Shown here: piece after piece, positions 1 through 50,124 of the stretch
Numbering within the stretch: position 1 is the first letter of the stretch
Layout of the letters: every line of letters begins with the position of its first letter
DNA from: Verrucomicrobiia bacterium
GTDB lineage: Bacteria > Verrucomicrobiota > Verrucomicrobiia > Limisphaerales > UBA8199
Direction: 5' to 3'
Length of the DNA: 50,124 bases
Assembly (NCBI GenBank): GCA_035946615.1
Contig: DASYZB010000053.1
Coordinates: 1-50,124 of the forward strand
Position numbers and translations under genes: made by a program
Notes under the pieces: model-generated
Told to the model about the DNA's origin: nothing
Databases searched by the model: none
The model's input: only the letters and a program-made list of their open reading frames with translations

Positions 1-201
1 TCTACTCAGGGAACCGACTGGCTTGGTCGGGTTTTTAAGGCCAAGTTGCAGGTGAATGGGAGTGGCCGGCCGACCGGCTTGTCGATTGAGTACCCCCAAG
101 AGCAACCGCATGCCGGGCGCAGTTTGAACTCGCAGATTGAAAGCGGCAGATTCGCTCTGCGAGCTATTTCTTCTTTTGCATTGCCACGGCGAGCGTCGTA
201 G
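1..201 (+). CDS. 3' end of an unidentified CDS (partial)
   Basis: Frame 1 is open from the first base to a TAG at 199-201, giving 66 residues of a C-terminus. The stretch around residues 12-50 (KAKLQVNGSGRPTG, then SIEYPQEQ) has normal protein composition. The last 15 residues are less convincing. The stop codon lies inside an inverted repeat (183-208). I do not recognise the family. The upstream part is outside the window, so whether the frame really belongs to a gene cannot be confirmed. Confidence 0.4.
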   Translation, partial: STQGTDWLGRVFKAKLQVNGSGRPTGLSIEYPQEQPHAGRSLNSQIESGRFALRAISSFALPRRAS

Positions 202-208
202 CCGTGGC
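183..208. repeat. 8-bp inverted repeat (hairpin)
   Basis: GCCACGGC (183-190) and GCCGTGGC (201-208) are perfect reverse complements separated by 10 nt. The right arm begins on the last base of the stop codon of the upstream open frame. An A-rich tract follows, with no T-run, so it is not a classical intrinsic terminator on the + strand. Confidence 0.5.
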
Positions 209-250
209 GATCGCAAAAGAGAAAAAGAAAACCAAAACCAAAGCAGTAAT

Positions 251-667
251 ATGAGACGAAGAAACACAAATATAATGTGCATTGCCGCCATTTGGGCGGC
301 GCTCGTGGTGGGCAGCTACGCCCTTCATGCGTGCTGTTACCAACCAAGCAACACGGACGCTTGCCGAAACGTTCTGAACCCCCCACCCGACACCATAGTC
401 GATATAAATGGCGAGGAGTGCGACATCACTACCGACTCCTCGTATGATGACCTCGTTGGCTGGAACTTCGAGACCTGTACCGGGCTCGGTACCATGTGCG
501 CATGGAACACCACCTATTGTAACGTGGCATACGATTGTCCGTCGGGAATGGAGTCCATAGAGTATTATCTACCTTCTGGCCCGCCGACGTTAGTCGTAGT
601 TTATGGCTCCTGCGGCAGTGACTGCAGCAACCCCGGCGGTAGTTGCGCAGACTGCCAGGACTTTTAG
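251..667 (+). CDS. Cysteine-rich secreted protein, function unknown
   Basis: The product has 138 residues. The frame is open further upstream (from 137), but ATG 251 is chosen because it gives a proper signal peptide: a basic start (MRRR), a hydrophobic core at about residues 9-24 and a likely cleavage near residue 27. The mature part is small, acidic, and carries 12 cysteines in about 111 residues, starting with a CC pair and ending in a dense cysteine cluster. This suggests a disulfide-stabilised extracellular or periplasmic protein. No catalytic motif is recognisable. It lies just upstream of a pseudopilin gene on the same strand, so a link to a type II secretion/pilus-like system is possible but unproven. 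The frame stays open for 55 codons beyond the TAG stop. Confidence 0.6.
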   Translation: MRRRNTNIMCIAAIWAALVVGSYALHACCYQPSNTDACRNVLNPPPDTIVDINGEECDITTDSSYDDLVGWNFETCTGLGTMCAWNTTYCNVAYDCPSGMESIEYYLPSGPPTLVVVYGSCGSDCSNPGGSCADCQDF

Positions 668-673
668 GGGTGC

Positions 674-835
674 GTGGAGATCTCCACTTTAACGGGCGCT
701 GAGAATTTTAAAACATCCCTCAACGAGGCGATCATTTGCGATAGAATTCATTCGCGCCCGCTCAGCGTCCTGGAGGACAGTCCCAGTGAGATCTTGATTT
801 ACCTGCGTACTAGTAGCGGGGTTGATGGTGTTTGA
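674..835 (+). other. Possible small ORF in frame with the preceding gene
   Basis: After the TAG at 665-667 the same frame stays open to a TGA at 833-835. A GTG at 674 lies 3 nt after AGGGG, which is too close for a good ribosome binding site. The translation has a plausible amino-acid mix but no recognisable domain. It may be a small gene, a remnant of a longer version of the upstream gene, or chance. Confidence 0.2.
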
Positions 836-855
836 AACTAGACGGAGATACCGCC

Positions 856-1734
856 ATGCGCACAAGCTTGTTTTGTGGTGAGCCCCCGAATTCTCGTGGG
901 TTTACACTTATTGAACTGCTGGTGGTGATCGCCATCATCGCGATTTTGGCCGCGATGCTGCTGCCGGCGCTGAATCGCGCCAAGAGGAAGGCACACACGG
1001 TGGTGTGCCTGAGCAATCAACGGCAGATAAACCTGAGCTTTGGTGTGGCTAAAGACGGGCTGAATGGCAGGTTCGACCAGCCGGAACTGGGTGACTGGTA
1101 CGCCAATGAGGTTGGACGGCTCGGCTCTCCGTGGATTTGCCCGAGCGCTCCGATAGTGCTTTCGTGGACGGATCCTATCTTTAACCGGGAGTTTGGAAAC
1201 TATGGGGGTGCCGCCTCTGCCTGGATGTTTCCCGACTGGTGGGATTTCTATTATTTCAAGGGGGCGCCAAACGTCCCTTCTACAAAAAACGAGCGTCGGG
1301 CAGGAAGTTACGCGATGAATGGGTCATTTTTTGAAAAGGCTATAGATCTGCGGTTTCGACACAACGACTTTGGTACAACGATCGGTGGTAAAAATTGTTT
1401 CGTGACGGAGAATTGGATAAAGCAGCCGATGTGAACTCCGGTTGTCGCCGAGTGCAGGGAGAACACGTTGGAGCCAGCGGCGACGGACCGGCCCGCAATC
1501 AATCTCCGCGACTGTACTCCTGCTTATGTTTGGAGCATGGGCACAATGACTATGCCACGTCACGGCAACAGCCCTGCGTCGGCTCCGACGTACTGGCCGA
1601 TGAATCAGCCGCTGCCAGGGGCGATTAACGTTTCATTTTATGATGGCCATGGCGAGACCGTCCAACTGGACCGCCTGTGGCAGTTGTATTGGGGACCGTA
1701 TTATCAGCCGCCCGCCAGGCGCCCGGGATTGTGA
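856..1734 (+). pseudogene. Type II secretion-like pseudopilin, interrupted by an in-frame TGA
   Basis: ATG 856 follows a GGAG box by about 8 nt and gives a class III prepilin leader. Cleavage is expected between Gly15 and Phe16, with Glu20 as the conserved E+5 of the mature protein and a 20-residue hydrophobic helix after it. This is the N-terminus of the large verrucomicrobial/planctomycete pseudopilin family. The frame stops at TGA 1432-1434 (codon 193) and then continues in the same frame to 1734. The second part carries the family's C-terminal block (INVSFYDGH, then LDRLWQLYW). Both halves are in one frame, so one nonsense change, perhaps from TGG (Trp), explains the break. The first 192 residues could still form a truncated pilin. 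A sequencing error remains possible. Confidence 0.75.
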
Positions 1735-1862
1735 GACAATCCCATCATGACCACGCAGCAATCCGCCACGCCCAACAACAGTTTCCCAGAATGCCCAGAA
1801 TTAATGCGCTTGCCATGCCCCGGGGCGCTGCCCATATTGCGCGCCTGAACTGAAAGATTTTT

Positions 1863-2096
1863 ATGGCTGATGTTGCAAACAAATACCCTGAAAATACAGC
1901 GGGCAAATATTACGTGGACAATCAATGCATCGATTGCGATTTGTGCCGCGAAACCGCTCCGGACAATTTCAAACGCAATGAAGACGGCGGCTATTCTTAT
2001 GTCTATAAGCAACCCGAGTCGCCCGAAGAAGAAGCCCGCTGCAAGGAAGCCAAAGAGGGATGCCCGGTGGAAGCCATTGGTGACAACGGGGCTTAG
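1863..2096 (+). CDS. Small [4Fe-4S] ferredoxin
   Basis: The product is a 77-residue acidic protein. Cysteines C22, C25 and C28 form a CxxCxxC motif, and C67, followed by proline, supplies the fourth ligand of a single [4Fe-4S] cluster. C60 is extra. This fits the short monocluster ferredoxins (Fer4_13/Fer4_15 type) that act as soluble electron carriers. The partner enzyme cannot be named from context. Its TAG stop (2094-2096) overlaps the stop codon of convergent cinA by two bases. The 128 nt upstream hold only a 33-codon reading frame of doubtful value. Confidence 0.85.
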   Translation: MADVANKYPENTAGKYYVDNQCIDCDLCRETAPDNFKRNEDGGYSYVYKQPESPEEEARCKEAKEGCPVEAIGDNGA

Positions 2097-3361
2097 CGCC
2101 CTGCTTGTATCGTTCGCCGCAACAAGTCCATTGCTTGCTGGCCGGTGATTTGCTTGAACGTTTCCCGGTCCAAAGGATTGTAGTTTCGAAGGACCTTGGC
2201 GCCAAACTCGCCGCTTAAACCGATGTACACCGTGCCGACCGGCTTTTCCGCCGTGCCGCCCGCCGGACCTGCTATGCCCGTGACCGACAAGGCATAATCA
2301 GCCCCGGTTTGGCGCCGCGCGCCTTCGGCCATCTGCCGCGCGACCTCCTCGCTGACGGCGCCGTGCTGGGATATAGAGGCGGCATCAACGCCCAGGAACT
2401 TGGTCTTTGCCTCGTTGCAATAAGCTACGATGCCGGCGAGAAGAACGGCTGAGGCGCCGGGCACATCGGTGATTCGATTGGCGATGCTCCCGCCGGTGCA
2501 TGACTCGGCAAGCGCCAGGGTCTCGTGGCGTTGGGCGAGCAGTCGAACCAGCGTCCGTTCCAGCTCCTCTTCTTCAGAGCTATACAGGTCGAGCCCAAGT
2601 TGAGGGCAAACCAGGGCCTCGGCCTGAGCCACCAGGTCCGCAGCCTTTGGCCCGTGGGCCGCCAGGCGCACATCGACCTGGCCCGGACGGGCGCAATAAC
2701 CCAATTCCAATCCGGCTTCCACCAACTGCAGCAAGAGCCCTCCGATTTTTCCTTCAACGCCTGATTCGGTTGTGCCCGTGGCGCGCAGTGTGCGGCATAC
2801 AAAAATGGATTCACCGGCCGGAATGCGTCGCAGCAAAGGAATCACCGAATCAGTAAACATCGGGCGCAACTCACGAGGGGGGCCGGGCAACAGGATGAGC
2901 CAGCTCGATTGGCGCCCGGGACGGAAAAGATTGGGTTGCACCTCAATCGCCAGGCCCGGAGCAGTGCCGTGCGGGTTGGGCAATACCAGCGCACCGTCAG
3001 GCACTAGGGCTTGAACCCGCGTTTTCTGTGGCATCGCGCGGTTGCGCGCCTCGAAAAAGCCGCTGATATGCTTGAGGACAGCAGCATCTTCCCGCAGCGT
3101 TTTGCCAAGCAAATGCGCTATTCGGTCCCGCGTCAGGTCATCGGAAGTGGGCCCCAAACCCCCTGTGACAAAAATCAGGTCCGCCCGCCCGAGGGCTTCA
3201 CGGACGGCGGTCTCTATCGAATCGGCGTTATCCGGAACAGCCACCTGGCGCTTGACGACATGGCCCAAGTCCGCCAGTTGCCGGCACAGCCATTGCTGGT
3301 GCGTGTTGAGAACCCGGCCCAAAAGCAACTCGCTGCCCGTATTGATCAATTCAACAGCCAT
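2093..3361 (-). CDS. cinA: CinA-like protein (NMN amidohydrolase, competence/damage-inducible type)
   Basis: The ATG at 3361 gives 422 residues and begins with the family's usual MAVELINTGSE; a longer frame adds 12 unconserved residues. The N-terminal half is the molybdopterin-binding-like (COG1058) domain, with the GGLGPTSDD signature. The C-terminal domain carries AESCTGG and TGIAGP, typical of nicotinamide mononucleotide deamidase (PncC), which recycles NMN from the NAD cycle. Full-length two-domain CinA proteins are usually 400-430 residues, so this copy is complete. The gene is divergent from the TonB operon and convergent with the ferredoxin gene. Confidence 0.92.
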   Translation of the reverse strand: MAVELINTGSELLLGRVLNTHQQWLCRQLADLGHVVKRQVAVPDNADSIETAVREALGRADLIFVTGGLGPTSDDLTRDRIAHLLGKTLREDAAVLKHISGFFEARNRAMPQKTRVQALVPDGALVLPNPHGTAPGLAIEVQPNLFRPGRQSSWLILLPGPPRELRPMFTDSVIPLLRRIPAGESIFVCRTLRATGTTESGVEGKIGGLLLQLVEAGLELGYCARPGQVDVRLAAHGPKAADLVAQAEALVCPQLGLDLYSSEEEELERTLVRLLAQRHETLALAESCTGGSIANRITDVPGASAVLLAGIVAYCNEAKTKFLGVDAASISQHGAVSEEVARQMAEGARRQTGADYALSVTGIAGPAGGTAEKPVGTVYIGLSGEFGAKVLRNYNPLDRETFKQITGQQAMDLLRRTIQAGR

Positions 3362-3402
3362 GCCGGGCAGTGTCGGTAGGGATTTGGCGGGTGGCAAGTT
3401 TG

Positions 3403-3419
3403 TTAGGAGCGCTTCCTAA
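3403..3419. promoter_or_regulatory. Palindrome between divergent cinA and tonB genes
   Basis: TTAGGA (3403-3408) and TCCTAA (3414-3419) are perfect arms around a 5-nt centre. They sit in the roughly 100-bp gap between two divergent start codons, a position that fits an operator. No regulator is identifiable. Confidence 0.3.
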
Positions 3420-3460
3420 ACAGTTGCCCCTCCAGCCGGGGTGCGGCAAGATGATAGCTG

Positions 3461-4453
3461 ATGTCTGTTGCCGGAACGCCATCATTACACCAGGACCGGG
3501 CTGAGGCCTCGCGCCTGGTTTGGGCATTGGTCATATCATTGGCCATCCACCTGTTTTTTTTCGGCAGCTATTATGGCGCTAAGAAACTCCTCGCGTGGTA
3601 TGATATCCATCACACGGCCTGGCTCCGCCCGCTCGCACAAGTGGCGGAGCTGTTGAACAAGAAACCAAACCCGCTCCAGCCCAGGCAGCAAGAGGCCCCG
3701 CTGATGTTCGTGGAAGTCACCCCACTCCAAGCCACCACCGAACCCCCTAAGGACGCCAAATACTATTCCGATAAAAGTTCCAAGGCCGCAAACCCGGACG
3801 CGAACAAAGACACCGCCACTCCGCTTATCAATGGCAAACAGACCGACATCGCCAAAACTGACGATGTCCCCCGCCCGAAATTTGTTCCACTTCAACCCAC
3901 ACCTCCTCCGCAGCCGGCCCAAAAGGAACTACCCGAGCTCAAACCACGCCCGACGCCCGAACCCGGGGACCTGACGATGGCGAAGCCTGAGCCAAGCCCG
4001 CCTAAGGACCCGGGAGAAGCGCCGGTTTCACGACCGCGGACGATAGCCGAGGCGCTGGCGCGCAAGCAGGACTTCAATCGCTTGGCAGGAGAAAAGATGA
4101 AAGAGGAGGGCGGAGTCAGCCGGCGTTTCAATACTTCACTGGATGTAAAGGGAACGCCCTTTGGAGCGTACGATTACGCATTTATCCAGGCGGTCGAGCA
4201 ACACTGGTATGACCTGTTGGATGAGCGCCAGTACGCCTCGGACAGCCGCGGTCGAGTGGTGCTGCACTTCACTTTGCACTATGACGGGCGCGTTACCGAT
4301 ATGGAGATGGCCGAAAACACTGCCGGGGAGGTCCTTGGGTTGATCTGCGAAAAGGCCGTCCTGGACCCCGCCCCTTTTCAGCCTTGGCCGATTGAGATGC
4401 GGCGCGTGATGGGCGAAACCCGGAACATTCAATTCACCTTCATTTATTACTGA
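3461..4453 (+). CDS. TonB/TolA-like energy transducer
   Basis: The product has 330 residues and the usual TonB build: a short cytoplasmic start, one inner-membrane helix at about residues 19-38, a long proline/lysine-rich periplasmic spacer at about 80-200, and a folded C-terminal domain at about 240-330 with the TonB-like line RGRVVLHFTLHYDGRV. It should transmit proton-motive force to outer-membrane partners. The exbB and exbD genes follow with gaps of 3 and 2 nt, so the three form one operon. Whether it serves TonB-dependent receptors or Tol-Pal envelope maintenance cannot be decided: no receptor or pal/tolB gene is in the window. Confidence 0.82.
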   Translation: MSVAGTPSLHQDRAEASRLVWALVISLAIHLFFFGSYYGAKKLLAWYDIHHTAWLRPLAQVAELLNKKPNPLQPRQQEAPLMFVEVTPLQATTEPPKDAKYYSDKSSKAANPDANKDTATPLINGKQTDIAKTDDVPRPKFVPLQPTPPPQPAQKELPELKPRPTPEPGDLTMAKPEPSPPKDPGEAPVSRPRTIAEALARKQDFNRLAGEKMKEEGGVSRRFNTSLDVKGTPFGAYDYAFIQAVEQHWYDLLDERQYASDSRGRVVLHFTLHYDGRVTDMEMAENTAGEVLGLICEKAVLDPAPFQPWPIEMRRVMGETRNIQFTFIYY

Positions 4454-4456
4454 TTT

Positions 4457-5056
4457 ATGGAAACCATCGTTTATGTCCTGCTGGGCCTGACCTCGATTGT
4501 GGGTCTGGCATTTATTATCGAACGAGGGATTGCCTTGCGCTGGCGCCGGGTGCTGCCGGTTGAAATCGAGGCGGCGGTGCAATCCTGCCAGACTCCCGAG
4601 GATGTCCCGATGCTGCGCCGGGTTTGCCAGCAGCACCGCGCCCCCATGAGCAGCCTGCTCATCCTGACTGCCGACCACATGGATTGGCCCAAAGTCGAGA
4701 ATGTCGAGGCCCTCCAAACCCGCGCCCGGCACGAGATCGCCAGGCTCGAACGCGGGTTGGTGGTGCTGGAAATCATTGTGGGCATTGCGCCGCTGCTGGG
4801 CCTGGTCGGCACCATCCTGGGCATGATGACCGTCTTTGGTGATGTAGGCGAGAAGGGCCTGGAGAATGCCGCCAAGCTGGCCCAAGGCATCTCTCTTATT
4901 CTACGGGCGACCCTCATGGGTTTGCTCATTGCCATCCCGGCGCTGATTTTCTGGAGTTATTACACCAAAAAAGTCGAGACCATCGCAGTCGAGATGGAGA
5001 CGATTTGCGATGAATTTATCCGCCGCCAGTACCGCGAAGAGGTGGCAAAAAGGTAA
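4457..5056 (+). CDS. exbB: MotA/TolQ/ExbB proton channel family protein
   Basis: The product is a 199-residue membrane protein with an N-terminal helix at about residues 3-22 and two more helices at about 98-120 and 152-175 in the conserved core. The core shows IAPLLGLVGTILGMM and later GLLIAIPALIFW, the hallmark of ExbB/TolQ channels. These pentamers conduct protons around the ExbD dimer and drive the TonB-like protein. It starts 3 nt after the tonB-like stop and is followed 2 nt later by exbD, which implies translational coupling. Confidence 0.9.
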   Translation: METIVYVLLGLTSIVGLAFIIERGIALRWRRVLPVEIEAAVQSCQTPEDVPMLRRVCQQHRAPMSSLLILTADHMDWPKVENVEALQTRARHEIARLERGLVVLEIIVGIAPLLGLVGTILGMMTVFGDVGEKGLENAAKLAQGISLILRATLMGLLIAIPALIFWSYYTKKVETIAVEMETICDEFIRRQYREEVAKR

Positions 5057-5058
5057 CC

Positions 5059-5484
5059 ATGCGCTTTTACGTTCATAAACGGCGGCATCCGCCCGCCATT
5101 ATTATTGTCGCTTTAATCGACATCCTCATCGTTCTGCTGATTTACCTCATGGTCACCACCACCTTCAAGCAGCAGCCCGCGCTCAAGCTGGCTTTACCCG
5201 AATCGTCCCAGGCCCAAAAGACCGGCGCGAACGAAAGCGCCCCGTTGGTTGTGAGCATCGATCCTAAAGGAAACCTGCGTCTGGGACCGGATGCCATCCC
5301 GGTCACAGCCGATGGCCTCAAGCAGCGATTGGTCGATGCAGCCGTCAAAACCCCGGGACTCAAACTGGCGATTAACGCCGACCAAAGCGCCCCGTTTGGC
5401 CAAATCGTTAAGGTCATGGACGCCGCTAAGGAGGCCAACATCAAAATGGTCAACGCCTTTACGAAGGAAACGCCAAAGCCATAG
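5059..5484 (+). CDS. exbD: ExbD/TolR biopolymer transport protein
   Basis: The product has 141 residues with one transmembrane helix at about 13-33. That helix carries Asp21 in the ALIDILIVLLIY motif, the protonatable residue required in ExbD/TolR. The rest is a periplasmic domain ending in a basic tail. An AAGG ribosome binding site lies in the end of exbB. The gene completes the tonB-exbB-exbD operon. The 134 nt that follow contain a promoter-like TATAAT and no coding sequence that I can support. Confidence 0.9.
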   Translation: MRFYVHKRRHPPAIIIVALIDILIVLLIYLMVTTTFKQQPALKLALPESSQAQKTGANESAPLVVSIDPKGNLRLGPDAIPVTADGLKQRLVDAAVKTPGLKLAINADQSAPFGQIVKVMDAAKEANIKMVNAFTKETPKP

Positions 5485-5588
5485 GAATCATCAAGCCAAG
5501 CCAGCGTCCCCTGGGGTAAAAACCGACTATAGGAGCGGCAGTCACCCGGCTAGGTTGTTCCGACTCGCGGGTGCTCGTGTGGATGCGG

Positions 5589-5594
5589 TATAAT
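5589..5594 (+). promoter_or_regulatory. -10 promoter element (TATAAT)
   Basis: A perfect TATAAT lies 25 nt before the ATG of the small membrane protein at 5619. No good -35 is visible at 17 nt, so an activator or an extended -10 would be needed. Confidence 0.35.
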
Positions 5595-5618
5595 GTCGGC
5601 CGGCGCGCTCCGGGGACC

Positions 5619-5864
5619 ATGAACCGGGAATTTAAAAATTCACTAAAATCCTTTTCCCTGGAGTTCGTGCTCTATGCCGCTCTGGTGGCGGGCTATTATT
5701 TTCTGGTGCTGCATTTCCTGGGCGCCTGGTTGTGGCGCCTTTTTCAAACCGAGCGCCGGGCCTATGCCTTCATCGCGTTGGGTCTGATTGTCGGCCAGGG
5801 ATTGCTGCTGGAACTGCTCACTCGCCTGCTGCTGGCCTGGCTCAAACCACGCGCGGAGGATTGA
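5619..5864 (+). CDS. Small two-helix membrane protein, function unknown
   Basis: The product has 81 residues. ATG 5619 is preferred over the upstream start at 5571 because it follows a CGGGGA box and leaves out 16 residues that would overlap the -10 element. Two hydrophobic helices lie at about residues 15-36 and 47-70, with a basic loop between them and a basic C-terminus. The stop TGA overlaps the ATG of the TauE-type permease by one base (TGATG), so the two are translationally coupled. It may be an accessory subunit of that permease. No family is recognised. Confidence 0.65.
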   Translation: MNREFKNSLKSFSLEFVLYAALVAGYYFLVLHFLGAWLWRLFQTERRAYAFIALGLIVGQGLLLELLTRLLLAWLKPRAED

Positions 5865-6790
5865 TGCACTTTCCCATCGCCGGCGTAGTTATCAATCCAT
5901 TTTATCTGATCGGCGTGGGCTTTATTGTCGGCATCTTGGGCGGCTTTTTCGGCGTTGGGGGCAGCTTTTTGGCCGGTCCCGCCCTCTTTGCCGCCGGTGT
6001 GCCGATGAATTTTGTGGTGGGCACTGACCTGGCCCATATCGTGGGAAAATCAATCGTGGCGGCGCGCAAACATCGCGCGTTGGGCAACATCGATATCAAG
6101 CTGGGCTCGATTATGGTGGGCGGCACGATCGCCGGTGTGGAGGCCGGAGCGCAATTGATCCAAGCCTTGAAGCGCGCTGCAGATATCGACGCGGTCGTCG
6201 GCTGGACGTTTGTGGTGATCCTGACCGGCATTTCCGTGTTTATGAGCTGGGAGAGCATCAAGACCCTGCGCTCGCATGGCCCAGGGGGGCGCTCACGACC
6301 GGGGGCGCATCCATCTGGCCGCGATCATTCCGCAGCGGCCCACATTTGGCGCGCGGTGCATCGGATTAGTCTGCCCCCGCATATCAGCCTGCCGGTCTCG
6401 GGGATTAAGCGCATCTCAATTTGGGCGGTGTTGCTGGTGGCTTTTGTCGGTGGTTTCTTCAGCGGGTTTTTGGGTGGCGGCGCCGGCTATATCCGGATGC
6501 CGTGTTTTATTTATCTTTTGGGCATACCCACTCATATCGCTATTGGAACAGACCTCTTTGAGATCATCATCTCCGCCAGTTATGGCACTCTCACACACGC
6601 TCTTAAAGGCAATGTCGATATCCTCATTGCCCTGGTCATGCACACCGGCGCCGCTATTGGCGCTCAAATGGGCGCTACCCTGACCCAGTATTTCGTCGGC
6701 CCTCGCATCCGCCTGGCGTTCATCCCGCTGCCCATTATCGGAGCGCTCATCATGATCCATGGCCTCATGATGGGACACCACGGCCACTGA
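5864..6790 (+). CDS. TauE/SafE-family permease (sulfite exporter type)
   Basis: The product has 308 residues. The start is fixed by the TGATG overlap with the upstream gene. Each half carries the glycine-rich family repeat: GILGGFFGVGGSF near residue 22 and SGFLGGGAGYIRMP near residue 205, followed by the GTDL motif (residues about 53 and 233). About eight transmembrane helices are apparent. Members of the family export sulfite, sulfoacetate or related organosulfur compounds, but the substrate here is not determined. The central loop (about residues 140-165) is rich in Gly, His and Arg and is poorly conserved. Downstream, a tandem UspA gene starts 10 nt later and probably shares the transcript. 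Confidence 0.82.
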   Translation: MHFPIAGVVINPFYLIGVGFIVGILGGFFGVGGSFLAGPALFAAGVPMNFVVGTDLAHIVGKSIVAARKHRALGNIDIKLGSIMVGGTIAGVEAGAQLIQALKRAADIDAVVGWTFVVILTGISVFMSWESIKTLRSHGPGGRSRPGAHPSGRDHSAAAHIWRAVHRISLPPHISLPVSGIKRISIWAVLLVAFVGGFFSGFLGGGAGYIRMPCFIYLLGIPTHIAIGTDLFEIIISASYGTLTHALKGNVDILIALVMHTGAAIGAQMGATLTQYFVGPRIRLAFIPLPIIGALIMIHGLMMGHHGH

Positions 6791-6800
6791 TTCCCTGCTC

Positions 6801-7733
6801 ATGAGCGCCACAATAGAAAAGAAAACAGATGCAGGCCCGCTCCGAATGCTCCTGTGCAGCGATGGCTCGGAGCAAGCGGACCGCGCCGTCCGCGTGGGCG
6901 CCGCCATCGCCGCCGGATGCCAGGCCGCGGTCACGTTGCTGGGGATTGTGGAAAACCCTGGCAATTTCAATTCCATTCTCGAGTCGCTCAAGCGCGGACA
7001 AGCTCTGCTGGAAGATAAGAAAATCCATGCCGAACTCATCACCAAGGCGGGCGAGCCGCTCGAGGAGATTATCCACCGAACGGAAGAGGCCGCCTATGAC
7101 CTGGTGGTCATTGGCGCCGTGCGCAAGGAAACCCGCGGCTTATTCTGGATGTCCTCCAAATCCTACAAGATCATCAAAGAAATCAAGCCCCCCGTGCTCA
7201 TCGTTGCGGGCCAGGTCGCCACTATCAAGCGGGTGCTCATTTGCAGCGGCGGCAAGCGCTATATCGATGACGCCGTCCGGTTGACCGGCCAAATTGCCCA
7301 TGGCGCCCAGGCCGTCGTGACGCTGTTGCACGTGATGCCTGAGCCCCCGGCTATTTTTGCGGGCCTGCCTCGAATCGAACAGACCTCCGCCTGGTTGCTC
7401 GAATCCCCTTCGGAACTGGGCCGTAATTTGCGGCACGAAAAAGAGATGCTCGAATCCATGGGAGTGACCGCCGAGGTCCGCCTGCGCCATGGGCCGGTCT
7501 TGGAAGAAATTCTGCGCGAGGTGCAACGCGGTGATTATGACCTGGTGGTGACCGGGTCGGCACTCAGCCGCAGCTTGCGCACCTACATGTTGGGCGATAT
7601 CAGCCGTGAAATCGTCAACCGCGCCAACCGCGCCGTCCTGGTCGTGCGCAGCCGCCACAAACCCCTTGTCCCATCGTGGCGATTGCCAAGCTGGTTCGGG
7701 GGCGGGCAACGCTCTAAACCGTTAGCAGATTAG
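6801..7733 (+). CDS. Tandem universal stress protein (UspA x2)
   Basis: The product has 310 residues and two Usp domains, about 14-138 and 141-285. The first has the MLLCSDGSE start and ends PPVLIVAG; the second has VLICSGG and ends AVLVVRS. The ATP-binding G-2x-G-9x-G(S/T) signature is degenerate in both halves, so nucleotide binding is uncertain. A basic tail of about 25 residues follows. Tandem Usp proteins often sit next to transporters or respiratory genes and are thought to modulate stress survival. Here it is last in a three-gene operon with the TauE-type permease. Confidence 0.85.
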   Translation: MSATIEKKTDAGPLRMLLCSDGSEQADRAVRVGAAIAAGCQAAVTLLGIVENPGNFNSILESLKRGQALLEDKKIHAELITKAGEPLEEIIHRTEEAAYDLVVIGAVRKETRGLFWMSSKSYKIIKEIKPPVLIVAGQVATIKRVLICSGGKRYIDDAVRLTGQIAHGAQAVVTLLHVMPEPPAIFAGLPRIEQTSAWLLESPSELGRNLRHEKEMLESMGVTAEVRLRHGPVLEEILREVQRGDYDLVVTGSALSRSLRTYMLGDISREIVNRANRAVLVVRSRHKPLVPSWRLPSWFGGGQRSKPLAD

Positions 7734-7735
7734 CA

Positions 7736-7764
7736 TTGGCATTCGACCCGCCCCGTGCTACATA
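7736..7764 (+). promoter_or_regulatory. Weak sigma-70-like promoter before the small basic protein gene
   Basis: TTGGCA (7736-7741) is separated by 17 nt from TACATA (7759-7764). The -35 is good and the -10 poor. It lies 61 nt upstream of the ATG at 7825 and just after the Usp stop codon. Confidence 0.3.
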
Positions 7765-7824
7765 CACCCTCCGCTTGGAACTTTGAGCGGATTGAAACAA
7801 CCGAATAAACAGGAATTTTGATTT

Positions 7825-7980
7825 ATGTCACAACACCGGAGTTTGCGCGCCGCCGCCACCTTGGGGGGCAAACGCAATGTGCTGAAACGCTTTGAACGAT
7901 TGGAGTTGTTGAAAAAGCGCGGTCAATGGAAACCGGGTGATCGCATCACCGGCTTGCGCAAAACCAAGGGCGAGGCCTAA
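7825..7980 (+). CDS. Small basic protein of the Verrucomicrobia/Chlamydia type
   Basis: The product is 51 residues, strongly basic, and shows the conserved lines KRNVLKRFERLELLKKR and GQWKPGDR. It matches my memory of the small basic protein family TIGR04137, found in Chlamydiae and Verrucomicrobia and suspected to be ribosome- or RNA-associated; its function is not established. AGGA at 7811-7814 is a suitable ribosome binding site. It is followed at once by an rRNA pseudouridine synthase gene, which supports a ribosome link by context only. Confidence 0.85.
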   Translation: MSQHRSLRAAATLGGKRNVLKRFERLELLKKRGQWKPGDRITGLRKTKGEA

Positions 7981-7999
7981 GACCTGTATTCTGGTTCGT

Positions 8000-8695
8000 T
8001 TGCAAAAATATCTTGCCGATGCCGGGATTGCTTCCAGGCGGGCCGGGGAGCAGATGATTCTGGAGGGACGCGTGGCGGTCAACGGCCAATCCATCACGGC
8101 TTTAGGCGCCAAGGTCGATGAGGCGCATGACCAGGTCTCGGTCGATGGCCAACTCGTCCGCCCGAAACGCAAAATTTATCTCGCGTTGAATAAGCCGCGC
8201 GGGTTGGTTTGCTCACGAAAAGACGAATTCGAGCGCCCGACAATTTACGGGCTGCTGCCCAGAGAATGGGGCCACTTGCACTCGGTTGGACGGTTGGATT
8301 TCAATAGCGAGGGCCTGCTCTTTCTGACCAATGACGGCCAGTTGAGCCTGCGGCTGACCCATCCACGCTACGGCATGCACAAGCGCTACCTGGCAACCGT
8401 CGAGGGCCGGGTCCAGGAGCAGACCTTGCGCCTGTTCACGCGCGGAATCTCGCATCAGGGCGAAAAACTGAAGGCCGAAAAGGCGCGAATCATTTCCGCC
8501 GGAACCTCTCAAAGTGTCGTTGAACTCGATTTAGCTGAAGGCAAATATCGCGAAGTGCGGCGGCTCTTCGAGTCCCAGGGCATTTCTGTGAAGCGTTTGC
8601 AACGCATTCAGATTGGCAACATCAAATTGGGCGAGCTGCGCCCGGGCAGATGGCGGACATTGACATCAGCCGAAATTAAATCTCTACTGAGCTAA
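8000..8695 (+). CDS. rRNA pseudouridine synthase, RsuA/RluB family
   Basis: The N-terminal S4 RNA-binding domain (LQKYLADAGIASRR) is followed by the RsuA/RluB catalytic core with GRLDFNSEGLLFLTNDG, whose Asp is the catalytic residue. A C-terminal EVRRLFE region with KRLQRI matches the family. The start is uncertain: no ATG is in frame. TTG 8000 starts just at the S4 domain and lies 19 nt after the upstream stop. A GTG at 7937 would overlap the small basic protein gene by 44 nt and add unconserved residues. No clear ribosome binding site precedes either, so translation may depend on coupling. The product modifies 23S or 16S rRNA; which site cannot be told. Confidence 0.88.
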   Translation: MQKYLADAGIASRRAGEQMILEGRVAVNGQSITALGAKVDEAHDQVSVDGQLVRPKRKIYLALNKPRGLVCSRKDEFERPTIYGLLPREWGHLHSVGRLDFNSEGLLFLTNDGQLSLRLTHPRYGMHKRYLATVEGRVQEQTLRLFTRGISHQGEKLKAEKARIISAGTSQSVVELDLAEGKYREVRRLFESQGISVKRLQRIQIGNIKLGELRPGRWRTLTSAEIKSLLS

Positions 8696-8698
8696 GTT

Positions 8699-9847
8699 AT
8701 GAAAATGACCTGTTGGCTTTTTTTAAGCACGATGCTTTCGACCGGCTTGCTGGCTCAGCAGGCGACCGACGCGCCGCCCGCTGCGCCCATCCAGAGCCCC
8801 GAGTTGGCCCCAGCCATTACCAATGCCCCCGGCCCAACCCAGGAGAACTCGACAAACGCCCCGGCCGTCAAAGCGCCCAAACGCAAACACTCTCCCAGGA
8901 AACACAGCGCAAGTGCCGCCAGAAAAAAAGACCCCGCCGCTGAATTGAGAACGGTGCCGCTGGTAGCCGGCCCGGCGGTCGTGGATGCCAACCATGTCAA
9001 TGTGCGCGGGCAAGCCAAACTGAAGAGCGAAGTGGTCACGCGATTGAGCAAAGGCCAGACCGTCACGGTGCTGGAAGAGATTACTCGAAACCACTCAGGA
9101 CCCAGCGAACCCTCCGCCTGGGCCAAAATCCTTCTGCCAACCAATACGCATGTTTGGGTCAAGTCCTCCTATATCGACGCGACAAACCAAACGGTTCTGG
9201 CCAGGAAACTCAATCTGCGCAGCGGCCCCGGGGAGAATTATAGTGTGTTGGGCCGATTGAAGCGCGGGGATTCCGTCAAGGCCGTTGGGGCTAAGAACGA
9301 CTGGACGCAAATCGAACCGCCGGCTGATGCCTACGCGTTTGTCGCCGCCCAATTCCTGAAGCAGGAGCCGGCGGAGACTGCGCCAACGCCTGCCGCCCCT
9401 GCCGAACCGCCCGCTGCCCCGGCGACCGTCGCCGAGGCCACTCCGCTGGCCCCTGCTCCTGCCGCTAACCCGGCTCCGGCGCCGGCCATCGAGAACCCGG
9501 CTCCAACCAATGCCCCGCCAGAAACGCCGATGGTTACAACTCCAGCGCCCGAGGAGCCGCCACCCAAGCGCATCGTGCAGCACGAAGGCGTGGTGCGCGG
9601 CACCTTCAGCATCCAGGCCCCCACGCATTTCGAGCTCATCAGCCCTGAAAATGGCCGGGTGATTGATTATCTCTACACCACCTCGCCAAACCTCGACCTG
9701 CGCCGCTACAAAGGCTTGCGCATCATCGTCACGGGCGAGGAAGCCCTCGAAGAACGCTGGGGAAATACACCCGTCATTACCATCCAGAAAATTCAGGTCC
9801 TGGACGATTTTTCCCCGCTGCCTAATGGCGCCGGCCAACCTAATTGA
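8699..9847 (+). CDS. Secreted protein with two bacterial SH3 domains and Pro/Ala-rich linker
   Basis: The product has 382 residues: a signal peptide at about 1-19 (cleavage near LLA-QQ), a basic Pro/Ala-rich spacer, and two SH3-like domains at about 95-160 and 165-225 (NVRGQAKLKSEVV and LNLRSGPGENYSVLGRLKRG). A low-complexity Ala/Pro segment at about 230-295 leads to a C-terminal globular region (about 295-382). Bacterial SH3 domains commonly bind peptidoglycan or act in envelope sensing. The stop codon overlaps folD by 23 nt. It starts 3 nt after the pseudouridine synthase gene, so the genes are probably cotranscribed. Confidence 0.8.
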   Translation: MKMTCWLFLSTMLSTGLLAQQATDAPPAAPIQSPELAPAITNAPGPTQENSTNAPAVKAPKRKHSPRKHSASAARKKDPAAELRTVPLVAGPAVVDANHVNVRGQAKLKSEVVTRLSKGQTVTVLEEITRNHSGPSEPSAWAKILLPTNTHVWVKSSYIDATNQTVLARKLNLRSGPGENYSVLGRLKRGDSVKAVGAKNDWTQIEPPADAYAFVAAQFLKQEPAETAPTPAAPAEPPAAPATVAEATPLAPAPAANPAPAPAIENPAPTNAPPETPMVTTPAPEEPPPKRIVQHEGVVRGTFSIQAPTHFELISPENGRVIDYLYTTSPNLDLRRYKGLRIIVTGEEALEERWGNTPVITIQKIQVLDDFSPLPNGAGQPN

Positions 9848-10727
9848 CGGGCGCGCCATCGCTCGCCAACTCCAGAGCGAATTGGCCGGACGCATTGCCA
9901 CTCTCAAATCGCGCGGCATCGAGCCGGGCCTGGCTTTCGTGCGCGTCGGCGAAGACCCCGCCTCCAAAGTCTATGTTGGCCGGAAGGAAAAGACGTGCCA
10001 CGAATTGGCTATCTATTCCGAAACGCACGTACTCCCCCAGAGCGCCAGCGAAGCGGAGTTGCTGGCATTAATCTCCAGGCTCAACGTCAATCGGCGCCTG
10101 CACGGAATTCTGGTTCAAGCGCCGCTCCCGGCCCACATTCGCGCCTCGCGCGTTTATTCGAGCCTGTCGCCCGAGAAGGACGTCGATGGTTTTCATCCGG
10201 TCAATATGGGAAAGCTGATGTTGGGTGATACTACCGGGTTCGTGCCGTGCACTCCGGCGGGCATTCGCGAGTTGCTCACGCGCTCTGAAATCACCATCAG
10301 CGGCGCGGAGGTGGTCATTTTAGGGCGCGGTAACATTGTCGGCAAACCGATGGCGGCCCTGTTGTGCCAAAAAGAAAAAAATGCCAACGCCACCGTAACG
10401 TTGTGCCATTCGGGCACGCGGGACATCGGGACGCATTGCCAGCGGGCGGACATCCTGATCGCGGCGATGGGGGTCGCGCAGTTCGTCAAATCCGATATGG
10501 TCAAGCCGGGCGCAGCAGTGATTGACGTTGGAGTCAATCGAATCGTTGATGCTTCAGCCCCAAGCGGCTCGCGTTTGGCAGGGGATGTGGATTTCGCGGC
10601 CGTGCAACCGATTGCCGGCAAGATCACCCCCAACCCAGGCGGCGTTGGGCCCATGACCATCGCCATGCTGATGCACAATACCGTCCGGGCTGCCGAGTCC
10701 AGTGTGCAATCAACTTCCACCAGATGA
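9825..10727 (+). CDS. folD: Bifunctional methylene-THF dehydrogenase/methenyl-THF cyclohydrolase
   Basis: The product has 300 residues. ATG 9825 lies inside the end of the SH3 gene, in another frame (23-nt overlap), and starts the conserved LIDGRAIA. Signatures are YVGRKEKTC (catalytic Lys), KDVDGFHPVN, PCTPAGI, the NADP-binding GRGNIVGKP and PNPGGVGPMT. FolD interconverts 5,10-methylene-THF and 10-formyl-THF in the cytoplasm and so supplies one-carbon units, including for the purH reaction encoded further on in this window. Length is normal (about 285-300). Confidence 0.96.
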   Translation: MAPANLIDGRAIARQLQSELAGRIATLKSRGIEPGLAFVRVGEDPASKVYVGRKEKTCHELAIYSETHVLPQSASEAELLALISRLNVNRRLHGILVQAPLPAHIRASRVYSSLSPEKDVDGFHPVNMGKLMLGDTTGFVPCTPAGIRELLTRSEITISGAEVVILGRGNIVGKPMAALLCQKEKNANATVTLCHSGTRDIGTHCQRADILIAAMGVAQFVKSDMVKPGAAVIDVGVNRIVDASAPSGSRLAGDVDFAAVQPIAGKITPNPGGVGPMTIAMLMHNTVRAAESSVQSTSTR

Positions 10728-10798
10728 GCCTTTCCTCCTGAACCAACTGCAGCCGCCCAGCTCTCAACGTCAATGCAAAACCCTCCTCCCCGAATCTG

Positions 10799-11239
10799 AT
10801 GCAAGCCACCCGAATCCTCCCTGATTTGCAATGCTCACTCTTGTGCGAAGAAATCCGCCAGGAAGTCACTGGCAATTTTTTTCTCATCGGCGTGATTAAT
10901 TTCATTCGAGTCCCCCAACTGCCCGTTGTGGCTCTCAAGCTCAGTTTATTCAATCGCTGGACTGCCGGAGTCGGGCAATTCACCGAAACGGTTCGTTTCA
11001 TCGCGCCGGACCAAACGACGGTGCTGCGCAAAGGCGAAGTGAAATTCCAGTTGCAGGATGCGACGCTTCACGCGACCAATGTCACCGTTTTCGGCCAGGT
11101 CGAATTGAAGGCCGCAGGCGCTTACTACGTCGAAGTCCTCGTCGATGATGTCATGAAGATTCGCTACCCTCTCTCGGTCATCGTCACACCCCCTAACCAG
11201 CCGCCGCAGGCCCCGCCACCGCAGACGCCTGCCTCCTGA
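10799..11239 (+). CDS. Conserved protein, DUF6941-like
   Basis: The product has 146 residues and no signal peptide. The motif pattern LPDLQCSLLCEEIRQE, then IGVINFI and RYPLSVIV, resembles the DUF6941 family as I recall it: small beta-rich bacterial proteins of unknown role that begin with a conserved line PD.....CEDVR. The C-terminus is a short Pro/Gln-rich tail. It lies 71 nt after folD on the same strand. The family assignment comes from memory of the pattern only. Confidence 0.55.
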   Translation: MQATRILPDLQCSLLCEEIRQEVTGNFFLIGVINFIRVPQLPVVALKLSLFNRWTAGVGQFTETVRFIAPDQTTVLRKGEVKFQLQDATLHATNVTVFGQVELKAAGAYYVEVLVDDVMKIRYPLSVIVTPPNQPPQAPPPQTPAS

Positions 11240-11281
11240 AGGCCCTGGCGACAGCCGCCGCCCCACCGCTGACCCAGCACT

Positions 11282-11327
11282 TAACATTTTGCCGCTGAAG
11301 CCTGTCGCCGAGCGGCAATTGATGTTA
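11282..11327. repeat. Two-part hairpin upstream of a membrane protein gene
   Basis: TTGCCGCT (11289-11296) and AGCGGCAA (11311-11318) form an 8-bp stem. Just outside, TAACAT (11282-11287) and ATGTTA (11322-11327) pair as well, so the arms total 14 bp with a small internal loop. It ends 14 nt before the ATG at 11342. No T-run follows, so it could be a translational control element or a terminator without U-tract. Confidence 0.5.
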
Positions 11328-11341
11328 GAACATGAACAGAT

Positions 11342-12160
11342 ATGGACTCAGAGCCCTTGGCCTGGCAACCGCTGACCCCTCGATGCATCGCCGCTTTCGC
11401 GCGCGCCTCGTTTGGCCGGCTGTGGCTCATTCAGTTTGTGGTGAGTCTGCTTGCAGCCGGAGTCGTGGTTTGGTTCGTCAAAACGGATTGGTATCCCGTG
11501 ATTGCCGAGGCGATTGGACAACTGCCCCCGCAGGGCCAGGTTCGCTCGAGCCGGCTGCTTTGGAATGCCGATTCACCCGTCAGCCTGGCCGAGAATCGGT
11601 TCCTGGCCCTCACCGTGGACCTTAACCATACTGGTGAGGTCCGTTCGCCCGCGCATCTGCAGGCCGAGTTTGGAACCAGCGATATAAAATTGATTTCGTT
11701 ATTCGGTTTTCTGGAGTGCCCTTATCCGCGTGGCTACGTTGTCCCTTTCAACCGGACGGACCTGGGGGCGTGGTGGGGCGCCTGGGGCCCCATCCTGCTG
11801 GCCATAACCGCAGGCGCCGTCGTGCTCTGGCTTTTTTGTTCCTGGTCACTCCTGGCGACGGCCTACTGTTTGCCGGCCTGGTTGCTCGGCTTTTTTGCCA
11901 ATCGCGATTTAACCCTGGCCGGCAGTTGGCGTTTGGCAGGCGCGGCCTTGATGCCCGGTGCGCTGTGGCTGATCGGGGCCATCCTCCTCTACGGCCTGGG
12001 TTGGCTGGATTTAGTGCGCTTGATGGTGGCTGGAGCAATCCATTTTGTTATTGGCTGGATTTATCTTGGTTTTGCAACCTTCAACGCTCCACGCCATCCC
12101 GTCGCAACGGAGCCTGCGGGCAATCCATTCGGCAAAACAGAAAACCCAACAGGTCATTGA
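11342..12160 (+). CDS. Multi-pass membrane protein, function unknown
   Basis: The product has 272 residues. One helix lies at about 28-48; a loop of about 100 residues, probably on the outside, follows; then come about four helices between 150 and 255. A short polar tail follows. No motif is recognised. The following lipoprotein gene starts 32 nt later, so the two may share a transcript. Confidence 0.7.
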   Translation: MDSEPLAWQPLTPRCIAAFARASFGRLWLIQFVVSLLAAGVVVWFVKTDWYPVIAEAIGQLPPQGQVRSSRLLWNADSPVSLAENRFLALTVDLNHTGEVRSPAHLQAEFGTSDIKLISLFGFLECPYPRGYVVPFNRTDLGAWWGAWGPILLAITAGAVVLWLFCSWSLLATAYCLPAWLLGFFANRDLTLAGSWRLAGAALMPGALWLIGAILLYGLGWLDLVRLMVAGAIHFVIGWIYLGFATFNAPRHPVATEPAGNPFGKTENPTGH

Positions 12161-12191
12161 ATGTTCATCCGGCTTTGTTTAGTGTCCTCCT

Positions 12192-12950
12192 ATGACTCGT
12201 TCGGCTGGTCTGGTTCGTGTTGCCCTAGGTCTGCTGCTCATTTTTTCCCTGGGCGGCTGCATGCCCGCAGCCAGCCAGTTGGATGAAGAACGAGAACCCC
12301 ACTTCCTCGCCGGCAAAAGCCGAATCAGCACGATGGATTTTCAGGGGGCGATGGAGGCCTTCGAACAGGCCCTTCAGGTCAATCCCCAATCGGCTTCTGC
12401 TCATTTCGAACTCGCCTGCCTTTGCGACCAAAAAGAGTCCGACCCCGCCGCCGCTATTTATCATTATGATTGTTACCTCAAGCTGCGCCCGGGCGCTGAG
12501 AATGCCGGGGTGGTCAAAGAGCGCATTATGAAATGCAAACAGCAGTTGGCGCAAACCGTCTCTCTGGGGCCAGTGTCCGAAAAAGTGCAGCACGACCTGC
12601 AAGAACTCACGCAGGAGAATCAAAGACTCACCGAACAAAATCGGGTTTTGAAAGCTCAACTGGATAGCTGGCAAGCTTACGCCGCGCGCCTCGATGCGCT
12701 CACCAACCAACCACCCGCTGCCATCCCATCCAGAGCCCCTTCTCTTGTCGCTGCGCCTATTCCAACCAACCTTGCCGAGGCTCCCACTGCGCCAACCACT
12801 CACCGCACCCACACCGTCAAACCCGGCGAAACCCCCATCCTCATCGCAAAGAGATATGGAATCCGGCTCAACGCTCTCCTGGCCGCCAACCCGGGACTCG
12901 ACCCGCGCCGATTGCGCGTCGGCCAGAACTTGAACGTGCCCGGTCGATGA
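12192..12950 (+). CDS. LysM/TPR lipoprotein
   Basis: The product has 252 residues. A signal peptide ends in the lipobox LGGC (Cys23). TPR-like helices span about 35-105 (FQGAMEAFEQAL, then ASAHFELACL), a heptad-rich coiled coil covers about 125-165, and a Pro/Ala/Thr-rich linker leads to a LysM domain at about 203-250 (HTVKPGETPILIAKRYGI, then RLRVGQNLNVP). LysM binds peptidoglycan N-acetylglucosamine, so the protein should be a membrane-anchored, cell-wall-bound scaffold. It may be the last gene of a cell-envelope transcript that starts at 11342. A 265-nt regulatory gap follows. Confidence 0.82.
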   Translation: MTRSAGLVRVALGLLLIFSLGGCMPAASQLDEEREPHFLAGKSRISTMDFQGAMEAFEQALQVNPQSASAHFELACLCDQKESDPAAAIYHYDCYLKLRPGAENAGVVKERIMKCKQQLAQTVSLGPVSEKVQHDLQELTQENQRLTEQNRVLKAQLDSWQAYAARLDALTNQPPAAIPSRAPSLVAAPIPTNLAEAPTAPTTHRTHTVKPGETPILIAKRYGIRLNALLAANPGLDPRRLRVGQNLNVPGR

Positions 12951-13106
12951 AAGGAAAAAAAATCAAAAAAATCTTTGAACAATTCGTCAAGGCGTTAGTC
13001 AAAATCCAAATGGCTTCTTGCGTCCTCATGCGGAGCTTGGCGCAGGGAGAGCAGTGTAAGCGGGTGGCAAAGCAGTCTTGCTTTTCTCACCCCTGGACAA
13101 TGAAAA

Positions 13107-13121
13107 AAATCTAAAAGATTT
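13107..13121. promoter_or_regulatory. Palindrome next to the -35 of the exopolysaccharide-locus promoter
   Basis: AAATCT (13107-13112) and AGATTT (13116-13121) are perfect arms around AAA. It ends 2 nt before the TTGACG -35 element, where an activator or repressor could act. Confidence 0.4.
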
Positions 13122-13123
13122 AT

Positions 13124-13152
13124 TTGACGTGCTCGCGCAATTTGGATAAAAC
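13124..13152 (+). promoter_or_regulatory. Sigma-70-type promoter for the beta-barrel gene
   Basis: TTGACG (13124-13129) and TAAAAC (13147-13152) are separated by exactly 17 nt, in an AT-rich stretch. The likely transcript would carry a leader of about 57 nt before ATG 13216. No other convincing promoter lies in the 265-nt gap after the LysM lipoprotein gene. Confidence 0.5.
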
Positions 13153-13215
13153 CTTACAGGATTTAAATTGTTCGCACACTCTCTTTGGGTGTAAAAGAAC
13201 GCGAAATCAGAACCT

Positions 13216-14568
13216 ATGAAAAAAATCGTTGCCTCCGTCGGTTTGGTTGCGCTCGGCGCGTCTGCAATTCAATCTGCCTGTGCCCAGGATTTGGGGACTC
13301 CGGATACCTCGAAGCCCTGGAGCATCTCGGTCGCGCTCCGTGGCTTTTATGATGATAACCCGGGCACACTCCCGAACGATACCCCCACTCCCGCGGGGTA
13401 CCATCGAAGCTCGTTCGGTTTCCAGGTGAGCCCCCAGGCCGCCTTGGCGTGGTCTGTGGAGAATACCACTGTGAGCCTCGGTGTGCTTTATTCGATGATT
13501 TATTACGAGAATAAACCCGTCTTCAGCACCAGCCATATCGACCAGGATTTCACCTTCACCGGCAACCTCACCCACGATTTCAGCGAACAACTCCATGCGC
13601 GGGTCACGGATTCGTTCGTGATCGGCCAGGAACCTGACATGCTGCGCGCCGGCAATGCGTTCTCCACGTTTTATCGCGTCTCAGGCGACAACATCCGCAA
13701 CTACGGCACCATCGCTTTGGATGCCCAGCTTACGCCTGTGTTTGGGCTGAGCCTGGGCTACGATAATGCCTATTACCATTATGTGGCCAATGGGGCGACC
13801 GCTGTGCCAGTGGGCCCCTTTGAGGATGTCATTCAACCCAGTATCGCCGGTGTGCTGAATCGGGATGAGAATCGCGCTCACATCGAGGGCACATTCCAAC
13901 TGCAACCCGAGACCAAGGCCCTTTTGGGGTATCAATTCTCTGATTTCGATTACATGGGTGATGAATACATCGGTGGGTTCATTCCGGCGTTTGGCCCTCC
14001 AGTTGGCCTCATCACCAGCCGGATGCGCGACAACCGCGAGCACACGGTTTATGTGGGTATCGAGCACAATTTCCTGCCGAACTTAACCGCAGCCGTTCGC
14101 GCCGGCGGCAGCTATACGGATTATTATAACGATCCCAGCACCAAGGCCAGCTACACGCCTTACGTGAACGCGACACTGAAGTACACCTACGCTCCGGGCA
14201 GCTTCATCGAGGGCGGTTTTTCTTATGACCGCAATGCAACCGACATTGTCGGTTTCAGTTTCAACGGAACCGGTAGTGATTTCACGACCGATGCCGAGTC
14301 AGCGGTGGTGTTCCTGACGCTGCAGCATCAGCTTCTGGGCAACCTCTTTTTGAACCTCAACGGCCAATTCCAGAACTCGATTTACAACGGCGGCGCGTTC
14401 AACAACGACGCCGAACAGTTTTACATGGCGGGCATCGACCTGCAGTACCGGTTCACCGCCTTCTTCTCGGGCGATGTTGGTTACAGCTATGACCGGTTGG
14501 AATCCAGCATCATGGGCCGTGCCTTTGATGAGAATCGAGTTTACGTTGGCGTTACCGCCACATATTAG
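13216..14568 (+). CDS. Outer-membrane beta-barrel protein of an exopolysaccharide locus
   Basis: The product has 450 residues. A signal peptide is cleaved near ACA-QD (residue 23). The mature chain alternates short aromatic-rich strands throughout and ends in a strand with terminal tyrosine (YVGVTATY), the outer-membrane insertion signal. It resembles BBP2/OMP beta-barrel porins often encoded beside Wzc/Wza genes. A role in polysaccharide passage is inferred from context. It has its own promoter upstream and a strong intrinsic terminator 21 nt after the stop. Confidence 0.8.
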   Translation: MKKIVASVGLVALGASAIQSACAQDLGTPDTSKPWSISVALRGFYDDNPGTLPNDTPTPAGYHRSSFGFQVSPQAALAWSVENTTVSLGVLYSMIYYENKPVFSTSHIDQDFTFTGNLTHDFSEQLHARVTDSFVIGQEPDMLRAGNAFSTFYRVSGDNIRNYGTIALDAQLTPVFGLSLGYDNAYYHYVANGATAVPVGPFEDVIQPSIAGVLNRDENRAHIEGTFQLQPETKALLGYQFSDFDYMGDEYIGGFIPAFGPPVGLITSRMRDNREHTVYVGIEHNFLPNLTAAVRAGGSYTDYYNDPSTKASYTPYVNATLKYTYAPGSFIEGGFSYDRNATDIVGFSFNGTGSDFTTDAESAVVFLTLQHQLLGNLFLNLNGQFQNSIYNGGAFNNDAEQFYMAGIDLQYRFTAFFSGDVGYSYDRLESSIMGRAFDENRVYVGVTATY

Positions 14569-14589
14569 TTTAGGATTGATGTAGTAACC

Positions 14590-14622
14590 GGGGGGCTGGG
14601 CTAAAACTAGCCCCCCTTTTTA
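14590..14622 (+). terminator. Intrinsic terminator between the beta-barrel gene and the Wzc-like gene
   Basis: GGGGGGCT (14590-14597) pairs with AGCCCCCC (14609-14616) and is followed by TTTTTATT. An alternative inner stem GGGCTA/TAGCCC with a 4-nt loop also fits. The U-tract ends 10 nt before the start codon of the next gene, leaving no room for a promoter in between. Confidence 0.85.
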
Positions 14623-14632
14623 TTGACGTTAT

Positions 14633-16798
14633 ATGGATCCATCGAAAACACCACCGCCGCAGGAGGCCAAGCTTCACTTCCTGGATTATTGGCGCATTAT
14701 TCGTATTCGCAAGACGGTCATCCTGGCGGTTTTTTTGCTGGTAGTGATTACCGCCACCCTGGTGACATTCATTCTGCCCGAGTCGTTCTCAAGCAAGGCC
14801 CGCATTAAAGTCGAGCGCGACCAGACGGACATCTCCGGGGTGATGGGCAACCAGCCAATGCTGGGCGTTTATGATCCTTATTTCATCCAAACCGAGTTCG
14901 AAGTGATCCAATCCGAGGTTATCCTCGGCGATGTCATCAAGGACCTCAATCTGCAGGAAACCTGGGGCAAGAAATATAATAATGGGCAGCCCTTCACGCG
15001 CACTGAGGCCATGACCTGGATCAAAAACCATTTGGATTTGCGGCCCGTCCGCAACACCAGCCTCATCGAGATCGTCTATTACAGCGAGAGCCCCCAGGAG
15101 GCCTCCGACCTTGCCAACAAAATCGCTGAAACTTATCGCAAGCACCGTGTGCAAGAGCGCCAGAGCCTGACTCAGGGCGGCATTAAAGCCCTCGAAGAGC
15201 GCATCGGCGAACAGGAGAGCACAGTGGACAAGCAGCAGCAGGTCGTCGATGACCTGCGCGATAAACTTAAGATTTCCGACCCCCTCGGCTCATCGGAGGC
15301 CCCAACCATGATGCTCTCGGCGGAAACCTTGCGCCACATTGAAGGAATTCGCATCGAAAGCCAGGCTGAGTTCGTTGGGGCCAAGACGTTGCTGGACAGC
15401 TTGAAGGGCCTGCCTCCCGACAAACTGGCCCAGGCTATTCCGACCACCGGGGTGCAGGACTCCCTGTTGTCGGGGTTGCTCGAACAATTGACCCTTGCCG
15501 ATCAAAAGCTGGTTGCCGCTGAGAAGCAATTAGGGCCAAAGAACACAGAGTATGCGACCATCAGCGCTCAGGTCGATGACATCAACAAGAAGATTAGAGA
15601 ACGTGTGGACGGTATTGTCCTTGGGCTGGACATCAAGGCTGGCGCGCTCCAGCAGCGCCTGATTGACTTGAGCAACGAGGTCACCGCAGCGACCCAAAAG
15701 GACATCAACAAGTCCACCGAGAGCCGCCCGTATTGGGAAGCCAAGCGCAAACTCGAGGAGTACCAACGATTCCGCCAGGTCCTCTATATGAAGATCGCCT
15801 CGGAAAAGACCGAGTTGGATTTACCCAGGGCCTCGATGGTGGAAATTGTGGACCGCGCCGTGCCCGGCATCAAACCTGTTCGCCCCAACAAGACGCTCAA
15901 TATAGCTTTAGGCATTATCATCGGGCTGGTGGTCGGGGTCGGGTTGGCCTTCTTCATTGAATACCTCGATACCAGCGTGAAGACCATCGACGATGTCGAA
16001 CGCACCTTGGGCGCCCCCGTGCTGGGCGTTATCCCGCAGAATGTCGGCTTGCTCACCGAAGAGGGAGGAGAAAGCCCGCATGCGGAGGCCTATCGCGTGC
16101 TGCGCACCAATCTGCTATTCTCGCGAAAGGACGACAAGCTCAACACGGTGGCGGTCGTCAGCGCGGGCGCCGGCGAAGGCAAATCCACGACCGTGTTCAA
16201 CCTGGCAGCCGTCTTTGCCCAGAGCGGCCAGCGGGTGCTCATGGTGGACTCCGACTTGAGGCGGCCCACCCTGCACAAGATGCTCCATGTCAGCAACAGC
16301 ATCGGGCTGACCAATTATCTTCTGAAGCAAAACACGCTCGAAGAAGTCATCCAGACCTCCAATCTGCCGAGCCTCGACTTTATGGCGAGCGGCAAATTGC
16401 CGAGCAGCTCGCTGGGCATTCTCAGTTCGGCCCAGATGCGCGATTTGATCACTGAATTGAAGCAACATTATGACTTTGTCTTTTTCGACTCTCCCCCTGT
16501 CATGGGCGTGAGTGACGCCTCCATCCTGGCCAGCGAAGTCGATATGACCTTGCAAGTCATCCAGTATCGGCGGTACCCGCAACCGATGAATATTCGCGCC
16601 AAGCAGTTGATCGAGAAGGTAGGCGGCAACCTCATCGGCATCGTGCTGAACAACATCAATATGTCGCAGGATGAGAGCTACTATTATTACAGCGGGTATT
16701 ACCACGATTATTACACGCATAATGAAGAGGAGCCCGCTGCGCCCGTAAAAGGCGGCAATGGCGAGAAAGACAAACTTGAAATCAAACAAAGATATTGA
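14633..16798 (+). CDS. Wzc-like polysaccharide co-polymerase/tyrosine autokinase
   Basis: The product has 721 residues. The N-terminal Wzz domain has a helix at about 29-49; long coiled coils fill the periplasmic part (about 165-390), and a second helix lies at about 420-440. The cytoplasmic BY-kinase has Walker A GAGEGKST (Lys517), Walker A' MVDSDLRRP (Asp539, Asp541) and Walker B FFDSPP (Asp619). The C-terminal tail carries eight tyrosines between 683 and 694, the autophosphorylation cluster, plus Tyr721. Such kinases control chain length and export of exopolysaccharide. The start ATG follows the upstream terminator by 10 nt and has no Shine-Dalgarno match. The Wza-like gene starts 15 nt later. 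Confidence 0.93.
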   Translation: MDPSKTPPPQEAKLHFLDYWRIIRIRKTVILAVFLLVVITATLVTFILPESFSSKARIKVERDQTDISGVMGNQPMLGVYDPYFIQTEFEVIQSEVILGDVIKDLNLQETWGKKYNNGQPFTRTEAMTWIKNHLDLRPVRNTSLIEIVYYSESPQEASDLANKIAETYRKHRVQERQSLTQGGIKALEERIGEQESTVDKQQQVVDDLRDKLKISDPLGSSEAPTMMLSAETLRHIEGIRIESQAEFVGAKTLLDSLKGLPPDKLAQAIPTTGVQDSLLSGLLEQLTLADQKLVAAEKQLGPKNTEYATISAQVDDINKKIRERVDGIVLGLDIKAGALQQRLIDLSNEVTAATQKDINKSTESRPYWEAKRKLEEYQRFRQVLYMKIASEKTELDLPRASMVEIVDRAVPGIKPVRPNKTLNIALGIIIGLVVGVGLAFFIEYLDTSVKTIDDVERTLGAPVLGVIPQNVGLLTEEGGESPHAEAYRVLRTNLLFSRKDDKLNTVAVVSAGAGEGKSTTVFNLAAVFAQSGQRVLMVDSDLRRPTLHKMLHVSNSIGLTNYLLKQNTLEEVIQTSNLPSLDFMASGKLPSSSLGILSSAQMRDLITELKQHYDFVFFDSPPVMGVSDASILASEVDMTLQVIQYRRYPQPMNIRAKQLIEKVGGNLIGIVLNNINMSQDESYYYYSGYYHDYYTHNEEEPAAPVKGGNGEKDKLEIKQRY

Positions 16799-16813
16799 GA
16801 GTGAGATAGTGAC

Positions 16814-17533
16814 ATGACGAAGATGAGCGCAAGCAAGTTGGCGGGCGGTTGGAGGGCAGTGTGCGGTTTGGTGTTTGGCGTATTATTGCTGGCCGGATGC
16901 AAGAGCGGCGCGGGTGACCCGCGCTTCGCGGACATGCCGGGAGGGCCGGCTGGCTCCTCGGCGATTGCCTCGCCGGCAATTGCCGCCCCGGCTCCTGTCA
17001 CAGGGGCCGCCATGGACCCAGGGTCCATGGACCAAACCAACGTCCTTGACGTGCTGCACCCCAATGACGCCGTGATTATCACGTTCAGCGATCTGCCAGT
17101 CCCACAGCCGCCCATCTCGGACCGGGTCAAGGAAGACGGCACCATTACTTTAATCCAGAACCAGACGTTCCAGGCCGCTGGCAAAACCCGCCGCGATTTG
17201 GAGAAGGAGATTCGCGCGCGGTATGTCCCGGATTACTTCAAGACCATGACCGTCCAAGTCGAGCATGCCGAACAGAGCCGGTTTTATTATGTGGGCGGTG
17301 AGGTGAAACTGCCTGCTCGCCAGATTTACATCAGCCGCATCACAGTCCTGAAGGCCATTCAATCTGCAGGTGATTTTACAGACTTTGCCAGAAAACGAGG
17401 CGTCGTTTTGACCCGCGCCAATGGCAAGACGGTCACAGTCAATTGCGTTCGGGCCCAGCGGCATCCGGAACTGGACCTCGAGATTTTTCCTGGAGACAAA
17501 ATCTGGGTGCCGCGCCGCAATCCGTTCTGGTAA
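16814..17533 (+). CDS. Wza-like polysaccharide export lipoprotein
   Basis: The product has 239 residues. The lipobox LLAGC places the lipidated cysteine at residue 29. An Ala/Pro-rich linker is followed by a Poly_export domain at about 75-160 (LHPNDAVIITFSD, then VKEDGTITL) and a SLBB-type domain at about 160-235 (VGGEVKLPAR, then LKAIQSAGDF), ending near PGDKIWVPRR. It should form the outer-membrane export channel that partners the Wzc-like kinase. At 239 residues it is shorter than E. coli Wza (379): it has a single SLBB domain and no clear C-terminal membrane helix. Its stop overlaps the ATG of the FHA gene (TAATG). Confidence 0.9.
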   Translation: MTKMSASKLAGGWRAVCGLVFGVLLLAGCKSGAGDPRFADMPGGPAGSSAIASPAIAAPAPVTGAAMDPGSMDQTNVLDVLHPNDAVIITFSDLPVPQPPISDRVKEDGTITLIQNQTFQAAGKTRRDLEKEIRARYVPDYFKTMTVQVEHAEQSRFYYVGGEVKLPARQIYISRITVLKAIQSAGDFTDFARKRGVVLTRANGKTVTVNCVRAQRHPELDLEIFPGDKIWVPRRNPFW

Positions 17534-17922
17534 TGGTCCAATTCAAAATCCTGTCCGGCAAACAGGCGGGCGCCACGTGGGTTGCCCGCCGTTTTCCTGT
17601 ACAGGTTGGCCGCGGCTCACAGAACGGCCTGCGGCTTGAGGAAGATGGTGTTTGGGAGAAGCATTTCGTCCTGGATTGCGACGCGGCCGAAGGCTTCATT
17701 CTGAGAACGGAGGCCCAGGCCCTGGTGCGCGTCAACGGCCAGGCTGTCGAACGGCTTTCCCTGCGAAACGGGGACCTTGTCCAACTCGGTTCGGCCAGCC
17801 TGCAATTCTGGCTTGGGGATACCCGCCAAAGGGCGTTGGGGCTGCGCGAGGCGGTCTCCTGGGCGTCCATCTGCTTGGTTACCCTGGCCCAAATCGCCTT
17901 GCTTTACTGGCTCCTGCAATGA
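17533..17922 (+). CDS. FHA-domain protein with C-terminal membrane helix
   Basis: The product has 129 residues. The start is fixed by the TAATG overlap with the export lipoprotein gene. An FHA fold is seen at about 15-95 (VGRGSQNGLRL, then VRVNGQAVERLSLRNGDLVQLG). The usual GR-S-NG elements are largely present but the SxxH part is altered (DGVWEKHFVL). A hydrophobic helix at about 107-128 anchors the protein, with FHA facing the cytoplasm. FHA domains bind phosphothreonine peptides, so it may read a phosphorylation state connected to the exopolysaccharide machinery. A Ser/Thr kinase gene lies 28 kb away in the window. It converges with purH. Confidence 0.8.
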   Translation: MVQFKILSGKQAGATWVARRFPVQVGRGSQNGLRLEEDGVWEKHFVLDCDAAEGFILRTEAQALVRVNGQAVERLSLRNGDLVQLGSASLQFWLGDTRQRALGLREAVSWASICLVTLAQIALLYWLLQ

Positions 17923-17940
17923 ACGAACTCAGCGGATGGA

Positions 17941-19494
17941 TTAATGCCTGAAATGCCGTATTCCTGTGAAGACCATGGCCAGGCCACGACTATCCGCCGC
18001 GGCAATAATCTCGGCATCCCGCACTGAACCGCCTGGCTGAATCGCCGCTGTGGCTCCCGCCTCGGCTGCTGCCACCAGCGCATCCGGAAAGGGAAAAAAA
18101 GCATCGCTGCATACGGTGCTGCCTGCAAGAGAGAGCCCGGCCTGGCCTGCCTTCCAAACTGCTAAACGGCTCGAATCAACCCGGCTCATCTGGCCTGCGC
18201 CAATGCCCAATGTCCGGTCTGCGGTTGCGTACGCAATCGCGTTGGACTTGACGTGCTTGACCACTCGCCAGCCAAATGACATCGCCTGCCATTCTGACTC
18301 GGTTGGTTGACGTTGCGTCACGACTTTGCCCCTTTCGCCCATAGCCGGTTTTGCGTCCGGTGCTTGCGCCAAATACGATTCGGCGCCCACACTGCGTATA
18401 TCGAGACCTTCGGTACTATGAGGCGACCGGAGCATTCGCATCATGCGGAGGTTCTTCTTCTTTCTCAGCAAATCGAGGGCTTCGGGAGTGAAATCGGGGG
18501 CCACAATCACTTCGCTGAATATTTCCGCAATCGCCTCGGCAACGGCCAAATCGAGGATGCGATTGACAGAAATAATGCCGCCAAAGGGCGCTTGGCGGTC
18601 TGTCGCAAATGCCTTTTCCCAGGCCTCGCGCAAGGTAGCGCCCTGGCCAACACCGCAAGGATTGGTGTGCTTGAGAATCGCCAGGGCAGGGCCGTCGGCG
18701 GAAAACTCACTGATTAAGGCGGCAGCGGCTGTGAGGTCCAGAATGTTATTGTACGACAGCTCCTTGCCGTGCAGTTGCCGGAAGTACTCATGGAATCGGC
18801 CATAAAGACTGGCGCCCTGGTGTGGGTTTTCTCCGTAGCGAAGCGTTTGAGCTAACGGCGCATGGACCGCCAGAACACAAGGAAGACCTCCCGGCGCGAC
18901 CACGTCAAAGCTTTTGCTAAAATAAGCGGCAATGGCGGCATCATACCCTGCCGTCCGTGCGAAGACCTTGGCTGCAAGCCTTCGCCGCAGGTCCAGGGTT
19001 GTATTGCCCTCGCGCTGAACTTGAGCAGCCACTTCCGCGTAATCAGCCGGGTCCACGACGACCGTGACGCTCTCGTGGTTTTTGGCCGCGCTGCGGAGCA
19101 TCGAGGGGCCGCCAATGTCGATGTTTTCTATTGCCTCCTGGAGAGTCGCCTCAGGCCGGGCGACGGTCTGCTCGAACGGATACAGGTTCACTACCACGAG
19201 ATCGATCGGCAGGATGCCATGCTCGCGAATGGCGGTTTCATGCGCCGGATTGGTTCGCACGTAGAGCAGTCCCCCATGAACTTTTGGATGGAGGGTTTTG
19301 ACACGTCCATCCAGCATTTCAGGAAACCCGGTGTAGGCGCTCAGATCGGTAACTTGCAAGCCCCCCTCGCGCAGGGTTTTGGCAGTCCCTCCCGTGGAAA
19401 TCAGTTCGACGCCGCCGGCTGCAAGAGTTTTGGCCAAAGAGACCAGGCCCGTTTTGTCTGAAACCGAAAGCAGCGCTCGTTGAATTCGACCCAT
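17941..19494 (-). CDS. purH: Bifunctional AICAR transformylase/IMP cyclohydrolase
   Basis: The product has 517 residues from ATG 19494, which starts [16 protein letters not shown]; a longer frame adds three residues. The N-terminal IMP cyclohydrolase (MGS-like) domain has [10 protein letters not shown]. The C-terminal AICAR transformylase domain has the KHTNPCGVG motif. It performs the last two steps of IMP synthesis in the cytoplasm, using 10-formyl-THF that FolD can supply. Length fits the family (about 510-530). The gene stands alone on the reverse strand, with about 250 nt upstream that hold no gene. Confidence 0.96.
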
Positions 19495-19651
19495 AAGGCG
19501 CAATACCTTTGGTCAACCAGCCCGGCGAGTCAATGCACAAATCGGCTAAGCCGTAACCAGTCAATTTGAACAGGAGATAAGAGAGAAAACAGAGACGTGA
19601 ACACGAAGCCAAAACTGTTTCTTACACCCTTGTGGCTGCTCACTAAATGGT

Positions 19652-19669
19652 GAGGCGCTGTTGCGCCTC
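19652..19669. repeat. Hairpin between Sel1 gene and purH
   Basis: GAGGCGC (19652-19658) and GCGCCTC (19663-19669) enclose TGTT, a compact 7-bp GC-rich stem. It lies 71 nt past the stop of the Sel1 gene and upstream of purH, both on the reverse strand, so it may help to end the Sel1 transcript. No T-run follows. Confidence 0.4.
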
Positions 19670-19740
19670 CCTTGCTCACAAAGTGCTTCAAAAATCTCTG
19701 TTCTCTCCGTTTCCTCCTGTTGCATTTTGCGTGTTCCGGG

Positions 19741-20466
19741 CTAGGGAATCACTGCAGCGTCGCCTGCCTGTTCGATGGCGGGCTCCGCCTCGCGGGTAGC
19801 CTCTTCGGCGGCTTCCAGGGTTGCGTAATAAACCCCCAGATTGTGTTGAGCGGTTTTGTCTCCAGCTCGCGCGGAGCGGCAGAACCACTTTACGGCTTCG
19901 CGCACGTTCTGTGGCACACCACGCCCGGTCTCGTAACATAGTCCCAGATTGCACTGCGCTGGAGCGCACTCCTGCTCGGCCGCCAAACGGTACCAGCGGA
20001 CTGCCTCCTCGTAATTCTGCGGCACGACCTGGCCCGTCTCATAAAAGACGCCCAGGTTAAACTGCGCCTGCGGCTCACCCTGTTCGGCAGCCGCATGATA
20101 CCACTTGACCGCCTCGGCATAATTCTGCGGCACACCTTGCCCGGTCTCGTACAGCACACCCAGATTGAATTGCGCCGCCGGGTCTCCCTGCTCGGCTGCT
20201 TCCCGAAACCACTTGGCGGCCTGTCCAAACTCCTGCGGAACGCCCGTCCCGGTTTGAAAACAAAAACCAAGATAACACTGAGCTGACGAATCATTCTGTT
20301 CAGCGGCACGGCGGAACCACTTGACCGCTTCGGGATGGTCCTGCTTGACCCCCTGCCCGGTTTGAAAGCAAATCCCCAAATAGCATTGCGCGGCGGCATC
20401 GCCCTGTTCGGCGGCTCTTCGCATTTCATCGAACGATTGCCAGCTTCGGCGGTTTATCTGTGTCAT
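19741..20466 (-). CDS. Sel1-repeat protein
   Basis: The product has 241 residues. Five complete 36-residue Sel1-like repeats and a partial sixth cover about 24-220; each repeat follows the plan AQ.NLG.-.YETG.GVPQN..EAVKW...AAEQG. Such alpha-alpha superhelices mediate protein-protein contacts. There is no signal peptide. At the DNA level the gene is a 108-bp tandem repeat, which could be unstable. The tail is acidic and alanine-rich. Nothing in the neighbourhood reveals a partner. Confidence 0.9.
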   Translation of the reverse strand: MTQINRRSWQSFDEMRRAAEQGDAAAQCYLGICFQTGQGVKQDHPEAVKWFRRAAEQNDSSAQCYLGFCFQTGTGVPQEFGQAAKWFREAAEQGDPAAQFNLGVLYETGQGVPQNYAEAVKWYHAAAEQGEPQAQFNLGVFYETGQVVPQNYEEAVRWYRLAAEQECAPAQCNLGLCYETGRGVPQNVREAVKWFCRSARAGDKTAQHNLGVYYATLEAAEEATREAEPAIEQAGDAAVIP

Positions 20467-20645
20467 ACAGCCAGAGTTCAGTAGCCCAGGCCTCCATCGG
20501 TTTACCCCTCAAACCCGGTGCTTGCTTTATGATAAAAGTAAATGGGGCGATTTCAAGCCCTGAGTTGGGCCCAGCCATTCCTGCGTGTAGGAGACGACGT
20601 AAGGAGTGTCTGATCAGCAACTTCCGGGTGAACCAAAGGCGGCAG

Positions 20646-20674
20646 TTGACAGTCTTATCGGAGACTGCTGTCAT
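20646..20674 (+). promoter_or_regulatory. Promoter with overlapping dyad, upstream of a response regulator
   Basis: TTGACA (20646-20651) and TGTCAT (20669-20674) are 17 nt apart, 52 nt before ATG 20727. The arms TGACAGTCT (20647-20655) and AGACTGCTGTCA (20662-20673) form an imperfect palindrome that exactly covers the promoter, as an operator would. Confidence 0.4.
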
Positions 20675-20726
20675 TGGGCCCTGGCTTCCCCCTTGCCAGC
20701 AAGCCAGAGCGGGTGTTTACTGAAAA

Positions 20727-21143
20727 ATGGAAATGGAAATTGAAAGGCCAACGGGCGAGCCATCTGAGGAGCGCCCGACCCGGACTTTGGTGTATGTGGT
20801 CGATGATGAGGCAATGCTTTTGGAACTGGCTACGGTCATCCTTGCGCCCTTGGGCTATGAAATCCGCGCTTTCCGTGACCCCGAGGCCGCCGTCCGGGCC
20901 TATGCTGCCGCCTCCCCTCGGCCGGCCCTGGTCATTACGGACTACGCCATGCATAATATGAACGGCATGGCGCTCATCCAAGCCTGCCGCCGGCTCGAAC
21001 CGGCCCAGAAGATACTGCTGGTCAGTGGTACAGTTGGTCCGGAGATTTTTGATAAAATGCCTTCCAAACCGAACCGATTCCTGGCTAAACCTTATCAAGC
21101 CAAACAACTTGTGGACCTCGTTAAATCCGTTTTAGAAAGTTGA
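20727..21143 (+). CDS. Single-domain response regulator (CheY-like receiver)
   Basis: The product has 138 residues: an N-terminal extension of about 18 residues, then one receiver domain. Acidic pocket VDDE, phosphoacceptor Asp72 (VITDYAMHNMNG), Ser100 and Lys121 (LAKPY) are all in place. There is no output domain, so it works by protein-protein contact or as a phosphorelay intermediate. The hybrid histidine kinase at 24414 is a possible partner but not adjacent. The AsmA-like gene starts 51 nt downstream. Confidence 0.88.
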   Translation: MEMEIERPTGEPSEERPTRTLVYVVDDEAMLLELATVILAPLGYEIRAFRDPEAAVRAYAAASPRPALVITDYAMHNMNGMALIQACRRLEPAQKILLVSGTVGPEIFDKMPSKPNRFLAKPYQAKQLVDLVKSVLES

Positions 21144-21194
21144 GACCAATTGCCCCTCGAACCCACCGCGCTTTTACCTTAATTCGCACCGTCT

Positions 21195-21980
21195 ATGAAA
21201 AAAATCATCGTTCGCGTTTTAGTCGCCTTGGTCATTCTCGTCATTCTGGCGGGTGTGGCAGTCGCACTGTTCCTGGACACCGCTATCAAGCGTGGCATCG
21301 AAACCGCAGGGCCCATGCTGGCCAAAGTCGAGGTCAAACTCGACTCCGTCAACCTATCGCTCCTCTCCGGTTCAGGGAAGCTCAAGGGCCTTTTCGTCGG
21401 CAACCCACAAGGCTTCAAAACCGCCTCCGCCATCCAGGTCGCCACCGCCAGCCTCGCTCTGGAACCGCGCTCGCTCTTCTCTGACAAGGTCGTTATCCGG
21501 GCGATCGACCTGGAAGGGCCCGAAATCACTTTCGAAACGGATTTGAAAAAGAACAATCTCAACCAGATTCTCGACAACCTGCAGGACAGCACAGGTGGCG
21601 AAAACGCGCCTCCCAAACCCAACGAGCCCGCCCCGGTGCAACAGGCCAAAGCCACCAAGAAACTGCAGGTGGACGATTTCCTAATTCGTGGCGGCAAGGT
21701 GCATGTCAGCGTAACTGGTTTGGGTGGACGGGAGATGAGTGTGGCGTTGCCGGAAATTCACTTGACGGCTTTGGGCCAGGGGCCTGAAGGCATTACACCG
21801 GCGGAGCTTGCCAAAGAAGTGCTGCAAGCGGTTGAGAAAGAGGCGGCACAGGCCTCCAGCGCATCGGTGGCCGATTTGAGCAAGCAGGCAACTGGCCTGC
21901 TCAAGGGTGTGACGCCAGGCAGCAATAGCGCCGTGGATAACATCAGCAAGGGCATCGGCGGCCTGTTCAAGAAGAAGTAA
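21195..21980 (+). CDS. AsmA/DUF748-like membrane-anchored periplasmic protein
   Basis: The product has 261 residues. One N-terminal helix at about 5-27 anchors a periplasmic beta-rich region. Features such as LDSVNLSLLSGSGKLKGL and IDLEGPEITFE recall the N-terminal part of AsmA/DUF748 proteins, which act in outer-membrane lipid transport or assembly. Those proteins are usually much longer, so this is a short relative or another envelope protein with the same start. A basic tail ends the protein (FKKK). Assignment is by pattern. Confidence 0.6.
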   Translation: MKKIIVRVLVALVILVILAGVAVALFLDTAIKRGIETAGPMLAKVEVKLDSVNLSLLSGSGKLKGLFVGNPQGFKTASAIQVATASLALEPRSLFSDKVVIRAIDLEGPEITFETDLKKNNLNQILDNLQDSTGGENAPPKPNEPAPVQQAKATKKLQVDDFLIRGGKVHVSVTGLGGREMSVALPEIHLTALGQGPEGITPAELAKEVLQAVEKEAAQASSASVADLSKQATGLLKGVTPGSNSAVDNISKGIGGLFKKK

Positions 21981-22017
21981 ACTATTGGGGCTCGAGGACG
22001 CCTGTAATCTTGGGCGG

Positions 22018-22737
22018 CTATTTCTGACCCGAGTCTGCTCCAATTTTCGTCAGAATCGCCCGCTTGAACTGCTCCTGATCACTGTACTGGGCGACGTTTC
22101 CTGGAGGATCAAATTGGCTCGAATCAGGCTGGATGAATTTAATCTGGCTAAAACGCACAAAGGAGTTATTGCCGTTTTCGGTGGTTTGGATTTGGATTGG
22201 AAAATCCTTCAAATCTTTGGCATTCCAAACGATGGCCTTTGTCGTGTGCCCCTTCTCGTCGGTCATGGTGAGCTGGTTCTTTACGCAGGGATGACCTTCC
22301 AGAACCTCCTTGCCCAGCGGCGTGGTCGTGATTTTGACTCCGCTTTCCAAGGGACCGCTTAAGAGTATTTTCTGGTCTGGATAGATGAAATACACGGTCT
22401 TCTTGTCCGGACGAAATACGCTGACGACCCGAGCCAGTCCCATCTGCTTGAGACTATTGGCCATGCCGGCCGGCATGTTCCGGTTTCTTGCCTGGCTCAG
22501 GTCCATTTCTACACGCATCTTTCCGTCCAGAAACGCAAACTCCATCGGCGTATCGATTCGCTCCTGTTGCGAATCATCCAGCACTTGCACCTCGGTCTTT
22601 GCAGTAAACGCGCTGATACTGCCGAACATCTGACCGAGTCCGGCCATAATGCCTGACGAGGCGGTTGGCCCGGGCATTTGAGCGCCGGCGCTGAGTCGCA
22701 TCAGCAGCAGTACCATCGTGCCCACTGTAAATTTCAT
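22018..22737 (-). CDS. Secreted protein, DUF4412-like
   Basis: The product has 239 residues from ATG 22737; the frame continues 16 residues upstream without improving the signal peptide. A signal peptide at about 1-20 ends in SAGAQ. The mature part contains the pattern of DUF4412/LolA-like proteins (MRVEMDLSQ, then VYFIYPDQKILL, EGHPCVK and FPIQIQTT). A periplasmic role is inferred. It converges with the AsmA-like gene. Confidence 0.6.
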   Translation of the reverse strand: MKFTVGTMVLLLMRLSAGAQMPGPTASSGIMAGLGQMFGSISAFTAKTEVQVLDDSQQERIDTPMEFAFLDGKMRVEMDLSQARNRNMPAGMANSLKQMGLARVVSVFRPDKKTVYFIYPDQKILLSGPLESGVKITTTPLGKEVLEGHPCVKNQLTMTDEKGHTTKAIVWNAKDLKDFPIQIQTTENGNNSFVRFSQIKFIQPDSSQFDPPGNVAQYSDQEQFKRAILTKIGADSGQK

Positions 22738-22876
22738 GCTCAAACAATTGAGTCGTTTCACCATAATTATCAGCATAAAGGTCAAAACCAGCTCCGCCAG
22801 CCAAATCTGAGGACACGAAACTGGAGACTGGCAGGAGGTTCAAGCATCACACGCTCTACGCTCTAACGCTCCAGGC

Positions 22877-24127
22877 TCAACGCCCCAGCCCCTCCCCGAA
22901 CCGCGCGCCGCGGCGCTCTGAGCCCAAAGCGATAACTATTACCCCAGTAATGAATACCACCACGGCCGTCAGGGCCATGGCCGTCGCATAATCGAGGTTC
23001 TTCGCAAAGAGGGCCTCGAGATAGCCTACGCTACCCGCCAGCAACACTCCACATTGGTAGGCGAAACCGGGTAAAAACCCTCGAACCGACCCAGGCGACA
23101 GTTCGGTAATATGTGCAGGAATGACGCCCCAGGCACCCTGAACCATAAACTGCATCAGAAACGAGCCGAGCACCAGCAAAGCGGTGGTCGGGGCATAGGC
23201 CCAAAGCGGGATAAGGATAGCTGCCAGAACGAACGCCGTCATCATTCCACGGCGGCGCCCCCAGCGGTCAGAGACCCACCCGAAAACTATCCCCCCGCTC
23301 AAGGCGCCCAGGTTGTAAATCACCGCTATGATGGCTACCTGGCGCGGCGAGAAACCCCGTTGCTCCTTGAGGAAGGTCGGGTACATGTCTTGCGTGCCGT
23401 GTGAGGCAAAATTCATCATCATCATCAGGGTGGTCAGGTAGAGAAAGACTTTCCAGTTCGACAGGATGGCCTTTGTCAGATTGCCCCAGTTCTCCTGCCT
23501 TTCCTGCTGCCACACAGCCGATTCCTCGACCTTGAATCGTACGAATACCGCCAGCAGCGCCGGCAACCCGCCCACAAAGAACATTGGCCGCCAGCCCCAG
23601 CGAGGAAACACCACAAAATAGCAACAAGCTGCCGGCAGGTACCCCACCGCATATCCTTCCTGCAGCAAACCAGATAAAACACCTCGCCAACGCACAGGCG
23701 CCTTTTCCATCACCAGAGATGCCCCCACACCCCATTCTCCTCCCATCCCTATGCCAAAGAGAGCCCGCAACAGCAGAAAGGTCGTGTAATCCGGAGCCAG
23801 CCCGGAGAGGACCTCAATGACCGAATAAAAAATCAAGTCCGCCATGAGTGGCCCTCGACGGCCATAACGGTCTGCCAGCAATCCAAAAATAAAGGCCCCC
23901 ACCGGCCTGAAGGCCAGAGTCACCGCGACAGCTCCCATTATTGCTTTGATATCTGTGTGGAAATCCTTGGCTATTGCTGGTACGGCAAATATCAGGACAA
24001 AAAAATCGAATGCGTCCAGAGTCCAACCCAGAAAACTGGCCAGTAATGCGCTCAGATAGTCGCCTGAGGCAGGCAACGCAATGGGCTGATTAGCAAGATG
24101 ATTGAGGCCCGGAAGGGGATTTTGCAC
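22877..24127 (-). CDS. MFS transporter (sialate/lactate:H+ symporter type)
   Basis: The product has 416 residues with a GTG start at 24127. Twelve helices are apparent. The signature FLGWTLDAFDFFVLIF in helix 1 and GLLADRYGRRGPLM in the loop between helices 2 and 3, with a second copy GWVSDRWGRRRGMM between helices 8 and 9, match the SHS family (NanT, Jen1 and related carboxylate carriers). The substrate is not determined. The gene is divergent from the hybrid kinase gene, with 286 nt between them that carry a 17-bp palindrome. Confidence 0.88.
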   Translation of the reverse strand: MQNPLPGLNHLANQPIALPASGDYLSALLASFLGWTLDAFDFFVLIFAVPAIAKDFHTDIKAIMGAVAVTLAFRPVGAFIFGLLADRYGRRGPLMADLIFYSVIEVLSGLAPDYTTFLLLRALFGIGMGGEWGVGASLVMEKAPVRWRGVLSGLLQEGYAVGYLPAACCYFVVFPRWGWRPMFFVGGLPALLAVFVRFKVEESAVWQQERQENWGNLTKAILSNWKVFLYLTTLMMMMNFASHGTQDMYPTFLKEQRGFSPRQVAIIAVIYNLGALSGGIVFGWVSDRWGRRRGMMTAFVLAAILIPLWAYAPTTALLVLGSFLMQFMVQGAWGVIPAHITELSPGSVRGFLPGFAYQCGVLLAGSVGYLEALFAKNLDYATAMALTAVVVFITGVIVIALGSERRGARFGEGLGR

Positions 24128-24333
24128 AGAATAGATTGGCTCAGGAAATGCTCTTTCTCAAATGAATCAGTTCGGGGTCGGCTTTCTAACTGGACACTCT
24201 TTGTTTCGCCAGAACGAAAGAGCCCCAAAGCGGCCAGTAAGTCGTTCGGCCCAGTCGAAAACCGCCGCTGAATAATTGTAAGTCTTTAAAAATGAGAGAC
24301 GTAGGTAATCGCCGGTCGCGTGAAAGAGTTTCC

Positions 24334-24350
24334 GTCAGCTCCTGGCTGAC
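24334..24350. promoter_or_regulatory. Palindrome in the MFS/hybrid-kinase divergent gap
   Basis: GTCAGC (24334-24339) and GCTGAC (24345-24350) are perfect arms around TCCTG, 63 nt upstream of the kinase start at 24414. A candidate operator. The rest of the 286-nt gap shows only imperfect dyads and no coding sequence. Confidence 0.35.
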
Positions 24351-24413
24351 TGAATCTCCCAGGGCGTTTTGCTCCCGATTGCGGTCAATCCACTTACCAA
24401 CCCATAACTTCCA

Positions 24414-26447
24414 ATGATTGGCGTCAAAGGTTTCGATATTATCTTTCCGCGCGAGTACCTGCGCGCAGCGCTGCTGGTCTCACTGCTGAGCGTTTGGGTC
24501 CTGGTAGGGCTCTTTTACTACCTGAATCGCTATACCAAACGGTATTATTTCAATATCTGGACAGCCGCCTGGCTCTTTTATGCCCTGTGGCTGACCATTG
24601 GAATTAATGTGCCCAGCCCCGCGCAAGGCTTTTTTGTAGTCATGATTCGGGACTGGTGCATCTCGCTTTCTGCCGCCTTTTTGCTTTGGGGCAGCCTCTC
24701 CTTCATGGAATACAAAACGCCCCAAAGTCTGTTTGGCTGTTTTATAGCTTTTCTTCTGGCTTGGGGTTATGCCGGGCGCCTGATTGCCCACGACCCCTTC
24801 TACGTTCAATGCCCCACGTTCGTGCTGACCGGCCTGGCCAGCATGTTCGCCGGTTTTAGCTTCTATCGTTTCCGCCAACACCGCCCCTTTGTGGCCGTCG
24901 GCATGCTCTTTCTCGGGTTCTTTCTCTGGGGCATTTACTTGATGACCTACCCCATCTCGCAAAAGTTTGATACCCTTATTAACGCAGGGTTTCTCTTCTC
25001 GGCTGTGCTCCAGCTCTTCATCGCCGTGAGCATGATCGTGCTCGTGCTCGAGGAAGCGCGGCACATCAACAAAAAAGTGCTCGAACAGATTCAATCGATT
25101 GATTCTGAGAAACGCGAACTCCAGATCAAGGTGCTTTCTGCCGAAGAGAAGTGCCGCAGCCTCTTTCAGCAGGCCAGTTTGCGCGAGGAACTCCAGAACG
25201 CCTATGACGAATTGCGCCAGACCCAGCAATCGGTCATGCAGCAGGAGCGCTTGCGCGCCCTGGGCCAGATGGCCAGCGGCATTGCCCACGACATCAATAA
25301 TGCCCTCTCCCCTATCCTCGCTTTCTCCGAGATGTTGCTCAAAAAAGAGCCGACCCTCACCGACAACTCCCGGCGCAACCTCGAGAACATCCGCACCTCG
25401 GCTGAGGATATCGCCGAAATCGTCTGCCGGATGGGCGAGTTCTATCGCCGCCGCGAACACAAAGACCCTCTGCGCCTGGTCTCGCTGGAAAAGCTGGTCC
25501 AGCAAGTCATCGATTTAACCAGCCCCTGTTGGAGGGACATCCCTCAAAGCCGCGGCACGGTCGTCCAGGTGCGCACCCGCTTCGAGGACCCGTTGCCGGA
25601 GCTTTATTGCAATGAATCCGAGTTGCGCGAGGCTTTTACCAACCTGGTGCTCAACTCCGTTGATGCCATGCCCCAAGGTGGATTGATCACCCTTGGCGCC
25701 CGCCCCGTCAACCTCGCCACGACTCCCGGCCAGAGCCAAAATCCAACTCACATCGTGCTGGAAGTCACCGATAACGGCACAGGCATGGACGAAACCACCC
25801 GCCAACGCTGCCTCGAACCCTTCTTTTCAACCAAACGACAGCGCGGCGGCTCCGGCTTGGGCCTGGCTATGGTCTATGGCACTGTCGAGCGCCATGAAGG
25901 TAAAATCGAAGTCCAAAGCGAGCTCAACAAGGGCACCACCGTTCGCCTGGTCCTGCCTCTGCGCCAACCGCCCAAACCGAAAGAGCCGGTTTTGTCTTCC
26001 GCGTCCCGCCCCGGCTCCTCGTTGCGGGTGCTGTGCATCGATGATGAACCATTGCTGCGTGAGTTGCTTAAAGAGGTGCTCGAGTTCTATCACCATGAGG
26101 TCGAAGCGGCCGACGGCGGCGAACTGGGTCTGGACATATTCAAAAAAGCAAAAACCGCCGGCAAGCCCTTCGATGTCGTCATCACCGACCTGGGCATGCC
26201 CGGCCTCAATGGCCGTGAGGTGGCTGAGAGGATCAAATCCGAATCGCCCGGCACCGGTGTGATCATGCTGACTGGCTGGGGGACAATGCTCGAAGAACGA
26301 GGAGAAGACGTCGCCAAGGTCGATGCTGTGCTCAGCAAACCCCCGCGTGTCAACGAACTCGTTGAGACCCTTGCCAAAGTCACCGGCACTGCTATGCCTA
26401 AGGAAGCCTATGTCGCGCGCGAACCTGCCGAAGCAGCTTGTAACTGA
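24414..26447 (+). CDS. Hybrid histidine kinase with seven-helix membrane sensor
   Basis: The product has 677 residues. Seven hydrophobic helices fill about 15-215 and replace a periplasmic sensor domain. A coiled coil (about 215-280) leads to HisKA with phosphoacceptor His292 (ASGIAHDINN), then HATPase_c at about 395-520 (N-box LVLNSVDAMP, G1 TDNGTG, G2 GGSGLGLAM). A receiver domain follows at about 535-660 with Asp592 (VITDLGMPG), Thr620 and Lys642. The receiver can accept phosphate internally or pass it to a separate protein. No DNA-binding partner lies next to it; the two single receivers in the window (20727 and 45623) are candidates. Confidence 0.92.
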   Translation: MIGVKGFDIIFPREYLRAALLVSLLSVWVLVGLFYYLNRYTKRYYFNIWTAAWLFYALWLTIGINVPSPAQGFFVVMIRDWCISLSAAFLLWGSLSFMEYKTPQSLFGCFIAFLLAWGYAGRLIAHDPFYVQCPTFVLTGLASMFAGFSFYRFRQHRPFVAVGMLFLGFFLWGIYLMTYPISQKFDTLINAGFLFSAVLQLFIAVSMIVLVLEEARHINKKVLEQIQSIDSEKRELQIKVLSAEEKCRSLFQQASLREELQNAYDELRQTQQSVMQQERLRALGQMASGIAHDINNALSPILAFSEMLLKKEPTLTDNSRRNLENIRTSAEDIAEIVCRMGEFYRRREHKDPLRLVSLEKLVQQVIDLTSPCWRDIPQSRGTVVQVRTRFEDPLPELYCNESELREAFTNLVLNSVDAMPQGGLITLGARPVNLATTPGQSQNPTHIVLEVTDNGTGMDETTRQRCLEPFFSTKRQRGGSGLGLAMVYGTVERHEGKIEVQSELNKGTTVRLVLPLRQPPKPKEPVLSSASRPGSSLRVLCIDDEPLLRELLKEVLEFYHHEVEAADGGELGLDIFKKAKTAGKPFDVVITDLGMPGLNGREVAERIKSESPGTGVIMLTGWGTMLEERGEDVAKVDAVLSKPPRVNELVETLAKVTGTAMPKEAYVAREPAEAACN

Positions 26448-26549
26448 GGGCGCTTCGGCTCCTGGACCCTCCCTGAGATGGGATGATAGTACGCTCCTCA
26501 CCGACGGCGCCCTGCGCGTACTGCGCACCGGCCCGACGCCCACCCGACT

Positions 26550-26654
26550 AACATTGTCGTCTCGGTAGCTGCGGGCCAAATCACCCTCTCCTGGCCCAAC
26601 GATTACCTCGGTTGGACACTGCAGGCTCAGACCAACGTTTTCTTTTCGCGATAA
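26550..26654 (+). pseudogene. Relic of a verrucomicrobial surface-protein C-terminus
   Basis: This frame reads NIVVSVAAGQITLSWP then GWTLQAQTNVFF and stops at TAA 26652-26654. The SWP..GW.LQAQTN pattern is the terminal motif of many large secreted verrucomicrobial proteins. No start or body of such a gene remains upstream, where the hybrid kinase ends at 26447. It looks like the surviving tail of a deleted gene. The rest of the 254-nt gap holds nothing else recognisable. Confidence 0.45.
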
Positions 26655-26701
26655 TTCTCGTAATTCTCCGCCTCCCTTTGCCACTCAACGTAACTGGGGA
26701 T

Positions 26702-27790
26702 TTACAACTTGAGGCTCGCGCGCTGGGCAATCACCAGGTGAACTTCGTAATTCATTGTGCTGCGATCGTGGAGTCGAAGGCGCCACGGGAGCTTCTCACG
26801 TTCCGCCACGAGCTTGAGAGTGGTGAGCGAACCGGGATGCGCCCCGGGAGTCAGGAGCGCTCGAAGAACGGCCTCGCAGGAGCCACCCAATGGCCCGCGT
26901 TGCGAATGGCCTCCTACCCACGCTTCCAACGCCGTGGCCGTGGGTGACCAGTCGTATGGACAGGTCAATATCGCCTTGCCCCCCTCCTTGAGCAGCCTCC
27001 CTATGGAAACGAGTAATTCGCGCGGAGAGGAAACGCAGTCCAGCACATTGAGGTTAACCGCCAAGGCAAATGTGTCCGCTGGGAGGGGGAGCGCAGTGGC
27101 ATCACAGGCCCAGAAATCCACCTGTTCCGGATGAGCAAACCTGGTGGCGAATTCCCGCCGTTCGTACACTAGACCGGCGCGGCGCAGTGGATAACGCACC
27201 GTGCCTTCATGAAGGACTTCCGAGGCGAAGCGCAACATTGGATAATTTAAATCGACGCCCAGGACCAGTTCAGACCCCGCCTCGGCCAAAGCCAATGAAC
27301 TGCGGCCTACTGAACAGCCCAGATCAATGATTGGACCCGCCTGCAAGGTCGCGGCAAGCTCAAGACCAGCTTGCAGTGACTCCATCATCGAACCCGGTTT
27401 GAATTCTCCTGTAGCAAATCCCGGGTCCAGGTCTCCATAGTGCTCCCACACATACGAGCTGATCTGTTGGCGGGTTTGATCGAAAGCAGAGCCAGGCCCG
27501 CAACAATCCCCTAGGATGCTCTCGATCAGCGGACTTATATCCCGCCTCATGGAGATAAGGCCAAAGTTGTCCGCCACATACTGGCGCAAGTTGCCAATCA
27601 GCAGAGGGATGCCATCAATGATCGGGTACTCCCGCCGGCAATCGGTGTTGCCGCAATGCAGCACCCCCTCCAACACATCGCCCTGTCGCTCCCGGCATAC
27701 TTGAGCAATGCGGAGCGGAAAATCGCCGTGGCCGGCCCCGCGGCAGACCGGGCAAACTGGGCGCAGTGTTTCGAAATGGCGGAGTCTCAC
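26702..27790 (-). CDS. SAM-dependent methyltransferase with Trm112-like zinc domain
   Basis: The product has 362 residues from GTG 27790, which follows a GGGGG stretch by about 8 nt; a TTG at 27799 is an alternative, and the longer open frame only shadows the PAAR gene. The N-terminus has CPVC (C13, C16) and a second pair C46/C51 before YPIIDGIPLLI, as in Trm112/UbiE-linked zinc domains. Motif I of a class I methyltransferase is IIDLGCSVGRS (155-163), followed by the acidic motif VLGVDLN. The target is unknown. The GTG lies 5 nt after the stop of the PAAR-repeat gene, so they are cotranscribed. Confidence 0.8.
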   Translation of the reverse strand: MRLRHFETLRPVCPVCRGAGHGDFPLRIAQVCRERQGDVLEGVLHCGNTDCRREYPIIDGIPLLIGNLRQYVADNFGLISMRRDISPLIESILGDCCGPGSAFDQTRQQISSYVWEHYGDLDPGFATGEFKPGSMMESLQAGLELAATLQAGPIIDLGCSVGRSSLALAEAGSELVLGVDLNYPMLRFASEVLHEGTVRYPLRRAGLVYERREFATRFAHPEQVDFWACDATALPLPADTFALAVNLNVLDCVSSPRELLVSIGRLLKEGGKAILTCPYDWSPTATALEAWVGGHSQRGPLGGSCEAVLRALLTPGAHPGSLTTLKLVAEREKLPWRLRLHDRSTMNYEVHLVIAQRASLKL

Positions 27791-27795
27791 TTGGG

Positions 27796-28212
27796 TCAAC
27801 CCCCAATGAGCACCGTTGGGCAGCCGGGAGGCAGAATCATGCCCGTCGGGCTGGGAATTGGAGCGACGCAGGCCGAGTGCATGGTCATGTCGCCCACCCG
27901 CGCAGCCGGCAATCCACCGACCAAGACAGTGGCAGAAGCCTGCATAATCATCCCGGGGCCGCCTGGGACACAACCGGGAAGCAAACAAGGCGCCGTCATA
28001 TCGGTCATACGGGCCGCAGGCGCACCGCCAATGAGAACGGTCGGCTCTCCTTTAATGATGGCCAACGGCAGGGCCGGGTGCGGCACGGGTGTGGGGACGG
28101 GCGCTGGAGGATGAATAGGCGCATGACAATGAGGGGCCTGTTGAAGCACTAAATCGCCCATGCGCGCAGCGGGGTTGCCCATAGTTTTACCAAGGATAAC
28201 CGTTCCGGGCAT
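27796..28212 (-). CDS. PAAR-repeat protein
   Basis: The product has 138 residues and no signal peptide. Three copies of the motif PAAR-[M/V]-[G/T]-D occur (NPAARMGD, APAARMTD, LPAARVGD), each near a glycine-rich turn (VLIGG or VLVGG). A Pro/His-rich insert lies at about 29-50. PAAR proteins form the sharp tip of type VI secretion or related contractile injection spikes and carry effectors. No VgrG, Hcp or sheath gene lies within the window, so this is an orphan. The methyltransferase gene follows 5 nt later; hisH lies 67 nt upstream. Confidence 0.85.
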   Translation of the reverse strand: MPGTVILGKTMGNPAARMGDLVLQQAPHCHAPIHPPAPVPTPVPHPALPLAIIKGEPTVLIGGAPAARMTDMTAPCLLPGCVPGGPGMIMQASATVLVGGLPAARVGDMTMHSACVAPIPSPTGMILPPGCPTVLIGG

Positions 28213-28279
28213 GGAAGCAAGCCATGTCGCCGTATGCGCGACTTTGCATAAGGCCGCTTGACAAACCAGCCCGGGCCGC

Positions 28280-28930
28280 TCATCGGGAACGGGTGTCAGC
28301 CGAGCTTGAGATTCCGTTCTTTATTTCGACAAAATTCCTTAGCAATTGCAGCCCCGCATTCTGGCTTTTCTCGGGATGAAATTGGGTGGCAAAGATGTTA
28401 TCCCGCCAAACCGCTGATGCGAAGGTTTGACCATAATCCGTACGGGTCGCGACAATCGAGTCATCAACGGGCTGAGGAAAGAAGCTGTGGACAAAATAGA
28501 AATAGCTGCCATCAGGAACACCGTTGAAAAGAGGGCATGCTTTGTTTATAATTTCGATCTGATTCCACCCAATCTGAGGGACCTTCAGCCCATTTGACTG
28601 CTCAAATCGAACGACCTTCCCTTTAAAAACTGCCAAGCCGGCAGCGCAACTGTTGAACTCCTCGCTATGCTCAAACAGGGCCTGGTAACCGACGCAGATG
28701 CCAAGAAAAGGACGGCCCGACTTGATAAATTCCCGTGTTGCGTCGAGCAACTCCTGCCGTTTCAAGGCAAGCATGCAATCGTCAAAAGCCCCTACACCCG
28801 GCAACACGGCTGCTCCGGCGCCGTCCATTTCGTGTGGGTGTCGCGCAATGCGAACCTCTGCGCCAACCTTTAGCAGCGCCTTGTGCACGCTGCGCAGGTT
28901 GCCGGAACCATAATCCAGTAATGCGATCAC
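28280..28930 (-). CDS. hisH: Imidazole glycerol phosphate synthase, glutaminase subunit
   Basis: The product has 216 residues. A class I glutamine amidotransferase with catalytic Cys79 (LGICVGYQ), His185 and Glu187 (QFHPEKS). The start MIALLDYGSGNLRS is typical. It supplies ammonia to HisF in histidine biosynthesis. No other his gene is present here; the next genes downstream encode a PAAR protein and a methyltransferase. Tyr in place of the usual Met/Leu after the CxG is a mild variation. Confidence 0.93.
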   Translation of the reverse strand: MIALLDYGSGNLRSVHKALLKVGAEVRIARHPHEMDGAGAAVLPGVGAFDDCMLALKRQELLDATREFIKSGRPFLGICVGYQALFEHSEEFNSCAAGLAVFKGKVVRFEQSNGLKVPQIGWNQIEIINKACPLFNGVPDGSYFYFVHSFFPQPVDDSIVATRTDYGQTFASAVWRDNIFATQFHPEKSQNAGLQLLRNFVEIKNGISSSADTRSR

Positions 28931-29005
28931 CAGTTCACATTATGATCAGAGCCCGGGTGTTGCAACACAGGCCGCGATAGCTTTTTAGCTTTTTTTGATC
29001 TCCGC

Positions 29006-29032
29006 TTGACTCCGGTACAGAAGTGCTATGTT
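29006..29032 (+). promoter_or_regulatory. Possible promoter for the superoxide dismutase gene
   Basis: TTGACT (29006-29011) and TATGTT (29027-29032) are only 15 nt apart, a sub-optimal spacer, and lie 78 nt before ATG 29111. Confidence 0.25.
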
Positions 29033-29110
29033 TTGCTGGTTATTGGATGTATCCCCTGGCTAAAGGGCCTGATGGCATTTACGGAATGAACAATTAACTC
29101 AAGAATATTT

Positions 29111-29740
29111 ATGGCATACGAATTACCACCGCTACCCTATCCGAAAGAGGCGCTCGAACCGCATATTGATGCGCAGACCATGGAGATTCATCACGACAAA
29201 CACCACGGCGCGTATGTGGCAAATGTTAATAAGGCCATTGCGGGCAAAGCCGATTTGGAACGAAAATCTGTGGAAGAGCTGATCAGCAACCTGGATGCGG
29301 TGCCTGCGGATGTGCGCGGCGTGGTGCGCAATAACGGGGGCGGCCATGCCAACCACTCGATGTTTTGGAAACTGCTTGCGCCCCGGGCGGGCGGCGCCCC
29401 GGCCGGCAAGCTGGCCGATGATATCAAAGGCGCCTTTGGGAGTTTCGACGCGTTCAAGGAAAGGTTCGAGGCTGCGGCGATGGGGCGTTTCGGCAGCGGT
29501 TGGGCCTGGCTGGTTGTCAACCAGGGCAAGCTCGAGATCGTTTCTACCGCCAACCAGGACAATCCTCTAATGGGCCGCGGCGTAAGCGGCGCTGAGGGCA
29601 AACCGGTCTTCGGCTGCGATGTCTGGGAACACGCTTATTACCTGAAGTATCAGAACCGCCGCGCGGAATATCTCAAGGCATTCTGGAACGTGGTGAACTG
29701 GCCTGAGGTGGCAAAGAACTACGAAGCAGCGAAGAAGTAG
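29111..29740 (+). CDS. sodA: Superoxide dismutase, Mn-type
   Basis: The product has 209 residues. Metal ligands are seen in the usual places: His in EIHHDKHH, His in HANHSMFW, and Asp/His in CDVWEHAYY. The GGGHANH context and the Gln in [10 protein letters not shown] favour manganese over iron, though cambialistic use is possible. It dismutates superoxide in the cytoplasm. The gene appears monocistronic: a hairpin repeat follows 44 nt after the stop. Confidence 0.95.
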
Positions 29741-29783
29741 GTTGGTTCAGAGCTTGCGCCGTCAGCAGTAGTCCGGGGAAAAA

Positions 29784-29820
29784 CGGCAGAGGACTGCCAC
29801 AGTCCAAGACGCTTCGCGCG
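29784..29820. repeat. Intergenic hairpin repeat, copy 1
   Basis: This segment shares about 31 of 34 core positions with 30873-30910. Its centre GGACTG-CCA-CAGTCC (29791-29805) is a perfect 6-bp hairpin. The repeat lies between the sodA stop and the AraC-methyltransferase stop. Confidence 0.7.
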
Positions 29821-29843
29821 ATTGAGGCCGATCTGCTCATCCC

Positions 29844-30773
29844 TCATCCTTCTTCCTTGATCCCCTCGTTACTCATTCCCCTTGCTGCTTCCCAGGCGAG
29901 GATGGCCTGCTTGCGGGGCTGTCCCCAACGATAACCGCCCCAAAGGCCTTGCTTGCGGATAACCCGATGGCAGGGGATGAGATAGGCAATGGGATTCGCG
30001 CCCACGGCCGAACCGATAGCCCGCGAGGCGCGGGGGGCGCCGATAAAATGTCCCAAAGCCTCATAGCTGACAAGGGCACCCATAGGAATTCGCAGTAGCG
30101 CTTGCCAGACTTTGATTTGAAAATTACTGCCCATTAGCAACAGGCTCAGGGGCTTTTTATTTCCATGGCCGATATTCGAAAAAATCCGGTTCACAAGTGA
30201 AAGGGTTTGCGCACCGCCTTCAATCAACTCGGCGTTGCGCCAGAGGTCCTTTAGGCCGTCCAAGGCGGTCTCCTCGCCGCCATTGCCGAAGAAACTCAGC
30301 CAGCAAATGCCGCGTCCAGTCCGCCCCAGCAAACAGCGGCCAAAAGGTGTTGCCGCAAATCCATAATGAATTTGGATTCCTCCTCCACGGGTTTTGTACT
30401 CTCCCGGGGTGACCGCTTCGATATTTAGAAAAAGGTCATGCAACCGGCTTGGGCTCGACAGGCCCGAATCCAGAGCTGCCTCGAGCACGGGTTTGGAATT
30501 CAGCAGTTGCTGTTTGGCATGTTCAATGGTTAGGAATTGAAGAAAGCGTTTTGGGCTGATGCCGGCCCAGCGACTGAAGACTCGCTGGAAATGATATTCA
30601 CTCATGTGAACGGCGCGAGCCACGGTGGCCAGGGCCGGTTGTTGGAGGTAGCGCTCTTGCAGGAAGAGGATGGCGCGTTCGATGCGAGCGTAATCCAAGG
30701 CGGCCTGGCTGAGGGGGACAGTGGGGCTATTTGCCATTGAGTTCATTACAGAAGAATACGGCTTAGAGGCCAA
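29844..30773 (-). CDS. AraC-type regulator fused to O6-methylguanine-DNA methyltransferase
   Basis: The product has 309 residues; the start may instead be residue 13 (30737). An AraC-type helix-turn-helix region covers about 30-130 and is followed by the alkyltransferase domain with active-site Cys268 in PCHRV and the IPMGALVSYEALG helix. This is the Ada layout without the N-terminal methylphosphotriester-repair domain, like the 'AdaA-less' fusions of many bacteria. It repairs O6-alkylguanine in a suicide reaction; how it would sense damage without the zinc domain is unclear. It is flanked by both copies of the intergenic repeat. Confidence 0.9.
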   Translation of the reverse strand: MASKPYSSVMNSMANSPTVPLSQAALDYARIERAILFLQERYLQQPALATVARAVHMSEYHFQRVFSRWAGISPKRFLQFLTIEHAKQQLLNSKPVLEAALDSGLSSPSRLHDLFLNIEAVTPGEYKTRGGGIQIHYGFAATPFGRCLLGRTGRGICWLSFFGNGGEETALDGLKDLWRNAELIEGGAQTLSLVNRIFSNIGHGNKKPLSLLLMGSNFQIKVWQALLRIPMGALVSYEALGHFIGAPRASRAIGSAVGANPIAYLIPCHRVIRKQGLWGGYRWGQPRKQAILAWEAARGMSNEGIKEEG

Positions 30774-30872
30774 AAGCCCCCACCCGATTCTTGCTGAGGT
30801 GTGATTCAGGCGAAATCAGAGCCTCCTCACGTCGGCTCCTGCAATTCTAAAGGGCTTTCCAAGACCCTTAAA

Positions 30873-30910
30873 GCGACGGAGGACTGCCGCAGCCCAAGAC
30901 GCTAGCGCGC
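30873..30910. repeat. Intergenic hairpin repeat, copy 2
   Basis: Near-identical to 29784-29820 and in the same orientation. The centre GGACTG-CCG-CAGCCC (30881-30895) keeps pairing with one G-T wobble. It lies upstream of the fusion gene and downstream of the rpoC terminator hairpin. Confidence 0.7.
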
Positions 30911-30932
30911 CTCCCGCCAAGCCAACAGGCGA

Positions 30933-30969
30933 GCGCACGCCAGAGCAGTCCCGCTGCCTTGGCGTGCGC
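30933..30969 (-). terminator. Strong hairpin after rpoC, probable transcription terminator
   Basis: GCGCACGCCA (30933-30942) and TGGCGTGCGC (30960-30969) form a perfect 10-bp stem, and the 17-nt loop holds another 4-bp stem (GCAG/CTGC). It starts 12 nt past the rpoC stop at 30982. No T-run follows, so it may act with Rho or as an RNA end protector. Confidence 0.55.
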
Positions 30970-30981
30970 GTCATTATTGCC

Positions 30982-35136
<4,155 letters not shown>

Positions 35137-35154
35137 AAGAGTGAAATAAAAGTT

Positions 35155-38100
35155 TTAGACTGCCGTAAGGACTGTGGCCGGTTCCGGTGGCTGGTCCACC
35201 GGATTGGTGTAGCCGACTTTGACGTCCAGACCCAAGGACTGCATTTCCTTGACCAGCACGTTGAAGGATTCGGGAATGCCCGCTTCGAGGCTGTTGTCGC
35301 CTTTGACGATGCTTTCGTAAATGCGAGTGCGGCCCTGGACATCATCGGACTTAACCGTGAGCAATTCCTGAAGGGTGTAGGCTGCGCCGTAGGCCTCCAT
35401 GGCCCAAACCTCCATTTCGCCGAAGCGCTGGCCGCCATACTGGGCTTTGCCGCCCAGGGGCTGCTGGGTCACCAGCGAATAAGGGCCCACGGCCCGCGCG
35501 TGGATTTTGTCAGCCACCAGATGGCCCAGCTTCATCATGTAAATGTAGCCGACCACGATCTCCTGGTCGAAGGACTCTCCGGTCCGCCCGTCGAAAAGCC
35601 GGGTCTTGCCGTGTTCGGGCAGGCTGGCTTCCTTGAGGTAATTGCGGATTTCCTTTTCCTTGATGCCGTCGAAGACAGGCGTGGCAAAGCGCAGTCCCAG
35701 AAGCCGGGCGGCCCAACCCAGGTGGGTTTCGAGCACCTGCCCGACGTTCATGCGCGAAGGCACGCCCAGCGGATTAAGCACGATATCGACCGGGGTCCCG
35801 TCTGCAAGAAACGGCATGTCTTCCTCGGCTACAATCTTGGCCACCACACCTTTGTTACCGTGGCGCCCGGCCATTTTGTCTCCAACCGACAGTTTGCGTT
35901 TGGATGCGATATAGACCTTAACGGATTTGATAACGCCGCTATCGACCCCTTCGCCGGACTCGGCGCGTTCGAGTTCTTCGTCATACTGCATCTGGAGGTC
36001 ATCGAACTTCTTTTTGAAACTGCCGATGATCTCGTTGATCTTGTTGCGGATGGGAGACGGATCGATCTCGATGCGGTCATAGACCATGGCCAGCTTGCGC
36101 AATAATGTCTTTGTAATCTTGCGGTTAGCCGGGATGATGATCTCGCCGGTCTCGCTGTTGACCACATCCAGCGGAATCTTTTCTCCCAGCAGGATGTTGC
36201 TCAGGGCCTCGGTGAGCTGCTCTCGCAACTCGTCCATCTTTTTCTTATATTCCTCCTCGACCTCTTTGGCGTGGCGCTTCTCTTCGGAGGCATTGGCGCG
36301 CAAGTCCCGGTCGGACTCCTTTTTGGCCGAGACCTTCACATCCATAACGATGCCGTAGGTGCCGGAGGGAACTTTGAGCGACGTGTCCTTCACGTCGGCC
36401 GCCTTTTCGCCAAAGATAGCGCGCAACAGCCGCTCCTCGGGCGCCAACTCCGTCTCGCTCTTCGGGGTGATCTTGCCCACCAGGATGTCGCCCGGTTTGA
36501 CTTCGGCGCCGACGCGGATGACGCCATCCGGACCGAGGTTTTTCAGGGCCTCATCGCCCAGGTTGGGAATATCTCGTGTGATTTCCTCGGGGCCCAGTTT
36601 GGTATCGCGGGCGCCGACCTCGAATTCGTCAATGTGAATCGACGTAAAGACGTCGTCCTTAACGATGCGCTCACTGATCAGGATAGCGTCCTCGAAGTTA
36701 TAGCCGTTCCAAGGCATGAAGGCGACGAGGATGTTGCGGCCCAGGGCCAATTCACCACCCTGGGTGCAAGGGCCATCGGCGATGACCTGGCCCTTTTTGA
36801 CGCTCTCACCTTTCTTGACCAGGATTTTCTGGTTAATGCAAGTGGCGGCATTGGAGCGCATGAACTTGCGGACCGGATAGACGTAAAGGCCCTTCTCCGG
36901 ATCGGATTTGAGCTTCTTTTTGCCTTCCGGGAGCTTGCCATCCTCGGTGATGATAATCTGGCTGCCGTTCACGGAAGCGACTTTGCCGGCTTCCTCGGCA
37001 ACAATGACAGCCCGCGAATCGCGCGCGACGCGCTCCTCCAGACCGGTTGCCACCAGGGGTGCTTCAGTTACCAACAGGGGCACAGCCTGTCGTTGCATGT
37101 TAGAACCCATCAGAGCGCGGTTGGCGTCATCATGCTCGAGAAATGGGATTAAGCTGGCCGCCACCGAAACCAATTGTTTGGGAGACACGTCCATGTAATC
37201 GACGCGCGCCGGCTCGACGTCGATAAAGTCACCCCGGCCACGGCAGACGACGCGATCGGTTGAAAAGGCGCCTTTATCGCTCACAGGCGAATTGGCCTGG
37301 GCAATCACGAAGGCCTCCTCCCGATCGGCGGTGAGGTAATCCAGGTGAGTGGAGACCTTGCCGGAATCGACTTTGCGATAAGGAGTCTCGAGAAAGCCAA
37401 AATCATTGATTCGGGCAAAAGTCGCCAGAGAGGCGATGAGGCCAATGTTGGGGCCTTCGGGGGTTTCGACCGGGCAAATGCGGCCATAATGCGAGGGGTG
37501 CACGTCACGCACCTCGAATCCGGCGCGGTCGCGAGAAAGGCCGCCGGGCCCAAGCGCCGAGAGCCGGCGTTTGTGGGTTAATTCGGCCAGGGGATTGATC
37601 TGGTCCATGAATTGCGAGAGCTGGCTGCGGCCAAAGAAATCCCGGATGACTGCCGAAAGGGCCTTGGGATTGATCAGCTTCTGGGGCGACATGGCTTCCA
37701 CTCCCTGATCGAAGAGGGTCATGCGCTCTTTGACAAGGCGCTCGGTCCTGGCCAAGCCCACACGGCATTGATTGGCGAGCAATTCGCCAACCGTTCGCAC
37801 CCGGCGGCTGCCCAGGTGATCGATGTCATCCAGCGAGCCTTCGCCCTTTTTCAAACGGAGCAAATACTTGGTGGCGGCCACCAGGTCGGCCTTGGTCAGA
37901 ATGCGCGAGTCGCCGCCTTTAATGCCCAGTTTCTGATTGATTTTGTAGCGGCCAACGCGGCCCAGATCGTAGCGTTTGGGGTCGAAGAACAGGCGTTTGA
38001 TCAAAGCGCGGGCATTGGCGGCCGTCGGGGGGTCGCCTGGGCGCAAGCGCCGATAGATGTCCTTGAGGGCTTCCTCCTCGTTTTTTGCGGGGTCTTTCTT

Positions 38101-39009
38101 CATGCACTTGATAACGATCCCCTCATCGGCAGTCGTATCGACGACTTTGATTTTATGGATACCGAGTTCGGCGATTTGCTTGACGACAGCCTTGGAAAGC
38201 GGCTCGAACGCACGGGCCACAACGAGGCTCTTTTCCTCGTCCGTCACATCTTGGATAAGGACTTTATTGGCCAGATCGTCCCGCTTCTCGGCTTCTTTGA
38301 GGTTCAGGTCCTCGACATCATAGAAGAGTTTCAGGATTTCCTCATCGGTTCCCCTGAGCGAAGTTTCCTTTCCTTTGCTTTCGCTATCGAGGAAAGCCAG
38401 CGCGCGGAAGAAAGTAGTGGTGAGGAACTTGCGCCGGCGCTTCTTGCGGTCCAAATAAACGTATAGCAGATCGCTGGTGTCGAACTGCGCTTCGTACCAG
38501 GAGCCCCGGTCCGGGATGATCCGGAAAGAATGCAGTGTTTTGCCGTTGGGATGGATAGTGGCCTCGAACGCCAAACCAGGAGAGCGGTGCAATTGGCTGA
38601 CGATGACGCGTTCGGCCCCGTTGATGACGAAGGTGCCTTGGGGGGTCATCAAGGGCAGTTCGCCCATGAAAACCTTCTCCTCCTTGGTGCCTTTCTCCTC
38701 TTTGAGGAGGAAAGTCACATAAAGAGGCGCCCCGAAAGTCAAGCCCTCGCGGAGGCACTCGAGCCAATCGACTTTGGGCTCGCCGATTTCATAGGAATGA
38801 AAGTCCAGGACGCATTTGCCGTCGTAGCTCTCGATGGGGAAGACCTCGGAAAAGACCGCCTGAAGCCCCAGGTTCTTCCGTTTGGAGGGCGGCTGGTCCG
38901 CCTGCAGAAACTCCTTATACGAATTGGTTTGCAACTCAATCAGGTTCGGTGGGGCGATAATCTCTTTGATTTTACCGAAATTGATTCGTTCACTGGTTCG
39001 CGATGGCAT
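35155..39009 (-). CDS. rpoB: DNA-directed RNA polymerase subunit beta
   Basis: The product has 1284 residues. The rifampicin-binding region [20 protein letters not shown] keeps Gln, Asp, His and Ser at the positions that usually mutate to resistance; Ile replaces the Asn/Thr after DQ. GPNIGL and the C-terminal [18 protein letters not shown] are standard. It catalyses RNA synthesis with RpoC. The gene follows rplL after a 226-nt gap with three hairpins. Confidence 0.98.
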
Positions 39010-39073
39010 TTGGACCTTTATTTCTTTGTTGGCAAAACGTGCCAGACCGTTAAGTTACTGCTAAACGACAGAA

Positions 39074-39132
39074 GGCAAGCCCCCCGCGTTCAAGAGCGGG
39101 CTTGCCGTAGGCTCGACCACTCATCGTGGTCG
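39074..39132 (-). promoter_or_regulatory. Two hairpins in the rplL-rpoB gap
   Basis: GGCAAGCCC (39074-39082) pairs with GGGCTTGCC (39098-39106), and CGACCAC (39114-39120) pairs with GTGGTCG (39126-39132). They lie just upstream of rpoB on the reverse strand, where an attenuator or an RNase III processing site separates ribosomal and polymerase genes in E. coli. The precise role is inferred. Confidence 0.5.
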
Positions 39133-39189
39133 CGTTGATTTTCTGTTTTCTAATTGAGAATTTTTGTTTTTCTGCTGAAAGCCAACCCG

Positions 39190-39219
39190 GGGCGGCTGCA
39201 ACAACCGGCTGAGCCGCCC
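39190..39219 (-). terminator. Hairpin just after rplL
   Basis: GGGCGGCT (39190-39197) pairs with AGCCGCCC (39212-39219) over an imperfect loop. It begins 16 nt past the rplL stop at 39236. No T-run follows. Partial termination here would lower rpoB relative to L7/L12. Confidence 0.4.
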
Positions 39220-39235
39220 TCGGAGAGTGTGCCTC

Positions 39236-39625
39236 TTATTTTACTTCGACCTTAGCGCCTGCATCTTCAAGTTTCTTTTTGGCCGTGTCCGCCTCAGTCT
39301 TGGGCGCCCCTTCCAGCACGGGTTTTGGCGCCCCTTCAACCAGGGCCTTGGCTTCGGCCAGGCCCAGTCCGGCCTTGACCTCACGAACGGCCTTAATTAC
39401 GGCGATTTTCTTGTCCGCCGGGACCGAGGCGAGGATGACATCAAAGGTAGTCTTAGCCTCAGCGGCAGGAGCGGCTGCAGCGCCTCCCCCCGGGCCGGCG
39501 GCTACTGCCACTGGCGCGGCGGCACTCACACCCCACTTGCCTTCGAGTTCCTTCACCAAATCCGCGATTTCAATCACGGTGGCATTACTGAGTTCATCTA
39601 CGATTCTTGTTTTGTCTAGAGCCAT
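39236..39625 (-). CDS. rplL: 50S ribosomal protein L7/L12
   Basis: The product has 129 residues. The N-terminal dimerisation helices are followed by an Ala/Gly-rich hinge (about 45-58) and a C-terminal domain with [25 protein letters not shown], which recruits translation factors. It binds L10 as dimers on the ribosomal stalk. Downstream of rplJ by 152 nt, a gap with no gene. Confidence 0.97.
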
Positions 39626-39777
39626 TTTAACCTTTCATTGCGTCTCGTCGTCGCCCGTGGCCACGAGCGGTTTGAGTTTGCAGCCGGCAAACCGACGATT
39701 TACGTTGTTGTTGTTGTCCAGTTCCCACCCCAGATCGGCTTTTCCAGGGGTGAAATTCATTCTTTACTACTCGCCCC

Positions 39778-40314
39778 TCAAGCGGCAGCCGGGGCCGGCG
39801 TTTCGCCGAGCTTATCCTGGCGCGCCTTGAGAATCCGAGCCATCTGGCTGGCCGGGGTGTTCAGCAACCGCACCAGCTTCGAAGCCGGGGCATTCAGAAC
39901 GCCCAGGAATTGGGCGCGCAGCACTTCCATCGAGGGCAAATCCGCCAAGGTCAGGATGGCCTGCTGTTCGAGCCGTTCGTTGTTCAAATACCCGAAATGG
40001 ACCTTCAACCGGTCGAACTCGGACCCGAATGTTTTGACGACCTTGGCTGCGGTGGAGATATCGCGCTGGCCAGTGACCACCGCCAGTTGGCCGGTCAAGG
40101 CCCCGTTCAGTTCGCCCACACCGGCTTCCTTGGCTGCCAGGCGGAAGATGGAATTCTTGACGATGTGGATTTCAGCGCCGGCTTTGGTGAGGCGTTTGCG
40201 CAACTCGTTGAAGTGCCCCACATTAAGCCCCTTGTAATTCACCACGATGAAGAACGGCGACGCGTTGAGGCGACTTATGTACTCCTTGGTCAGGTTTTGT
40301 TTCTCCGGACGCAT
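39778..40314 (-). CDS. rplJ: 50S ribosomal protein L10
   Basis: The product has 178 residues and starts MRPEKQNLTKEYISRL. The N-terminal rRNA-binding part includes the line YKGLNVGHFNELRKRLTKAGAEI. The C-terminal helix that carries L7/L12 dimers is Ala-rich. L10 often represses its own operon by binding the mRNA leader; the 22-nt gap to rplA leaves little room for a separate leader here. Confidence 0.96.
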   Translation of the reverse strand: MRPEKQNLTKEYISRLNASPFFIVVNYKGLNVGHFNELRKRLTKAGAEIHIVKNSIFRLAAKEAGVGELNGALTGQLAVVTGQRDISTAAKVVKTFGSEFDRLKVHFGYLNNERLEQQAILTLADLPSMEVLRAQFLGVLNAPASKLVRLLNTPASQMARILKARQDKLGETPAPAAA

Positions 40315-40336
40315 GTTGGTAATTCCTTAAAAATGG

Positions 40337-41029
40337 TTAAGCGGAAAATTCTTTGAGATCAAGCCGGACGGCCGGACTCATGGTAGCCGAAAGGGTGCAG
40401 GTCTGCACGTAAATGCCTTTCACGCTGTTTGGGCGGGCCTTAACGACCGCGTCAATGACGGCGCGAGCATTTTCTTCGATCTGGGTTGGGGTAAAAGAGG
40501 CCTTGCCAACCGGCACATGGATGTTTCCGGCCTTGTCGATCTTGAACTCGACGCGCCCGGCTTTGACCTCTTTGACCGCGCGGCCCGTATCATCGGTCAC
40601 GGTGCCGGTTTTTGGGTTGGGCATCAGCCCGCGCGGGCCGAGGACCTTGCCGAGCTTGCGCACTTCGCCCATGGCCTCGGGAGTGGCAACGGCGACATCG
40701 AAATCCGCCCAGCCCTCCTGGCACTTCTTAATCATATCGTCGAAGCCCACGTACTCGGCTCCGGCCGCTTTGGCAGCCTCGGCTCCGGGACCGCTTTTGG
40801 CAAAAACAAGCACACGCACCGTTTTGCCGCTGCCATGGGGGAGCGGCACGGTGCCGCGCACCATCTGGTCCGACTGTTTCGGGTCCACACCAAGCCGAAA
40901 GGCCAGGTCAATCGTTTCGTTGAACTTTGCTTTCGGAAACTTGCTCAGGACCTCGACGGCTGATTTGAGCGGGTAGGCCTTTTTGCCTTCCACCAACTCG
41001 CTTGCTTTTCGATATCGTTTACTTGGCAT
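40337..41029 (-). CDS. rplA: 50S ribosomal protein L1
   Basis: The product has 230 residues. The family line GPRGLMPNPKTGTV sits at about residues 133-146. It binds 23S rRNA at the exit-tRNA site and can repress translation of rplK-rplA. Gap to rplK is 113 nt without a gene. Confidence 0.97.
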   Translation of the reverse strand: MPSKRYRKASELVEGKKAYPLKSAVEVLSKFPKAKFNETIDLAFRLGVDPKQSDQMVRGTVPLPHGSGKTVRVLVFAKSGPGAEAAKAAGAEYVGFDDMIKKCQEGWADFDVAVATPEAMGEVRKLGKVLGPRGLMPNPKTGTVTDDTGRAVKEVKAGRVEFKIDKAGNIHVPVGKASFTPTQIEENARAVIDAVVKARPNSVKGIYVQTCTLSATMSPAVRLDLKEFSA

Positions 41030-41142
41030 GTTTTGATTTGCGGTGCAAATGAGCCTGAACTGTCAGACTCTCCCGCGTACTTGTTGTTTATTAACCGCCC
41101 TCCACGCCGGCAACGCCGCTGCGAGGATTGGCAAATTTCAAT

Positions 41143-41568
41143 TTAACCGACTACTTCGATCCCCATGCTGCGAGCGGTGCCGGAGACCACGCGGAAGCCC
41201 GCCTCCTCGGAAGTAGCATTTAAATCCTTCATTTTGAGCTTCACTATATCGAGCACCTGCTTGCGAGTCACTTTGCCAACCTTTTCCTTGTTCGGCTCCT
41301 TGGAGCCGGCGGTGATGCCCGCGGCTTTCTTGAGCAGCACGGAGGCCGGAGGCGATTTGGTGATAAAAGTAAAAGACTTATCCTGATAAACCGTGATGAC
41401 CACGGGAATGACCATGCCGGGCTGGTCTTTCGTCTTGGCGTTGAACTCCTTGCAAAAGGCCATGATATTGACGCCCTGCTGGCCGAGGGCCGGCCCGACC
41501 GGGGGCGCCGGATTGGCTTGTCCTGCAGGAATTTGCAGTTTGATACTACCAGTAATCTTTTTTGCCAT
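41143..41568 (-). CDS. rplK: 50S ribosomal protein L11
   Basis: The product has 141 residues from ATG 41568, starting [16 protein letters not shown] as in the family; an upstream in-frame start is rejected because it adds nine residues that do not fit. [11 protein letters not shown] is the conserved N-terminal proline signature. L11 binds the GTPase-associated centre and is needed for RelA activation. Confidence 0.97.
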
Positions 41569-41619
41569 AAATCTCTCATCGACCGTCGGAGTCATATCGC
41601 TCCAACGCTCGTTTGTCTC

Positions 41620-42168
41620 TTAGCCCTTCTCCACTTGCCAGTACTCGAGTTCGACAGGGGTGTTGCGGCCAAAAATGTTGACGGTCACTTTCAGTTTGCC
41701 CCGTTCGGGTTCGACTTCCTCGATGACCCCGCTAAAGTTGAGGAATGGGCCGTTGTTAATCTTGACGGTCTCGCCCACATCGAAGCTGATCTTTGGTTTC
41801 TCGTGCTCTTCAGAGGCAGAAATCTGGCTCTTGATGGACTCGACCTCTTCGGCTGGGGTCGGCGTGGGGGGTTCGCCGCCTACGAACCCGATGACACCCT
41901 GGGTTTCTTTAATGAAGTACCAGGGCTTTTCAATAATCCGGTTGTTCTCATCCAGCAGCACCATATCGACAAACACATACCCAGGCCAAAGCTTGCGCGT
42001 CGAGACGGTCTTTTTTTGGTTGCGCACCTCGACGACCTTTTCCATGGGAACGAGGACTTCTTTAATGAAATCACCCATTTCCTCGGGTTTAATGCGCTTT
42101 TCGATACTCTCTTTGACCTTCTGCTCCTGGCCGGAAAGAGTATGGATGACAAACCACTGGCTTCGCAT
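41620..42168 (-). CDS. nusG: Transcription antitermination/termination factor NusG
   Basis: The product has 182 residues from ATG 42168, starting RSQWFVIHTLSGQE; an upstream TTG adds five residues. The NGN domain (about 3-110) carries WPGYVFVDM; an acidic linker follows, and the KOW domain ends with GRNTPVELEYWQVEK. It couples RNA polymerase to Rho or to the ribosome. It lies 22 nt after secE and 51 nt before the rplK start. Confidence 0.97.
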   Translation of the reverse strand: MRSQWFVIHTLSGQEQKVKESIEKRIKPEEMGDFIKEVLVPMEKVVEVRNQKKTVSTRKLWPGYVFVDMVLLDENNRIIEKPWYFIKETQGVIGFVGGEPPTPTPAEEVESIKSQISASEEHEKPKISFDVGETVKINNGPFLNFSGVIEEVEPERGKLKVTVNIFGRNTPVELEYWQVEKG

Positions 42169-42190
42169 GGATTGAATGAGCAACAGGAGT

Positions 42191-42451
42191 TCAGGTTATC
42201 CAGCGGATGACCATCGAGAACACGAAATCCACCAACATGGTGAACCCGCCCAGGATAGCTATGGAAATGAATATCACGACGGTCGAGCCCTTCAATTCCG
42301 TCCAACTAGGCCAGGAGCATTTGCGCAGCTCCTCGCGTGTTTGCTGCACGTAATCGGCAAGGCGCTTGAGATGGCCCGCCCACCAAAGCCAGCCGAAAGT
42401 GCCGGCAATGAGGACTGCCCAAACGATGATCCAGATTGTACTATTCTGCAT
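42191..42451 (-). CDS. secE: Preprotein translocase subunit SecE
   Basis: The product has 86 residues. An N-terminal helix (about 5-25) precedes the conserved amphipathic segment with ELRKCSWPSWTELKGSTVVI and a second helix at about 58-80. It completes the SecYEG channel. Two-helix SecE with an extra N-terminal helix is larger than the minimal one-helix form (about 60 residues). No rpmG gene lies between it and the tRNAs. Confidence 0.93.
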   Translation of the reverse strand: MQNSTIWIIVWAVLIAGTFGWLWWAGHLKRLADYVQQTREELRKCSWPSWTELKGSTVVIFISIAILGGFTMLVDFVFSMVIRWIT

Positions 42452-42561
42452 GTTGTTGCCATATTAGCCCGCCGGGTGCGGGGTTGTTCCCCGCCATTCG
42501 CGGTCCATCATTAAATCCATCATCCGACACTCAAAAGTCAGTTTCATTCATTCACAAATCC

Positions 42562-42651
42562 TGGCGGAGAGGGAGGGATTCGAACCCCCGTCGGCGGTAA
42601 AGCCGAAGCGGTTTTCAAGACCGCCGCAATAGACCACTCTGCCACCTCTCC
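42562..42651 (-). tRNA. tRNA-Ser (anticodon UGA)
   Basis: Acceptor arms GGAGAGG/CCTCTCC at 42645-42651 and 42566-42572 pair perfectly; discriminator G and an encoded CCA (42562-42564 on the reverse strand) follow. The anticodon loop reads CTTGAAA, giving UGA. A long variable arm, as expected for serine, is seen. The transcript leads into secE. Confidence 0.95.
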
Positions 42652-42688
42652 GGCAGCTCGGCAGAGGCAGGACTGTGTCCCACTCGGT

Positions 42689-42764
42689 TGGCAGGGCGGG
42701 AGGGACTCGAACCCCCAACCGACGGTTTTGGAGACCGCTACTCTACCAATTGAGCTACCGCCCT
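42689..42764 (-). tRNA. tRNA-Trp (anticodon CCA)
   Basis: Acceptor arms at 42758-42764 and 42693-42699 (AGGGCGG/CCGCCCT) pair perfectly; the anticodon loop reads CTCCAAA, giving CCA; the 3' CCA is encoded (42689-42691). It sits 11 nt after tuf, a classical place for tRNA-Trp. Confidence 0.95.
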
Positions 42765-42775
42765 ACCCAAGCGCA

Positions 42776-43966
42776 TCAGGCGATGACTTCGGTCACCCGC
42801 CCGGCGCCGATGGTCCGACCACCCTCGCGGATGGCGAAGCGCTGGCCTCTTTCCATGGCCACAGGCGCTATCACATTGACCTCAACCGAGACATTGTCAC
42901 CGGGCATCACCATCTCGACGCCTTGCGGCAGGGTTACCGTCCCGGTCACGTCCGTGGTCCGGAAGTAGAATTGGGGACGGTAGTTCGTAAAAAACGGCGT
43001 GTGCCGTCCGCCTTCTTCCTTGGAGAGGACATAGACTTCCGCTTTGAAGTGGGTGTGAGGTGTAATGGAGCCGGGCTTGGCCAACACCATGCCGCGCTCG
43101 ACTTCATCCTTCTTGGTCCCGCGCAGCAGCACGCCCACGTTGTCGCCGGCGTTGGCGGAATCCAGCAGCTTGCGGAACATCTCGATGTCGGTGGCGACCG
43201 TCTGGCGCGTGTCACGCAACCCTACGATCTCGACGTTATCCATCCGCTTGAGCTGGCCGCGTTCGACACGGCCCGTGACAACCGTCCCGCGGCCTTCAAT
43301 GTTGAACACGTCTTCAATGCACATCAAAAACGGTTTATCGACTTCGCGCGTCGGCAGCGGGATATGCGCATCGATGGCTTCCATCAATTGCTGGATGGCC
43401 TTCTCGCCCTCCGGTTCTCCGGCCAGGGCCTTCTTGGAACTGCCGCGGATGACCGGGGTTTTGTCGCCCGGGAATTCATATTTATTGAGCAGGTCGCGCA
43501 CTTCCATCTCAACTAGGTCCAACAGCTCCGAGTCGTCCACCAGGTCCACTTTATTGAGGAATACGACTATGGCGGGGACACCGACCTGGCGGGCCAGCAA
43601 CACGTGCTCCTTGGTCTGGGGCATGGGGCCCTCGGAGGCATCGACCACCAGGATGGCACCGTCCATCTGGGCGGCGCCGGTAATCATGTTTTTGATGAAG
43701 TCCGCGTGGCCGGGGCAATCGATATGGGCATAGTGGCGCTTATCGCTTTGATATTCTACGTGGGAAACGGCGATAGTGACCGTCTTGGTTTCATCCCGCA
43801 CGGTGCCGCCTTTGGTGATATCCGCGTAGGAGATCGGTGTTGCCAGGCCCTTGCGCGACTGAGTGTGAACGATGGCGGCCGTTAGCGTGGACTTGCCATG
43901 GTCAATGTGCCCGATGGTCCCGACATTGACGTGCGGCTTGGTTCGTTGAAATTGCTCTTTAGCCAT
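42776..43966 (-). CDS. tuf: Translation elongation factor Tu
   Basis: The product has 396 residues. GTP-binding motifs: G1 [10 protein letters not shown]3 DCPGHADF, G4 NKVDLV. Domain III ends [14 protein letters not shown]. It delivers aminoacyl-tRNA to the ribosome. Lying between tRNA-Thr and tRNA-Trp upstream of secE/nusG it matches the ancestral tufB cluster. This is the only copy in the window. Confidence 0.98.
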
Positions 43967-44011
43967 TTGCTCTCCTGCTGTTGTATTGTCTGTTTTCTGT
44001 AATTGTAATTC

Positions 44012-44087
<76 letters not shown>

Positions 44088-44120
44088 ATCTGCCGCTCCG
44101 TACCGGACGGGGCGGGCCAA

Positions 44121-44126
44121 ATTGTA
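44121..44126 (-). promoter_or_regulatory. Candidate -10 of the tRNA-Thr/tuf operon promoter
   Basis: TACAAT on the reverse strand lies 34 nt before the tRNA-Thr 5' end. It is followed by TTGGCCCGCCCC, a GC-rich discriminator as in stringently controlled promoters. The -35 is not obvious. The 430-nt stretch 44088-44517 also holds a hairpin, a palindrome and no gene. Confidence 0.4.
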
Positions 44127-44159
44127 TCGATCCTGATAAACCTATAAACGACAAAAACC

Positions 44160-44203
44160 CATTACCCCTGCTTGTCTTTCCTAAAAAAGCTCAGGGGCTA
44201 ATG
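44160..44203. terminator. Long hairpin between the rpo-cluster and the PRC/BON gene
   Basis: CATTACCCCTG (44160-44170) pairs with CAGGGGCTAATG (44192-44203), with one bulged base and a 21-nt loop. On the reverse strand GGGTTTTTG follows, so it could terminate leftward antisense transcription upstream of the tuf-operon promoter. Confidence 0.4.
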
Positions 44204-44395
44204 ACTTTCGACTTTTTACGGCCCGATTGCACCGCCAAAATAGGTGAAGCTGGGGATGGTGTCAATGGTTTTGGAAACTTTTTTCTCAAAACAGAGGAAA
44301 AGGGGGGTGCGCTCGTCCCCGGGCGCAGTATCACCCAAGGGCACACAAGCAAATGCGATATTAAGAGGTTGGCATGACTGCCGCTTTGTCGATTC

Positions 44396-44412
44396 CAGGT
44401 TTAATAAACCTG
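44396..44412. promoter_or_regulatory. 17-bp perfect palindrome, candidate operator
   Basis: CAGGTTTA-A-TAAACCTG at 44396-44412 is perfectly symmetrical. It lies about 105 nt before the PRC/BON start at 44518. Confidence 0.5.
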
Positions 44413-44517
44413 TAGTGAATATGCCAAAATCTGCGGTCCTCCGCACGGGCCACCCGGGTGAGAGCGCGTGCTGCTTGCACACATGCACAGGACATTCTGT
44501 CCCATTTTAATTCATTC

Positions 44518-45600
44518 ATGAAACTCACATACCTAATGTTCAACAGGCTCCAGTTTCTCGGTTTGATGCTCTTTGGCGCGGTCACGCTGGCTTCAGCGGC
44601 CTCGAGCCCAGAGGATACGACGTGTTCCTCCGAAGGCGCGCGCCTGGGTCTGCTCAAGCAAACGACGCTCTTGCTCGGCCAGAAAGTTCTCGACCGCAAG
44701 GAAAAGAACATCGGCAGAATCGAAGATGTGGTTCTCGACCTGGCCAATGGCCAGGCGGTAGCCACGCTGGTGGCGCCCGGCTCAAAGACCCACATCCTCC
44801 TCCCTTCCCCGCTGTATTCCTATGTTTCCACAGGGAAAATCCTTCTTCGAGTAGATCGAAAGGCCTGCCAGAGCGCTCCAAGCCTGCCGGCCAGTTCTCA
44901 AGTTGCCTGGCCTGCCGAGGTGCTGTCGCCGGCATTCGCTCATTTTGATCAGCAACCGCCCACCGCGCCCGCGCGCCTGATGTCGGCAAAGAGTTTGCTG
45001 GGCGCCAATATCATGGGACGAGGAAGCGAGCGGCTTGGCACGATCAAAGACATTATGGTGGACCTGCCAGTCAGCCGCTTGGTTTATATTGTCGTCTGTC
45101 CCGCAGGCAACCAGAACCCGGCTGATCTTCTGTACCTGCTTCCCCCATCGATACTCCAAACCGACGGGGAAACGCTCCGGCTCGACAGCGATACCGCGCC
45201 GTTCATCGCGGGGCCGCATTTTGGGAGCCAGTTTTGGTCTGATCTGGCTTTTCCCGACCTCGCGGCAGCCGTGGACAAGTATTATGGCCTTGGCGCAGCC
45301 GGCATGGCCACCCCGGCCACAACCGCAGCGTCTGTCGAAAGACCAAATGGTTCTGCTCCTCCCGGCTCGCCACGTTCTGATCACGAGATGACCCAGGCAA
45401 TCCTGGGAGAGATTGTAAATCAAACTCATGGATTCACCAAACTGGCCATTGTGGTAACAGCGAACCGGGGGCGGGTGACCTTGCGCGGGACCGTGAAGAA
45501 CGAGCGACAGAAAAGAGAGATTGTTGCGGCTGCAGAACGGGTGGCCGGCCCAGGGAATGTGGATGACCAACTCGAAACAGGCGCCCGTAAGAGAGGCTAA
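44518..45600 (+). CDS. Secreted protein with two PRC-barrel domains and a BON domain
   Basis: The product has 360 residues from ATG 44518, which gives a signal peptide (cleavage near ASA-AS, residue 27); a longer frame lacks one. Two PRC-barrel-like domains follow at about 45-110 (GQKVLDRKEKNIGRIEDVVLD) and 155-215 (LLGANIMGRGSERLGTIKDIM), then an Ala/Pro-rich linker and a BON domain at about 290-355 (VVTANRGRVTLRGTVKNE). PRC and BON domains occur in envelope and stress proteins. The response regulator gene begins 22 nt later. Confidence 0.78.
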   Translation: MKLTYLMFNRLQFLGLMLFGAVTLASAASSPEDTTCSSEGARLGLLKQTTLLLGQKVLDRKEKNIGRIEDVVLDLANGQAVATLVAPGSKTHILLPSPLYSYVSTGKILLRVDRKACQSAPSLPASSQVAWPAEVLSPAFAHFDQQPPTAPARLMSAKSLLGANIMGRGSERLGTIKDIMVDLPVSRLVYIVVCPAGNQNPADLLYLLPPSILQTDGETLRLDSDTAPFIAGPHFGSQFWSDLAFPDLAAAVDKYYGLGAAGMATPATTAASVERPNGSAPPGSPRSDHEMTQAILGEIVNQTHGFTKLAIVVTANRGRVTLRGTVKNERQKREIVAAAERVAGPGNVDDQLETGARKRG

Positions 45601-45622
45601 GCCTTGCTTAATTGGCCGGCTT

Positions 45623-45988
45623 ATGACCGAACGAGTTTTCCGCAAACGCGTCCTTTTAGTCGAGGATGACCCCGGCGCGCGGGAATCGATCAAACTGCTG
45701 CTGAGAATCGACCGGCATCTCGTGGTCGAGGCAGCCAACGGCCACGATGCGCTGGAGCTCCTTCTGACCCAGCGTTTTGATCTCGTCATTCTGGATTATT
45801 TTATGCCGGAGATGCGCGGCAATGAACTGGCCTTGAGCATCCGTCAAATCGCGCCCTCACTGCCCCTGATGATGGTCAGCGCGTATCTCGAAAAGCTCAG
45901 CGCCGGCGATATGCCGGTCGATGCCGTGCTGGGCAAACCCTTTGCCATCGCAGATTTGCGCCAGGCGATTGCCCGGTTGATTTGTTGA
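45623..45988 (+). CDS. Single-domain response regulator
   Basis: The product has 121 residues from ATG 45623. Receiver residues: acidic pair in LLVEDD, Asp58 (LVILDYFMP), Ser86, Lys105 (LGKPF). There is no output domain. It is in an operon with the PRC/BON gene; the cognate kinase is not adjacent. It converges with the Ser/Thr kinase gene. Confidence 0.88.
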   Translation: MTERVFRKRVLLVEDDPGARESIKLLLRIDRHLVVEAANGHDALELLLTQRFDLVILDYFMPEMRGNELALSIRQIAPSLPLMMVSAYLEKLSAGDMPVDAVLGKPFAIADLRQAIARLIC

Positions 45989-46046
45989 CCATGGAGCGGA
46001 ACGGAAGAACCAGCGTGCTCCCCACATCCGAATAAAAGAAAAGCAG

Positions 46047-47525
46047 CTATCTTCCAATCGCCGGCGCGGGCCCGGAACTGGTCCGGACGCCTGATGCGGA
46101 GGCGGCATGGAGTCCAAAGGCATCCTTCACTTCCGGCTGCGAGAGTACAATGAGCGCCCAAATCCCAACGGGAAGCCCAATCAGGCTGCACGAGATGATC
46201 GACAGGATGCCTGCCGCGATTGCCCACGCATAGCTTTGCAGCCGCAGCATTTGGAGCGCGCCGAAAAAGATGAATATGGCCCCAACGACTTTGAAAAAAC
46301 CGATTCCGATGCTTGCCAGGATACCCCAGTGATGAAAGGCGCCAAAATCGAAGCCGGGGAAAAACATTTTCATCCAGTAGGTGAAGGGCAAGGCGCTTGC
46401 GCCAACAAGGAAAAACAAGGCAGTGGCTGCAGACAGCACCTTCCACGCGGCGGCCACCATCAGGGCCACCGCTGGGGCTGTGACCTTCGAGGCAACGGCG
46501 TGGGCCCTGGCTGTTGGAGGTTTGGGCAGGGGCAAAGGTGGAGACGAACTGCTTGCAGGGCTGGGCGCAGACGGGTTCGGCGTGCCGCTGATGTGCTCCA
46601 CGTCAGTTTTGATCTGGCTGGCATGCTGGTAACGGCGCTCCGGCTCCTTTTCCAGCGAATGCAGCACGACCTGATCGAGCCGCACGTCCACTTGTACCTT
46701 TTTGGAAGGCGGCTGGAATTTTCCCAGAGGCAATTCGCCGGTGAGCATCTCGTAAAACACGACACCCAGGGAGTAAATGTCGGCGCGGTGATCGACTGTT
46801 TGGGGTTTCTCAATTTGCTCCGGGGCCATGTAATGCGGTGTGCCGACGACATCCCTGGCGCCGGTCAACGAGGCCTTGCCGGCGGGAACACCGATAATTT
46901 TTGCGATGCCGAAGTCAGTAATCTTTAGCCTGCCCTTTTTATCCAGCAGCAGGTTTTCCGGCTTGATGTCCCGGTGCACGATGCCCTCGCTGTGCGCGAA
47001 CTGGAGGGCCTCGCAAATCTGGGGCACGATTGCCAAAGCCTGGTCAGCCGACAACCGGCCAGCCTGTTCGACTTCGCGCAAGTTGGCGCCATCCACAAAC
47101 TCCATCAGCAAATAATGCAGCAGACCTGCCTTGCCGAAATCATGCACCGCCACAATATTCGGATGATTAAGCCGGGCCAGGGCGCGGGCCTCGCGGTTGA
47201 ACCGCTCAGCAAATCCAGGGTCGCCAGCAACCGCCGGGGGCAGCACCTTCAAGGCGACGAATCGGTCCAAGGCCGGCTGGCGCGCCTTATAAACCGCGCC
47301 CATGCCGCCCTGGCCAATGAGGCCGAGGATCTCCAGTTGAGGGAACAGTTGCGCGATTTCCTCGACAGGCGGTGGCACGAAACGCGCGCTGGCCGCTTCG
47401 CTCGTTACACCAGGGGCGCCTTCGGTTGGGAATCCCGTGCGGATGAGGCACTCCGGGCACAACCCCAGCGGCACGTCCGCAGGCAGAGGCTTGCGGCAAT
47501 TCGGGCAAATTTTCTGTGTTTCCAT
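46047..47525 (-). CDS. Serine/threonine protein kinase with zinc ribbon and C-terminal helices
   Basis: The product has 492 residues from ATG 47525. A zinc-ribbon start (CPNC at 7-10, CPEC at 23-26) precedes a PknB-type kinase: glycine loop GQGGMGAVYK (71-80), Lys93, HRD at 184-186 and DFG at 204-206. A Pro/Ser-rich linker then leads to about three helices (about 355-470). The zinc ribbon plus STK plus transmembrane tail is common in planctomycetes and verrucomicrobia. It follows the ECF sigma factor gene in one operon (57 nt apart), so the kinase may regulate the sigma factor. Confidence 0.92.
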   Translation of the reverse strand: METQKICPNCRKPLPADVPLGLCPECLIRTGFPTEGAPGVTSEAASARFVPPPVEEIAQLFPQLEILGLIGQGGMGAVYKARQPALDRFVALKVLPPAVAGDPGFAERFNREARALARLNHPNIVAVHDFGKAGLLHYLLMEFVDGANLREVEQAGRLSADQALAIVPQICEALQFAHSEGIVHRDIKPENLLLDKKGRLKITDFGIAKIIGVPAGKASLTGARDVVGTPHYMAPEQIEKPQTVDHRADIYSLGVVFYEMLTGELPLGKFQPPSKKVQVDVRLDQVVLHSLEKEPERRYQHASQIKTDVEHISGTPNPSAPSPASSSSPPLPLPKPPTARAHAVASKVTAPAVALMVAAAWKVLSAATALFFLVGASALPFTYWMKMFFPGFDFGAFHHWGILASIGIGFFKVVGAIFIFFGALQMLRLQSYAWAIAAGILSIISCSLIGLPVGIWALIVLSQPEVKDAFGLHAASASGVRTSSGPAPAIGR

Positions 47526-47581
47526 ACCATTTTGTCTTTCCATCCATTACTTAGGAAACGGCGACAAAAGGTTGCAAAAAA

Positions 47582-48361
47582 TTATCGGTTTCCCACCACC
47601 GCGAACAAATGTCTTAGCTCTTCGTCCACTTCAGCGGGGTTGGCTACCGTTTGGGCGATTTCATTGCGCAGCAACTGGCGATAGCGCTGGCGCAGGCGAT
47701 GCACGGCTGTTTTTACCGCCCCTTCGCTGATACCAAGCCTGCCCGCCAGGTCGGCATAGGGCTGCTCCGTCCGGTTGCCGACCAGGCATGGGTGCAGCTT
47801 GGAAAAAAGCTCCTCCTGTCCTTTCAGTTTGTATTCCGCGGCGACTTGCCGCAGCACTTCTTCAAGCAGCGCCAAGGACCACCGGCGGTCATAGCTTTGT
47901 TCAGGGGTGGAGCTATCGGCAGGCTCATAACCATAACGAGTCTCTGCCGTATCCAATTGCAACGGAACAGCACTTTGGCCGCCACCGCGTTTTTGGGCCC
48001 GCGCCTTATCCCATTGATCCGACAGAAAATGGCTCATAGCCGACAAGAGAAACGAGCGGAACCTTCCCTTTTGGCGGTCGGCTCGTTCGACCCAGTTGCG
48101 TTCAAGCAGGCGCGCGAAAAAGCCTTGCGTCAGGTCCTGGGCATCCTCCGGTGAGTATCCACGCCGGCGCACGTAGCCATAAAGAGGGTACCAGTAGGCT
48201 TGGCAGAGCTTTTCCAGGGCCGCCTGTGCCTGGAATGAATTGCCGCCCCCGGCTTTAAGCACCACAGACCAACGCGTTGAAACGAATCGGGATGATGCTT
48301 GGGCTCTGTCGTTGCTGGTGGTCGAATTCCCAAGCGAAGCAGTGTGCGTCGAAATGCTCAC
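47582..48361 (-). CDS. ECF-type RNA polymerase sigma factor
   Basis: The product has 259 residues from GTG 48361; the open frame continues upstream but has no conserved residues there, and no Shine-Dalgarno precedes either start. Region 2 has SPEDAQDLTQGFFARLLE and FRSFLLSAMSHFLSDQWDKARA; region 4 has YADLAGRLGISEGAVKTAVHRLRQRYRQLLR, a helix-turn-helix for the -35. No anti-sigma gene is adjacent. The linked Ser/Thr kinase gene is typical of the verrucomicrobial/planctomycete ECF-STK groups, in which the kinase replaces the anti-sigma factor. Confidence 0.85.
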   Translation of the reverse strand: MSISTHTASLGNSTTSNDRAQASSRFVSTRWSVVLKAGGGNSFQAQAALEKLCQAYWYPLYGYVRRRGYSPEDAQDLTQGFFARLLERNWVERADRQKGRFRSFLLSAMSHFLSDQWDKARAQKRGGGQSAVPLQLDTAETRYGYEPADSSTPEQSYDRRWSLALLEEVLRQVAAEYKLKGQEELFSKLHPCLVGNRTEQPYADLAGRLGISEGAVKTAVHRLRQRYRQLLRNEIAQTVANPAEVDEELRHLFAVVGNR

Positions 48362-48570
48362 TAGAGTTGATTGTAGCGAAAAGCGGGTGCAGACGCAATG
48401 CTGGTAATTATCGATCTGCTTCACAACGGGCTGGTAGCTCGGTGCGGAAATCGCATGGCCATTCCGTGTATTCCGAGTGTTCCGGTTTAAAAAGTTCTTT
48501 AGGCGAGGTTTTGGATTGCTCCGGCAGGATTGACAATTCATTCGTTTCATCGTGAAGTGGGCCGAGCACC
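48362..48570. other. Divergent gap between sigma factor and permease genes
   Basis: These 209 nt must carry promoters for both directions. No strong -35/-10 pair stands out, and the sigma-factor start is uncertain within it. No additional gene is supported. Confidence 0.5.
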
Positions 48571-49956
48571 ATGCAGCCCAGTCTGAGCGCACCCGCAAGC
48601 CAGCCAATGGCCGGCGCCGGGTCTCCTGGATTAAAACGTGTGCTGGGGCTTCCCGCGCTGCTCGTGTACGGAATCATTCTCATCCAGCCAACTGCCCCCA
48701 TGCCGCTCTTTGGCGCTGCGGCAGTCAAAGGCCAGGGGCATGTCGTGACAACCGTTTTGATCGGCATGGTGGCGATGTTGTTCACTGCAGTCGGCTATGG
48801 CCGCATGGCCAATGCCTATCCCAGCGCCGGTTCGGCTTATACCTACGTCAGCCGCGAAATCCATCCCGCCCTGGGTTACTTTGTCGGGTGGGGCATGATG
48901 TTCGATTATGTGATGAACCCGATCATCTGTGTCATCTGGTCGGCCAAAGCGGCGCTGAACTTTCTGCCGGAAATCCCTTTCGCTGTGTATGCCACGTTCT
49001 TTGCCGTCCTGTTCACCGTGATGAACCTGCGCGGCATCGAGGCCAGTTCGCGCACCAATGCCCTCATCGCCTCCGGCCTGGGTGTGGTGATTCTTCTCTT
49101 TTTGGGCGCGGCGGTCCGCTATCTCTGGTTGCGGCCACCGAATGGTTTTGCAGGTTGGACCCAGCCATTTTATGACCCAAAGACCTTTTCGTTTTCAGTG
49201 ATGTCGGGCGGGGCCTCGCTGGCCGTGCTCACCTATATCGGGTTCGATGGAATTTCAACATTGTCCGAAGAGGTGCACAATCCACGCCGGAACATCCTGG
49301 TGGCAACGGTGCTGGTGTGCCTGATTACAGGCGTGCTGGCCTCGATCGAGGTTTATGCCGCCCAACTCGTCTGGCCAGGCACGAGCTTTCCAGACGAAGA
49401 CACGGCCTTTTGTTTTGTGGCCGGCAAGGCCGGAGGCGCCTGGCTGTTCCAGGTGGTGAACCTGGCGCTGCTGGTGGCCACCATCGGCTCGGGCTCAGGC
49501 GCCCACCTGGGCGCTGGCAGGCTGTTGTACGGCATGGGACGCGATAATGCCATTCCCCGGAAGTTCTTTGCCGCGATTAACCCGCGGACAAGGATTCCGA
49601 GCAATAATATCATCCTGGTGGGGGTTCTGACCTTGTTGGGCGCCTTTGTCCTGACGTATTCCCTCGGGGCGGAGTTGTTGAATTTCGGGGCGCTGATTGC
49701 CTTCATGGGCGTGAACGCGTCTTCGTTTACGCATTATTTTCTGCGCAACGACCAGAAGCGGGCGGGCAGCGCCATCGCGCCTGTGCTGGGTTTTGTTATC
49801 TGCCTTTATCTTTGGCTGAGTCTCGGGGCCAAAGCGAAGATTGCCGGGCTGGTTTGGCTCTCTGCCGGGGTGCTCTATGGGGCATGGCGCACCTCGTTTT
49901 TCCGGCGACCGCTCCAGTTTGATCCAATCGCCAGCGACGATCAGCCCAGGATTTAA
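48571..49956 (+). CDS. APC-family amino acid permease
   Basis: The product has 461 residues with about 12 helices. The start of helix 1 (LLVYGIILIQPTAPM) and the line YPSAGSAYTYVSREIHPALGYFVGWGMMFDYVMNP match the APC family; TYIGFDGISTLSEEVHNPRRNI in the middle is its helix-6 region. The substrate is probably an amino acid or amine. A polar tail of about 20 residues ends the protein. Confidence 0.88.
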   Translation: MQPSLSAPASQPMAGAGSPGLKRVLGLPALLVYGIILIQPTAPMPLFGAAAVKGQGHVVTTVLIGMVAMLFTAVGYGRMANAYPSAGSAYTYVSREIHPALGYFVGWGMMFDYVMNPIICVIWSAKAALNFLPEIPFAVYATFFAVLFTVMNLRGIEASSRTNALIASGLGVVILLFLGAAVRYLWLRPPNGFAGWTQPFYDPKTFSFSVMSGGASLAVLTYIGFDGISTLSEEVHNPRRNILVATVLVCLITGVLASIEVYAAQLVWPGTSFPDEDTAFCFVAGKAGGAWLFQVVNLALLVATIGSGSGAHLGAGRLLYGMGRDNAIPRKFFAAINPRTRIPSNNIILVGVLTLLGAFVLTYSLGAELLNFGALIAFMGVNASSFTHYFLRNDQKRAGSAIAPVLGFVICLYLWLSLGAKAKIAGLVWLSAGVLYGAWRTSFFRRPLQFDPIASDDQPRI

Positions 49957-50022
49957 GGCCAAGTCCTGGTTAAGCTTCAATTTTAACTCACATTTTGGCG
50001 CTAATTTAGGCCCCGAACGGGC

Positions 50023-50124
50023 TCACAAATAGCCTAGCTCTTCGGCTCTCAGTTGAACGGCGACTGCGTGCGGGCTGATTTGCAGGGCGTCACTGAGGAA
50101 GCTCTCCACGGTCTGATCAATGGC
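50023..50124 (-). CDS. 3' end of an unidentified CDS (partial)
   Basis: The reverse frame is open from the window edge to a TGA at 50023-50025 and gives 33 residues, ending ISPHAVAVQLRAEELGYL. The ending resembles that of ImmA/IrrE-type metallopeptidases or XRE-linked proteins, but this is a weak impression. Confidence 0.35.
   Translation of the reverse strand, partial: AIDQTVESFLSDALQISPHAVAVQLRAEELGYL

Follow-up and report, generated by a model that had tools for sequence, protein, structure and literature searches.

An order-wide conserved terminator-like hairpin between a beta-barrel gene and a wzc-like kinase gene in the Limisphaerales

A real, order-wide conserved terminator-like element was recognized in the Limisphaerales at the junction between the gene for an outer-membrane beta-barrel protein and that for a Wzc-like tyrosine kinase. 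A hairpin followed by a U-rich tract lies just 5' of the kinase ATG in 116 of the 121 orthologous loci compared, which represent about 55 family-level groups, and a chance origin of the hairpin is excluded by this conservation. With a probability of roughly 0.7, the hairpin and its U-tract constitute an intra-operonic intrinsic terminator, that is, an attenuator, between the barrel gene and wzc-wza. Such an element would probably be a built-in brake, with which the cell makes much more barrel protein than kinase.

The window (the whole stretch of DNA analysed here, 50,124 nucleotides) comes from contig C53 of a 5.6-Mb genome, and the relatives used for comparison are metagenome-assembled genomes of Verrucomicrobia subdivision 3/Limisphaerales that were retrieved by name. 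The features discussed are listed in Table 1. The barrel protein also shows weak similarity, below the cut-off, to the PEP-CTERM-system outer-membrane protein TIGR03016 (NCBIfam), and the C-terminus of the kinase is tyrosine-rich. The stop codon of the barrel gene occupies 14566–14568, leaving an interval of 64 nt before the kinase gene. The gap between the kinase and wza-like genes ranges from -8 to 43 nt in 30 loci, and no terminator was found at this second junction in the window. Because they share a strand and are separated by short gaps, the barrel, kinase and wza-like genes are predicted to form a single transcription unit.

Table 1. Positions of the genes and signals of the barrel-wzc-wza region in the window
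Feature	Position	Strand	Evidence
Barrel promoter (-35 TTGACG 13124–13129, 17-nt spacer, -10 TAAAAC 13147–13152)	13124..13152	+	Conserved motif, PWM
Small hairpin of the barrel 5'-UTR (ACACUC...GGGUGU)	13176..13192	+	Read from sequences
Outer-membrane beta-barrel gene (BBP2_2)	13216..14568	+	Pfam PF10082, E = 4e-16
Terminator hairpin (predicted)	14590..14616	+	Folding; covariation over 43 sequences; model R1, 42.6 bits
U-tract TTTTTATT	14617..14624	+	Sequence; T-run conserved in relatives
Wzc-like chain-length/BY-kinase gene	14633..16798	+	Pfam Wzz, GNVR and AAA_31; TIGR01007 above cut-off
Wza-like export lipoprotein gene	16814..17533	+	Poly_export and SLBB; 15 nt past the kinase gene

The stem, GGGGGGCTGG/CTAGCCCCCC, is GC-rich and consists of 10 pairs with a 7-nt loop. 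Together with short flanks it is predicted to fold at -23 kcal/mol (z = -3.3), and none of the shuffled sequences folded equally well. Among the terminator-like sites listed for the 15 kb from 7000 to 22000, this hairpin ranked first, and its d'Aubenton-Carafa-type score is +53, a value at which the hairpin at 14590–14616 and its U-tract would rank as a strong intrinsic terminator. Two features of intrinsic terminators are found here, namely a U-tract directly 3' of a GC-rich hairpin and compensatory changes that keep the stem in the relatives. An earlier note on this DNA had placed an intrinsic terminator at 14590–14622, ending 10 nt before the start codon of the kinase gene, and had claimed that a promoter has no room between the U-tract and the ATG; the coordinates and the spacing are correct, and a sigma-70 promoter indeed does not fit there. 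A repeat or mobile-element origin of the hairpin was rejected, as the 27-mer is single-copy in the genome even when up to three mismatches are allowed.

A search of the family and order gave 58 genomes with the kinase, and upstream sequences were obtained from 53 orthologous loci. In 51 of these 53, a hairpin with a T-run ends 6–22 nt (median 12) short of the kinase start codon; the hairpin is absent in G049 and G052, and among the 51 it is weak in two (L034 and L052). The d score exceeds 0 in 47 of 51 relatives, with a median of +34. The distance from the barrel stop to the stem is 14–53 nt (median 23), which is enough for the hairpin to form behind a terminating ribosome. For an independent check, 146 genomes of the order were scanned with the covariance model R1 and with the N-terminal portion of the kinase, which gave 68 kinase loci from genomes left out of the building of R1; the two match lists were paired by hand. 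An R1 match was found just 5' of the kinase in 45 of the 68 loci, and direct inspection of the remaining 23 revealed a diverged hairpin with a U-rich tract abutting the ATG in 20. In several of these the architecture is retained although the stem sequence has been replaced, as in GGGAGCC...GGCTCCC and GGAGGGGGTCAGTG...CACTGACCCCCTCC. This retention of hairpin, U-tract and position while the stem is replaced is as predicted by selection for termination. In one further locus (L246) the hairpin is sited farther upstream of the kinase, and two loci of group f41 (L248 and L249) have no good hairpin. Thus the hairpin appears to be dispensable in some lineages, since f41 and G049 manage without it.

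Four loci have lost the hairpin while keeping both the barrel and the kinase genes: L051 (G052), L248 (G139) and L249 (G093), all belonging to f41, and L041 (G049). These lineages are natural controls for readthrough.

Forty class relatives from beyond the order were retrieved as a control, of which 38 could be scored. The barrel-kinase gene pair is usually present in them, and an abutting terminator was recognized in only one of the 38 loci (G182); in G169, the terminator is 27 nt away. The G182 terminator (L173), just 5' of the kinase ATG, has a different sequence and is possibly an independent gain.

The best match of R1 is the kinase site in most genomes. The second matches that were examined are terminators 3' of groEL or of other genes, with an RGGCYGG core and near-perfect stems, and none of them lies just 5' of a convincing gene start. 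The conserved GGCTGG core of the kinase hairpin is partly a lineage-wide terminator habit. The terminators 3' of groEL in L121, L125 and L126 indicate that an RGGCYGG/CCRGCCY core is favoured in terminators across the order. No R1 match at the paralogous kinases on the home genome's other contigs was present among the matches listed. In a crude scan of 384 kb of the home genome, few terminators immediately preceded a start on the same strand; the acpP-fabF junction has one of these few. On contig C9 of the same genome (G000; L146, minus strand), a strong hairpin with a T-run (stem 357–395 of the reverse complement) lies 12 nt 5' of the ATG of a response-regulator-like receiver gene.

The alignment of 43 sequences (A1) has the form GGGAGGCTGGA...TCTAGCCTCC-T8. 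In the 10-pair helix, 96.5% of the cells are paired, and changes on both sides occur at five pairs. Double-change cells number 26, versus 8.7 in shuffles, and slid registers are much worse; these cell counts overstate the number of events, because one pair's GC/AU change mostly follows a split between clades. The kinase stems have a median stability of -18.7 kcal/mol, and a G.U pair occurs in 50 of 51, versus 12 of 20 comparison terminators. A leaky stem tuned by the G.U wobble is therefore possible, and this is only suggestive because the comparison terminators were chosen with the same model.

Upstream of the barrel gene, the motif TTGACR-N17/18-TAAAA is found at -82 to -99 from the ATG in most of the 19 relatives scored. 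A PWM trained on 15 of these barrel-upstream sites gave a mean of 17.2 for the barrel upstreams, a figure that is partly in-sample. With this PWM, the kinase upstream regions (-150 to +40) scored 3.82 versus 3.85 in shuffles, showing no promoter above chance, and the interior of the barrel gene scored 5.15 versus 5.78 in shuffles, again with no promoter signal. A promoter within the hairpin or across the T-tract and ATG was likewise rejected, its scores equalling those of shuffles. Thus no separate downstream promoter was found, as is expected of an attenuator, among barrel-like promoters, which are the kind that the scan sees; unlike or species-private promoters inside the barrel gene would escape it. 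Given a conserved barrel promoter, none at the kinase and the short gap between the kinase and wza, the simplest route to the kinase mRNA is readthrough. Of the two routes that had been proposed for expression of the kinase, readthrough of the barrel transcript is consequently the better supported, and an internal promoter in the barrel gene is not favoured by its scores. Within the barrel leader, a GGCA...GGGTGT motif (13170–13192 in the window) recurs in the upstream regions L198–L217 of relatives, on the 3' side of the conserved promoter, and can form a small hairpin.

In the proposed attenuation, most transcripts would stop at the U-tract, so that the barrel mRNA would be monocistronic and stable at its 3' end, and a minority would pass the hairpin to give a barrel-wzc-wza mRNA. 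With such minority readthrough, the barrel protein would be made in excess over the kinase and the exporter. Ribosomes could enter the readthrough mRNA independently of an SD sequence, at the U-tract and the unstructured first part of the kinase gene; the stretch 3' of the stem is predicted to be no more structured than shuffles. The earlier note had pointed to the missing Shine-Dalgarno sequence before the kinase. There is indeed none, and an SD-like tetramer is likewise absent from all 53 kinase starts and all 20 barrel starts compared. This lack is not special to the kinase, and it is uninformative because the genome has little or no SD signal: such tetramers occur at 18 of 111 well-bounded starts versus 14 of 111 at a control position.

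Several other explanations were weighed against this attenuator. A regulated version, in which a NusG paralog, an RNA-binding protein or the ribosome at the barrel stop switches wzc-wza on conditionally, is rather unlikely. A terminator this strong in sequence requires some means of passage, and the stem core GGCUGG/CURGCC with its conserved G.U is kept beyond structural need. However, the upstream 150 nt show no excess of pairing with the 5' arm (-12.78 versus -13.03 shuffled) or with the 3' arm (-10.51 versus -10.29 shuffled), the loops vary in length and sequence, and the structure persists in several lineages whose stem sequence has been replaced. NusG-family paralogs do occur in these genomes; in several relatives (G004, G006, G009 and G010) one adjoins another, paralogous kinase gene, and the only NusG-family gene of the window (41833–42159, the best-scoring NusG match) is 27 kb from the operon and is presumably the housekeeping nusG. 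An Rfam scan of the window at the gathering threshold gave three tRNAs only, with no match to a riboswitch or other cis-regulatory RNA. Two narrower candidates were rejected: alternative-fold attenuation, since no conserved pairing that would compete with the terminator was found in the upstream 150 nt, and a sequence-specific protein site as the sole reason for conservation, since very different stems retain the hairpin, the U-tract and the place. Of the two roles suggested for the hairpin, that of an attenuator is therefore the better supported, given the order-wide junction hairpin and a conserved promoter found at the barrel gene only, and no support was found for that of a switch, in view of the variable loops and the lack of excess pairing. 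It is also fairly improbable that the element is dual-purpose throughout the order, with the U-tract as the site of ribosome entry for the kinase in a lineage lacking Shine-Dalgarno sequences and with passage gated by some factor that switches between kinase/exporter and barrel.

It is unlikely that the hairpin serves only RNA processing or stability, with full transcription past it and, after cleavage downstream, protection of the barrel mRNA at its 3' end, so that the two parts decay differently. Differential decay within bacterial operons is documented (PMC5927463), and such protection would also act after termination, but a long U-tract is unneeded for protection and is kept in almost all loci. 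If instead the terminator were complete, the barrel gene would be its own unit and the kinase would be served by a promoter of its own within that gene. The strong score agrees with this, and yet the PWM scan of the 53 loci gave neither a promoter above shuffles nor one at a conserved position between -600 and +40 relative to the kinase, which makes a full terminator quite improbable. Lastly, it is very doubtful that the main role of the hairpin is in ribosome entry at the kinase start codon rather than in termination. The tightly limited distance from the stem end to the ATG, the unstructured region 3' of the stem and the lack of a genome-wide SD signal would suit this role, whereas the U run straight 3' of the stem is a requirement of terminators, and the same gene pair has no such hairpin in class relatives outside the order.

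Internal terminators usually come to light through RNA mapping in individual model organisms. In the present case, comparison of sequences was sufficient to reveal a predicted internal terminator kept at the same junction across a mostly uncultured order. If it terminates as proposed, a junction terminator kept order-wide would imply that the ratio of barrel to kinase and exporter is under lasting selection. Testable predictions follow for the stoichiometry of polysaccharide export and for translation that starts without an SD sequence close behind a terminator.

Similar arrangements are known from other systems. In the cps clusters of Klebsiella pneumoniae, a Rho-independent stem-loop attenuator is predicted between wzc and wbaP (PMC3438125), and the present element resembles it as a predicted attenuator beside wzc in a polysaccharide operon. 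The Klebsiella attenuator is, however, 3' of wzc in a JUMPStart/RfaH cluster, whereas that of the Limisphaerales is 5' of wzc and 3' of the barrel gene; nothing of the RfaH type was found here, and the predicted stability is -23 kcal/mol versus -8.5 in Klebsiella (PMC3438125). In Methanococcus maripaludis, internal-operon termination sites (ioTTS) set differential expression (PMC10450193), and these likewise are terminators between genes of one operon that reduce the downstream genes. Their termination is archaeal and their effect was measured, whereas the effect here is inferred (PMC10450193). The acpP-fabF junction of the home genome (G000:C1, L138 3514–3552) has a strong GC-rich hairpin and a T-rich stretch, with the fabF ATG 8 nt on; there too, a hairpin separates an enzyme gene from one whose product the cell needs in excess, although the U-tract is short. 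The processive antitermination systems RfaH/ops, LoaP and EAR share the operon class (exopolysaccharide) and provide means past internal terminators. This situation is different from that of the window, which has no Rfam match beyond the tRNAs and no NusG paralog near the operon. No report of an element at the barrel-wzc junction was found in the open-licence full-text literature. In short, the kind of element is already known, but its place is new and its order-wide conservation is unusual.
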